This document shows, piece by piece, positions 1 to 64,000 of a stretch of DNA of 64,000 nt (positions are counted from its first letter, which is position 1; the number at the start of each line of letters is the position of its first letter). A model generated the notes under the pieces. The model did not search any database and had not been told where the DNA came from. It worked only from the letters and a program-made list of their open reading frames with translations. The DNA comes from Paratrimastix pyriformis (Eukaryota > Preaxostyla > Paratrimastigidae): the NCBI GenBank assembly GCA_027972325.1, contig JAPMOS010000001.1, positions 715,001 through 779,000 on the forward strand, given 5' to 3'. The translations under genes were made by a program, and so were the position numbers.

Positions 1-3000
1 CTCACCCGGCCTCACTGCCTCGGCAGCGGCAGCGGCTGCGGCTGCGGCGGCATCCCGGCGGCTGGCGCGCCCCTCGCCCATCGAGATCATCACCCGGGGG
101 CGGCTGTTCAGCTGCACGGCCATCCCGCGGCTGCAGGTGGGCGGGGCGGCGCCCTTCTCGCTGCGGCACCGCATCCGGGAGGCCATCGACCCGCGGCCCC
201 ACACGGTGGCCCTGACGGTGGCCTGGGAGGCCATCCGGGCCCAGACGGCCGCCACCGGCGCCCAGGCCCTCGGCAACCTGGGGCTGGTCCTCTACCTGCG
301 CCGGGGCGAGCGCGGCCTCCGCCGGGTGCGGCCATGGCGGGCCCTGCTGCACGAGTACCGGCGCCGCCTGCGCAACAGCCCGGAGACGACGGGGGTGCCG
401 TTGTACGACTGCTCGGGCCAGGACCAAGCCGCCCAGCCGCGGCTGATGGACTGCGGTCCGGGATCCTCGATCGAGTCCCTCCTGCGGCCCTTCGTCACAC
501 TCAGCCACATTCATTGCATCCTGGCCTGCGCCACGGGGCAGGGTCCGTACTCCCATCCCCTTCGTCGTCTTGGTTTCGTTCTCGTTCATCGTGGTGGCGG
601 CTTTCCTCTCTCCATGCGCCCCGTTCGAGTGCACTCCTCTGCTGCACCACCCCATCCTCTCACCCTCCCACTGGGGGGGCGTGGCCGCAGAGGATCTCAT
701 CCCGGTTTTCTACCGGGCGATGGTGGCCGCCCGGCCCAACGAGGCGGATGGCAGCATCGACCCGCGCCTCCTCGACACAACCCGAGCCAGCTGCCACTAC
801 CCGCTGAACGTCTCCCCCGCCGAGCAGGCCCGGCACGCCCGGGCCCTGAGCCAATGGAGCGGTGCCGTCCCGACGCCCAGCGAGCCACAGACGCCATGGC
901 TGGAGCATGGCAGCGCCCTGAGCATGTGGTCGCGCATCTTTCGCTCGCAGCGCTTCGTGCTGCGCTACCTGGGGGTCGACGGGGGCGCGGCTTATGACTC
1001 GGTGCCGCCCTCGATGGTGGGCCTGTGCCTGTACGCTGCTCGGCTGGTTCGCAAGGTGGGCAACTGGGAGCACGCCCAACAGATGCTTTCAAAGGCATGC
1101 GGCGCCATCGAGCCGGTCTGCCTTCCCTCCGATCTCCTCGCCTTCCCGGCCCGACAGGGGTGCTGGCTCATCTGATTCACGGCCATCCTCCCGCCCCCAC
1201 GCCCTGGGCCTGGCTAGGGCACTCCAATGGCCATCCAAGCCGAGCTGGCCCAGTGCCGCCTCATCGCGGCCCGTGACGGGGTGGTCCGTCCGCCAAGGCT
1301 GACCCGTCACCGCCCCACCCCCACCCACCTCACCGCCGCCATCATCACGTTTCTCACCACCCCGGCACCCATTCTCCCGCCTCGCTCTGCCCCCCAGGGC
1401 CCGGCCATGGGCCGCCTGTGGGAGAGCGTCGAGCCGCTGCTGGGGGCCTTCCGGGGGACGCTGGCCTGGTCGAACGCGGCCAGCCCGGGCTTCGGGGCCC
1501 TGCTGCTCTCCCAGCTGCCCGTCGTGGCGCCCGCCGCCGCCCCCGCAGCCCCCGCAGCCCCCGCAGCCCCCGCCCCGGGCGACGCCCTCCATGAGCTGCG
1601 GGCGGCCCTGCCCATGCATCGGCTGGGCTTCTACCTGAAGCAGACCCCGCCCGCCCTGCAGCAGCTGCACGCCCGCTTCCTGCTGCCCGTCTACGTGCCC
1701 GCCTGCACCGGCCCCCAGCAGCAGCAGCAGCAGCAACTGGCGGGGTCCTCCCCGTCCGGCGGCCCCACCGGCACCTCGGCGGCGCAGGGCGGCGAGCCGG
1801 CGGCGGCGGTGGCTGGGGCTGGGGCGACGGCCCAGTTCCCGACGTGCGCCCTGGCGATGGCCATGTCCGAGCAGATGCGGGTCAAGACCATCTCGGCCCT
1901 GGCCAAGTGGATCGACCGGGCCGCCGAGCCGCCGCCCCCGGCCCGCCCCTCGCTGGTGAGCCTGCTCGACCCCCCCGAGGCCTCCGCCGCCTCCGCCTCT
2001 CCCTCTGCCGCCACCGCCACCGCCACCGTCACTGCCACCGCCGGCCCCGCCGCCGCGGGGAGCCAACAGCAGCCCCAGCAGCCGCTGACGGCAGCCGCGG
2101 CCGTGGCCCGGATCACGGAGGCCATGGGGGCCGGCGACCGGGTGCCGCTGCTGCTGTGCCGCGAACAGGACCAGATCGCCCGCATGCGGGCCTACGGGGC
2201 CGCCCTGGCGCTGCACTGCCACGGCCACCCGGCGGCCGCCAGCCCCGCCACGGGAGCTACTGCTGCTGCTGCTGCTGCTGCTGCTGGCCGTGCTGTGACG
2301 GGAGCGGGAGCGGGTGCGGGTGCGGGCATTGGCGCGGGTGCGGGCGTGGGCGTGAGCATGGGCCTTCCTGCCCTCCGGCCGGCGGACACGCCCTCGGCAG
2401 CAACCGAAGCCCCGCTGGACCTGCCGACCCCGCCCGCCCCGATGGGGCACGCGGTCCTGCAGCAGGAGCTCCGCTGCAGCCGCGAGCTGTCCACCGGGGC
2501 CATGGCCCCCTGCGGGCTGCTCCGGATGGCCACCCTGCTGGCCCCCACCCACGCCATGGCCTACTGGCACTACCACGACTGGTGCTACCGGCACGCCCAC
2601 CAGGCCCTGGCCGCCTGCATGCTGCCCCCACCGCCACCGTCCACCACTGCGACGTCTGCTGCCGCGCCGGCGGTGTCCGCCATCGCCGTGCCCCCTGCCT
2701 GGGCCCTAGAGCAGGCCGCCCTGCTGGCTGGTGGCAACACCACCACTGCCGCCGCCGCCGCCACCACCACCACCACCCCCTCGGTTGCCGCGGCTGCCGC
2801 GGATTCGCAGTCACTGCTGGTGCGCGAGCTGGCGGTGGCCCTGGCCACGGCGCCCGCGGGGAGCCCCGACCCGGTCCGGCAGCCGGTGGAGGCCCTGGTG
2901 AGCCGGCTGGGGGCCGGGCCGGCCGAGGAGCAGGCCCAGCTGGCGGCCACCGTGGGCCGGATGGATGCCCTGTGTGCCCGGGGCCGCCTGGGCCCGACCC

Positions 3001-6000
3001 CGGCCCGGGTGCGGGCCGTCTACGGGCGCCTCGAGGCCGAGACGGTCCAGCGGCCGGCCCTGCTGCTGGCCGAGAGCATCGGGGCCGCGGCCCGCATGCT
3101 GCAGCTGGCCCCGGCGGCGGCCACCAAGACCCTGGCCGTCTCGACGGCCCTGCTGCGGCTGCTGCACCTGGCCCGGCTGCTGGGCCCGCTGGTGGCCCTG
3201 GTCCCGGGCGCCGGCCGGCATTCCCCGGCGGAGGCGGAGGCGGCGGCGGCGGTGGAGGAGGAGGAGATCGCCGCCGCCGCCCCTGCTGCCGCCGCCCCGC
3301 TGCCCACCCGGCGGCAGCTGGTCGTGCGACTGGTGGGGGCCCTGCGGCGGGCCCTGCTGGGGACGCCGGCCCTGCTGTGGCGCCCGCTGGCCCAGCAGCT
3401 GGTGGCCCGGCTGGCCGAGCCGGGGGGCCAGCGGCCCCTGCTGGGGGAGCTCTGCGAGCGGCTGGCCCGGCGGTACCCGTACGACGTCTTCTGGGAGGCC
3501 GTGGTGCGCACCCAGGCCGGCCAGGACGTCCAGGGGGCCATGGCGGTCTTCGGCCAGAACGCGGCCTACCAGAAGATGGTCCGCCAGACGGGCCGCTTCA
3601 TCGGCAGCCTCGTGCGGATCGGCCAGATGGTCAGCGAGGACTGGTGCGCGCGCCTGTGCCGCGTGCGGCGCCTCCTGACGGACCGCTTTGCGACCCTCTT
3701 CCGGCGGGCCCTTCGCGAGGTGGTGGCCGCCGCCCCCGACAGCAGCAGCGGCGGCGGCAGCGACGACCAGGGCAGCAGCCCCAGCCCTGCCCAGGTGGCC
3801 CAGGCCCATGCGGCCTACCGCGGGCTGCTGGCCCCCGTCGTGGCCCTCATCGAGCAGATGCTCTCCAGGGCTCAGGCGGCCTTGACGGCTTCGGAGCAGT
3901 CCTCGTCTACCGCCGCCGCCGCCACCACCACCATCACCACTCCCAGCGGCGCCGCTCGTCCCACAGCCTCGCCGCCCGTCCTGCCGGCCACCAGCAACAG
4001 CGTGCTATCCCCTTTGGTCATGCAGTCCGGCGCTGCCGATCTGACCGGCCAACCCGCTTCTACTCCGGCTGACCCAATCCCAACCCTTCTCGCCCCACGG
4101 CGCGGCCTGCTGGCTGGGGAGGAGCGCTTCCTGGGGCGGTGGCTGCCCGAGCTGCGCAAGGCCCTGGCGGCCCTGCAGGCGGAACCCCCGCCGGCCTACC
4201 TGGGGGCCTGCCTGGAGGCGCTGCTTGCCCGCCCCGACGCCTTGCCCTCCGAGCTGCCGGACGCCTTCCCCCGCGGGGCCCCGCCCACGGCCGAGGTGCT
4301 GGTGGCCCTCTCGCAGCGCCTCTGCGCCCGGTACGAGCACCCGTGTGCTGGAAGGCTCCTGCCGGGCAATGGCTGGCTCCGGACCCGGTGTGCACTTCAC
4401 ACCCGGACCCTGGTGCCCCATCTGTGTATGCCCCGCCGCCGCCACCGGGCCCACGCCATCCCCGAGGAGCCACCCGAGACCCCCCACGCCTGCGCCCCGG
4501 CCTCCCAGGCGACCGCCGCCGCCCCGGCGCCCGAATCAGCCAGCGCTTCCGGACCCGCCCCGGCTGGCCCCCTTTCCTCGGCACCAGGCGAGCGCCGGGT
4601 CCGCCGCCGGCCGCCCCACCTCACCCCGCTGGCCGTACCTGACCCGCATGCGAACGCGGGTGCCGTGTCGCCTTTGTCGCCCTCGGCAGAAGAAGATGAG
4701 TGCTTGGCCGGCTTGGAGCGTGGCCCGCACCCCCAACAGCGCCACGGGCCTTCCCACGCCCTGCGTCGGAGTGACAGCGAGAGCAGTACCTCAGTCCTCA
4801 GTCTCAGCTCCCCCTCCAGGAGGTCGCCCGCTCCCGGGAGTTCCCGGGGCGCCCCGACCCCCGCCGAGCATGTTCCTGAGGGACCCTCTCCCCGCTCGGG
4901 CCGCTCCGGGTCCGAGGCCACGCCCGCGCCGCCACGCCCCCACCGCCAGTCGGCCAAGAGCCGCGGACAGGCGCTGGCCTGGCCGTGGTCGTTCGGGGAC
5001 TCGCTGTCGTCGAGCGAGAGCGAGGCCGAGCTGCAGACGCCCCGGACGGCCACCTCCCGGGGCCGGCGCGGCGGCCGGGGCCGGTTCCGCCACCCACCCA
5101 CCCCCGACGCCCAGCTGCCCCTGGACGCGGTGTGCCCCCTGGGCCGGCTGGTGCCCATGCCCGGGATGGCCCCCGACATGGTGCCCCTCACCTTCACCGT
5201 GCGCCACGCCACCTTCCTGCCCCCGCCGCCCCTGCTCCGAAGCCACCCCGGCTCGTCCACCCCTTCCAGCGTCGCGGCCACCCCGTCGGGAGGCCCCCTC
5301 ACTGCCCGCCCACCCGCCTCGCCGGCCTCGCCCGTCGGGGGGGCCATGGCCCGGAGCGCCTCGCTCATGCTCCCCATCGTGACGAGTCCCCTCGGCGAAG
5401 AGCCTCCCGCCACACCCGCCACCCCAGCGACGCCCTTCCCTCTGCCACCCCCCAGCGGGCGAGGCAACGGTTGCGCTTCCACAAGCAGCTTGCCCACCTC
5501 CTGCTGGAGCACGATCGGGGCCTCGTGCCACACCTTCTCGGACTCGGACGGCTCCGTCCGCCCGCCGGGCGCCCTCCGGGTGCGGCTGTGGGTGACCCCC
5601 GTCCTGCCAGGCCCGCAGCTCCCGGTCCTCTCGGCCGCCGCCGCCCAGACGAACGAGGAGGCCGACGGGCTCCGGCTGCCCAGCGACCCGGTCCTCTCGG
5701 CCGGCCCGACCCTGCCCCAGGTGCCCCCGCCGACTCAGAATGCGGCCCTCTTCGCGGCGCCCCCTGTGACGGTCGTCAGCCTGCTGCCCCACATCGAGCT
5801 CATGTGGGGCGCCCAAGCCAGCGTGGGCATGGTCGAGGCCTCCTGCCCCAAGCAGGTGGGCGTGCTGGGCAGCGACGGCGTGGTGCGCACCTTCTACCTG
5901 TCGTCCTCGCCGCCTGGGCCCACCGTCGGCCACTGGGAGCTCGTCCTTGCCCGAATGGGCTTCCTCATCAACCAGCTCATCGGGCGCATCCTGAAGCAGG

Positions 6001-8829
6001 TCTCCGGTTGTTATCAGGCGGGCGGTGGGGCGAGTGGGCGGGCGGTGGGGGCGAGTGGGCGGGCGAGTGGCCGACGCAGTGATGACGATATCGCCGCGCG
6101 CTCATGTGCCTGTGTCAATCTCCCCCCGCAGAACGGCGGGGTGCCGCTCCCATGGAGCACCCCGAACGTGGTGCCCCTGGATGGCGCAACCGTGCTGCTC
6201 TCGCGTGCCTCGGGCTTCGTGACGCCGGCGTCCCTCTACGCGGATCTCTCCCCATCCAAGACCCCCGGTCTGCGAGATGAGATCAGCTCCCCCAGACCCC
6301 TCATTCCGCCGTCATCGGATTGCGTTCTTGTTGCACCCCCCGCAGACACCCTCGACTTGCACCGGCGCGCCCTGCTGCGGTCCCTGCTGAGTGCCCCTGA
6401 GCTCTCGGCCTGCCTTCCCCGGCCCGAGAGTCCCCTGCAGTGTCCCCCGGGCCTGCTGCGCGCGGCATTTGAGCTGCTCCTGGCCCACTCCCCGGTGCCT
6501 CCGCACGCCCTGCGGGACATGCTGATGGGGCTGGCCTGGGGACCCTCGGCTTGGATGACCATCCAAACCACCCACGCCCACTCGGTGGGCCTGACGGCTG
6601 CGGTGGGGTACTTCCTGGGACTGGCCGAGCGCTGCGGCAACACGCTCCTGGTGGCCACCCAGGGCGACATCGGGCCCATCGGACACGTGGTCAACTCGAG
6701 GTGGAACACTCTGGGGGCCCCCGTGGGCGCCGAGGGCTCCTTCGAGCAGGCCCAGGTGCCGTTCCGGATCACCCCGGTCCGCTTTCTCGCCCCTTGCCGC
6801 TCTTCGGCCGCCCCGCCACCCGCATCACTCGCCCCCCGCCATCCTCACCGCTGCCCCGGGTCGCGACGCCTCCCGCACTCTTGTACAGGCTCTTGTCAGC
6901 TCGCTCTCTCGGGTGGGTCGCCACGGGCTCTTCTCGGACATGGCCCTGCTGGCGCTCAACGGCCTCTGCGCTGCCCAGGAGCCACTCGGCCATCTGATGG
7001 AAGGCTTCTTGGCGGACCCCTTCCTGGCCGGCAACGCCGCTGCCGCCGCGCATCCCGACCTCAGCAACCGCTTCGACACGCCCCTGGCCCTGGCCGCCCT
7101 GGCCCGAGGCCTGGTCCTGCCCGCGCCCGCCGCGCCCGCCGCGCCCGCCCCCGCTGCCTCCGGGCCGACGGCCGCCTCGCCCACCCAGCGGCGGACCCAG
7201 CTGCTGCGAGCCGCCCACGCGGCGCTGGCCCTTGTGACGAGCGGGGCCCAGCTGGGCAGCGCCGAGGTCACGGCCGCCCTGACGGCCGCCACCGAGGCCG
7301 CCCGCCGACACGGGGAGGCGCTCCGCGGGCTGATCAGCACCCTGGACGCCAATGGGAACCTCTTCGCAGGATGTCCCGCACCCTCTGCTCTGTGGCATGG
7401 TGGCAGCGATCCGAGTGCCTCCGCCGAGACCGACGGCAGCATCCCGCCTCGGATGGGCCTCGATCAAGTCATGGTTCGTGCTCCATTGCCAATCGCCCTC
7501 ATGTCCCGGGCCGCCTCGTAAGTGGGTTCCTCTGTCTGTCTCTGCCTCACCACTGCTCTGCTCGTCGCCTCGCCAGCGTGCCCTCTGGTGGTGCCGTCTG
7601 ATGGAAGCCGCGGCCGCCTTCCTGGCCGGTCCCCTCTCTCGTGCCGCTCGGCCTGTCGTGGCGGTCTGTGGGAATTGCCTCGGCCCCGCCGCCGCCGTGG
7701 CTCATCCGAATCCGCATGCCCTCCGCCTACGCCACGAATACTCTAGGGCGCGCTGGCGCTTCTGCAGTCGGGAGCCATCGCGGTGTGGGGCCGGCTTCTC
7801 GCGGGTTGCCGCCACTGTTTTGAGCTTCTCGGCGACTCCCCGACCTCCCCTCCGACCCTCGTCACTGGCGCCGCCGCCGGAACGGGCGCCTGCACGGAAC
7901 CCTTCCCCGATCTGGCGCCCGCCCCCGAGCCGGCCGTGGCCGCCCACCCGCGCACGCTCGATTTCTGCGTGTGGGTGGGCGGGTCGCTGCCCGCCATCGA
8001 AGGCCCCTCGTGGGCGGCCCAGTGGGGCTTGCTCGCCCAACACGCGGACACCTCGTCCCGCCTGCTGGGGGCGGCGATGGACGCCCTGGGCATCGAGGCA
8101 TCGAGGCCCGCCCCTGGGGTCTCGGGCACCGCCGGCCCCGCCGAACTGGAAATGCTTCACGCGGATCGTCTGACGGCCCTGCTGCAGCATCTCGGCGTCG
8201 GCAAGGCCCAACCTTGGACCCGCAGCGCGAGCCTCTTGGGGTTGCAGCTGCTGGCCGCTGTCGCCAGGGCAGCCTCCTCGCGCCCACAGGCAGCCCCAGA
8301 CAAGGGTGATTGCAGCCCCTTCGATCCGGCTTGTGTCGACGCGCTGCTGGCGGAGCCGCTCCGGGGCTGGCTTGGACTGCCCACTTGCGGGCCGGCTCTG
8401 CCCCAGTGTCAGGACCCCGATCTGGCCTGGCTGGCCGCCCGCTTGACGGAAGACCACCGACAAGCTGACCAATTGACGGCGGCCGGTCTCAGCAGCCACG
8501 GCAGCCACCCTGCCCAGGCCGATCCAACCCGCGGCGACGGGGCCGTGGGACCCCAAGCCATGATCACCCGCATGGAACAACGCTTCGCAGGCAAGGCGCG
8601 CTTCACCCGCGAGGAGGTCTGCGCTCGGTCGCCCTGGGTATGGGTGCGCGTTGGCTGGATTTCTCTTCATCTCATCTCATTGGTGGGGGTATGGGTGCGC
8701 GTTGGCTGGATTTCTCTTCATCTCACCTCACTGGTGGGGGTCTTCGGGCAGATCAACAAGCTAACGGACGAGGCGATCACCGTGGAGCGTCTTGCCCAGT
8801 GGGACGCGACCATGCTCGCTTGGTTCTGA
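1..8829 (+). CDS. TRRAP: TRRAP/Tra1-like PIKK pseudokinase, 5' end outside window
   Basis: This is a multi-exon gene whose start lies left of the window. TRRAP/Tra1 is the activator-binding scaffold of SAGA and NuA4 histone acetyltransferase complexes. The C-terminal third follows the family order. A PIKK-like lobe lies at about 5530-6800, with PHIELMWG near 5790 and WMTIQTTHAHSVGLTAAVGY near 6550. VPFRITP follows near 6760, then a helical tail, and the protein ends TMLAWF. The usual PIKK catalytic and metal-binding residues are absent (AERCGNT where active kinases have GDRHLDN), as expected of TRRAP. Upstream (691-4350) is an Ala/Leu-rich helical FAT-like region with Gln, Pro and Ala low-complexity insertions; 4350-5500 is Ser/Pro/Arg-rich. 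Phase-consistent introns are 543-690, 1116-1217, 6000-6131, 6268-6345, 6777-6888 and 8617-8751. Exon joins at 7370-7800 are unresolved. Confidence 0.82.
8641..8742 (+). repeat. 51-bp tandem duplication inside the last TRRAP intron
   Basis: Two nearly identical 51-base copies (8641-8691 and 8692-8742), each beginning TGGGTGCGCG, lie within the intron 8617-8751. Only a few bases differ. The duplication preserves the reading frame through the intron, so a naive ORF runs across it. Confidence 0.85.
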
Positions 8830-8840
8830 GTCGACCCCCT

Positions 8841-9148
8841 CCTGCTCCTACTCCTGCTGCTCCTGCTCCTCTTGCTCTCCTGCTGCTCCTCCTGCTGCTC
8901 CTCCTGCTCCTCCTGCTCCTCCTGCTCCTCCTGCTCCTCCTGCTCCTCCTGCTCCTCCTGCTCCTCCTGCTCCTCCTGCTCCTCCTGCTCCTCCTGCTCC
9001 TCCTGCTCCTCCTGCTCCTCCTGCTCCTCCTGCTCCTCCTGCTCCTCCTGCTCCTCCTGCTCCTCCTGCTCCTCCTGCTCCTCCTGCTCCTCCTGCTCCT
9101 CCTGCTCCTCCTGCTCCTCCTGCTCCTCCTGCTCCTCCTCCTCTCCTC
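8841..9148. repeat. (TGCTCCTCC)n minisatellite downstream of TRRAP
   Basis: About 300 bases of a 9-bp unit, TGCTCCTCC, begin a few bases after the TRRAP stop codon. The repeat is pyrimidine-rich on the TRRAP sense strand and probably lies in its 3' UTR. Open frames through it encode only poly-Leu, Ser-Ser-Cys or Pro-Pro-Ala runs and are not genes. Confidence 0.95.
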
Positions 9149-9592
9149 CTTTGACTGGTTCAACCTTGCATTTTCTCGTAATCGGCCCGTTTTCTCAATG
9201 AGCGACCGATCCCGACCTTCAATTTTATCCCTCCCTCCAATATCCAGCCCAATTGCTGTTGTCCTGGGTGCACCCCCCCCCCCACCCACCCACCCCACCC
9301 CCGCTTGCACGTTCGTTTTTTGTTTCTCCTCGCCACATTCGGCTGGTTGTTCGCTTTTTCACACCCTGACTTGCTGCTATCTCGGATTTTACCTCCCTCC
9401 TCACCTCACCTCACTGATTGTTTTCTTCCACTTTCAATTTATTGCTTTTGTTTTAATTCGAGATTTTCTCTCAAAATCCTCGATGTTTGCGAACCATTCA
9501 TCTCGCGAAATTTAAACCCGGTACAAATTCTTTAACGCCCCGTCGAGCCCCACCGCAGCGTTTGGGAACCTTCAAGGGTCAAAGGACTCAAG
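9149..9592. other. AT-richer intergenic region
   Basis: The stretch between the minisatellite and the LMBR1 start is T-rich and C-rich, with no conserved frame or RNA gene seen. It contains a C-run near 9273-9300. It presumably holds the LMBR1 promoter. Confidence 0.6.
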
Positions 9593-11686
9593 ATGGCACT
9601 CGAGCTCTCTGCATGGCTCTACCATCTAATTGTATTCATCATTCTTGTGGGCTTCGTCGTCTTTTTCAATATCGTTTTTATCATCAAGTTCCAAGATCCT
9701 GAAGAAGAGGGACACGCCTACGTCGCAAAAGCGGCTACGGTTTGTCGCATCCAAACGTAGGTTTTGGAATGGGTGACATTTTTGTCCTGGGATGTCTCTC
9801 GGGTAGCTCGTTGGCCTCACATTCGCCTTCGCCTCGGTGCTGATGTTGCCCTTCGATATAGCACTCAGACCAGCCAATCAGTACTTCATGCCGCTTGTGT
9901 GGGAAATCTTCCTTATTGCCGCTGCTGTTCTCGTCTTCGCTGTCCTTCCGTTCTTCACCTATTTCTATGAGAATGAAGATGAGGGGTCCCGTTCGATTTC
10001 CCTCCCATTCCCTCACAGGCATATATCTCTGTAGCTGCGGCAAGCAGCTTTGCTGTGGTTTTGTGGGCAGCATTGTGACCCTGGGCGTCATGGCTGTTCT
10101 TATCCGTCCGTGCACATTTGTTCGACCACTTTTGGGACTTGGCTCTCTTCTTCCCTCCAGTGATTTTGTGGTGGTTCGTTGGCTACGCTGATGTTCCCAT
10201 GCGCCAGCTTGACTCCCCCATTCTCTCACCGAACGCCACCGGATGCTCCGCCTATGCCTGGCAGATTGTCCGTCCTGCTGTCCCTTCTTGTCCTCGCCCT
10301 AAAACGTGGTGGGGTGCTCCTTGCAGCGCAATCGGCTGGCCACCCTGAGCCCCTACGAGTACCCCAGCCCATACCGGGCGTTCGTCCACACCCGCATGTC
10401 CATCCCCGTGTATGCGATTGCCATCATCAGCACCATCGGCTGGGTTCTCCTGGTCATTTTCGGCGGCGTGGGTCTCTTCGCCCTGCCCCTCGACATGATT
10501 TCCGACTTCAGCACGCGCCCTCGCAAGCTCAGCGCCAAGGAGTCCGTGTGCCTCCCTTCCCTCCCTCATTCGCATGACCCATGGCGCCCATCACCCGCTG
10601 CCTCCCCCTCCGTTTCCAGGTTCGTCAAGGTCAAGACCGAACTCCGCGACAATGTGCGCAAGTTCGAGGAGGACCTGAAGGTGTTCGAGCAGCTCAACAG
10701 CGGGGCCGACAAGAAGCAGAAGGGCAAGATGCCCCGGATGCTCCGCGAGCTGCAGAGGGTCCGTCCTCGCCGTCCTCGCCGCTCGGTTTGACGGGAACCC
10801 TTCTCTCTTCGGGCGGGCAGAGATGCCTCGAGCTGGAGAAGGACGCCTCGCTGCTGACCCTGATCGACCACCCCAAGGACTACAACCCCCTCGTTTACTG
10901 GCTCGAGTTGGTGGGCGGCATTTTCGGGTCTGGCTGCCCCCACCCCCTCGGCCCTCGATGGGGTCTGACGCTCTCCGCTCCTCCGGGGTAGCATCATCAT
11001 CTCCGTGATCTGGGCCGCCCACATCCTGATTTATATGGCCTTCTTCAAGCTCTACCCCTTCCTGAACACCGTCTTCACGGTGCTGGACGGCGCCTTCCCC
11101 TACCTGGGCATCGTCTTCTATGGGATCTTCGTCTTCTACCTGCTCTGGTGCGTGGTCAAGGGCGCCTCCAAGATCGGCCTCCGGTTCCTGCTCTTCTCGG
11201 TTCACCCCATGAAGCTGCACGGGACCTTCATGAACAGCTTCCTCTTCAACACGTCCCTGGTCATCATCACCACCTTCGCCCTGATCCAGTTCGCCTGCAA
11301 CTGCTTCTCCGTCTACGCAACCAACACTTCCGTCCGAAGTCTGTCTTTCCTCCCAGCTTCCGGCCGCAGGGGTGGCGGTGGTCGGGTGGGTGGGTGGTGG
11401 GTGAGGACGCGGGGTGCTGGATTGGATCGGGCTGACCATCCTCTTCCCCTGTTCCGCTCCCCCCCCCCCCCCCCCCCCAGCCCTCTTCGGCAACCAAATC
11501 AAGAACATGTGGGGGCTGACCTACCTGTGGGACTACTACCCGTACGTGCTGCTGGGCGTCTCGGTGATCTCGCTGGTGTGGTCGGTGACGATCACCACCT
11601 GCCTCAAGAAGAAGGCCCGCGAGAAGCAGGAGAAGTCCATGCAGATGAGGACCATCAAGTCCTCCACCGTCCCCAGCCGTGTGTAA
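9593..11686 (+). CDS. LMBR1/LIMR-family multi-pass membrane protein (LMBRD1-like)
   Basis: The start MALELSAWLYHLIVF opens a transmembrane segment. Hydrophobic segments continue through the gene (for example MPLVWEIFLIAAAVLVFAVL, MSIPVYAIAIISTIGWVLLV and SIIISVIWAAHILIYMAFF). A charged coiled segment at about 10620-10750 is typical of the LMBR1 loop. The last third carries MKLHGTFMNSFLFNTSLVII and LFGNQIKNMWGLTYLW, which match the family's C-terminal motifs; the tail is Lys/Arg-rich. Relatives include the lysosomal cobalamin exporter LMBD1 and lipocalin-1 receptor LIMR; substrate is unknown here. The first intron (9740-9806, GTTTGT..TAG) is phase-exact. Later introns begin GTCCGT near 10107, 10268, 10543 and 10760, and GTCCGA near 11332. 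A C-run of about 20 bases forms the polypyrimidine tract before the last exon (near 11480). Confidence 0.8.
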
Positions 11687-11910
11687 ATCAGCGCCACCAC
11701 CCACCCCACCCACCCACCCTCCCCTTTCTGCTTCTTCTCCTTCCTCTTCCCCCTTCCCTTTTTTATCTTCCGTTTCCCGTGCTCGGCTGCTCCCTCCATC
11801 CCTTGATGCCTTTTCCGGATGGAACGCAATGGAGCGGGCGCCCCGCGGGGGGCGATGGTTCTCCGCAAGTTCGGTTTTTGTACAAGGTGACTCTCATCAC
11901 AAGAGGGTGA
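11687..11910. other. Convergent 3' region
   Basis: This gap lies between the LMBR1 stop and the end of the minus-strand SCAMP-like gene. It is CT-rich up to about 11800, with no coding or RNA signal seen. The exact end of the SCAMP-like gene is uncertain, so part may be its last exon or 3' UTR. Confidence 0.45.
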
Positions 11911-12927
11911 TCACAAGGAGTGGGAAGGATCAAAAAAGAGGAGGGAGGGGAAAAAAAGTCGGTGGTGTGCCTTAGACCCGAGAGTCGCTCGAGTGGGCAG
12001 CCTGGCGGGGGAGGGGGGGAGGCAGAAGTCAGAGCGACTCATTATATGGCTGTGGCAGACCCGCATCATGGCAATAATGGAGATAATCCCAAATATGAGG
12101 AGGAAGACCCACATGACCGACTCGATGATCACAAGGATGGGGCCGGCCCCGGTATTCAGGGGGGCAACAGAAAGCCCAATAATACCTGGAGTTCGGACGC
12201 CGGAGGACGAAAGCGATTTTGAATTGCATAGATATATAATTGCAGACCGTGGAAGAAGATCGCAGGGATCACAATGTAGCAGCATTCGAAAAGAAGGAAG
12301 ATGATCTGGAGGATCAGATAGAGGACGGGACGGTCACCCATTGCAACTGCCTTGTAGCTATAGGCGGGAAAAGTCAGATTCCATTCGAGAGCGGCGAAGA
12401 CGCCCGCGAACCCCTTGTAGAGCGTGTAGAACGCATAGATGACCACGATGATCAGGTTGAACGCGGAATAACAAATCCATTGCCACGCGTGCGGGACGCC
12501 AATAGCGGTGTAAATAATGTTGAAAATAACTATTGTTCGACGAGTGGAGCGAAAGAAGAGGGGGGGGAAAAAAACGAAATAACTTGTATGTCCCCGAAGG
12601 ATGCGCCGAGAAAGAATACGGACCGTTGGCCAGGAACATCCCCAGACAGAACCAGAAATAAGTGTACCCCAGCCGGACTGGGCCACGTTTGCCAGGCGGC
12701 AACTCGCTGATGTCAAAATGAACAATGCCGAGGTTTGCAAAAGGCCACTGGTAGTCGCTCCATTCAATTCCTGAGTCTCGCTGCGAGGAGAAAGATCCCA
12801 CAGCCGAACTGACCGACTTTTTCATGGCGCTCCCCGCCATCCCGGCTGCAAGCTTCATCGCCATTCCTGACCTGGTGATGCTTCTCTTGCCGGGCTTTTT
12901 GGACCCACTCCCCGCTGGATCACCCAT
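11911..12927 (-). CDS. SCAMP-like (secretory carrier-associated) membrane protein
   Basis: The ATG at 12927 starts a Lys/Ser-rich cytosolic N-terminus. It leads to FANLGIVHFDISELPPGKRG, which resembles the HDI...IP...R motif preceding SCAMP membrane helix 1. Four hydrophobic helices follow: YTYFWFCLGMFLAN, a helix around YSAFNLIIVVIYAFYTLYKG, LYLILQIIFLLFECCYIVI and ESVMWVFLLIFGIISIIAMM. SCAMPs cycle through Golgi and endosomal membranes. Exon 1 is 12927-12624. An intron starting GTCCGT runs to 12530 and exon 2 is 12529-12209. Then a 23-base intron (12208-12186, GTCCTC..CAG) gives the only phase-consistent continuation I found. The C-terminus after SHIMSRS is uncertain, since another intron may remove part of it. 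Family assignment is moderate and rests on topology plus the pre-helix motif. Confidence 0.55.
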
Positions 12928-12929
12928 TC

Positions 12930-15216
12930 TTGCGTGACTGCTTGTTTCTGGTCCTCCAGCAAGAGGTAACGTTTCGGGAGTGCCTCGATGCTCAACATGA
13001 CTACCCCTACTTCTTTACCATTTCGATCGATTTATGTTCTCTCATCAATAAACAGCCGGAATTTGCGACTTGGATTATCACAAATTACGATAATGCTTCA
13101 GACGTCTTTCGGAGAGCTTGTTTTGAGCTTCTGATCTCGGATCATTATCAATTGCCTCTGTTCTCCGAAAACCAAGTTATGACGATCCTCGTTCCCACCA
13201 CTGTTCCACTGCTGCCACTCGATTGTTTTCAAGACGGGTTCTTCTTCGTTGTTCAAGGAACAATCGAATTTATCGGGATTGTCGTCGATGAGGAGTGGTC
13301 TCGCCATTATTGCTGCCCCAGAAGGTGTTCAGAAACGATTCGAATCACGAATCAGTGTGAAGGTACTCCACCAATATGTCGCTGTTGTCAGGCTGTCATG
13401 TCAGAAGTTCTTGCTCGGCGCGTTTTTCTGAGTCCGATAGTTGGTCTTTGTTGTTCGACGTCTCCTCCCTAACAGAGAAGCATACAATCGGCGTTCTCAC
13501 CGACCGTGACCGTTTTCTTCCATTTGAACATCTCAAGTTCCTTGCGGTCGATTGTTCTCTAACCGCGGGCAGGAGCTGCGGCGACCGAGTTGTGTGCATT
13601 TGTCGCCGGCCTTGCCCGGCTGCCAGTGTTCGCTGTGTCAACTTGTTGCCGGTGCCTCCCGAATCCGGCTGCGTTCATAATTTTTTCGGGGGTTGTGTCG
13701 GACCAGCCCTCTCTCGGGCATGGCTACTCCTCATCTCGCTGGCTCGGGCCTCTCTTCAAGGTTCGTCGCAGGCTTGTTTTGGTTTTGCATCTTTTGTTTT
13801 GCAGAATTTATGCCTGGCGTACCCAACTGGATTCCTGCTGCAATCTCCGTCATTCTCTCGCTGTGCTGTGCTCAACAGCTCCACCTCCTCTTCTTGGATA
13901 GTCTGCTGGTTGTTTCGATTTCTACGATGTGACCATCTCACCAGATTCAGGACACCCAGGTTTCGGTCGTTTCCTGGAGTGGGCAGGGTGCCTTTCGTCC
14001 TCATGTACCCGGTACTGCGCTTCAGCTCACTCAGATCTATTTCCTGTCCCGAACGAAGTAGGTTCGCCCTCCCCTCCTACACGCGCACACACACCTGCCG
14101 CGCACCTGCTCCACGATGCGCGGACACACGACGTATACGCACACACACTGCGCTCGTACACACACGCGCACACAAACACGCGCGCACAAACACGTTCCTT
14201 CTTTCCTTCTGTATGACACAAACACACGACGCAGGGATCTTTAGCGGAGACTTGGCTCGGGCGCACGACGGCGTTTGTCTGATTTCGTGTGGTTGGGCTC
14301 TCCATCCCTCCACGCAACTACTTCTGGCAGAGGCAATGCGGTTGGAGGCGACTGGCGTTCTGGTGTCCTCTTCTCAGAAAAAGAAGCGATTTCCCGCGTT
14401 CAACAGTGAGGCGGGTATCTTGGAGTCTGCCCAACAACGACAGACGCCAGCTCCCTCCTGTTTTAGTTCCTCGCAATCCGAAAAGAGCCACGACGGCGAT
14501 TTGAGACAAACCCGGATTCCAATTCGCTGTTCAGTCTGGTGCCGAACAGAGTCGGTCGCCACAACGCGCCATGTGCCATTCGAACACAAAAGTACGCCTC
14601 TTCACCCATCGCTGCTTGACAAGTTTCAACTGGTCCTGTCGATCCCCCCCGATTCAAATGACGAGGAGAAAATGGCAGTGGTGGAGAGCATCCTCTCACA
14701 TCGGCCATCTCATCCGCAATCTTGGCAGGATGCACGCGCTTTCTTCACCTGCTGCAGGAATTTTGAGGTGTGCGATCTGGCAGAAGATGCGCGTGCGCTG
14801 CTTTTGAGGTACTTCCAAGCGGTCCGGAAACTTCTCTCAGACGGACCTCAGGCCTCTCCCTTCACTCCACTCGACTTCATGGAAAGCTTGCTCCGGACAG
14901 CCCGTGGAGCCGCACAGGTCTGCCAACCCCTCCGTTGTGGGTATTACATTCTCAGAAGCTGACAAAATCAGTCGAAGTGACCATGGAACATGCTCTGGTG
15001 GCAATTCTTATGCAAGAGGAATCTTTATTGGCAAAAATGGGGAGAGCCACACTCTGGAGTCCCGAGAGAAACGCATTGGCCGGGCCGATCACCGTTGGCT
15101 CGTCGTTTGGCCTATATGAAGGCGATGAAGCATCTTTGGCTCATGCTTTCGATGTTTTTGCGGCAACTGTCCAGAATTTCTGTTCGACGTACAGCATGTT
15201 TCGCTCCGAAGAATAG
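12930..15216 (+). CDS. MCMDC2: MCMDC2-like divergent MCM-domain protein
   Basis: The protein matches, in order, the family as I remember it. An MCM N-terminal helical part carries FRECLDAQ and ASDVFRRACFELLIS. A zinc-ribbon-like stretch has CCPRRC and CRCCQ. An OB-like strand region reads LPFEHLKFLAVD and SCGDRVVCI. A degenerate AAA+ region carries IPIRCSVW and HPSLLDKFQLVLSIPPDSND. A C-terminal helical part ends YSMFRSEE. MCMDC2 is an MCM relative needed for meiotic recombination in mammals (with SPO16 and HEI10-type factors); it is not a replicative helicase. The arginine-finger position reads LLDKFQ where active MCMs have LLSRFD. One intron, 13432-13475 (GTCCGA..CAG, 44 bases), is phase-exact; others near 13650-13700, 13930-14220 and 14918-14958 are inferred. 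The first coding exon and start codon are unresolved: the frame opens at a splice-like CTCCAG near 12960, only 33 bases from the divergent SCAMP-like ATG. Confidence 0.65.
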
Positions 15217-15266
15217 ATTTTTGATGACCGAGTTTGTCTTTGAAGGCGTGGGAAGAACCAGGAGGA

Positions 15267-15283
15267 CCTGACACCGTGTCAGG
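15267..15283. promoter_or_regulatory. Perfect 8+1+8 palindrome upstream of the secreted-protein gene
   Basis: CCTGACAC and GTGTCAGG flank a single C, 36 bases before the ATG at 15320 and 50 bases after the MCMDC2 stop. It could be a dimeric transcription-factor site for the downstream gene or a 3' hairpin of MCMDC2. Only the symmetry is seen. Confidence 0.4.
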
Positions 15284-15319
15284 TTTCTTTACACGCTCGC
15301 CAAGCGCGTGAATTTCCCG

Positions 15320-16240
15320 ATGAAGTATTGTTTCGGTTTTCTTCTCATCGCCCTCTGCGTTTACGGCCAACAGGCCGACAGCGCGGCGCAAGCGAAACTT
15401 CACTGCCAAAAGAACTGCAAGCAGAGCTACAACTCGTGTGTCTCTGACTCATATGGGGAGTGCAAGATGTCTTGGTTTGCAAATACCTTTTTTACTTTCA
15501 TGTCTGATTTGGGCAATCAGCGAGCAGAACGAGATTCCCCAGCAGCCCCAGCAGCCCCAGCAGCCCCAGCAGGAGCCCAAGCCCCAGGGACAACAGGTAG
15601 ATTACAAGGCTGCCAATGCGACCTGTCTCAAGTCGTGCGGTCTTGCGGTGGCTTTTTCGAAGTGCCTTTCGTACTATGATTACTGTCTCGATGACTGCAC
15701 TGACTTTGTGACGAAGCTCAAGCCAACGGAACAATCGAGCCTTTTCTGCGAGCAGAGTTGTGTTGAGAGCACTCAGGCGTGCCTCATCAAGGTTGGCTGA
15801 CGCCCAGGCTCAAGCTCATCATCTCGGATTTCGTCTGGCTAGGGCGAGCATCCTTCTCAGGAAGCCACTGGCGAACGCACAGAAGAGTCGCTGGACAAGC
15901 TGAGCAAGAGCTACGAAACATCGTCGAACGACTGCACAAACCAAATGGGAGTGTGCCTGGAGAAGTGCAGTCCTGCTGCCAAAATGAGCAATACGCACCA
16001 AAACGGCGAAGGTCTGGAGATTTGATTCCGCCATCCGCCGATGTTCTGCTTCATCTTTCAGAGCTTGAGCCTCTGGCTGCTTTTGATCTCGACATGAAGG
16101 CCATGTTCCCTGACATTTTCGAAGATGTCGAACTTGACGAGGACGCAGAGAGCTGGGGCAGCGTCGAGTACTTCTCGGGGAAGGACGGCTGCGGAACCAG
16201 GAAGTGCGTGTACAGCTCCTCTTGCCACTCGTCGTGCTAA
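15320..16240 (+). CDS. Secreted cysteine-rich protein of unknown function
   Basis: Four exons join in phase: 15320-15468, 15521-15791, 15843-16011 and 16062-16240. They give 255 residues. The three introns are only 52, 51 and 50 bases and begin GTCTTG, GTTGGC and GTCTGG. Residues 1-16 (MKYCFGFLLIALCVYG) are a clear signal peptide. Cysteines come in spaced groups (CQKNCKQSYNSC, CLKSCGLAVAFSKC, CLDDC, CEQSC, CTNQMGVCLEKC), suggesting a disulphide-bonded helical fold with several CX3C pairs. A Gln/Pro-rich linker (QQPQQPQQPQQ) separates the first group from the rest. The C-terminal fifth is acidic and ends in four more cysteines. I do not recognise the family. Adhesin, surface or storage roles are all possible. 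Confidence 0.75.
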
Positions 16241-16362
16241 CTGAGCTGCCTGCTCGCGATATTTGGTCACTAACAAAGCCGATAAGCTGTAATCGTCCCG
16301 GATCCCCTGAGTCACAGAGGAGCCAAACTAGATGGGAGGAAACACCCCCGGAGACTTTCACA

Positions 16363-17126
16363 ATGACGCAGCGGCGCGCACTTCTGGTTATTGACGTTCA
16401 ATGTCTGGCCGCGCCGTTTTGAATCCACCGCACAAAGTCTCCATTCTCAGATGATTTTCTCGCCGGTGGATCTCTCGCCGTTCCTGCTGGCAATGAGATC
16501 ATCCCTGAGATTAATGCTTTCCACGAGAGAGTGCCATTCGACTTGGTCGTTTTTTCGATGGATTGGCATCCGGCGAACCATTGCTCTTTCGTCACCAACA
16601 ATCCCGGGGCGACCGTTTTCACTCCCCATCAATTGCCCAGCGGGCCTCAGATGATGTGGCCTGCTCATTGCGTTCAAAATACGCATGGGGCACAACTCCA
16701 CGCGGATCTTCGCCGCAAGCCAGAGTCTTTCACGTTTTCTGCCTCGTTTCGCTTATCATGTGTACTAGGCACATGGACGTTCGCAAGGGCCAGGACCCTC
16801 ATGTCGATAGCTACTCGGCGTTTTTCGATAACAACCACGCCGTCAAAACTCCCCTTGACGATATCCTGATTTCGCACGGCATTACTGATGTGTATGTGTG
16901 TGGTCTGCCGGTCCACCAATGGGTGATAGTTCAAACCCTGTTGTCACTAGGTCTCGCGACTGATTACTGTGTCGCGTACACATCCATGGACTCCAGATTT
17001 CTGGGCTATAACACCTACATGATCGAGGATCTCTCCCGGGGCATCAGTCCCGCCTGTATCGAGAAGGCCAAGCGGGAAATGCAGGAGAAGGGAGTCCATG
17101 TTGTTCAGTCGGCGGATATCCACTGA
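16363..17126 (+). CDS. Nicotinamidase, isochorismatase fold (PncA/Pnc1)
   Basis: Four exons (16363-16402, 16451-16724, 16769-16902, 16951-17126) join in phase to 207 residues, close to the family length. The enzyme hydrolyses nicotinamide to nicotinate for NAD+ salvage. The catalytic triad is visible: Asp11 in IDVQYDFLAGGSLAVP, Lys111 in DVRKGQD and Cys156 in GLATDYCV. Metal ligands Asp51 and His53 (MDWHPANHCSF) and His86 (MWPAHCVQ) are also present. These spacings match yeast Pnc1 closely. The introns are 48, 44 and 48 bases and start GTCTGG, GTCTTT and GTCTGC. The gene sits 122 bases after the secreted-protein gene on the same strand. Nothing suggests a pseudogene. Confidence 0.92.
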
Positions 17127-17282
17127 ACGTTGGCTTTTCCCGAGCATCTTTTGTAAATGGTTGATACATGAAGGAGCTCCTGGCATAACGTCAGATGCTG
17201 ACCGGGTCGGATCATCGGAAATCCAAACGGAACCGAAAAAAAAAACTCGAGGCGACTCTGGGGAGGGAGGGGGGGGGGGGGG
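17127..17282. other. Short convergent gap with G-run
   Basis: This gap holds the 3' ends of the nicotinamidase (+) and IP3-receptor (-) genes. A G-run at about 17267-17282 abuts the IP3-receptor stop codon (17283-17285). Confidence 0.6.
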
Positions 17283-17746
17283 TTATTGGGAGGCGGGTCG
17301 GCCGGCCGAGGCGGTCTTCTTGGGGCCGCCCTTGGCGGCGGCGGCGGCCCGCTCGTGGAGCTCCTGAACGGCCCGGACGGCCTGTATGACCTGGGTGCGC
17401 TCGGCGGCCTTCTGGTCGGTGAGCCGCTTGAGCTCCTCGGTCAGGCGGCCTTCCTGGGCCTGGTAGTCGCGCAGCTCCTGGTGCACCTGGGCCAGCAGCC
17501 CGTCCGTGGCCTGCAGGTCGTGGGTGACGGCCGAGAAGGACCCGTCCACCCGGGCCAGGGCCTGCGAGACGGCCACCAACTCCTGGCGCAGGTCCTTCTG
17601 GGCCGACTCGGCCTCCTTGGCCCGCGACCGCCACGCCAGCACAAGCGACCTGCAGGCCCCACGATGATGATGTGATGGGTGGATGGTGGATGGTGGGTGG
17701 TGGGTGGTGGGTGGTGGGTGGTGGGTGGTGGGTGGTGGGTGGTGGG

Positions 17747-17837
<91 letters not shown>

Positions 17838-18158
17838 CGGGCGATGACGATATCTGGGGCGTGTCATGTGGATGTGTGCATGTGGGCGGCTGGGGTGGGC
17901 GGGCGGGCTGGTGGCGGACGCATTTGTGGGGTAGGGGGCCACGTCGGCCCGCTCGAGGGCCCGGCGCAAGTAGGTCAGCACCCCGTTGAGGCCGTCCCAG
18001 GACGAGGCCACGATGAAGCAGTAGAAGTTGAAGTAGTCCGCGGGCTTGTGCTCGTCCGCCGTGTGGTGCTGCCGGGGAGAGAGAGAGTCACAGTCAGAGC
18101 CCATGAATGGCGGTGTGTGCGTGTCTGTCTGTGTGTGGAGCAAAGGGACTGGTCGTGT

Positions 18159-18205
<47 letters not shown>

Positions 18206-21200
18206 GGGGCGGGGAGAGCAGCGCGGGGTGGCGTTCATGATGCGGGCGGCAGGGTGCGGAGGGGAGGGGCGGCGGCGCGGACGTCGAAGCCGAGGGCGTC
18301 CCTGTCGAAGCCCTGGCTGGGCAGGTCGCAGATCAGGCAGCGGGTGCTGCGGGCCTCCTGGGCCTCGGCGCGCTCGTCCCGCAGCTGGCCGAAGGTGTCG
18401 CTGGGGCCCCGGGGAGACAGCCCACCCAAGACACCCGACCCGACCCGACCAGGGAGGCATGTGACGGGGACCCGGCCGGGGGGCGGGGCACGGAGGGAGC
18501 GGAAGCCGGGCGGACATGATGATACCGAAGAGGATGTTGAACAGGATGACGATGACGATGAAGTAGAAGAGCAGCTCGAAGATGATCGGGCCGGCCCCCT
18601 GGTTGAGCAGCCCCCGGATGAAGTCGCCCTGGGTGGGCAGCTGCCACATCAGCGTCAGCCAGCAGCCCACGGCCGACGTGCACATGGGCGTCTGCGGGGC
18701 CCACCGCCGGGCAGGAGAAGCGGATGAGCCCCGGATGAGCCCCGGATGAGCCCCGGATGAGCCCCGGTGATGGGTGGGCCCCCGGCCGCGGGGGTGTGTG
18801 GATGTGACGGAAGTCTGTGTTGGGTGGGGCGGCCGGGTGGGGCGGCCGGGTGGTCTGGCGGACCCCGTCGTCGGCTGTGATCCTGTCGGCGAAGAGGTTC
18901 AGGGTGGCCACGGCGAAGTAGTACACCACCAGGATGGCCAGCACGGCCGTCGTCAGCAGCATCTTCCCGTTGCGGGTGATCGAGCTCAGCACAGTCCGCA
19001 GCACGGCAAGATCTGCGGGGGGCCAAGGAGGGGGACAGAGTGGGGGGGGGGGGGGGGGGGGGGGGCATGGGACATGAGGCATGACGCAGAGGACGTGGTG
19101 GGTGGTGGTGGGTGGTGGTGGTGGTGGGTGGTGGAGAGGGGTGGGCGGGTGGGTGGGCGGGTGGGTGGGTGGGTGGGCGGGCGGGCGGGCGGGCGGGCGG
19201 GCGGGCGGGCGGGCGGGCGGGCGGGCGGGCGGGCGGGCGGGCGGGGGCAGACCCTTGATGAGGTCGAGCAGGTGGAAGGTCAGGAAGTAGGGCGAGATGA
19301 TGATCCCCAGCACCGCGAAGGCGATCTGGCACAGCCTGCGCGAGCGCCCAACCAGCAGGCAGCACCCCATGGGCGGGCGGAGGGGAGGAAGGGATGAGGG
19401 CCAGGCAGGGCAGACTTGGAGACGGGGCGGGGCGAGGGACGGGAGGGAGGGACGGGAGGGAGGGACGTGGGGACGGTGGCGGGGCGGACTTGTAGAAGAC
19501 TTCGATGTTGAGCGCCAGCCTCCTGAGGCGATCCCCGTGGGTGGGCACCCAGGCCGGGTTCTGCTGGAGCCGCTTCCGGTCGTAGCGGCGCCTCCGCTGG
19601 GCCCTCAGCCCGCCACCAGCCATGCGAAAGAGACCCCCCGCCCTCAGTGAGCCTCACCAAAGCCAGTCGGCGTGACGGGGGCTGGCTGGCAGGTGGAGCA
19701 GGGGCAGGGGCAGGGGCAGGGGCAGGGGGCAGGGGCAGGGGCAGGGCAGGGGCAGGGGCAGGGCAGGGGCAGGGGCAGGGCAGGGGCAGGGGCAGGGGCA
19801 GGGGCAGGGGCAGGGGCAGGGGCAGGGGCAGGGCAGGGGCAGGGCAGGGGCAGGGGCAGGGGCAGGGGCAGGGGCAGGGGCAGGGGCAGGGGCAGGGCAG
19901 GGGCAGGGGCAGGGGCAGGGGCAGGGGGCAGGGGCAGGGGCAGGGCAGGGGGCGTCGAGGGGACGGACACATGACGCCGGCCTTGAGGAGGTAGAAGGCG
20001 ACGGCCGTGAAGAAGAGGCACACCAGCAGCAGGATGCCCAGCACCAGGAAGAGCACGTCCGCCCAGGTGGGCAGCTGGGCCCACTCGTCGGGGGGTCCCG
20101 CTGGTCCCGTCTGCCCAGGCCCCGTCCAGGCGCGGGCGCAGAGATGGGGGGGGGGGGGGGGGGGGGGGGGTGCGAGGAGCGAGGAGGGTGAGCAGGGTTT
20201 GCCATGGGCGACCCACGGGGGCGGGATGGGCGGGATGGGCGGGATGGGGCGGGATGGGGCGGGACGGGGCGGGATGGGGCGGGATGGGGCGGGCCGGGCG
20301 ATGGGCGGAGGGCTGGGCGGACCCCAGCCCGAGGCGACGAGGAGGATGATGTTGATGGCGGCCGTCAGCAGGAAGCCGGCCCACCGGTTGAAGGCCACCC
20401 AGCGGCTGTTGGTCAGGAAGCGCTGCGTCTTGCTCGACTGCAGACGCTCCCGCACCTGCAGGGTCGCCCGCAGGTCCTGCGCACGTACAAGGCCCATGCA
20501 GTTGGATGAGCAGGTGGATGAGGGGCAGCGAGTGCACGGGGAGCGGGACCACGGGGAGCGGCCGGACGAGGGGCAGCGGGTGAGTGGGGGGGTGGGGGGG
20601 GGGGGTGGCGGACCTCGGTCTTCTCGTGGAACTGCTGGATCTTCTCCTGGGAGCGGCTGTTGAAGGACTCCATCACGATCTGCTCGACGTCCTTCTGCGG
20701 GGCCCCCGGGGCGCGCCGGGCGAGGGGACGAGAAGAAGGGAAGAAGGACGCGTCAATGGGTGGCCCTCCAGCGGATCCGTGCCCTCCCCCCTGGCCCCCG
20801 CTCCTGTTCCCCCTGCCCCCGCTCGTCCGTGCACCCCCCCCGCCGGACGAGGCCCAGGGGGGCGGACCTCGGATGCCTTGAGGCCAAGGGGCGTCTTGCA
20901 GTAGAAGACCAGCTCGAGGGTGTGCTCCTCGGCGCTGGCGGCCACCTCGGCCACGGTGCTGCCCGCCCGGGCGTCGGCCTCCTTGGCGGCGGCCTCGCGG
21001 GCCTTGGCCTCGGGGTCGGCGGTCACGTCGCGGAGGGCCTTCTGGGCCTGCTCCCGCAGGGCGCCCCCGGCCACCTTCAGCAGGGCCGCCCCCTTGCGGA
21101 GGCCCCCCAGCAGGCCCGCCCCGGCGGTGCCCCCGTCGATGTCGGCCGCCTGGACGTCGCGCTGGGCCTGGATGGCGGCCCCGGCCATGGCCTGGGTCAG

Positions 21201-24200
21201 GGTGGCCTCGGGGGCCAGCGGCCCGTTGGCGGTGGCCAGCCACTGGGGGTTGTACTGCATCTCGACCCGGCCCAGCAGCCGGGCGAAGGCCGCGAAGGGC
21301 TTCGGGTCGAGCGGGGCCCCCAGGGGCAGCACGGCCCGCTGGTAGCGGCCCCAGTCCTGGGCGATCTGGGGCACCCCGTCGGCGGACAGGGTCAGGTAGG
21401 CGTACAGGATGTACAACCGCATGCCCTCCCCCAGCAGGGCCTCGGCCAGGGCGGCCTTGCTGCCGCCGCCGCCGGCAGTGCCGCTGGCGAGGAGGCCGTG
21501 GTAGGCGGCCGTCCGGAGGCGGACGTGGGCCAGCATCTTGGCGGCCATGGGGCCCCGGGCCCGGTGCAGCTGGGCGGCGCCCTCGATGAGGGCCAGCAGC
21601 ATCTCGGCCAGGGCGGCCAGGGTGTCCCGGGCCAGGACCCCCTCGGGGGCCACCGCCTGCCTGCCGAAGGCCTCCCGGGCCATGTCGGCCTCGATGCTGC
21701 GCCGGTCGCGGCGCCGCAGCTCCTCAAACCGGGTCAGCGAGTCCTCCCAGGGCAGCGGCCGGCCTGCAGGGGGGAGCCGTGCGTGAGCAGCAGCAGACGG
21801 GGAGGAGTGAGGAGTGAGGACAATGACGATCGGATGCGGATGATGATCGGGCGGTGATGATAATGCTGATGCTGATAAGGCGATGAGTTCGGCGGGGGGA
21901 CGGCAAGGGCGCGGTTGGGGCGGTGATGGCGGGGCGATGTCCGTGGGTGGGGGCGACACGGACTGAACAGGGGCACGAGCGTGTCGAGGATGTGGGTCCC
22001 CATGAGCGCCTCCTGGTTGGCCACGCAGGGGCCGCTCACCAGCTGCGCCCAGAGCAGGGGTTGCGTGTCGGAAAGGAAAGAAGTACCCGGAAAACCAAAG
22101 AGGTGGGGGTTGCGGTGAGTGCGTGCCAAGACAGGCAGGGGTTGGCGCGTGTCGTGTGATGCGGGGGAGGCAGTCGGGGGCGGGACGGACGGCGGTGAGG
22201 CAGCGGAGGGTCTCGGTGATGTGGGCCGATCCGGTGACACACATGAAGCCGGCCTCCCACTGGGCGTGCTGGGCCTGCACAGCCTGGGCCGTCGAGGCGG
22301 CCGCCGGGTCGGGGGCACCCGAGGGCCCGGGCTGCTGTGAGGGGCCGGCCGTTTGCCCGGCGGCCAGAGGCAGCGGGCTGGGCGCAGCAGGCGCAGGCGC
22401 GGGCGGCGGCGTGGCGGCGGCGGGGCCATCAGGGGCCGGGGACGAGGCCTGGCCAGCCGTCGTGGCGGCGGTGGCGGCGGCGGCGTCAGCGGCCGCGACT
22501 TCGGCTGGCAGAGGGCATACGGACAGGGACAAGAAGTGAAGCGGCGCCGCCAGCGAGCACCGCGTCGATGCAGTGAGCGGGGTGAGGGGTGAGGGGTGAG
22601 GGGTGAGGGGTGAGGGGTGAGGTGAGGGGTGAGGGGTGAGGGGTGAGGGGTGAGGGGGTGAGGGGTGAGGGGTGAGGGGTGAGGGGTGAGGGGTGAGGGG
22701 TGAGGGGTGAGGGGTGAGGGTGAGGTGAGGGGTGAGGGGGGCGGCGGGCGGGCGGGCGGGCGGGCGGGCGGGCGGGCGGGCGGCGGGCGGACCTTTCGAC
22801 GGCGATCCACATGCCCAGGTAGGCCTCGAGGCGCACCAGCAGGTTGATGGGAGCCTCGCCCGGGTGGCCGCCGCCCCCTCGACCTGGGCCCCGGCCGGCT
22901 GGGTTCCCTGGGGCGGGCTGGGCCAGGAGGCCACCGACCAGCCGCTGAGCGTGGCGGTTGTGGCGCCGGCAGAGCAGCCGCACGAACTCGATCGCCGCCC
23001 CGATGAAGTTGCTCGTCAGTCTGCCGCCCGGGGGGCGTGCCGGCGCACAGCCATCAGGGGAAGATGGTGATCGGATGATGATGATCGGATGATGATTGAC
23101 AGTGGGCCACCGCCTGGGGTTGGGGGGGGGGGGGGGGGCGGACCGGATCTCGGGGTGTCGGGCAGGGTGCCGTACTGCCTGTGCAGGTCGACCAGCCGGC
23201 TCAGGGCCCCGTCCAGGATCCCAAGAAGGCCCACGACCTGCACCCGTGCCCCCACCCGCCCAGCCAGCCGGAACAAACCCCAAATGAACGGGGGGGGGGG
23301 GGCAACCCGCGAAAGGGCGGCCCGTCCGGCAGCTGCTGTGTTTGGGGGCCCGTGCGATGATGTGCGGGGATGAGGGCCGCGTGGGCGGACTGCTTGGACT
23401 GGGCCCGGTAGGTCTCGACCAGGCCCAGGGAGGCACCGCTGGATCCACGTGTCCACCTGCTCGGGGTCCGGGCCGGGCGCGGCCACGCGCCGCTTGGGGT
23501 CGACCCCAGCGCCCCGAGGGCCGCCGAGGCAAGGGCAGCGGGGGCCGACAGGCGGGCGGGCCCCCGGTCGGGCCGGCGGGCGGCGGGGCAGGGCGGCGGG
23601 GCCCCCATGAAGGCGGTCAGGGTCAGCAGGGCCTCCGTCCGGGTCAGCGGGCAGGGCGACGAGACGTGCGGCAGCAGGTGCTGCACACGACACCCGCAGA
23701 CGGGGAGGCGTGAGTGCGTGCGGCGTGAGGCATTGAGGGCATTGAGGGCATTGAGGGCATTGAGGGCATTGAGGGCATTGAGGGCATTGAGGGCATGAGG
23801 GGCCGCGCGGACCAGCCTGTTGAGCTTGGCCTGATGGCGGCCCGTGGGGCGGGGCCGTCCTGGGCGTGGATCATCTCCCGCACGGCCCGCAGCACGAAGA
23901 ACATCAGCTCGTCCGCCACCGCGGGCGCCGTGGGCAGTTGCTCAATCAGCTGCCGGCACCGGGGAAGGGGAAGGGAAGGGGAAGGGGAAGGGAAGGGAAG
24001 GGAAGGGAAGGGAAGGGAAGGGAAGGGGAAGGGAAGGGAAGGGAAGGGAAGGGGAAGGGGAAGGGAAGGGAAGGGAAGGGGAAGGGAAGGGAAGGGGAAG
24101 GGAAGGGGAAGGGGAAGGGGGGAAGGGAAGGGAAGGGGAAGGGGAAGGGAAGGGAAGGGGGCGGAAGGGAAGGGAAGGGAAGGGAAGGGAAGGGAAGGGG

Positions 24201-27200
24201 AAGGGGAAGCGGAAGGGGAAGGGGAAGCGGAAGGGGATCAGAGATGCCCATCAATGAGGGCGCGGGGGCTGCGGGGGCTGTGCGGAGGCAGCGAGGCGGG
24301 CGGGAGTGGGGGTCGGACCCTGGAGAGCTTGGCCTCGTCGAGGCCGCTGAGGATGGCCCCGATGGCGGCCCGCTCCTCCTCGATGGGGCCCTGGCAGAGC
24401 TGCCCCACCCTGCAGCAGCGAAGGAGGAGAGAGAAGGGAAGGGGGCCATGACGACTGGAGCAGCGCAGGTACCGGTCGTCATCTCCTTGCCCCCCTCCCC
24501 CTCCCCCTCTCCCACAGCCGCAGGCGCAGGCGCAGCCCTCCCACTCTCCCTCTGCCCACCCACCCGGCAGGGCAGGGTGGCGGCGTGGCGTGGCTGACCT
24601 CTGTGCGTACCGGGCCCACTGCTTGCTGAGGGCTGCCCGCTGGGCCTCGGCCGTCTGGGGGTCCCAGGCCCGCTGCATGGCCTCGATCCGGGCCCGCTCC
24701 AGCCCGTACAGCTGGGACCCGTCCCGGGCCAGGGGGCCCTCGTCCGCCTCGGCCGCGGGGGGGCTGGGCGAGGGGGCGCCCAGGAGCGGCGCACCATCGG
24801 GGCTCGGCGCGGCCACGGACGGCTCCCCCGCAGACGGGGCAGGGCTGGGGCTGGGGCTGGGGCTGGGGCTGGGCAGCGGGGGGGCCGTCGCCGGTGGGGC
24901 CTGCTGGGGCTGAGGCTGGGCGGCGGCCGTGACGGCGCAGGTGGCGGCGTTGGCGAGGGGCGCGATGGCCGAGAGGCCCGCGGCGGCGGGGCTGGCCGGG
25001 TGGGCGCTGGTGGGGAAGGTGGCCGCGGCGGCGGCCATGTGGGCGGCGAGGGTCGCGTTGAGGCCCGCCGGCAGCGACTTGGCCCAGAACGCCGTCGCGG
25101 CCTGAGCAGCAGCAGCGGCAGCAGCAGCAGACAGCAGCGGATGGGCCGGCGGGACGAGCACGGAGAACAAAGGAGTTAGTGCCTGTCTGTGCCTGTCTGT
25201 GCCTGTCTGCGTGTCTGCGTGCGTGGGGGAGGGGGGTGCGGACGCCGCGGAAGAGGTCCATGCATGCGGCCGACAGGGAGGCGCTGAGGGGGCCGGCGAT
25301 GGTCAGCGCGCCGGTCGTCTGCCACACCGCGCCGCCCCCCACGAGACACCACCCCACCCAAGGTCGGCCCACACGAGAAATGAACGAGAGAGCGGGCAAT
25401 TTCCGGGGGATGGGGGATGGGGGATGGGGGATGGGGGCACGGACCGGGGCCCGGGCTCGGGTGAGCAGCCTGGCGAGGGTGTCCAGCAGCCGGGCCAGGT
25501 GCGGCAGGGCCACCGCGCGGCACTCGCGCACGAACCGGGCCACCTCTGCGGGGGCGAAGGGGCGAAGGGACGCCGCCGCGACGATGGGATGAGAAGGGGG
25601 GCAGCGGGTGCGGCGGGCAGCAGCGGTGCGGCGGGGCGGCGGGGCAGCAGCGGACCCTCGGCAAGCGAGGAGGTCCCCGCCGGCTCGAGCTGAAGCGTGG
25701 AGCCGGCGAGCGAAGAAGGGGCCACAGCAGGCGCGGCAGCGGGGAGGAGCGGGGCGGGCAGCCGAAAGAGGGTGATGATGAGCGGCGGGTTCCGATCGAT
25801 GGACATGATGACCCGTCCTCACTCCTCCACCATTCTTCCCACTGGCAGGGCCATGGGGCGGCCGGAGGCACGAGGGCGGGGGCATGGGCGACCATGGCGG
25901 GCTGCTGAGGTCCTCCAGCGACTCGCGGGCCTCGGGGCTCCCTGTGGGCCTCCCCGCCCGAGGCGTGCGAGAGCGACAGCAGCAGGGCCGTCACGGCTGC
26001 CCGGGAAGGGGGAAGGGGGGAGCCGACACTCGGGTGAAGCAGGCCGGGGGGGGGGGGGACGGGCGACCGGGAGGGGCTGGGCGGGAGGAGCCGCGGACCG
26101 GGGACGATGTCCAGGGCCAGGAGGGCCGCCCGTGGCAGCGGGTCGATCGCCTGCGGGGCCGCCGCTCCTTGGGCGGCCGCAGCCACGGCCGCAGTGGCGG
26201 GGCCACGGGCGGGTGGGCCCGGTGGCGCTCGGCGAGGGTGGCGGCGGCACGGGCGTGGTGGGCGGGGGCGGGACGGGCGCCCCCAGGGCCCCGTCGATGG
26301 CCGTGGCTGCGATGGTGGCCATCGAGAGCAGGAAGGGCATCGCCTTCTGCAGGTCCCGGCGGCTGGGGGCGAGGGAGAAGGTGAGACGGGACAGGGGGGA
26401 GGGGAGGGCGAGGAAGGATGTGTGGGGCGTGCTGGTCTGCGGGTGGCTGTGGGTGTGGCTGTGGGTGTGGCTGTGGGTGGGCCGGGTGGCGGACTCGAGT
26501 TCGCCCAGGCCGCTCATGTCGGCGTCCAGGTAGATGGCCCGCAGGGCGTGCCAGTAGGCCGCCAGCAGCGGCACGGGGATGGCGCCCTCGGGGGCGGCCA
26601 GGGTCTCCATCATGTCTGCGCCCCCCCGGGCCGTCCCCACATCGCATCAGCCCCATCACGGGCTGCGTGAGGGATGGGAGGAAGGGCCCAGCGGCAGCTG
26701 ACCGACGGGGAGTGCGATGGCAGGGGGGCTGGTGGCGGCGGCGGTAGGGACGGCGGTGGGGCGGACCGCGGAGGGGCAGCCAGGGGCGGCACGCCTGCTG
26801 GGCCTCCTCGTGCTTACCCGTGCAGACCGACCCCAGCAGCCGCACGAAGAGCGTGTGGTACCTGCCCGCCCCGCCCCCGCCACCCGCCGGGCCGCCAGAA
26901 AGGAGGGCCGAGGGAAGTCAGCGGGTGGGGCGGCGAAATCGCCGATGGACGTGCGGCCCCGCCGCCTGGGAGGCAGGGCAGGGCAGGGCAGGGCAGGGCA
27001 GGGCAGGGCAGGGCAGGGCAGGGCAGGGCAGGGCAGGGCAGGGCAGGGCAGGGCAGGGCAGGGCAGGGCAGGGCAGGGCAGGGCAGGGCAGGGCAGGGCA
27101 GGGCAGGGCAGGGCAGGGCAGGGCAGGGCAGGGCAGGGCAGGGCAGGGCAGGGCAGGGCAGGGCAGGGGCGGGTGGTGGGGCGGACCCGAGCTTGCCCTC

Positions 27201-30079
27201 GAGGCACTCCAGGGCGGCCTCGTCGGCCCTGGGCGGGGCCCTGGGAGCGTGCCCGCTCGATGAGCTGCTGCCGGGCGTGGTCGATGCCGCGGGGCGTGCC
27301 GTACGTGGCGAAGATCTCCGGGAAGCCGCCCCGCACGGCCCGCAGGATGGCCGTCTGCCGCCAGAAAAAGAGAAAGGCGTTCAAGGGCCATGAGCCGAGC
27401 CAGAGGGGCAGAGGGGCAGAGGGGCAGAGGGGCAGAGGGGCAGAGGGGCAGAGGGGCAGAGGGCAGAGGGCAGAGGGGCAGAGGGGCAGAGGGGCAGAGG
27501 GGCAGAGGGGCAGAGGGGCAGAGGGCAGAGGGCAGAGGGGCAGAGGGCAGAGGGGCAGAGGGGCAGAGGGGCAGAGGAGGGCAGAGGGGCAGAGGGGAGG
27601 GGCAGAGGGAGGGGGAGGGCAGAGGCAAGGCACCAACTTCTGGCGTCTCCCAAGCGGGAATGGGACGGGTCAGCGGGGCATGGATGGTGGTATGGGGCAT
27701 GGGGCATGGGACGGGGGACCTGGTTGCGGCGGAAGGGCACCTTCCGGCGGCACATGGCGTTGGCGACGGCAATGTACCGCCAGACGCGGCCGTGGCGCGG
27801 CTCCAGCAGGCCGCAGACGGCGCTCAGGGTGTCCTGGCGGGACGGGGAAGGCAACCAGGGGCGGCGGGGTCGACATCAGCGGATGTGACGGTGGGCGGCG
27901 CTGGGCGAGGGCGGTGGGCGTGCGATGGGGCGGGGGCGGGGGGGGGGGGGGCGGACCTCGCTGAGGGTGGCCAGGGTGAGGGGGTCCTGGAGGAGCTCCA
28001 GGATGGGCATCTCGGAGCCGTTGTTGTTGGGCAGGTGCCCCACCAGCACGGGCAGGAAGTCCTTGTACAGCGCCATGTTCCGCCGGTTCTCCTGCGGGGG
28101 GGCAGCAGGGGGGGCGACCGACCGCGGTGGCCGGGGGAACGGAGGGGTGTTGAATCGGGCGTGGCGGAGGATGGCCTGGGGGCTGGGGGCTGTGGGGTGC
28201 TGGGGGCGGACATGGACGAAGTAGCCGATGGACGCGAAGGCGGCGCGGAACATGCCGGTGGCCTCGCGGACGAAGGGCATGTTGGTCACGATGGCCATCA
28301 CCACGAAGGGCGCGTCGTGGATGCGCAGCACGGCCTGGGCGGCGGGCCGGGGCCGGGGCAGGGCCGGGTCCAGGTAGGGCAGGTAGTCGAACGGGTACCG
28401 GGGCATCGTCAGCCGCACGAAGGAGACGCTGCCCACGCCACAGCCAACCAAGCGGTGGTGCGGGCGGTGAAGGGCATGCGCAGGCATGCGCGGTGGTAGT
28501 GGCGGTGGCGGTGGATGTGTGTGCGTGAGAACAGAGCCGGCGGCGGCGGATGGGGGGGGGGGGGGCGTGGCGTGGCGTGGCGTGGCGTGGCGTGGCGTGG
28601 CGTGGCGTGGCGTGGCGTGGCGTGGCGTGCGGACAACTCGGGGCTTGTGGTGATGGGGCACTTGTCGGAGACGACGAAGTTGGACCAGCTCGGGAGGACG
28701 GGCGCGAAGGCCTCGATCTGGGCGGGCCCGAGGCCCAGCTCGAGGGCGCAGACGCGCATCAGGGCGGCCGTCAGGTTGGCGAAGGTCAGCGGGTTGCCCG
28801 TGCCCCGGCTGCAGTACCACCGGAAGAGCTCCTGCAGCAGCCGCTGCGCCCCCCTGCGCCCAACCGGCAGCCGGAAATGTGGGGGCAGAGCGCCCAAGGG
28901 GGAGGTGGCGAGGGGGCGAGTGAGCAGGGGTCATGGTTCCGGGCATCGGCGGGTCGGCCGCCGCCTGGGGGGTGGCGTGGAGGGAACCGGGGCGTCGGAG
29001 GGGGGTGGGGCGTGCGTCTGTGTGTGTCTGAGGGGCGCGGACCGCTCGTACTGCGGGTGGTCGGGGTCGGCGAAGACCTCCAGGTCGCGCAGCGAGTCGG
29101 CGCATGTCCGCCAGCGGGAGAACCGCTTCACCAGCAGCCGCAGCTCGCAGGCGTTGATCTTCCCGTCGGATGTGGTCAGGATGCCCTGCGCCCCCGAGGA
29201 GAGCGTAGGCACGGGCGCTGCCGGGGGGCGGTGTGTGTGTATGTGCGGGTAGGAAGGCGGAGGGAGGGAGGGGGGATGAAGACGGTGGCGGAGGGGGGAA
29301 GGGCGACGGGATGGGGAGGCGGCGGCTGATGGGCGGGTAGCGGACCGCAGTGGGCGTCGTTGACGATGGCCGCCATGTCGGCCTCGGTCAGGCCAGCCAG
29401 CGCTCGGCTCAGGGCGCCGCCCTCTGGCAACCGGGGGCAGGGTCAGGGGCAGGAGGAGGGGGTCCATTGATGTGGGTGAGCGGTGTTGGTCTGCGGGTGT
29501 CGTGGCGCGCCTGTGGGCGCCTGTGTGGGTGGGCGCCTGTGGCGTGCCTGTGCGGGCGCCTGTGCGGGCGCCTGTGCGGGTGCCTGTGCGGGTGCGGTGG
29601 TGGTGTGGCTCAGCCACGGACCGCGGCCCACGGCCCTGCTGCGGAATGCGGTCCAGAGCTTGGTCATGGCCCGGTTGTGGGCCCGCTCGGCGTCGCGCAT
29701 CATGATCTCCGTGTTGACCACCTGCGCCCCCGGGGTCCCAGCCACGCCCAGCCCGGGGGGGGGGGGGGGGGGGGAGGGGGGGGGGACCGCCGGTGAGCGG
29801 GGAGGAGGGCCGGGCCACGGAGGGCGAGGCGCAGGGGACGGCCGGGGTGGCGGACCTTGACCGCGGCCAGCTCACGCATGAGGTAGCTCGGCGGCCCGCT
29901 GTTGGACTGGGGCAGCCCCAGTCCGCTGAGCCGGGCCAGGGCACGGGTCGTGCTCTCGATGGGCGGCAGGTGGATCTGCAGTCAGTCAAACACACACACG
30001 CCCACCGAGAGGTCCGTCAGGCAGATGGCCAAGGTGCGTGTGCGTGTGTGCGTGCGTGTGTGTGCGTGCATGCATGCGC

Positions 30080-30110
<31 letters not shown>

Positions 30111-33100
30111 GGGGGGTGCGGGCCTTGAGGGCGTGCAGGAGGGCCAGGGTCTGGAGCACCTCCAGCACCAGCAGCTGGCGGCCGTCCTGTGGGAGCGACA
30201 CCCACCCGCGACGGTGGGAAGCCCTGAGGGTCTGCGGCCGGCCCGCCAACCGGCGGCAAGGAAGCGGAGGGGCACGGGAAGGGGAAGGGGAAGGGGGCCC
30301 GCGCCACGGGTACCAACCTGCAGCTGGGCGATGATGGCCTGCTCCTCGGCGGCCGCCTGCTGCCGGCGCCGCTCGGCCTCGCGCTGCTGCAGCTCCAGCT
30401 GCTGCTGGGCCGTCAGCGGGGCAGCCGCCGGGGCACCGGCGGGGGCCGGGGTGGGGGCCGGGGTTGGGGCCGGGGTTGGGGGCAGGAGGTTGGCGGGGGC
30501 CGTGGTGGCGGCGCAGAGGAAGCCGCCCATCCACTCGAGGAGCGGCTGCAGGTCGGGGGGGCAGTCCTCGGCCGGCTCGTCGTCCTCCAGCTGCCCCGCC
30601 GTGTCCATGGGCGGCGGCCAGAAGCGCACGTCCCTGGCGGGGCCCGGGGCCACCGGGGCGGCGAAGGAGAGGGCAGGGGCGAAGAAAGGCATCAGGAAAA
30701 AGGAGGAGGGAGCCACGGGGGGCAAGGGCAGGATGAGTGCGGAGGGAGTGCGGGAAGGCGCTGGTTGGGGGGCGGACAGATTGCGGAAGCGCTCGCGGGA
30801 TGGGGTGTTGATGTGCAGGTGGCGAGTGAGGGAGAGGGCCTGCATGCGGAGCGGATAGGGCAGCACGGGGCACTCCACCAGCTGGGCCAGGGTGGGCAGG
30901 TGGAAGTGCGGCTGCGCCCACCATCCGCCGCACAGCCCACCACCGCCCACAGCCGCCACCATACCCAGCAACCGGAACGGAGCAGGACGGAAACACGATC
31001 AAACGTGAAGCCGATGAAAACCTGCGGGGATGATGAGGGCGGGGATGATGAGGGCGGTCGCTGGACCTCGAAGAGCAGGTAGTTGCCCATGTGCATCTGC
31101 TTGCAGAGGGCTCCCGTCAGGGCGAAGCTGAGCGTGACGTACTCGCCGTAGAGCCGCGTGGCGGGGGTGTCCTCGGCACCCACTCGGCACAGCGACAGCA
31201 GGTTCTGCGGCCCCACCCCATCCCCCACCCCCGGCAGACGACCCCCCCCAGGGACACGGCGCCCACAGATCGTTGGGGGCGGCAGCCACCAGATGCGCAC
31301 AGCCCGCCCTCTGGCCTTTGGTCGTCCGTATGCACCTGGGCGCCGTGATGGGGGGGGCAGCGGACCTGGCAGCCGAAGGGGCCCTTGGTCATGAGGCAGG
31401 CGAACGCCGCGGGGGCGGCCGGGTCGGGGCCCCAGAGCCGGACGGCCCGCTGGTCGGCCTCCCCGGGCAGGCAGCCGCTCGCCGCCCAGCTGGCGGGGGC
31501 GGGCGTGACGGCCACCAGGGCCGGGGGCGCCGAGACGGGGTTGGTGGTGGGCGCCGCCACGGCCCGGCCCTGCTGCTCGTCGAAGGTCACCACCAGGGCC
31601 GGGTTGGCCTCGGGCCGGGCATCCACCACGCACAGCAGCCGCGGCTCTGCACGGAGAGGGGCCCGAGGGGACGCCCACCCCAAGGGATGAAGCCGTGCCC
31701 TGCTCATCGGGCGGGCCTCCGGCAAAGGGGGACCGGGCGGACGACGGACCGGCCTCGGGGGCCACAGCGACCGCCGCATCGGCGGGGCGCGGGGACGGGG
31801 CCGGCGGCGGAGTCGCGGCACCATCACGCCCGGGCCGGGCCGGGCCGCCCCGGGGAGCTGCCGCGCGGGACCGCAGAAACAGGCCGCGCATCATCAGAGG
31901 ATTGGTCATGGGCGGTCACGCCGGTGGCAGGAGGCACGGGGGTGGCGCGGGGGTGCGAGGCGTCGTGGCGGACCGAAGAGGAGCTGCCCGATGAGGGACT
32001 GGTTGCGCACGTAGGGCATGGCCCAGGGGTCCTCCTCGCCCAGGATCTCATCGTCGGCCAGTGTGTCCAGCAGCGGGGGCGGGTCGTACTCGTCGAAGCG
32101 CAGCCCCACGGGCGGCACCAGGGCCAGCAGCTTGCGGGCCTGCAGCTCGGGCGCCTCCGGGGCGGCCGCAACCTCGCCGCCCTCACTGCGGCCCGCGAGC
32201 GAGAGCGTCGCCACCCCCCCCATCCCCCATCCCCCCACGGACGGTGGTGAGCGGGGGCGGGCGAGCGTGACGGGGATCAAGTGGGCGGGCGGGGTGATTG
32301 GCGCAGCGGGGGGTGCGTGTGGGCAGACCCGATCCCCGAGGCGGGCGGGTCCGGGGCAGCCGGGGCGCCGCCTCCGCACCCCTCGAGGTACTCGGCCGCG
32401 ATCAGGGCGGCCGCGGTCGTGTCGGCCGTGGGGGCGCCCAGCGCGTTGGCCCGCAGGCCCTCCGCCAGGCGTGCCCCGTGGGCGAAGTAGGCCGCGAACT
32501 GGTCGATGGGCCCCGGGGGCCGCAGGTAGGGCGAGGCGCAGTGGCGCAGGGCGTGGGGCTGCGGGGCGCAGAGCATCATCAGGGCCTTCAGGACCCGGTT
32601 CAGGTCGGCTGCGTTGGGCCGGGCCGCCGTCGGGACGGGCAGGCTCGCGCCGCCGGGGGCGGCCCCGGGCACGGGCGCGGGGGCCATCGGGGCCGGGGCC
32701 GGGGCGGCCGTGAAGGAGCGCATGCCCTCCTCGGCGTAGCGCACCATCGAGGCCACAATCCGGGCCGAGATGCTGCCCCCCCGGGTGCCAGGCGATGAGG
32801 CAAGCAAGGCTCGGACTCGCGTGGGGGGGGGGGGGGGGGGGGGGTAGAGGTCGGGGTGCGGGGCGGACCTCTCGGAGATGGCCTGGCTGGATGTGCAGAG
32901 GGCCGTCAGGAAGGGCAGGTAGGCGTCCATGCCCAGCATGGGGGCCCGCTCGAGGAACTCCACGTGGCGCATGATCCAGAAGCTGGTCGCCTGGTTGCCG
33001 TAGGCGACCATCGTCAGGAAGAGCAGCCCGTCCGGGCCGCCGCCCGGGCCGTGTTCAGCAGGGGCGCCTTGACGAAGGGGTCCGAGACGCCTCGCACATC

Positions 33101-36100
33101 CCGCAGCAGGGTCCGGGCCCCTTGGATCAGCGGCTGCGCCCGACAAAGCCGGGGGGGGGGGGGGGGCAGGAGCACAGTGCCACGATCAGTCGCGTGGTGA
33201 TGCGCGCGTTAGTGTGTGCAGACTGGGAGCGCAATGCGATGGGAGCGGAGGGGGGGGGTGGGGGTGGGGTGGGGGTGCGGACCATGACCCGGGCGAGGAG
33301 CATCATGCTCATGCCCACGAGACCCACCTGGCCGTAGGTGGCCTGCATCCAGCGGAGGTGGGTCTCGCTCTGCTGGGCCACCCGGATGAGCGAGACCAGG
33401 AAGAGCGGGTAGTCGGGGTGCAGCCGCCGGTCGACGGCCCCCATGGCCCCCTGCAGGGTGTGCACGCAGGCCGCCAGGGCCTCGGTCAGGGCCTGCAGGT
33501 ACCGGCTGAGGGCCTGCGGGGACTTCTCGGTGGGCCGCAGGGCGTACACCTGCTGCAGGTGGCTCCGCAGGGCCTCCATCATGTGCCGGGTCGGGTCCGA
33601 CAGGGCCACGCTGTGCGGGTCCACCTTGGCCAGCGACCTGCATCCACCCGGCCCCGCCACCCGTGAGCAATAATCCGGCGATGGGGGGCAAGAGATTGTG
33701 TGGGCAAGTGCGGGGCGGGGCAGGGCGGGCGGACCAGATGTCCGAGTCAGCGGGGCCCAGGGTGAGGCTCCTGGCCTGTGTGGTCTGGTCGCAGGGGGCC
33801 GAGAACTGCATGGCGGCCTCGTCGGGGGTGCGCGCGTCCCCGGCCTGGCCGCCCGCCATGTAGGCCAGCCGGCCCTGCTCGAGCCGGTCCAGGCCCACCC
33901 GGAAGGCGTGCCCGTGGGTCAGGTAGAGCCCAAAGGCGGGGCACAGCATGGCCGCGATCTGGTCGGTGCGGATGGGGGTCTCCTTGTCCACGGGCATCGT
34001 GGGCTGGAAGGCCCACACGGCCCCCGGGCGGCCCTCCCACTCGGGCACCAGGCACAGCCGGACGGGCGCCGGCTGCTTGGCGGCCCCCTTGGCCCGCCCC
34101 ACGGCGGCCCCCTGGTAGATGTACGCGTCGGCAGGGTCGATGGGGTCTTCCTCCACCCGGGCCGCGGCCGCGGCGGCGGTGGTGGTGGTGGCGGCGGCGG
34201 CGTGGCGCGGGGCCGTGGGCGAGGGGGCCATCAGGTCGGACCGGGTGGCCCGCCGGCGGAAAAGCCCCGCAAAACTGGGCGACTCGGCCGGCCCGCCCTC
34301 GGCTGGGCCCTTGCCGCCCCCGGCCGCCCCGCCACGCGCGGCGGCCCCCTGGGCGGCCTCCTTCTGGGCCAGCCGCTGGGCGTCCTGCGGGTGGACGCAG
34401 AGGTAGTGGCCCGTCAGGCGGTGGCGCAGCAGGACGGGGTCCTTCCACCGGATGGGGCCCCCGGCCCGCTGCATGATGGCGAGCAGGGCGCTCTGGTGCC
34501 GGTCGACGGGCAGCGCGCTGAGGTCCTGGCGGAGGGCCTCCTGGGGCCGCTCCACGACCCAGTACTCGGCGACGGAGTCCTCCTGGGCCGTCACCACCTG
34601 GGCGGGGGCCACCATCCGCATGAAGGGCACGCTCGAGGCCACCGTGCACCGGGGCAGCCGGGGGATGGCCGCAGCCACCGGGGCGAGCCCCTCGCGCACG
34701 GCGGGCAGGGGCGAGGCGGGCGGGCGAGGCGAGGAGGGCGGCGGGGAGGAGGGCGGCGAGGGCAGCTCGACGAAGACGGCGGGGGTCGGCTGGGGCGGCA
34801 CGGGCACCAGAGACACGCCCTCCACCGGGACCGGGGCAACGATCGTGGGGGCATCCGCGGGGGCCTCGACGCCCACTGGCGGTGCGGCTGCGGCGGTGGG
34901 GGGTGGGGTCGATGGCTGGGCGGCAGCGGCGCCTTCGGGGGGTGGTGGCGAGGGCGAGGGCGAGGGCGCGGGTTCGAGGGACGCGGGCGGGGGCGGGGGT
35001 GGAGACGGCGCGGGGCCGGGGCTATTTGGGGTCGCCGTGGCGGCGGCGGCGGCGGCGAGGGGGTTGACGGCCATCATGGGCATGGGCGGGGCGGTGGGGC
35101 TGAGCAGGGGCGGCGGGGGCAGGGGGGCCACCGATCCCGAGCGGGCCGAGCGGCTCGTCGGCAAGGGCGGCGGAGCCAGCGGCGGCGCCTGCGACTGGCG
35201 CCGGGGCGGCAGGGGCGGCGGCTCGGCCGTGGCGGGGACCGGGCTCGGCTCGGAGGCTGACGAGGTTCCCGAGGGGCGGGCCTTGGGGGGCAGCATGGGC
35301 GTGTGGGGCTGCTCGGGGTCCTCGTGCCGGCCGGCGGACGGGTTCGTGGGGCCGGCCTTCTCCATCTTGCTGTCCCGCCGCAGCAAGCCCGCAAACTGCA
35401 GCCCAGCAAGGCCGGCGTGTGTGGGCGGTGGAGGACGCATGATGAACGAATGGGGACAGGGCAGGGGGAGGGTGGGTCTGAACAGCAGCACAAGCAGCAG
35501 GGGCGAGGGTCCCCGGACCTTATTGATCAGGCCTGCCCCCAGCTCGACCACATTGCCTCCGACCGCGCCCACGGCGTTGATGGCCCCGTGGAAGACGGCC
35601 GCGGTGCTCTCGAGGCCAGGCGACTGGACCGGGCTGGGCAGCACCACGCCCACATCCTCGGCCTCCTCGGCCAGCCCGGGCTCCTCGGGGGCCGGCTCGG
35701 GCTCCTTCACCATGTAGGGCTCCCCGTAGGCGATGCCCGAGTGGTCCCGGCGCCCCTCCAGGGCCGCCTCGAAGGGGGCCCGGTCGGCCAGGGGCCAGGG
35801 CGTGTTGGGCGGCATCCGGGGCGTCAGCGCGGCCGAGGCGGCCAGCAGGTCGTGGCACGAGAGGACCCCCTCGTACTCCCGGTTGATGACCCGCACAATG
35901 TCGCAGCTCTGTGGGCCCGGGAAACGGGAGAGAAGCGTCAGCGGCGGGCCGTGAAGATTGTGTGGCAAGGGAGGGGCGCGGCATGGAAGGAAGGTGGGGT
36001 TTGGGCTGGCGGACCTGCACCAGGCTCTCGGAGACAGGGGCCAGGCTTCCAAGAGACCCGCCGAAGCGGGAGAGGTACCACCCGTGGGGCTTGGCCAGAC

Positions 36101-36840
36101 CTAAACGAGCCGCCAGTCGCGTCAGCCCTCGCTCGGCCTGGCAGGCGAAGCAAGCCAGACAGACCGGTCAGCTTGTACAGGGCGCTCTCAAAGGGCAGCT
36201 TCTCGGGGTTCGCAGTCAGCCCCATGGTCAGCTGGGTCCCGTTGTGTCGAAGCGAAATCGTATCACCCACAAACAGCGGATCGCCCTCCGAGCGCGCTCG
36301 AGTCCCCGGGAGAAACTTGAAGCTCTCCGGGGGCATATTCTCCGTCAAATACATCTCACCGCCTAACCGCCCAAACATAACAGATTGAGCTGTAAAGGGC
36401 AAAACAAACCGAAGGCTCCGCGGCGCATGGTCAGGTAGCGGCCGCCGACGACCTCCCTTAGATGTACATCCGCGCCATAGGTGACGGGGACGCTTGCCTT
36501 TTCTTCAGCAGTCTGGACATCGCTTGATTTATGTGGCGCCTCCTATTTAGGATCCGCCTTGCAATGGGTCGCCTGAGGACGCGGGCCAGACCTCATCAGA
36601 GAGAGGAGCAGGATAAACGCGCCAAAGGTTGGCCCCAAATTCTGCGAAAAGTTTGGATGTGCGCCCGGATATTTCTAACCAATAAAAAAAATATCGTGCA
36701 GCTGAGATCGATCAGATTCAGTCCAAATGACCATTTGCTGTATAAGTCCGAAGTGACGCAGAATGCTTCGAACAGAGAACGCCAACACCGAGTCCCTCTT
36801 GGCGTACGGTGAGGACGATTGTCTCCCCGAAGAGGAGATG
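17283..36840 (-). CDS. ITPR: Inositol 1,4,5-trisphosphate receptor-like calcium channel
   Basis: One gene of about 19.5 kb has more than 30 introns. IP3 receptors release calcium from intracellular stores. From the 5' end, LLFGETIVLTV (near 36800) resembles the suppressor-domain start. GADVHLREVVGGRYLTMRR (near 36450) and EGDPLFVGDTISLRHNG are MIR/trefoil segments, with more MIR-like sequence at 35900-33700. Long helical RIH-type solenoid exons follow (33700-20900). The channel has AFNRWAGFLLTAAINIILLV, ADVLFLVLGILLLVCLFF, CQIAFAVLGIIISPYFLTFH and SITRNGKMLLTTAVLAILVV. The pore is at about 18520-18690, with inner helix FELLFYFIVIVILFNILFGI. After it come DTFGQLRDE, zinc-finger-like CLICDLP with later histidines, and a coiled-coil tail ending GRPASQ. 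N-terminal exons above 36545 and the start codon are unresolved. It is divergent from the GT61 gene. Confidence 0.88.
17690..17836. repeat. (GGGTGGT)n then (GAT)n in an IP3-receptor intron
   Basis: A G/T-rich heptamer run (17690-17745) passes directly into about 30 copies of GAT (17746-17836). Both lie in the intron before the last coding exon (17649-17283). On the sense strand they read ACCACCC and ATC. Confidence 0.92.
18160..18210. repeat. (GT)n plus G-run in an IP3-receptor intron
   Basis: A GT microsatellite (about 18160-18188) is followed by a G-run of about 21. They lie in the intron between the exon ending ALGFD and the exon starting HHTADEHK. The sense strand reads (C)n(AC)n. Confidence 0.9.
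18721..18768. repeat. (GGATGAGCCCC)n in an IP3-receptor intron
   Basis: Four copies of an 11-bp unit, GGATGAGCCCC, lie in the intron upstream of the pore exon. Confidence 0.85.
19139..19243. repeat. (GGGC/GGGT)n in an IP3-receptor intron
   Basis: About 100 bases of GGGC and GGGT tetramers end ten bases before the exon at 19254. On the sense strand this is CCCGCCC directly after the 5' splice site GTCTGC. Confidence 0.92.
19698..19957. repeat. (GGGGCA)n in an IP3-receptor intron
   Basis: About 250 bases of GGGGCA, interrupted by five-base GGGCA variants, fill most of the intron between two membrane-domain exons. The sense strand reads TGCCCC. Confidence 0.95.
20222..20299. repeat. (GGGCGGGAT)n in an IP3-receptor intron
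   Basis: Units of 9-10 bases, GGGCGGGAT(G), lie between membrane exons. A G-run of about 22 bases (near 20149-20170) lies in the same intron. Confidence 0.85.
22575..22791. repeat. (GGGGTGA)n followed by (GGGC)n in an IP3-receptor intron
   Basis: A heptamer array (22575-22738) switches to GGGC tetramers (22739-22790), which stop at the exon with 5' splice site GTCCGC. The sense strand reads TCACCCC. Confidence 0.93.
23731..23797. repeat. (GGCATTGAG)n in an IP3-receptor intron
   Basis: Seven copies of a 9-bp unit, GGCATTGAG, lie in an intron. The sense strand reads CTCAATGCC, the least C-rich of the intronic arrays. Confidence 0.92.
23959..24236. repeat. (GGGAA)n in an IP3-receptor intron
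   Basis: About 275 bases of GGGAA with GGGGAA variants. The sense strand reads TTCCC, a continuous pyrimidine tract. Confidence 0.95.
26973..27167. repeat. (GGGCA)n in an IP3-receptor intron
   Basis: About 38 near-perfect copies of GGGCA. It is the most homogeneous array in the window. The sense strand reads TGCCC. Confidence 0.95.
27402..27607. repeat. (GGGGCAGA)n in an IP3-receptor intron
   Basis: Octamers of GGGGCAGA with seven-base variants cover about 200 bases. The sense strand reads TCTGCCCC. Confidence 0.94.
28567..28628. repeat. (CGTGG)n in an IP3-receptor intron
   Basis: Twelve copies of CGTGG follow a G-run and end at the GTCCGC 5' splice site of the adjacent exon. The sense strand reads CCACG. 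Confidence 0.93.
30036..30115. repeat. (GT/GC)n microsatellite in an IP3-receptor intron
   Basis: A GTGTGCGT-type run ends in pure GT and a short G-run just before the next exon. The sense strand is CA-rich. Confidence 0.88.
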
Positions 36841-36947
36841 GTTGGATTGGTCCGTTCTAGGGAACGAGCAGAAACACGAGCAGAAACACGGAGAGAGAGA
36901 GAGGGACCGGGTCGTGGCAAGCCTTTCCGGCTGTCCATTTCTCACTG
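36841..36947. promoter_or_regulatory. Putative shared promoter between IP3-receptor and GT61 genes
   Basis: About 100 AT-richer bases separate the two divergent genes. They contain a GAGCAGAAACACGA direct repeat and a GAGAGAGAGA run. The assignment rests on position; the IP3-receptor 5' end is not firmly placed, so the gap could be larger. Confidence 0.35.
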
Positions 36948-39452
36948 ATGCAGCGACCCTGGTTGCTCCTCGTTTTCCTTGCCATTTGTGGCCTTCAGTT
37001 TTTGTGTTATGTAAAGCTTACTTCAATTTTGGGGAACTTGTCCGAGTCCGGTCTTCCCGCTCCCATCAGCCCCCCCTCATCAGCCCCACCACGTCAGACT
37101 ACGTCAGTCGGCCACCAGAACCCACCTCAATCCCGTCAACCTATAACCCCTCCCAAAAAAGAGCCAGCCAAACCGACACCCGACTCACCGGTTCCTCAAC
37201 CACCACCATCACCACCCATGCCGCCCCCGCCGCCCCCGCCGCCCAAGCCCACTCCCCCAGCACAACCTGTTCTGCTGCAAGACGGCCCCTATTTAAAAAC
37301 GCTTTCAAGTATTCCCCCGCGCCCACATCTCACCAATGGGGAGCTGCCCCTGATCCCCTCCGAGGCCCCTATCGAGTCCCCGCACACCTGTGCCAACGAA
37401 GACTTCGGTGATGGCCTGCTGGCCCGCTGGCTTGCCTTGGACACGGGGGAGGGCTCCGAAGCTCGATATTGCACGCCCTACCAGCCCGGGAGATATTCGC
37501 AGGTCGTCTGCCGGCGCATCATGCAGGCGCGCCATACGGGTCCCGACAACATGTGCGCCATGCAGCGGGCCATCTTTGTGCCCTCCTCGGGCCGGTTCAC
37601 CGTCTCTTGTCAGGGCCGGGGACCTCTGGCCAACCTGGGCCACGGGTATATCAACAGCTCACCCTTTCAGCTGACCCTGCGGCCCTGGGCGGAGGGCCTC
37701 CGGTGGCAGTCCAAGCAGGACTGGGACCAGCCGACCATCACCACCGAGCACCCCGAATGGAACTTCCAGTACAACATCAACGGCACCCGGCCCGACAAGG
37801 GCCCGGTCACCTCCATAGCCGAGGCGGTCTTCGACACAACCCCCACTCTGTTCGTCGACCGCGATTGCGCCCCACCACACAACCCGGTCCGTGCGCTGGC
37901 CCGACGGCGGTCCCCCTCCCCCCACCCCCCCCTCCCCCACCCCCCCTCCCCCACCCCCACCCACCCCCACCCAACCCCACCACCGCATCGCCCCTCTTCC
38001 CGACCAGGGCACGGCCACTACGATGCTCAGCGAGCTTCCTTTCATGCGCATTCTCCCCGTGGGCGCGCGCAGTTCCATTGCATGACGGACGTGGTGAATG
38101 CCTTCGAGATGCTGCAGATGTTCTCGGTGGACATGCGTCGGGCCCGGATCCTCTTCCTGGACAACGACCCCGCAGGCCCCATGATCGACTTCTGGCGGAC
38201 CATGGCTGGGGGCGGCGTCTACACGCGTGACGTCTGGAGCCGCTGGCGGGAGCCGCTCTACCTGGAGAACGCCATCATGGCCTTGCCCGGGGGCTGCTGC
38301 CTCATGTGGAAGGACCACTGGTCCGCCAAACGCCAAACCAGACCCGACACGCAGCACGCACAGCCCGACCAGTTCCCCCTCCTCCTCCTCTCCGTGGATG
38401 AGTGAGAATGGTTTGGGGGGAACGCGCCTCACCTTTCTGCGATCCGCACCATCCTCTCCAGGTTCACCACACTGTGCCCCCACTCGGGCCCCGTCTTCAC
38501 GGCTATGCTGCACCACCTCAATTCGCACCTGCACTGGGACTACCCGACCCGAGCCGACGCCCTGCTGATCGCCCGGACGCTTCTCCTCAACGAGCTCGGG
38601 CCCTCGGGCAAGGTGGCGCCCGCCTACAGCCCTGCCCAGCTGGACGCGATGGAGGCCCGGGCTCCGGCGCCCGGCCCCGAGCCGCACTACCCGGCTGAGT
38701 GGTGGGGCACGGCTCGCATGCCCACGCCCAGTGCGCACATCCGGGCGCTGGGCCTCCCGTCCACCTACGAAGATCTGCTGCTGGGCGAGAAGCGCCCGAC
38801 GATCCTGTTCCCGGCCCGGCGGACCCGGTCGCGCCACCTGACCAACGAGGAGGCCCTGCTGCAGGCCATGGGGGCCAAGTTCGTGCCCCGCTTCAGGGTG
38901 GTCGTCCTCGATATGCCCGTGCTGCCCTGGCGCAACCAGCTGCAGCTCGTGCGCCGGGTGGCCCTCTACACGGGCATCCACGGGGCGGCCTTCCAGCACG
39001 TCATGTTCATGACCCCCAACCAGGCCGTCCTCGAGTACCTGCCCTGGAACTACCACGCAGTGGTCCGTCACCCGCCACCCCGCCCTCCATCAATCCACCA
39101 TCATCGCCGTCACCACCACCATCATCAGCAGCATCGCCAGCAGTAGCGGCATCTGGCATCACCCTTCCCTTCCTCCCGTTCATGGGGTCTCACTGCCCCC
39201 CCCCCCCCCCCCCCCCCCGCTGGGTAGGTGTACAAGAACATGGCGGCCTTCTGCGGGTCGATGCCCGACGACCAGTACCTGCAGTGGTTCAACGGCGACC
39301 CCTCGGGGGGCACCGAGCAGACCCGGGTGGACATCCCGGTGCTCCTCGACATGATGGAGGTGCTGCTGCCTGCAGAGCCCGGGGCCGACCAGGCCGCCCG
39401 GATGGCCCGCCGGAAGGAGTACCTGCAGCGATCCTTTGTGAAGCCCAAGTGA
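36948..39452 (+). CDS. GT61-family (EOGT-like) glycosyltransferase, type II membrane protein
   Basis: Four exons (36948-37886, 38073-38320, 38462-39062, 39228-39452) join in phase to 670 residues. Residues 4-23 are a signal-anchor. A Pro-rich stem (about residues 30-110) leads into a lumenal domain. Family signs are TLFVDRDC and FHCMTDVVNAFEMLQ, which resemble the (Y)H.(M)TD.(F)NA motif. RPTILFPARRTRS and the C-terminal GIHGAAFQHVMFM box, the GT61 glycine-histidine loop, follow. GT61 enzymes add GlcNAc or xylose to secreted glycoproteins, so this one is probably in the ER or Golgi. The donor and acceptor cannot be told. The introns begin GTCCGT, GTCCGC and GTCCGT. The last carries a C-run of about 22 bases before its TAG acceptor. 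The ATG is the first in frame and directly precedes the anchor. Confidence 0.82.
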
Positions 39453-39470
39453 GGGCAGCCTGTGCGAGAT

Positions 39471-39510
<40 letters not shown>

Positions 39511-39718
39511 GTGTGCGCGCGCGGGACAGAGGGCTTCTTTTTGCGGCATTCCCCCCGTGGCCTCGACTTTGGGCGCTGGCACTTCGTTCGGCCCCAACCC
39601 AAGCAGCGAGGGGGGGAAGGGGAGCCATCCGGGTTCTCTTGTTCCGCCGGCTGACAGTCGGCGACAGGAGAGAAGAGAGAAAGAAAACGACATGGTTTCT
39701 TGGGAGAGCCGAGCGGGT
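39453..39718. other. Convergent 3' gap with (GT)n
   Basis: The gap between the GT61 stop and the dehydrogenase stop holds a GT microsatellite (about 39475-39502). No gene is seen. Confidence 0.7.
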
Positions 39719-41084
39719 TTAGGCGCGCTCCTCGGTGCGGATGGGGTGCAGCTCGGTGAACTCGACGCCGATCTCGTGGCCGCTCTTGACCAGGCCCGCC
39801 ACGACCGTCTCCAGGAGGCCCACCCCGTTGGTCCGGTTGCGCTCCTCGTTCTCGTACTCCTTCTCGCCGGGCACGTAGATGCGCTGCTGGCCCTCGGCCT
39901 TGGGCGAGTCGATCAGCTCCTGCACCAGCCGGTCCATGTCCGCCTTGAACTGGGCCGCGTCCCGGAAGAGGTCGATCCGCATGCACCCGATGAAGTGGCC
40001 GACGTCCTGTCCGCGAAGCACCCAGGAAGACGGGCGGAGTGAGCGTGGTGGTTCGAGGTCCTGGCGGGATCGGGGGGCCAGGGCGTGGCGGGGGGCAGGC
40101 AGTGACCTGGTTGCGGTCGTCGTGGGGATGGGCGACGTGGTTGCCGAAGTTGGCGGCCGAGAGGACACCCGAGAGGATATCCACCATCATGGCCAGCCCG
40201 TAGCCCTTGTAGCCGCGCATCAGGTCGATGCCGCCCAGGGGCATCAGAGACCCGCGCCCGTCGATGACCTGGTTGGGGTCGGTGGTGACATTGCCCTGGC
40301 CGTCGATGGCCCAGCCCGCAGGGAGGGGCTTGCCGGCCTTCAGATACACGTTGACGCGGCCTGTCCAAAAGGGGTGGTGTCACTTCGAATCGGCGGGACC
40401 CCCCAGTGCACGGACCGATGGGCACAGTGCTCGTGGCCATGTCGAGGACGAAGGGCCGGTGGGACTGGCAAGGAACCGCAACGGCGATGGGGTTGGTTCC
40501 CAGCATGCTGGTGCGGCCGTAGGTGGGGGCGACAAGAGGCTGACTGCCAAGAAAAGTGGTGAGTGAACGCCTGCGGTTCATGACAGACGAGTTGGTGAAG
40601 CTGAAGCCGATCATGTTTTCGGGCAGGGCCATCATGGCGTAGTAGCCAGCAATCCCGTAGTGCTGCCATCCAACGTCAAAAAGAAAAAAAAAAATGGGCG
40701 TCCGAAACCAAAAAAGTCTTTGCGGACGTTGCTGTTGTGGATGGCGCAGAAGCACATGCCGGATTGCTTGGCCTTCTCAATGCACATCTGCATGCACTTG
40801 TGGGAAACAACCTGCCCGAGACCGTTGCCGCCATCAACAGAGAGGGAAACCGGGGTCTCGCGCTCGACGCGGAAGGGAGTAGTGGGGTCAACAAAGCCGC
40901 GTTTGATACGGTCGCCGTAATATGTCGAGAGACGGATGATGCCATGCGAATCGACACCGCGAAGATCGGCCGAGATCAAAACATCAGCAGCAAGAGCAGC
41001 ATCGGCTTCAGGGACGCCGAGCTTGTGGAAGAAGCGAACGATGTACTGGCGCAGATCTTCGGCGTTGTAATAATGGACCTTCAT
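39719..41084 (-). CDS. Malate/L-lactate dehydrogenase (LDH2/MDH2 oxidoreductase family)
   Basis: Four exons (41084-40728, 40662-40416, 40360-40107, 40006-39719) join in phase to 381 residues. This NAD(P)-dependent family oxidises 2-hydroxy acids such as malate, L-lactate or ureidoglycolate and is unrelated to Rossmann-type MDH. Diagnostic features are the catalytic His47 in LRGVDSHGIIRL, HNSNHYGIAGYYAMMAL, TSMLGTNPIAVAVP and GYKGYGLAMMVDILSGVL. The Met at 41084 (MKVHYYNAEDL) fits the family start; the upstream frame has no ATG. Introns begin GTCCGC, GTCCGT and GTCACT; the first is 65 bases and carries a T-run. Bacteria carry many close relatives, so lateral origin is possible, but the introns show it is resident. 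It lies convergent to GT61. Confidence 0.9.
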
Positions 41085-41226
41085 TCTGAAAGCGGAGTCA
41101 GCCAACCCATGACGCTCCTCTCGTTTCAGGACCCCGATGGTGACTGCCTACTTGTTCGAGGTACAACTCACTGAAACCCATCACTTTGAAAGAAATGAAA
41201 GGGACAGAGGAAGACAAATTGGGGCC
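41085..41226. other. Short same-strand intergenic gap
   Basis: This gap of about 140 bases lies between the LRR gene stop and the dehydrogenase start. It must hold the dehydrogenase promoter. No motif was recognised. Confidence 0.5.
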
Positions 41227-43462
41227 TCAAGACACAGTGGCCCATTTTGGAAGGTGTTCCTTCAAGAACCTCGCCAACTTTGGTGGGACGCAGTGAACTT
41301 TCGCTGACAGAAGGAATGGCACCCCACCGAGAGGCAGATCCACGAGGCGCAACGAGTGGCACCGATAGATGGTCAAGTTCTCGAGGCGTGAGCATCTTGC
41401 CATTGAGATTTGGACTAACTTGGGGCTGTCACCGATAGAGAGATCAACGATCGAGGGCGCTCCCAGGTGGAGAACCGAGGTCGCGAGGTCTGCGATGTGA
41501 AGGGATTTTAGCCTGGGCAATTCCCCCAATAAGTCACTCTGAGCCGCGGGAGCAGAGGGGACATTGCCTCCCTGGCGCGGTTCGGAAATGAGCGAGAGGT
41601 TGGTCAGGTGGGCAGCGACGCCATGGATGAGCGAATAGAGGGACGCTTTCTTGACGACAGGAGCCGAGAACAGGGCCAACGAACGGAGAGGCGCATCCGA
41701 TGAGAGTGAGATCTCCTCGGTCACCATGCAGGCTGTCAGTCCCGCGAGGCGAGGGCACCGCAGAGTTAGCGTCCCAATGGGTGTGCCGATGGGGAATAGG
41801 CTGAGCGTGCGCAGAGCGGGCCCATCGATGATCAGTGCGGGCACCCCGCCGGGTACATCCGGGTGCGCCCATGAAATATGCAGCAGCGTCACGGAGGGGG
41901 CTACGATCAGGCGGTTCAGCCCTGAGGCGTTGGCCAGCACGGCAGTCAATTCGGACAGATGCGGAAGCCACGTTCCCCCGCAGATCTCTCCGAGGGTCGC
42001 GGGGTCCTTGACCGAGAGGCCGTCCAGGGTGCGGATGGAGGCGAACTGGCGCGCGAAAGAGGTCCGCAGCACGGCCAATGCCAGGTCGCCGATGTAGTCC
42101 AGTGAGGCAAGGCGGCCGAGGGGAACAAGCGTGTCGATCCCAACCGAGCGCGGGAGGGACAAATTTGTGAGTCCAGGGCAGCGCAGGTGGACCACGGAGG
42201 TCCCGAGTTCCCCCAGGGACAGAGTGTGGAGATTGGGGCAGTCCAACGTACACTGGCCCTGCAGATCGCACCGGAGGAGGAGCTCCTCCAGTCGAGAGGT
42301 CTGCAGAACAAGGTTCGAGCAGAGCGGCTTGGTCGTGCAGCCCGAGAGAACAAACCGGCACAGCCGCTCGATCAGGGGGACCAGGCCAACGGGTTGGCAG
42401 GTCCACCAGGCCTGTTGGATGACAACCGAGTGGAGCGCGGGAGCCTGACGAGCCAGGATGGACACGACCTCCATGGGGGGGCCCACGAATTCTACCCGTT
42501 GCAGGGTGGCTGCGTTCGCGGCGAAAAAAGCGGCCACATCCGGGCCAAGATCGCGGGGTGACGGGAACATCATGGTCAACGAGGTTAGGTGAGAGCAGCC
42601 ACTGCCGCAAAGCGACCGTAAAAAGTGCTCCCCGGAGGTGATCTCGACTTCGCGCAGGCGGACAACATTTTCCGGGGAAAGGGCAAGCGTGAAATCGCTC
42701 GAAACTGAGAGAGAGATCAACGTCTCGAGATCAGGAAGCTGCAAGGGCAACCGAAAGAGATCCTCATTCTCCCAGGGGACCGCGCCGATGGCCAGCCGGC
42801 GGAGATGGACGCAGGCGGAGAGGATCCTGTAATGACAGCAGTTCCATGGCGTGTCCGATTCCAGAGTGAGCGAGAGGAGGTTCGGGCAGGACCCGGCGAG
42901 GACCTCCAACAGGCGGCTCGGGGGGTTGTGAAACTGCTGGATCGTGAGGTCCTGGAGCGAGGCACCGAGCCGGACGAGGATGGCACAGAGGGCCTCCTCG
43001 GAGAGCCCCTTCGGAGACCCCACGACAAGAGTATGCAAATCACAGTGGTGCGAAAAGGCCTCGTCGACCCACCCAGAGTAAACACCCGCCTCGCGACCAC
43101 ACTCGGTAAAAGAAGACAGCCGAAGTTCTGGATCCAGTAAGACGGACGATGAAGACGCTGACTGACCCAAAATACAGACTCTGCAAGCGAGAACATGGGC
43201 CCACGAGTGCCGCAAGAGCTTGTGCGCAGGGAACCCTTGATGGTGGTGTCTGTGACAAGATCATTGGGCGTTTGTCGCGAACGAATGGTGCCGGAGGATG
43301 TTCTTCCACGTCTTCAAAATCCAACTCCAAAGCCGTGCCTCTCAAACTCCGACGAAGCTGACGGCCCTGGGCAATCAACACGGCATACGTGCGAATTGGG
43401 GAAGGAGAGCCATGAATCAGGTACCAGAGTATTTCAAGCGGAAGGCTGGTTAAACTGGACAT
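41227..43462 (-). CDS. F-box-like leucine-rich-repeat protein
   Basis: Two exons (43462-43180 and 43127-41227) are split by a 52-base intron (GTCTGT..CAG). They give 727 residues in phase. Residues 1-40 (MSSLTSLPLEILWYLIHG...) look like an F-box, and the rest is a long solenoid of degenerate LRRs. Examples are LHTLVVGSPKGLSEEALCAI, LVLQTSRLEELLLRC, LHTLSLGELGTSVVHLRCPG, LHIADLATSVLHLGAPSIVD and LENLTIYRCHSLRLVDLPLG. Several repeats have Cys-Pro starts as in F-box/LRR proteins. The inferred role is a substrate adaptor of an SCF ubiquitin ligase; the F-box call is by pattern only. The gene lies between two minus-strand genes, with E1 upstream. Confidence 0.72.
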
Positions 43463-43730
43463 CGCCTCGATCGATGCCCCTCACTGAGAACTGAACAAAA
43501 TAAAACGGCATTCTGCTGCAGGATCGACTTCTCCCCGAAGGTGAGCTGCACCGTGCCGCTCCGCAGCGGAGGCCAACCCGATCGCGAAAAATGTTTTTGT
43601 CAGTTTTGCGCTCGACCTGCTTCGAATCTCGTTGCTCTGGTGGAAATGTGTGCGTGCGGGGAAAGCTGTCGTCGCTCTGATTTACAGGAAAGGACATTCA
43701 CAAAAGAAAACCAACCAGATCGCAACCCGT
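43463..43730. other. Intergenic gap between E1 and the LRR gene
   Basis: 268 bases with mixed composition. It contains the E1 3' end and presumably the LRR promoter. No RNA gene or repeat is seen. Confidence 0.6.
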
Positions 43731-46700
43731 TTAGTGGAGGACCACCACGACATCCGGGGTGAAGATGGTCTCGTCGTCGACGTCATCGGGCTGGGCGGGG
43801 TCGGAGGCCGACAGGGACAGGGTCATGGTCTTCTTTGTGGGGGGCTCGTGGAAGAGATGCTGGTGGATCTCGGAGAGCCGCATCCGGAGGCGGTCCTTGT
43901 GGGCGGGGTTGGTCATGTCGTAGAACATGCCCTTGCCGGCGGTGACCATCTGCACACTCAAGTGGAGCTGGTCCTGGAAGTGGTTGATGACCTCGCCCAG
44001 GGTCACGTCGCCGTGCATCCGGATGACGTCGTGCCGGGTGTGCTTGGGCGGGACGGCCCGGACGCTCCACTTGAAGGAGCCCCCGGCCTTCTTGTACTCG
44101 GCCTCCTCGAGCTTGTACTGGGCGATCTGGGTCCGGAACTCGGTCGACTGCTCCACCGTGCGCGGGGGCAGCGGCTCAGCAAAGCCCCACACGTGGGTGG
44201 CGAGGTTGATGGAGCCGTTGGTGTACTTGGCAATATCCTGGGGGACGGGCGGAGGGGAGCGTCGTGAGTCGCGGGGAAGGGACGAGTCAGGCAGCAGCTC
44301 TGGAGACATCCAAGGGCGGGGCGCGCGGGGGAATGAGGGCGGGCGGGCGGGCGGGCGGGCGGACCTGGCAGCCCTGGACGAGGAGGTAGAGCTGGTTGAG
44401 GACGAGGCCCGTGACCATGGCCGTGGTGGTGGCCAGGGCGGGGATGATGCGCCCGGCGGCCGTCTTGACGGCCATCCGGTCGGTGGGCTCGATGTGGTAG
44501 TTGGCCCCGCGCAGGTTGGCGCAGGCCGTGCAGTAGTCCACATGGAAGTTGGCGTCTGGCGAGCACCACCGGAGGAAGGGCACGATGAGGCGCCACTGAC
44601 AGAGCAGTGCCCAAATCGATCGCCTCGGCGGGGTGGGGCGGGGTGCGGACCGTCATCCTTCTCGAACTTCTCGGGGTGGACGTGGGCCTGGTCGATGGCG
44701 GCCCGGGGCAGGCTGTCCCGGAGCCGGGCCACCAGGGCCTCCTCTTCCTCGGGGGTGTACTGGGGCGCGTCGGCCTTGTCCTTCTTCTCGCCCTCAGCGG
44801 GGGCGGCGGCGACTGGGGAGCGGAGGAAGAGCTGTGTCAAACCACGGGGCGGGGGCCGCGCGGGCGGGCAGACCCTTCTTGGGCACGTAGACGGGCACCT
44901 GGACCCGGCTCAGCACCTGGCAGAAGTACTCGTAGTCGGCCTGGCTGTTGATGCGGTGCTGGGGCACCCCGAGGGCGTGGGCCCGCAGGTTGGCGGCGCA
45001 GTGGACGAACTGCATGTGCAGCACGTTGGTCGGGTCGAAGATCATGGGCACGGGCATCCGCTTGACGCCCGTCCAGAAGGGCTGACCCGTGGTCGTGTCC
45101 ACGGCGTCGGCGGGGAAGTTGGTCAGCAGCTGCACGATTTGGTCTGCGCGCAGAGGCGGGTGGGGGTGATGACGGAAGGCGGTGAGTCCCACGGAGACCG
45201 ATGCCCATCGCCTTTCCGACGCCCCTTCGAACCCTTCTCGAATGCCCCTTCCCATCTCGGGGGGGGGGGGGGGGGGGGGGCGACGACGGCGACAGACCAT
45301 GGAAGAACTGCTGGAACTTGATGCGGCCCCAGGCGATGCACTTCTCGAAGGTGAAGGGGGCGTCGGCGACGGCCTCGTGGACGAGCTCGAGGGCCTCGCG
45401 CTGCTCGGAGATGTTCATCCGGCTGGGCAGCTCGGCCAGCCACTTGGCGGGGTCCTTGGCGAAGTCCTTCAGCACGGAGATGTTCAGCTTGAAGAGCTTG
45501 TTGTACGAGCCGATGGTCTCCTCCGAGACGGACCACTCGATGCAGTGCATGATCAGGTTGGGGAAGTTCCTGCGGCGCCCCACGGGGGGAAAAAGGCGAG
45601 AGGGTGGGCGGGTGAGCGATGCGGTGTCACATGAGGCTGCCAAACTGTGTCCTGCCATCCAGGGCCAGGGCCAGGGCCAGGGCCAGGGCCAGGGCCAGGG
45701 CCAGGGCCAGGGCCAGGGCCAGGGCCAGGGCCAGGGCCAGGGCCAGGGCAAGGACAGGGTCGGGGCGGACCGGATGGTGCACATGGGCACGCCGACACCC
45801 TCGGCGAAGTCGGTCGAGTCGCTGTAGCACTCGGTCTTGCCGGGCAGCACGACCTGGACGTTGGCCATGGTCCCGGTGGTGCCGCTCTCGAGCAGGGGCT
45901 TCCGGTGGGCGGCGCACTTGCCGTCGGTGTAGGTCCGGGCGGCCACGTTGTCGAGGGCGTTGACGGCCACGTCAATGGCGGGCCAGAAGGCCTCGTCGGT
46001 GAAGACGTTCTCGGTGTCCTCACCCACGGCGCTCGTGTGGCAGGTGATCTGCAGGCCCGAGTTCATCTCACGCATGGCCCGCGCCGCGGCGGTACTCTTG
46101 TGGGAGCCGATGTCTGTCCCGGGTGGGTGGGTGGGTGGGTGGGTGGGTGGTGGATGGTGAACAGAGAGCGGGGGGGAGGGGCGATGGAGCGGAAGAAGGG
46201 TGGTGGTGTGGGCAGGAGGGCGGACCGCGCGGGCGGAAGAGGAACTGGCGGTTGAGGTTGGACTTCTCGATGGTGTCCATGTCGGTCATGGTGACCAGGC
46301 CGCCCTCGGCCTCCAGCCCGACGCCCATCATGGCGAACCCCTTGGCGAACTCGCAGCCCAGGGCCCCGGCGCCCACCAGGAAGGGCTTCAGGGCGCCCAG
46401 CTTCTTCTGGGTCTCGGCCCCGAAGACCATCCGCTGGCCGTCGTACCGGTTGCCCACGGGCAGGTACTGGGCCGGCTCGCCCATGGTCTCGGGCAGGATC
46501 TCGGCAATGTCGAAGTGCAGCCACTGGTGCAGCGGGGTGAACTTGCCCGTGACCTTCATCACCTCCTGGGCCACCACCCCGCCCAGGAAGGCCGCCATGG
46601 GGCACAGGTTGCCCTGGACGTGCATCGCCAGCCGGCGCAGCAGGGGCGCGGCCTCGTCGAAGCTCTCAAGGCAGAACTCGCGGGCGACCTGGGCAAGGGG

Positions 46701-47299
46701 GAGTGAAAGTCGGGCGGAAACCGGGAGGCGGGGATGAGCCGATGACGGATGGAGTGGCAGAGGAGGGGAGGGTGCGGGGTGGGGGCGGGCGGGTGCGGAC
46801 GGGCTCCCAGGTGGTGGGCAGGGCCGCGTTGGCGCGCTTGGCGGCCTCGTTGATGGTGCGGGCGCATTCGACCAGCTTCTCGGCGTCCTCGGGGTTGGCG
46901 GGCCGGGGCAGCTGGCCCCCGAAGCGCTGGGTGTAGGCGTACAGGGCCCGGACGAAGAGGTGCAGGGTGCCGGGCCGGTTGAGGCCCATCTTGCGGAAGT
47001 CCACCTCGAGCAGCTGCTGGGGCAGGTCGCCCAGCTTGGGGCACCGGAAGGGCGCCACCACCGAGTCGGACAGGGAGCTCATCGACATGCGCAGGGGCAC
47101 CTTGTGGGCCACCACCTGGCCGCTGCCGTAGACGTGGGCCCCCAGGGTGCGCCCGTCGACGGGGTGGAAGCCCTCGACCTCGTTGCCCTCCTCCAGGACG
47201 AAGGTGATCTTAGTCGTCTCCCCGACCCGGTACCGGCCCGTGTTCAGCGACTCGCAGCCCCGCACCTCGGTGAAGTGGATCGGGTCGCCTGCATGGGCA

Positions 47300-47333
<34 letters not shown>

Positions 47334-48289
47334 ACGTGAGACCAAGGGGGAGGAGGGGAGGGCAGCCAGAGGAGGGGCGGATGCGTGTGTGGGGAGAACC
47401 TCCAAGGGGGGGGGGGGGGGGGTGGCGGACCGGTCTGGAAGGGCATCCCGGCGGCGGTGGACTCCTCAGCCAGAGTCACGATGCACTTCGCGTCGTTCGA
47501 GATCATGGACACGGTGCCCTGGGCGGCAGGAAGTCCGTCCTGATCCTCCACGGTGTGGATGGGGCCAAAGTCCGAGAAGGCGAACGCCACCGGGCCGGCA
47601 GAGCAGGCCATCAGGAAGGTGATGGGCCGGTGCTGGTGACGGCAGAACTCGTTCAGCAGGCACAGCTCGATAAATGAGTGCGCGAGGGGGTCAGCAATAA
47701 CGACGCACCCGAAGCAGTACTTCTCAATCAGCGCAGGAGTCAGAGGCTCGGTTGCGGCTGGAGATCTGATCGGTGAGTTTGTCGAAAACTGAGGAGGGCC
47801 AGACCAAGAACCTCGACATAGCTATTCAGCTCACGGAGGCGAGGCAGGCAAGCCTCCGCACGAGGACGTTGGGCTTGGACGTCGGCCTCAGTCAGATAGA
47901 ACTGGCTGGAGAGATCGGTCCACCGAGCGGGGGTGGGATCATGAATCACAACCTACAAGACGCAAACGAAGAACGAAAGACTCAGCGAACCATGATCGTT
48001 CATCGGGCGCAGACCTTGGCCACACCGGCGAGAATGACGTTCTTGGCGATCTCGACACCGACGCCAGTCATACCGACAATGAGGACGGAGAGATGCTATG
48101 AATAAAACGGAATGGATCCGAAAGAGGGTTAACCGGCGGTGAGCAGGGGGTATTGGTATGATCGACGAAAAAAGTGCGAACCTGCATCCGCTTCTGTGCC
48201 TCAATACCAAGGGTAGCAATCTGCCGCGAGTAGAGGTCCGTATCAACATCGCCGACCTTTGTCTTGACCTGGAAAGTCGTGAGATCCAT
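43731..48289 (-). CDS. UBA1: Ubiquitin-activating enzyme E1 (UBA1-type)
   Basis: E1 adenylates ubiquitin and passes it to E2 enzymes. The order is canonical. First is [20 protein letters not shown], then the inactive adenylation half ([20 protein letters not shown]), then [13 protein letters not shown] and [20 protein letters not shown]. The active ATP-binding half follows ([37 protein letters not shown]). Next come [19 protein letters not shown] and the catalytic cysteine in VPMCTIR (Cys codon 45779-45781) joined across an intron to [12 protein letters not shown]. Last is a ubiquitin-fold end ([20 protein letters not shown]) finishing TPDVVVVLH. The first exons are 48289-48182, 48095-48015 and 47952 onward; several introns begin GTCCGC or GTCTGC. 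An in-frame ATG at 48364 is an alternative start. Divergent from the CH-domain gene. Confidence 0.93.
45659..45751. repeat. (GGGCCA)n in an E1 intron
   Basis: Fifteen or so perfect hexamers, GGGCCA, lie in the intron that splits the E1 catalytic-cysteine motif (about 45771-45570). The sense strand reads TGGCCC. Confidence 0.94.
47304..47331. repeat. G-run in an E1 intron
   Basis: About 27 consecutive G (C on the sense strand) follow the exon carrying the E1 first catalytic-half region. A second G-run lies at about 47406-47422 in the same intron. Confidence 0.9.
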
Positions 48290-48364
48290 GAATGTGGTGT
48301 GGGGTTTGACTCCGGGGTTCGTGAGGAGTTTTGGCTCGCCTTTCCTTTCCTTTCTGTTCTGCAT

Positions 48365-49178
48365 CCCCTCCTTCCTCGTGTTGGAGGACCCGAGAGAACT
48401 TGGATGTGAATGATTTATTAGAGAAGAACGGAAACCAGCTTTTTTTCGCTTTCTGAACCCGCCATTTTTGGATGTTTCTGGGTGTTTTGGGTTTTTGAGA
48501 AAGCGGGTTTCAGCCGCTGCACCCGCTTTTTTTGGGCCTTCTGGGTGTCGCGCCCGCTGCGCCCGCTGCCCCTGCGTGCCTTTGACATGCCGCTTGGTGG
48601 TCGGCGAGGGGGAGGTCTTGGGGAGGAGGCGTCCCGGAGAAGCGAAAAGCTGAAAAAGCGAGTAACCCGCTTTTAGCTACTTTCGCTGCCCCAGCTTACC
48701 GTTTTCAGTTATTTTATTACATCGACGTAATTTAGAACACCGCCCCGAAAAACTGGCCCGCAGAGAAAACATGCGCTGGGGGGGGGGGGGGGGGGGATGC
48801 TGCGCGCGAGTGAGGCGGGTCGGCAAACTTGCCTATTTCCCACTCAATTGACTGCGCGTAGGTGGTGGGGGGGGGGGGGGGATAATGGTATGCGCCGGTA
48901 TGTCAGCCCTCCCCCTCCCCCCACTCCCACCCACCCAACGACGCCTGTGGTAGTCGCAGCCACGGCGATGGGAGAAGAAAGCGCGAAACGCGGCGACGGA
49001 GCGTCACATGAACGCGCCATGTCAATAAATGTCAGGGTAAACCAAAGAGGAAACAAGGACTCCGCACGCGAATCAAGATAGGAAGGTCTTCAGGCGAGAT
49101 CGAGAAGAGGCGAGACGATGAGAGATTCCAACCCCAAAGGTCCGATAAACTCGCTCGGGACAGTTCGCTTTTTTTGTG
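48365..49178. other. Divergent intergenic region between E1 and the CH-domain gene
   Basis: About 800 bases without a supportable gene. It has T-rich tracts (48430-48530), two G-runs (about 48779-48796 and 48867-48880) and a C-rich stretch (48907-48940). GAGATCGAGAAGAGGCGAGA lies close to the downstream start. Short open frames here are not conserved-looking. Presumably it holds both promoters. Confidence 0.6.
48648..48679. other. Imperfect hairpin
   Basis: AGCTGAAAAAGCG and CGCTTTTAGCT form an imperfect stem of about 11 pairs around a short AGTAACC-type loop, within the E1/CH-domain intergenic region. Its role is unknown; it could be a regulatory palindrome or the end of an unannotated transcript. 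Confidence 0.35.
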
Positions 49179-52100
49179 ATGGAACTGCCTGCCCCCCTTT
49201 ATAAGTGGCTCAGAAAATTTGAAGTCGTCCCAACACTCGTTCCTGCTCGCGGCAAGCCAGTGTATGATGTGGATCTCGCAACAAAGCAACAATTTGAGAA
49301 TGGCCTTCTTTTTTTCGATCTGGTTTTGAAACTTCTGGAAAAGTTTTCTCCGGAGGCCTTGGCATCTGCGTCTCAGCTAAAACTGCAAAATTCTCAAACT
49401 CCCTTGATTAAGCTGCAAAATTGGAACCAACTGTTATCCCTTCTTTCTCGCTACTTCGCTATCGAGGTCGATGCCGACAACAAGGCGCTGATTCTTGCTG
49501 ACGGTCTGTTTCCGCTTAATTCTTTGGTCATTTCTTCTGGTCTTCAGAGCCATCCACGATTGTACATGTTTTGAGCATGATCCATGAGTCGAGCGCCCGT
49601 CTCGAGCAACAACGTCTGCTCCGTGCCCCTGAATTCTGTTTTCACCCTCTCCTCAAAGCTCTCGTGTCTCAGCGGAGCTCGGCCGCCCACTTGGCGCCGA
49701 GCGACATGAGCTCCGAGACGAGTGAGCCCTTCCGGCCCTCGGTGATGGGCGGCTCGCTCAAGGGGGACCGGCTCGACGAGATCCTCATCCAGAACACACA
49801 CACCTGCATGGACCTCCTGGTGCTCATTGTCGAGAAGAGTCTAGAGGTCTGCCTGTCCCCGGTGCGCCCGCATGCGGATCATGACCCGCCCCTGCGCGCA
49901 GCTCGACACCAAATCGGCCGTGTCCCTTCTGACCACCCGGCTGAGCGCCTTCCACGACCTGGCCCTGACCGGCATCGACCACGGCACTCCCATGCCCCCC
50001 GGGACCGACCCTGCCGAGGCCCGCCGTGCCGGGTCCGCCTGAGTGCCCTCAACCCGGTGCCCCCCCCCCCCCCCACCCCCACCCCCCACCCCGAATCCCC
50101 TCCACCCACCGTCTCCTCCCCACTGCCTCACTCCACCCGGCCGGGGTGCTAACAGATTCGCTCGAATTGTGCGAGTCTTCACGCTCCTGCGGACCCACGC
50201 CCCCACCGTCATCGGGCTGGCCCTGCCCGACCCCTCCGTGCTGGGCTTCGTCCTGCAGTGCGTCGCCACCGGGTCTGCGGGCTGCTGCCCTGGACCATCC
50301 CACCCCTCCAGCCGGCGGCACCCGTCGCCCACCATGCCCCCGCTTATTGGGTGTCACTTCGATGCCCGCTGCCCTCGGCCGGGTCTCCTCACCTCTCCAT
50401 CTTCTTCCGGGGGCATCTCGGGGCTGCGCTCATGGGGGCAGCCTGCTCTCCGAGGATCTGCCCGTGTGCGTGGCATGCGCCAAGGCCCTGCACAGGCTCG
50501 CCCGCTGCGCCAACGACAACGGCCAGGGCCTGGCCGAGAGCATCTGGAACTGGTCGATCATCCCGCTCGTCCCGCTCCAGACCCCTGCCCACCACTCAGG
50601 GTGCAAGTCGTGTGGGAAATGGCCCTGATACCGTGGCTTCGTGTGGGTGGTGGTCCCTGGGGTGGGCGGGGGGACAGGTTCATCGGGCCCTATGGGGGAC
50701 TGACGCTGTGCATCGACGCCCTGGAGCGCTTCCTGCCACCCGCCCCGACCAGCCTGCTGCCCATCTACCGGACCATCTTCGCGGCCCGCCAGAAGACGCC
50801 CCCGCCGCTCGCCGGGGGGGCCGACGAGGCCTGGCCGGGTCAGGCCGACTTCGCTGCGCTGGCCCCCTCGGTGGCCATGCTGCTGGCCACCTTCGGGGCC
50901 AACAACCTCTTCGTGCTCTTCGCCAAGCAGCTCCTGGGGGCCATGCGGGGCGACCCCGTCCGCTACATGACCTTCGTCGAGCCGCTGCTGGTCGGCCCCC
51001 CTCCCCGTCCCCCGCCTCTTCCCGTCCTCTCTTCCTCGTGGCTCCCCCTCCCCTCCCCCGGACCAAGTCGAAGGAGACCCCGAATGGCAGCTGCTCCGCA
51101 TTTTCCGATGCCCGTCTCAGGGTCTGATTTCTGTTTTGCTTTCCCCGCTGGGCCGCCGCCGCTCCTCAGCCCCACCTGGCCCAGCTGCCTGACGTCAACG
51201 CCCTTGTGACGGCCGGCGCGGTGGCCGCCCTGGCCGAGTACGCCATCCGCCACGGGGCTGGTCCGCCTCGCTGCCCGCCTCTACCATCACCCACCGCCCT
51301 GCCTTGCGTTGCCCACCAACCGGCCCAGCCTCACGGGGCTGCTTCCTCCGTATGGGGTACCTCCCGCTGCCCCCCCCCCCCCCCCCCCCCAGTGCCTCGG
51401 GTCTCCGAGCAGCTGGCCTCGCTGGCCCTGCTGGCCCAGTGCTGGATCCTCTTTCCCGACCAGGTCGGCCCCCGCCAATCCCCGCCATCCCCGCTCCCCG
51501 CCATCCATCCCCGCCATCCCCGCCATCCCCGCTCACCTCGCTGCTGGCTGCCGCTCCATGGCCGGGACGGGCGGGCGGGCGGGCGGGGCGGATGGTGCAG
51601 ATCGAGGAGCACGAGGACCGGCTGCAGCAGGTGGTGGCCATGCTGAAGGCCCACAGCCACAGCACCCACCCGGACATCTGGGCCCACGCGGGGGCCCGCT
51701 GCGCACAGCTGCTGCGCCACTTCCTGACGACCGAGAGCCCCTTCGGCCCGCTGGTCTTCCGGCAGCTGGTGGCCCTGGTGGCCGGGCCGCCCACCCTGAC
51801 GGCCGCCCGGCTGGCCCAGGAGGGGTCCCCCGACCCGGGTCCGGCCCTGCCCCCCGACCAGCGCCGCATCCTGGAGGAGACCCTCTACGGCTGGGTCCTG
51901 GCCGACCTGGCCGACCTCGTCCGGGCCGTGCCCAGCCTGCCCGTCTCGCCCCTGGGCATCATGGTCATCCGGTCTGCCCGGCCCCACCGTCCCCCACCCC
52001 CCGCCCCTCGCGGACATGTCATGCCCCCATGCCCCGGCCGCTTGGGGGGAAGACGGGGATGCGCTGCTGCTGCTCACCACCACCCGTGGTCCGCCTCGGT

Positions 52101-55100
52101 CGGTGGGACCCCCTCCTTCTGGACAGGCGAATCGAAAGCCCCCCGCCGGCCCTCAGGCTCGCCGACCTCACGCTGACGGACGCCTTCGCCCTGCACCCGC
52201 GCTTCAGTCAGCCGCGCCTCCCCCCCGCCGCCCGTAGACGCCCTGCCCCTCCTCGCCCTCACCGCTGCCGTTTCCCCTGTCTTCCCCTCCCTCACCACCC
52301 CCGCAGCCGTCCAGACGGGGACCCCCCTGGCGGAGGCCCTGCTGGCGCTGGTGCTGCGCTCGTCGACCTCGGCGCCCCTGACGGCTGACCCCAGCGGCCC
52401 GGGTGCGCCCCCGCCGCCGCCGCCGCCGGTCGATCCGTCCCTGGCCAGCGAGGCGGTCGGGCCCATCCTGACCCTCCTCCACCGCTTCGGGGGCGAGGTC
52501 AGTCCCCCCTCGCGCACCTCACCCTGCGGGGTTGCCACCACCAGCGCCGCCGTTCACAGTGTGTCGCCATCCTGGGATTTGCCCCTCATCCCCTCCCTCC
52601 CGCCCCGCCCCGCTGCCCGCAGCCCGAGCTTGGGCCCATCGTGACGGCCTTCCTGGCCAACGGGCTGCACGTGCTGCTGCTGCACGTGCCGGGGGCCATG
52701 CGCGTGCCGGCCCCGACGCCCTGCCCCCACCCGACGCCCCTGCTGGACCTGGTCCTGGCCAACAACGTCTCGGCCCTGCAGACGGCCGCCCTGGCGGGGG
52801 CCGAGGCGGGCAGCCGGCTGGTGGGGGCGGGCCTGGGAGTCCTGGTCGAGACCATCGTCCGCCTGGGCGCCCTCGGGCCGGCCGTGGCCGTGTCCCGGCT
52901 GGTGCGCGGGTACCTCAGCAGCCAGCAGCGGGCCGAGGGAGCCCACGACCACCCCTGCTCCACCGACGACCACCCCCATCGGGCCACCGTCGCCCGGGAG
53001 CTCCTCGAGCGGGTCGCTCTCGACGAGGAGGGCCCCGAGGTCCCCGAGACTGTCCCCTCGCCCCAGGTCCGGCGGCTCACCACCGTGCGGGGGAGGCGGC
53101 GGCGGCCTGCACATCCCCACCCCCACCCCCACCCACCCCCTCACCCCGTCCCTGGGATCCGTCTTGGGCGCAGGCTGACGCGACCCCGGCCCTCGTGCCC
53201 GCCCGCTCGGCCTCGCCGCCCCAGCCCAGCGCCCGCTCCACCAAACCCTCCGGCCGCCCCGCCCCCGCCCCTGCGCCCACCGCCTCGACCTCGATCGCCT
53301 CCCAGCGCAAATCCACCCGCCGTGCCTCCCCCCCTGCCCCCGCCCCCGCCCCCGCCCCTCCCCGTCCTCACCCGAGCCCGAGCCCGAGCCCGAGCCGACG
53401 GCCCCCTCGGCGCGCAGCTCGAAGAGTTGGCAGCCCGCGGCACCCGCGGCTCCACCGGCCAGGCAGCCGCCACTCGCCGAGGCCGCCGCCCCCCCGCCGG
53501 CGCCCCGGGCCCCCGCGCTCCCCGCCAGCAACAGCCAGCCAGGGAGGAGCCTGCAGCGCTGCTCCCCCAGCCGAGCCAGCGGTCCGTTGGGGCCACCCGC
53601 AAGGGGGCTGCAGATTGGGGTGGCGGTGCGATGGAGAGAGGAGAAGTGCAGTGCGGTGCGGTGCAGAGGAGGGCCGTCGGGGCTCATGCCTCTGCGTGCC
53701 TTTTCCCCGCCCTCCAGCAAGGCGCCTCTTCCTCCAACCGCCGCTCCGGCACCCGTCGGGTCGCCCGGGTCGCAGCCGCCCTCGGTCCGCGCCTCCCAGG
53801 CCAGCGAAGAGCCGTCCTCCGTCAGCGAGCGGGGCGCCCGGGTGGTCGAAGAGGCCCGCCGGAAACGCCTCGAACGGTCGACTTCGTGCGCGTGCCCCTT
53901 CCCCCTCCTCCTCCTCCTCCCGACTGACCGGTGGGGCACTCTGGGGGGTGGGAACAGGGAAGCCGAGAAGGCTCGCCAGGAGGCCGCCCAGCAGGAGGCC
54001 GAGAACAAGCAGCGCGAGAAGGAGCGCGAGCGGCGGGTCTGCCGCCCCTCTTCAGTCCGCCGCTCGGAGCTCACGATCCTCTGTGCGGCCTCTTGCTCCT
54101 CTCCCTCCAGGACCGGCTGGCCCGGCAGCGAGCCCAGAAGCTGATGGAGCAGCAGGAAGCTGCGGGCCCCGACAGCCCCTCAACCTCAGCCGCCCCTGCG
54201 GTCCATGCGCCTGTCCCAGCCCCTGCCCCGGCCGCTGCAGGGGCACCCGGCGGGGGAGATGCGGCCGCCAAGAGCGCGCACGACCTGCACCTTGAGCGGA
54301 TCCAGGCCCAGAAGGAGCTCGAGGCCCTCCGCGCCATGCAACAGAGCGCAGACAGGCGCCACCGTATGCAGCAGCGCAAACAGGCCAACGCGACCCTCCT
54401 CCAGGTCGGACGACCCTCTCCCCTCCGCAGCTCTGCGCCCTCTCTCTCGGATGTGACCCACTGGCTCACCACACACACCCTCCGGTGGGGCACGCCGGGC
54501 ACGTGCGCATCTGCAGAAGCACCACGAGGACCTGGTGCGCCAGGCGGCCGAGAAGGCGGCCCGGGAGGCCGAGGATGCGGCCCTGCAGAAGGAGCGTGAG
54601 GAGAAGCGCAAGCAGCGCGAGCAGGCCGAGCAGAACGCCCGGAAGGCCATGATCGAGGAGTACAAGCGCAGGATGGCCGAGGAGCAAGCCGTCTGCTCCC
54701 CCTTCGCTGCGACGGGGCGCCTTGCCTCGCCCTGGGTGGATTGAGGGTTCCCCCGGATTGGTCTTGATCCGGCGGTTGCGGTGTGGTGGGTTTTCCTTCC
54801 TCGACAGCGCGAGCGGCAGGATCGCGAGAAAGCCGAGGCAGAGCTCGCCGCGGCGCGGCGCAGGGCCATCGAAGAATTCAAGAAGCGCAGGCAGGTCCGC
54901 TCCTCCTCCAGGTGACCATCGATCCCCAAATTTGGCTCGCAGGACCGCAAGGACGAGGAGCGGCAGATGGTGGATGACGTCAACACGGCTCTGGACAAGC
55001 ACCCCCACCAGCTCGCACGCCGCCACAGGGGCGCGACCAGTCCTCCCAAGGCCCAGCCCGCTGAAGCTGTGGATGGCTCGCCAGCCCCGGCCGCCGCCAC

Positions 55101-55467
55101 CCCCCCTGCCGCCGCCACCCCCCCTGCCGCCGAAGGCCCCGACCCCGAGCAGGTGCTGCATGACCTGCAGCAGAGCGTCGACGCCATGCATGCGGCCCTT
55201 CAACTTGACGAGGGCTTGTCATCAGGCACGACCGTGTCCGCCCCACCGCCCCCCGATGCGGCCGCTCCAGAAGCGGTTGCTCCGGCTTCCACTGCACCGG
55301 CACCAATCCAGGCTCAAGGTGAACCTCCAACGCAAGTGGACGGGCCGTTGATGCCCAGCGAGCCGACTGTTCTGCCGACAGAGCCCGCCCCGGCGGAAAT
55401 GGCCGAAGTCCCGCCCCCTCCTATCGCCCCGATGCCATTATCAGATCAGGATCAACCACAAGCGTAA
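49179..55467 (+). CDS. CH (CLAMP/SPEF1-type)-domain, helical-repeat and coiled-coil protein
   Basis: The ATG at 49179 starts MELPAPLYKWLRKFEVVP. An approximately 110-residue segment follows (FENGLLFFDLVLKLLEKFS, LIKLQNWNQLLSLLSRYF) with the calponin-homology pattern of the DUF1042/CLAMP group found in SPATA4, SPEF1 and SPEF2. From about 49700 to 52950, exons encode Leu/Ala-rich helical repeats of ARM/HEAT appearance. From about 53800 to 54970 come Glu/Lys/Arg-rich coiled-coil exons (EAEKARQEAAQQEAENKQRE, REEKRKQREQAEQNARKAM). The tail is Pro/Ala-rich and ends LSDQDQPQA. The domains suggest a cytoskeletal or axonemal protein, but I do not recognise an exact orthologue. Many introns separate the parts, several beginning GTCTGC or GTCCGC. 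The 53100-53600 stretch (Pro/Ser-rich) is either exon or intron. That this is one gene rather than two is inferred from continuous strand and composition. Confidence 0.55.
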
Positions 55468-55555
55468 TTTTCTATGTATAGAATTGTTTTTGCAACTCGA
55501 ACGATCAAAAAATGAGCGCAAGGAATGCTCCCTAAAATTCAATGAACAATTCCGG
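55468..55555. other. Short promoter gap before DHX8
   Basis: 88 AT-rich bases separate the CH/coiled-coil stop from the DHX8 start. They include AATGAGCG and AAAATTCAATG-like AT patches. The gap must hold both a 3' end and a promoter. Confidence 0.5.
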
Positions 55556-58500
55556 ATGTCTCAATATCCCTGGAGGTCAATGGATCGGCTCGCCCGGCTC
55601 AGCCTCGTCAACAAAGTCGTTTCTGAGCTCCAGCACCACAGAAAGGTTTGGTGAAAAGGACTATTGATTTTGTCTCACACATATCGCACAAATAGGAACC
55701 TGACAAGGACCTAGCTGAATTTATCGTCCATCTCGCAGAGGAATCCCATGATTTGTCATCATTTCAAGCAAACCTCCAAGAAAATGATTGCGACTTTGAG
55801 CCAGAGCTGATATCCATTCTCTGGAATGTCATTGAAAAGATGAGTTCCATCTCTCAGACTGTTGCTGCAGTCGAGAGGTCAGCTGCCACAGCAGCTCTGC
55901 CATCTAGCATCCCTGCAACCGCAGCTGCTGCCGCGGAAGCAGATGCCGCCAGGAAGCACGGCCGCGATGGCGCCATGGCTGATGGGGGGCGCAAGCAGCC
56001 TCGGTCAGGTGAGAGGTCACCTCGCGGCGGCGAGCATGGAGCTGGATTCGATGAAGATTCAGGCTTCCGGGTGGGTTGTGGGAGCAGTGGCTTCAACTGG
56101 GAGGCCGGTGATGAACGCGAGGAGCGCCACATTGTTCCCCCACGGCGGGAGCACCAGCCGGACGACGAGGCTCCTGTGAAGTATAAGATTTATCGGGGTC
56201 GGATCCGGGACATTAAGCAATTTGGCGCGTTTGTTGAAATCTACGGTATCAAGGGGCGCAAGCAAGGTCTGCCCACACTCCCCCCCCGGCCCAGGCGGGG
56301 CTTAGACTCCTTTGCCACAGGTATGGTGCACAATACCGACAAGCCGAAGGGGGCTGACTTCCGGATGAACGCCGATGTTTGGGTGAAGGTCGTGGCCTGC
56401 GCGGGCAGCAGGATCTCCCTCACCATGCGCGAGGTCGACCAGAGCACCGGCGATGATCTCTTCCCCCGCAGCGCAACCGGTGAGTCCGGGCCTGATGCAG
56501 CCAACCCCTCGGGGCCGAGCCACAGCGGGGTCGTCGTCGACGACGACCCGACGACGAGGGGCCCCAGGCGCCGCCTGCCATCGCCCGAGCGCTGGGAACT
56601 CAACCAGCTCCTCAAGGCCGGCGTCGTCCCGGCCCAGGACCTGCCCGGCTTCGACCCCGATCAGGGCGTGTTGGCCGAGGCCGATGTGGACGAGGAGGAC
56701 GTCGAGGTTGAATTGAACGAGAACGAGCCGGCCTTCCTCAAGGGACAGACCCAGCGGGCTGTCAACCTCTCCCCAATCAGAGTCCGTCCCCCGCCCTTAC
56801 GGAACCCGAGCCTTGATCTCGACTGCCCCCCCACACACACACACGCACACACACACGCACAGACACACACAGACACACACGCCGCCACGCCAAGCCACTC
56901 TAACTCCACGCCACTCTAACTCCACTCATCGCCGCCCTCTCCAAACGTCATCCTCTTCCAGGTGATCCCCGTCCCTCAGGGCACCATGCACCGGGCGGCC
57001 ATGACCCAGAGCGGGCTCGTGAAGGAGCGCAAGATCCAGCAGGAGGCCCAGCGGAACGCCATGCTCGACTCGATCCCCAAGGATCTCAACCGCGGCTGGG
57101 TGGACCCCATGCCCGAGGCCAACGAGCGCCACATCGCCCAGGAGCTCCGCGGTATCGGTCCGCCATCCACCAGCCCCCGCCACCCGCGCCCCGTCGTTGT
57201 GTGTCTGGCTGCGCTCGCTCCATCGGGCTGCCTGCTCTGCTCTGCTCCGGTCATCATCGGTTAACTCTCCCCCAGGTTTGATGGGCAGCGAGCTGCCCGA
57301 GTGGAAGCGGGCCTCGATGGGGGAGCGGCCCAGCTTCGGCAAGTTCAGCAAGAAGCCCATCAAGGAGCAGCGCGAGGAGCTGCCCATCTACCGCTTCCGG
57401 GCGGACATCCTGCGGGCCCTGACCCAGAACCAGATGCTCATCGTCATCGGCGAGACCGGCTCGGGCAAGACCACCCAGATGACCCAGTACCTGGCCGAGG
57501 AGGGCTACGCGGCCCGCGGCAGGATCGGCTGCACCCAGCCCCGCCGTGTGGCGGCCAGCTCGGTGGCCAAGCGTGTCGCCGAGGAGTTCGGCTGCCGGCT
57601 GGGCGAGGAGGTCGGCTACAGCATCCGTTTCGAGGACTGCACCGGCCCCGACACAATCATTAAGTCTGTCGCCCGGCTCCGCGCCCCCGGCATCCTCCCC
57701 TCTCGACTCTCGCTGACCTCTTCGGCGCGCCCTGCCCCCCCCAGGTACATGACCGATGGTATGCTGCTGCGCGAGTGCCTGGCGGACCGGGACCTGAGCA
57801 GCTACTCGGTGATCATGCTCGACGAGGCCCACGAACGCACCATCCACACGGACGTCCTGTTCGGGCTGGTCAAGGACTGCTGCAGGCGGCGGCCCGACCT
57901 CAAGCTGATCGTCACCTCGGCCACCCTGGACGCCGAGAAGTTCTCGGCCTACTTCAACAACTGCCCCATCTTCACCATCCCCGGGCGCACCCACCCCGTG
58001 GAGATCTTGTCTGTTCGCGCCCCACCACCCCACCACCCCCGCCCCACGCGCACCACCCGCCCGATTGTCTCGTCTCATGCCCCCCCCCCCGCCTGCTTTC
58101 CCTTGACCTTATGCCCGTGCAGCTACGCGAAGGAGCCCGAGGCGGACTACCTGGACGCGGCCCTGGTGACGGTCATGCAGATCCACCTGACCGAGCAGCC
58201 GGGCGACATCCTGCTCTTCCTGACGGGCCAGGAGGAGATCGACACCAGCTGCGAGATCCTCTACGAGCGCATGAAGGCCCTCGGGTCCCGGGTGCCCAAG
58301 CTGATCATCCTGCCCGTCTACTCGGCCCTGCCCTCGGAGGTGCAGACCCGCATCTTCGACCCGGCCCCCCCGGGCACCCGCAAGTGCATCCTGGCCACCA
58401 ACATCGCCGAGGCCTCGCTGACCATCGACGGCATCAAGTTTGTCGTCGACCCGGGCTTCGCCAAGCAGAACTGCTTCAACCCCCGCCTCGGGATGGACTC

Positions 58501-60030
58501 CCTCATGGTCACCCCCATCTCCCAGGCCTCCGCCCGGTCCGCGCCGCCACCCGCACCCATGCCCAGACCCATGCCCATCCGCCTCCCCCTCAGTCTCATC
58601 CCCCATCCCATCCCGTGCGCTCATTCGCGCTGCTCGTTCTCATTCACACACAGCCAACGTGCCGGCCGTGCCGGTCGGACGGGGCCCGGCAAGTGCTACC
58701 GGCTGTACACCGAGGCGGCCTACAAGAACGAGCTGCTGCCCAACACGGTGCCCGAGATCCAGCGGGCCAACCTGGGCAACACGGTGCTGATGCTGAAGGC
58801 CATGGGCATCAACGACCTGCTCAACTTCGACTTCATGGACCCGCCCCCCCGCCAGACCCTGCTCTCGGCCCTCGAGAACTTGTACGCCCTCGAGGCCCTC
58901 GATGATGAGGGCCTCCTCACCAGGCTCGGCCGCAAGGTCCGCCAGCCCCCTCCGCCAGCCCCCTCCGCCAGCCCCTCCGCCAGCCCCCTCCGCCAGCCCC
59001 CTCCGCCAGCCCCCTCCGCCAGCCCCCTCCGCCAGCCCCCTCCGCCAGCCCCCGTCCTCATCGACCCCTCGCCCTCGGTGGATGCTCATGACGCCCTTCC
59101 GTCCCTCCCCCCCCGGCAGATGGCCGAGTTCCCGCTGGAGCCGCCCCTGTCGAAGATGCTGATCACCTCGGTGGACCTGCGGTGCAGCGACGAGATCCTG
59201 ACCGTGGTGGCCATGCTCTCCGTCGAGAACGTCTTCTACCGGCCCAAGGAGAAGCAGGCCCAGGCCGACCAGAAGAAGGCCAAGTTCTTCCAGCCCGAGG
59301 GGGACCACCTGACCTTCCTGGCCGTCTTCCAGGCGTGGCAGCACAACGGGTTCTCCTCGCCCTGGTGCTACGAGAACTTCATCCAGGTCCGGGCCATGCG
59401 CCGCGCCCAGGATGTCCGCAAGCAGCTCCTCACCATCATGGACAGGTCCGCCGCCCCCCCCCACCCCCCCCCCCTGTCCCCCGGGGACCGGGTGCTCAGC
59501 AGTCAATCTTGGGGGATGGCCCTGGGTGCGCAGGTACAAGCTGGACGTGGTCTCGGCGGGCAAGAACTTCAACCGCATCCGGCAGGCCATCGTGGCCGGG
59601 TTCTTCAACCACGCCGCCCGGCGGGACCCCACCGAGGGCTACAAGTCGCTGGTCGAGAACCAGACGGTGTACATCCACCCCTCGTCGGCCCTTTTCCAGA
59701 AGAACCCCGAGTACGTGCTCTACCACGAGCTGGTCCTGACCACCAAGGAGTACATGCGCAACGTCTGCCAGATCGACCCCCGCTGGCTGACCCAGTTCGC
59801 CCCAAGTTCTACAAGGTCCACCCCCACCCACCCCACCCCCACCCCCTCGCCGCCCTCGTCTTCTCACCCGTCTGTGCCTTCGTTGCGCCCATTGGTGGTT
59901 GCCCCGGCTGCAGACGGTGGACCCGCACCATCTGAGCAAGCGCAAGAAGCAGGAGCGCATCGAGCCCCTGTACAACCGCTACCAGGACCCCAACGCGTGG
60001 CGTATCAGCAAGCAGCGCAGGGGCCGCTAA
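55556..60030 (+). CDS. DHX8: DHX8/Prp22-type DEAH-box pre-mRNA splicing helicase
   Basis: Prp22/DHX8 proofreads exon ligation and releases spliced mRNA. Eleven exons were delimited from protein conservation: 55556-55645, 55696-56266, 56321-56781, 56962-57157, 57276-57663, 57745-58008, 58123-58536, 58654-58936, 59120-59445, 59534-59815, 59914-60030. They give about 1130 residues. Domains in order: N-terminal helices ([17 protein letters not shown]), S1 ([19 protein letters not shown]), RecA-1 ([39 protein letters not shown]), RecA-2 ([26 protein letters not shown]), winged-helix/ratchet ([20 protein letters not shown]) and OB ([16 protein letters not shown]). The end is [12 protein letters not shown]. 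The human RS-rich linker is shortened. One C is missing from a homopolymer near 59800, shifting the frame just before the last intron. The ATG at 55580 is an alternative start. Confidence 0.96.
56824..56880. repeat. (CA)n in DHX8 intron 3
   Basis: A CACACACG/CAGACA microsatellite lies in the 180-base intron 56782-56961. Confidence 0.9.
58937..59060. repeat. (CTCCGCCAGCCCC)n in DHX8 intron 8
   Basis: About eight copies of a 13-bp C-rich unit, CTCCGCCAGCCCC with shorter variants, begin at the 5' splice site GTCCGCCAG itself. The repeat unit therefore contains copies of the splice-site sequence TCCGCCAG. Confidence 0.9.
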
Positions 60031-60482
60031 CCGGCCCCTCGCCGGCTCCCTTCCCCCCATCCCGTCCCCCCGGGCCGTGGCCACAGCCCAACGACACGCA
60101 CGGGTCATGCCGAGACCCACGGGAGCCGCCGCCGCCCGCCGCCGCCGCACCTCCCTCTCCCCACCCCATCAAACCCCCGGCATCGGTGGGCCCGCGGCAC
60201 CTCGGGGCAGACGGCAGCCCGTTTTTCCTTCGGCGGGCCGCCTCCTCGTTGGGCTCCGGCGCCGGCCTTCGTGCGCCGGTCGGTGGGGGCCTCACCCCGC
60301 TGGGCTCTGCCGTGTCGGTGCCCCCTCCTCCCCCCGGCCCCACAAACCAATGTTTCCTCTGTGGCCCCTCCCGGCCCCTTGTTCTGTGACGTGACGTTCA
60401 CACTCGGGCGGGGCGGGGCCAACGATCCGCGACCAACAACAGCATCCGTCAAGGGGAAATGGGGCCCGGAAGATGGCCGAGG

Positions 60483-60622
60483 AGGGAGGAGAGGAGGAGG
60501 AGGAGGAGGAGGAGGAGGAGGAGGAGGAGGAGGAGGAGGAGGAGGAGGAGGAGGAGGAGGAGGAGGAGGAGGAGGAGGAGGAGGGAGGAGGAGGAGGAGG
60601 AGGAGGAGGAGGAGGAGGGAGG
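60483..60622. repeat. (GGA)n microsatellite
   Basis: About 45 GGA units with a few GGGA interruptions lie between the convergent stops of DHX8 and the LRR gene. It is purine-rich on the DHX8 strand and pyrimidine-rich on the LRR-gene strand. Confidence 0.95.
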
Positions 60623-60694
60623 AGGGGGGCTGCTCGGGTGGCTGGTCAGACGTCGTCCTGGAAGCGGCCGAGGGCCGGTCAGCGGTCCCGAGCA

Positions 60695-60742
60695 CAGGTC
60701 AGGCCAGGCCAGGTCAGGTCAGGTCAGGTCAGGTCAGGTACA
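60695..60742. repeat. (AGGTC)n/(CAGGC)n pentamers next to the LRR gene stop
   Basis: CAGGC then AGGTC pentamers, about nine units, end just before the TGA stop of the minus-strand gene (60750-60752). Confidence 0.88.
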
Positions 60743-60749
60743 GGTCAGC

Positions 60750-64000
<3,251 letters not shown>

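Follow-up and report, generated by a model that had tools for sequence, protein, structure and literature searches.

A recoded 5′ splice site and a matching U1 snRNA in Paratrimastix pyriformis

The DNA analysed here (the window) is a 64,000-nucleotide stretch of the genome of Paratrimastix pyriformis, a flagellate placed in Metamonada, Preaxostyla. Protein matches identify the species; Fonticula alba, considered at first, found no support. Its right-hand part carries a DHX8/PRP22 gene:

55580..60030, plus strand: DHX8/PRP22 gene, 11 exons and 10 introns; frame break in exon 10
55646..55695, plus strand: DHX8 intron 1, donor GTTTGG (exception)
56267..56320, plus strand: DHX8 intron 2, donor GTCTGC
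56782..56961, plus strand: DHX8 intron 3, donor GTCCGT
57158..57275, plus strand: DHX8 intron 4, donor GTCCGC
57664..57744, plus strand: DHX8 intron 5, donor GTCTGT, the full complement of U1 ACAGAC
58009..58122, plus strand: DHX8 intron 6, donor GTCTGT
58537..58653, plus strand: DHX8 intron 7, donor GTCCGC
58937..59119, plus strand: DHX8 intron 8, donor GTCCGC
59446..59533, plus strand: DHX8 intron 9, donor GTCCGC
59816..59913, plus strand: DHX8 intron 10, donor GTCCAC (exception)

Re-reading gave the same donors as the first-pass annotation: eight of ten are GTCYGY, the exceptions are GTTTGG and GTCCAC, and all ten introns (55646-59913) end in AG. That annotation took the exon edges to be fixed by the conserved protein. 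This stands for introns 1-8, placed by sequence reading together with alignment of the translated exons 1-10, truncated at residue 1080, to human DHX8 (6icz_Y, 1358 bits); the alignment has no gaps around these introns and is wholly gap-free over residues 447-943. The alignment shown extends to about residue 967, and intron 9, which lies beyond it, was placed by sequence reading. The junction of intron 10 (59815/59914) was placed by eye from the local sequence because the frame breaks in the preceding exon. No P. pyriformis transcript for DHX8 was among the 120 matches listed.

The window also contains a gene with transcript support, UBA1. The cDNA-derived P. pyriformis protein P0121 (GAFH01000746.1) matches its exons exactly, over 1075 of 1075 residues:

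43734..48071, minus strand: UBA1 (ubiquitin-activating enzyme E1), 11 exons
47953..48014, minus strand: UBA1 intron, donor GTCTGC
47758..47804, minus strand: UBA1 intron, donor GTCTGG
47289..47430, minus strand: UBA1 intron, donor GTCCGC
46689..46800, minus strand: UBA1 intron, donor GTCCGC
46114..46225, minus strand: UBA1 intron, donor GTCCGC
45570..45770, minus strand: UBA1 intron, donor GTCCGC
45144..45297, minus strand: UBA1 intron, donor GTCTGT
44813..44873, minus strand: UBA1 intron, donor GTCTGC
44556..44650, minus strand: UBA1 intron, donor GTCCGC
44238..44364, minus strand: UBA1 intron, donor GTCCGC

In each of the ten introns exactly one GT-AG placement agrees with the transcript-derived protein, and all ten donors are GTCYG. 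The concern that true junctions might be shifted to GTRAGT sites is not borne out by these transcript-level junctions, none of which lies at GTRAGT. As to the hallmarks of U2-type introns, the GT-AG ends are present (10/10 in UBA1) and the donor consensus departs from GURAGU. Further transcript support was sought for the SRP receptor alpha gene of contig C441, for which no P. pyriformis transcript was among the 120 matches listed; the best of those listed was Trimastix_PCT.

Across DHX8 and UBA1 combined, 18 of 20 donors are GTCYG, a pattern present at 5.9% of the window's 5,736 GT sites (both strands; binomial P ~1e-20). A gene model constrained to GT...AG alone recovered +3C in 83% and +5G in 74% of 223 introns, with 130 GTCYG donors, one GTRAG and one GTATG; a gene finder with a trained donor model returned GTCYG at 199 of 273 introns, GTRAG at none and GTATG at one. 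Decoy donors (GA, TG, CT, AC) did not recover the consensus, giving +3C in 40-52% and +5G in 18-25%. When the donor dinucleotide was left free the model did not converge on GT (+1G 20%, +2T 30%); its introns are loosely placed, and its top donors include GTCCGC, GTCCGT and GTCTGT. A count over the whole assembly (56 Mb) gave 6,920 copies of CAGGTCYGY, compared with 1,921 of its reversed control; for CAGGTRAGY the corresponding figures are 1,191 and 1,363, so that GTRAGY is not enriched and the assembly does not look like a GTRAGT-dominated genome in which DHX8 is an exception. The GTCYGY donor is real and genome-wide in P. pyriformis, and it begins most of the introns examined. On C441, GTATGT (42 vs 12.2) and GTGAGT (70 vs 32.6) exceed Markov expectation, and a minority of other donor types is therefore possible; GTCTGC shows no excess there (162 vs 155.7).

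A genome search with the U1 model RF00003, in which 41 of 992 candidates were scored, gave eight matches on eight contigs, all starting ATACAGACCTTGC and spanning model positions 1-166, the full length, with E values from 2.0e-10 to 3.7e-13. All eight U1 genes found start AUACAGACC rather than AUACUUACC: in place of the usual 5′ end ACUUACCU they carry ACAGACCU, and ACAGAC, the exact complement of GTCTGT, stands where the Rfam consensus has ACUUAC. The first-pass annotation had proposed either that U1 co-evolved with the donors or that recognition relies on U6, U5 or a protein, and these genes agree with the U1 alternative; its guessed letters, GCGGAC or ACGGAC, were not exact, ACAGAC being one base from ACGGAC. 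The one copy aligned to the consensus (L001) differs within positions 1-10 at positions 5-6 alone. It matches at the loop I GAUCA, at CAUAAU before the Sm site and at the UUCG terminal loop, and so has loop I, the Sm-site region and terminal stem-loop IV, the Sm site having an interrupted U run (AAUGUUUGG). A whole-assembly search for ATACNNACCT-N12-22-GATCA gave 13 matches against one for the reversed control; none of the 13 has TT at positions 5-6, and the eight U1 genes all have AG. The best copy scores 60.2 bits, below the Rfam gathering score of 69.5, and its naming as U1 rests instead on architecture and on the finding of no other U1-like gene family. Folded alone in computation, U1 pairs its nucleotides 4-8 with the Sm-site region. 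A PF06220 search, which an intron-split finger would escape, did not reveal the zinc finger of U1-C; the single match, on contig C86, resembles WBP4/FBP21 and was not taken for U1-C.

Genes for U2, U4, U5 and U6 are present, all four families above their cut-offs. U2 GTAGTA, U5 CCTTTTACT and U6 ACAGAGA, which we take to be the usual functional segments, were read by eye, and U4 was recognised by family score alone. A complementary change had been anticipated in U1 or U6; U1 has changed, but U6 keeps ACAGAG in all four matches, so that U1 nucleotides 3-7 and the U6 ACAGA box are the same word. The U6 box is complementary to the recoded donor over +2 to +6 (UCUGU), and a U6 contribution to donor recognition is therefore possible.

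The two altered U1 bases fit the donor: G6 is complementary to the new +3C and A5 to +4U. Across the 20 donors the mean computed duplex energy is -7.89 kcal/mol with the organism's own U1 against -3.65 with canonical U1; at 3000 sampled GT sites the means are -4.19 and -3.58. Complementarity of the U1 5′ end to its own donor consensus is complete at +3 and +5 and incomplete at +4 and +6 for GTCCGC, the commonest donor, in which both U1 and U6 meet A.C at those two positions. At +4, the position facing U1 A5, C equals or exceeds U in frequency: counting pyrimidines alone, the trained model has 46 U where neutrality predicts 53.4 (sd 5.9), and the GT-only model has 23 where it predicts 37.0 (sd 4.9). 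Modification of U1 A3 and A5, for example to inosine, would account for C being tolerated at +4 no less than U; we regard it as unlikely.

The reading we favor, at a probability of roughly nine in ten, is that a recoded G/GTCYGY donor serves the major (U2-type) spliceosome and is read by a U1 snRNA starting AUACAGACC, as all the U1 genes found do. Nucleotides 3-10 of U1 (ACAGACCU) would pair with AG/GUCUGU, through G6 with +3C, A5 with +4U, C4 with +5G and A3 with +6U, and the donor would then pass to the ACAGA box of U6. One donor sequence could suit both readings in turn because U1 nucleotides 3-7 equal the U6 box. The donor consensus, the U1 and U6 gene sequences and their complementarity are observed; we infer expression of these RNAs, their pairing in the cell, the passage of the donor to U6 and the order of the evolutionary steps. 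In canonical systems +4 is a point of conflict, U1 preferring A there and U6 pairing with U. We think it probable, with less confidence than in the reading as a whole, that the U1:5′ splice site interface has been wholly recoded in this lineage, in which no conventional U1 gene was found; a single code would then serve initial and catalytic reading, and the +4 conflict would be gone.

Donors might instead be picked mainly by U6 and proteins, the U1 change being drift or a late, minor adjustment. Consistent with such a scheme, U6 ACAGA pairs with a mean of 3.5 of the five positions +2 to +6 in the 20 donors, compared with 2.1 over every GT site of 264 kb, U1-associated proteins are reported in the available text of PMC6679479 to be nearly absent from the metamonads studied, and our searches did not identify U1-C. 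Against it, the altered U1 bases G6 and A5 both suit the recoded donors, at +3C and at the +4 pyrimidine respectively, and drift predicts neither a 5′ end identical in 8/8 genes nor the otherwise intact positions 1-10 and loop I GAUCA of the aligned copy; we judge this scheme improbable.

Faulty gene models, contamination or misassembly could also mimic a new consensus, and there are blemishes of that kind: the frame break in DHX8 exon 10, one false junction (GTCTCC) among nine given by the trained gene finder in UBA1, and two of six predicted proteins without a Pfam family. An artefact is contradicted by the exact match of UBA1 exons to a transcript-derived protein, by the decoy-donor controls, by the whole-genome counts and by U1 genes on eight contigs, and we give it hardly any weight. 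Equally little goes to U12-type or non-spliceosomal introns. A U12-like RNA is present, under its family cut-off, but RTATCCTT is absent (0 in 264 kb, both strands), a GT-AG placement is available in all ten transcript-placed introns, and the U2, U4, U5 and U6 genes are there, which contradicts such a reading for the bulk of introns.

With canonical systems (U1 ACUUACC, donor GURAGU) P. pyriformis shares a U2-type spliceosome, GT-AG ends, U6 ACAGAG, a U1 that reads -2 to +6 and a match to the U1 family model from end to end; it differs in having AG rather than UU at U1 positions 5-6 and donors with +3C and a +4 pyrimidine. Wherever U1 was found in fungi (227/230 Saccharomycotina, 9/10 outgroups), its ACUUACC is invariant, and a U1 position-5 change to A is named as a possible compensation for +4U that was not found there, going by the accessible part of PMC10581693. 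The diplonemid S. specki likewise has a naturally altered U1 5′ end; as described in the available portion of PMC12621601, its variant is a second gene with a C run, beside a conventional U1 and of comparable complementarity to the canonical site, whereas in P. pyriformis all U1 copies found carry the change and the donor consensus has shifted genome-wide. As cited in the available text of PMC11732430, Zhuang and Weiner described in 1986 a U1 base change restoring pairing to an altered donor; it suppressed a single splice-site mutation in the laboratory and was not the natural condition of a whole genome. In the oxymonad Streblomastix strix (Preaxostyla), 20 of 21 introns are GT-AG, as in P. 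pyriformis, but the donors are yeast-like, +3A +4U +5G, in the accessible text of PMC1501061. The recoding is therefore not shared by all Preaxostyla. The literature searched yielded no report of a recoded GTCYGY donor with a matching U1.

Pairing of U1 with the 5′ splice site is among the most conserved eukaryotic interactions, and changing it requires thousands of sites and U1 to shift together. P. pyriformis, a culturable free-living flagellate, thus offers a natural experiment on how a splicing code shifts, and can inform the roles of +3 to +6 in the U1 and U6 steps. Two U1 uridines become pseudouridines in human and yeast, according to the available part of PMC3510501; both are gone from the P. 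pyriformis U1, which therefore tests the need for them. The recoded donors are also a warning for gene finders trained on GTRAGT.

The trained-model introns of at least 80 bases without N (214 of 273) yielded no clear branch-point motif. CTRAY occurs near the 3′ end in 18/214 and near the 5′ end in 9/214; the top enriched 5-mer is CCCCC, and TGACT occurs 7 times against 0.3. A single METTL16 (PF05971) match lies on C332; PF05971 also matches bacterial control genomes. CCCATAA lies upstream of all 18 snRNA loci listed (of 29), including all eight U1 genes.

Splice junctions in the gene for ubiquitin-activating enzyme E1 (UBA1) could be fixed by a transcript-derived protein, GAFH01000746.1, its best database match; GAFH is the transcriptome of Trimastix (now Paratrimastix) pyriformis strain RCP-MX, as given in the accessible part of PMC3596361. 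All 1075 of its 1075 residues are exactly present in the window, split into 11 stretches. When placements yielding the transcript protein were enumerated within a ~12-base slide at each of the ten junctions, 2 to 6 fitted per junction, and exactly one was GT-AG in 10/10 cases.

43734-48071, minus strand: UBA1 gene; donors in order GTCTGC, GTCTGG, GTCCGC, GTCCGC, GTCCGC, GTCCGC, GTCTGT, GTCTGC, GTCCGC, GTCCGC
55646-59913: ten donors of the DHX8/PRP22 gene (DHX8)

The DHX8 donors read back as the first-pass annotation had listed them, with GTTTGG (donor 1) and GTCCAC (donor 10) as exceptions to GTCYG, and 10/10 introns end in AG. The protein translated from the joined exons, taken up to residue 1080, matched human DHX8 at 1358 bits; the alignment, which extends to about residue 967, short of intron 9, has no gaps around introns 1-8 and throughout residues 447-943. 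Compared with homologues, the reading frame is disrupted late in exon 10 (59534-59815), from an assembly error or as a real feature, so the last junction was placed by eye. Over the 20 UBA1 and DHX8 donors, C occurs at +3 in 19, a pyrimidine at +4 in 20, G at +5 in 19 and a pyrimidine at +6 in 18; GTCYG is present in 18/20, versus 5.9% of GT sites. By eye, two more likely donors, GTCTGC and GTCCGC, lie at 54691 and 54895 in the gene upstream of DHX8; intron 8 (58940-59055) is mostly a tandem CTCCGCCAGCCCC-type repeat, and long GGA-type and AGGGA-type simple repeats lie 3' of DHX8 at 60490-60620 and 61335-61430.

The GTCYGY donor observation is confirmed, in the window and genome-wide. A gene finder whose codon model was seeded from DHX8 exons and self-trained over four rounds, and whose donor and acceptor models were GT alone and AG alone, was run on both strands of the window and of one 200-kb stretch of contig C441 (200001-400000), i.e., 264 kb of 56 Mb. 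It returned 223 introns in 79 genes of ≥300 coding bases, with donors having +3C 83%, +4 C 59% and T 18%, +5G 74%, +6 C 50% and T 32%, and -1G 60%; background GT sites (n = 26,020) had +3C 32% and +5G 34%. With the decoys GA, TG, CT and AC replacing GT (tables from GT-only training), +3C was 40-52% and +5G 18-25%. Permitted any donor dinucleotide, the model did not converge on GT (+1G 20%, +2T 30%); GTCCGC, GTCCGT and GTCTGT were within its top four donors. With a learned donor model (the trained model), 273 introns had +3C 90% and +5G 87%, a purine at +3 in 16, and GTRAGT in none. In the covered part of UBA1, this model recovered all 8 transcript donors plus one false donor. Pfam families were known for four of six predicted proteins submitted.

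The assembly searched comprises 495 contigs and 56,060,509 bases; the published P. pyriformis assembly has 633 scaffolds, 56,627,582 bp and 60.94% G+C (PMC10703272, accessible part). Across the former, CAGGTCYGY occurs 3489+3431 times versus 957+964 for the backwards pattern, and CAGGTRAGY 629+562 versus 678+685. Against order-3 Markov expectations for C441, GTCTGT (237 vs 83.1), GTCCGT (174 vs 77.8) and GTCCGC (193 vs 143.5) exceed expectation, as do GTATGT (42 vs 12.2) and GTGAGT (70 vs 32.6); GTCTGC (162 vs 155.7) and GTAAGT (7 vs 6.2) stand near it.

The suggestion in the first-pass annotation that U1 has co-evolved with such donors gained support from the U1 genes, whose predicted RNAs begin with ATACAGACCTTGC in 8/8 copies read. 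A profile search of the assembly, with 41 of 992 candidates scored, gave at least 8 RF00003 matches, on 8 contigs. In the one copy aligned (locus L001), the first 12 nucleotides depart from the Rfam consensus AUACUUACCUGG at three positions only: A replaces U5, G replaces U6 and U replaces G11. The pattern ATACNNACCT-N12-22-GATCA, used to search the assembly for conventional U1, had 13 matches (reversed control, 1): 8 are the U1 genes, each with AG, and the remaining 5 have GG, GG, GA, TG and AG; a conventional TT-bearing U1 was found in 0/13 of these matches within the assembled DNA. In a fold computed for the RNA by itself, L001 U1 exceeds its shuffled versions in stability (z -3.4), and its nucleotides 4-8 pair with the Sm-site region, which inside the snRNP is expected to lie under Sm proteins.

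Upstream DNA was viewed for 18 of the 29 snRNA loci fetched (U1 8, U2 4, U4 2, U5 2, U6 2). By eye, CCCATAA begins ~54-67 bases before the RNA in 18/18, and TCCCATAA occurs in 17/18.

CCCATAA loci: L001-L008, L009, L012, L013, L015, L016, L018, L021, L025, L048, L049

The shared CCCATAA is likely an snRNA promoter element, and its being common to U1 and the other snRNA loci is an argument for the U1 loci being genuine snRNA genes. The U6 box, which the annotation had also singled out, proved unchanged, GATACAGAGA being kept in 4/4 U6 matches. The assembly also holds nine full matches and one partial match to U2, seven to U5 and two to U4.

U1 ACAGACCU complements AG/GUCUGU exactly, as U6 ACAGA does UCUGU, donor +2 to +6; since both complement the GUCUGU site, U1 nucleotides 3-7 and the U6 box are identical in sequence. 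Conventionally, +4 faces both U1 pseudouridine 5 and the middle A of the U6 box, so U1 is best served by A at this position and U6 by U. The accessible part of PMC10581693 raises the question of whether a move to +4U might be compensated by a change in U1, e.g., to A at position 5, and reports U1 ACUUACC as invariant in fungi with U1 found; P. pyriformis U1, unlike that of those fungi, has position 5 changed to A, plus a changed position 6. In computed duplexes, own U1 averaged -7.89 kcal/mol with the 20 donors versus -3.65 for canonical U1; the values were -5.94 vs -3.52 kcal/mol for GT-only introns and -6.71 vs -3.64 for trained-model introns, with a smaller gap for 3000 sampled GT sites (-4.19 vs -3.58). 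These results support the interpretation that U1 has co-evolved with recoded donors, its expression and pairing in vivo being predicted.

Base composition at +4 does not fit so simply. Among 192 trained-model donors having +3C and +5G, purines were depleted about threefold at both +4 and +6 (18 vs 62.0 expected at each). Within the +6 pyrimidines, U was favored (71 vs 53.6 expected, sd 5.9); within those at +4 it was not (trained, 46 vs 53.4; GT-only, 23 vs 37.0, sd 4.9), a bias that does not fit because simple A-U pairing predicts U. This could be explained by A.C wobble pairing, by modification of the A, or by selection acting elsewhere in splicing. The gene finder may itself be biased toward C-rich donors.

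Literature searches found no published account, in the text accessible, of a GTCYGY donor consensus or of P. pyriformis U1. In the main text of the genome paper (PMC10703272), 'snrna' and 'spliceosom' do not occur, and 'splice' occurs a single time, within a reference. Donors of the oxymonad Streblomastix have +3A +4U +5G (PMC1501061, accessible part); because this sole oxymonad compared has them, the switch was probably on the Paratrimastix side.

No clear branch-point motif was found in predicted introns of the window and C441:200001-400000; GT-only introns are C-rich right up to the CAG acceptor (-3C 86%). A U12-like RNA (C432:103330-103530) scored 44.9 bits, below the Rfam cut-off of 53. 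This candidate includes ATGAGTAAGGAAAATA, which we take to be the conserved U12 core, and suggests a minor spliceosome. A zf-U1 domain search of the assembly identified no U1-C. It did reveal a zf-U1 domain gene (C86:24760-25060), presumably resembling WBP4/FBP21, in which a further GTCCGT donor was seen by eye.
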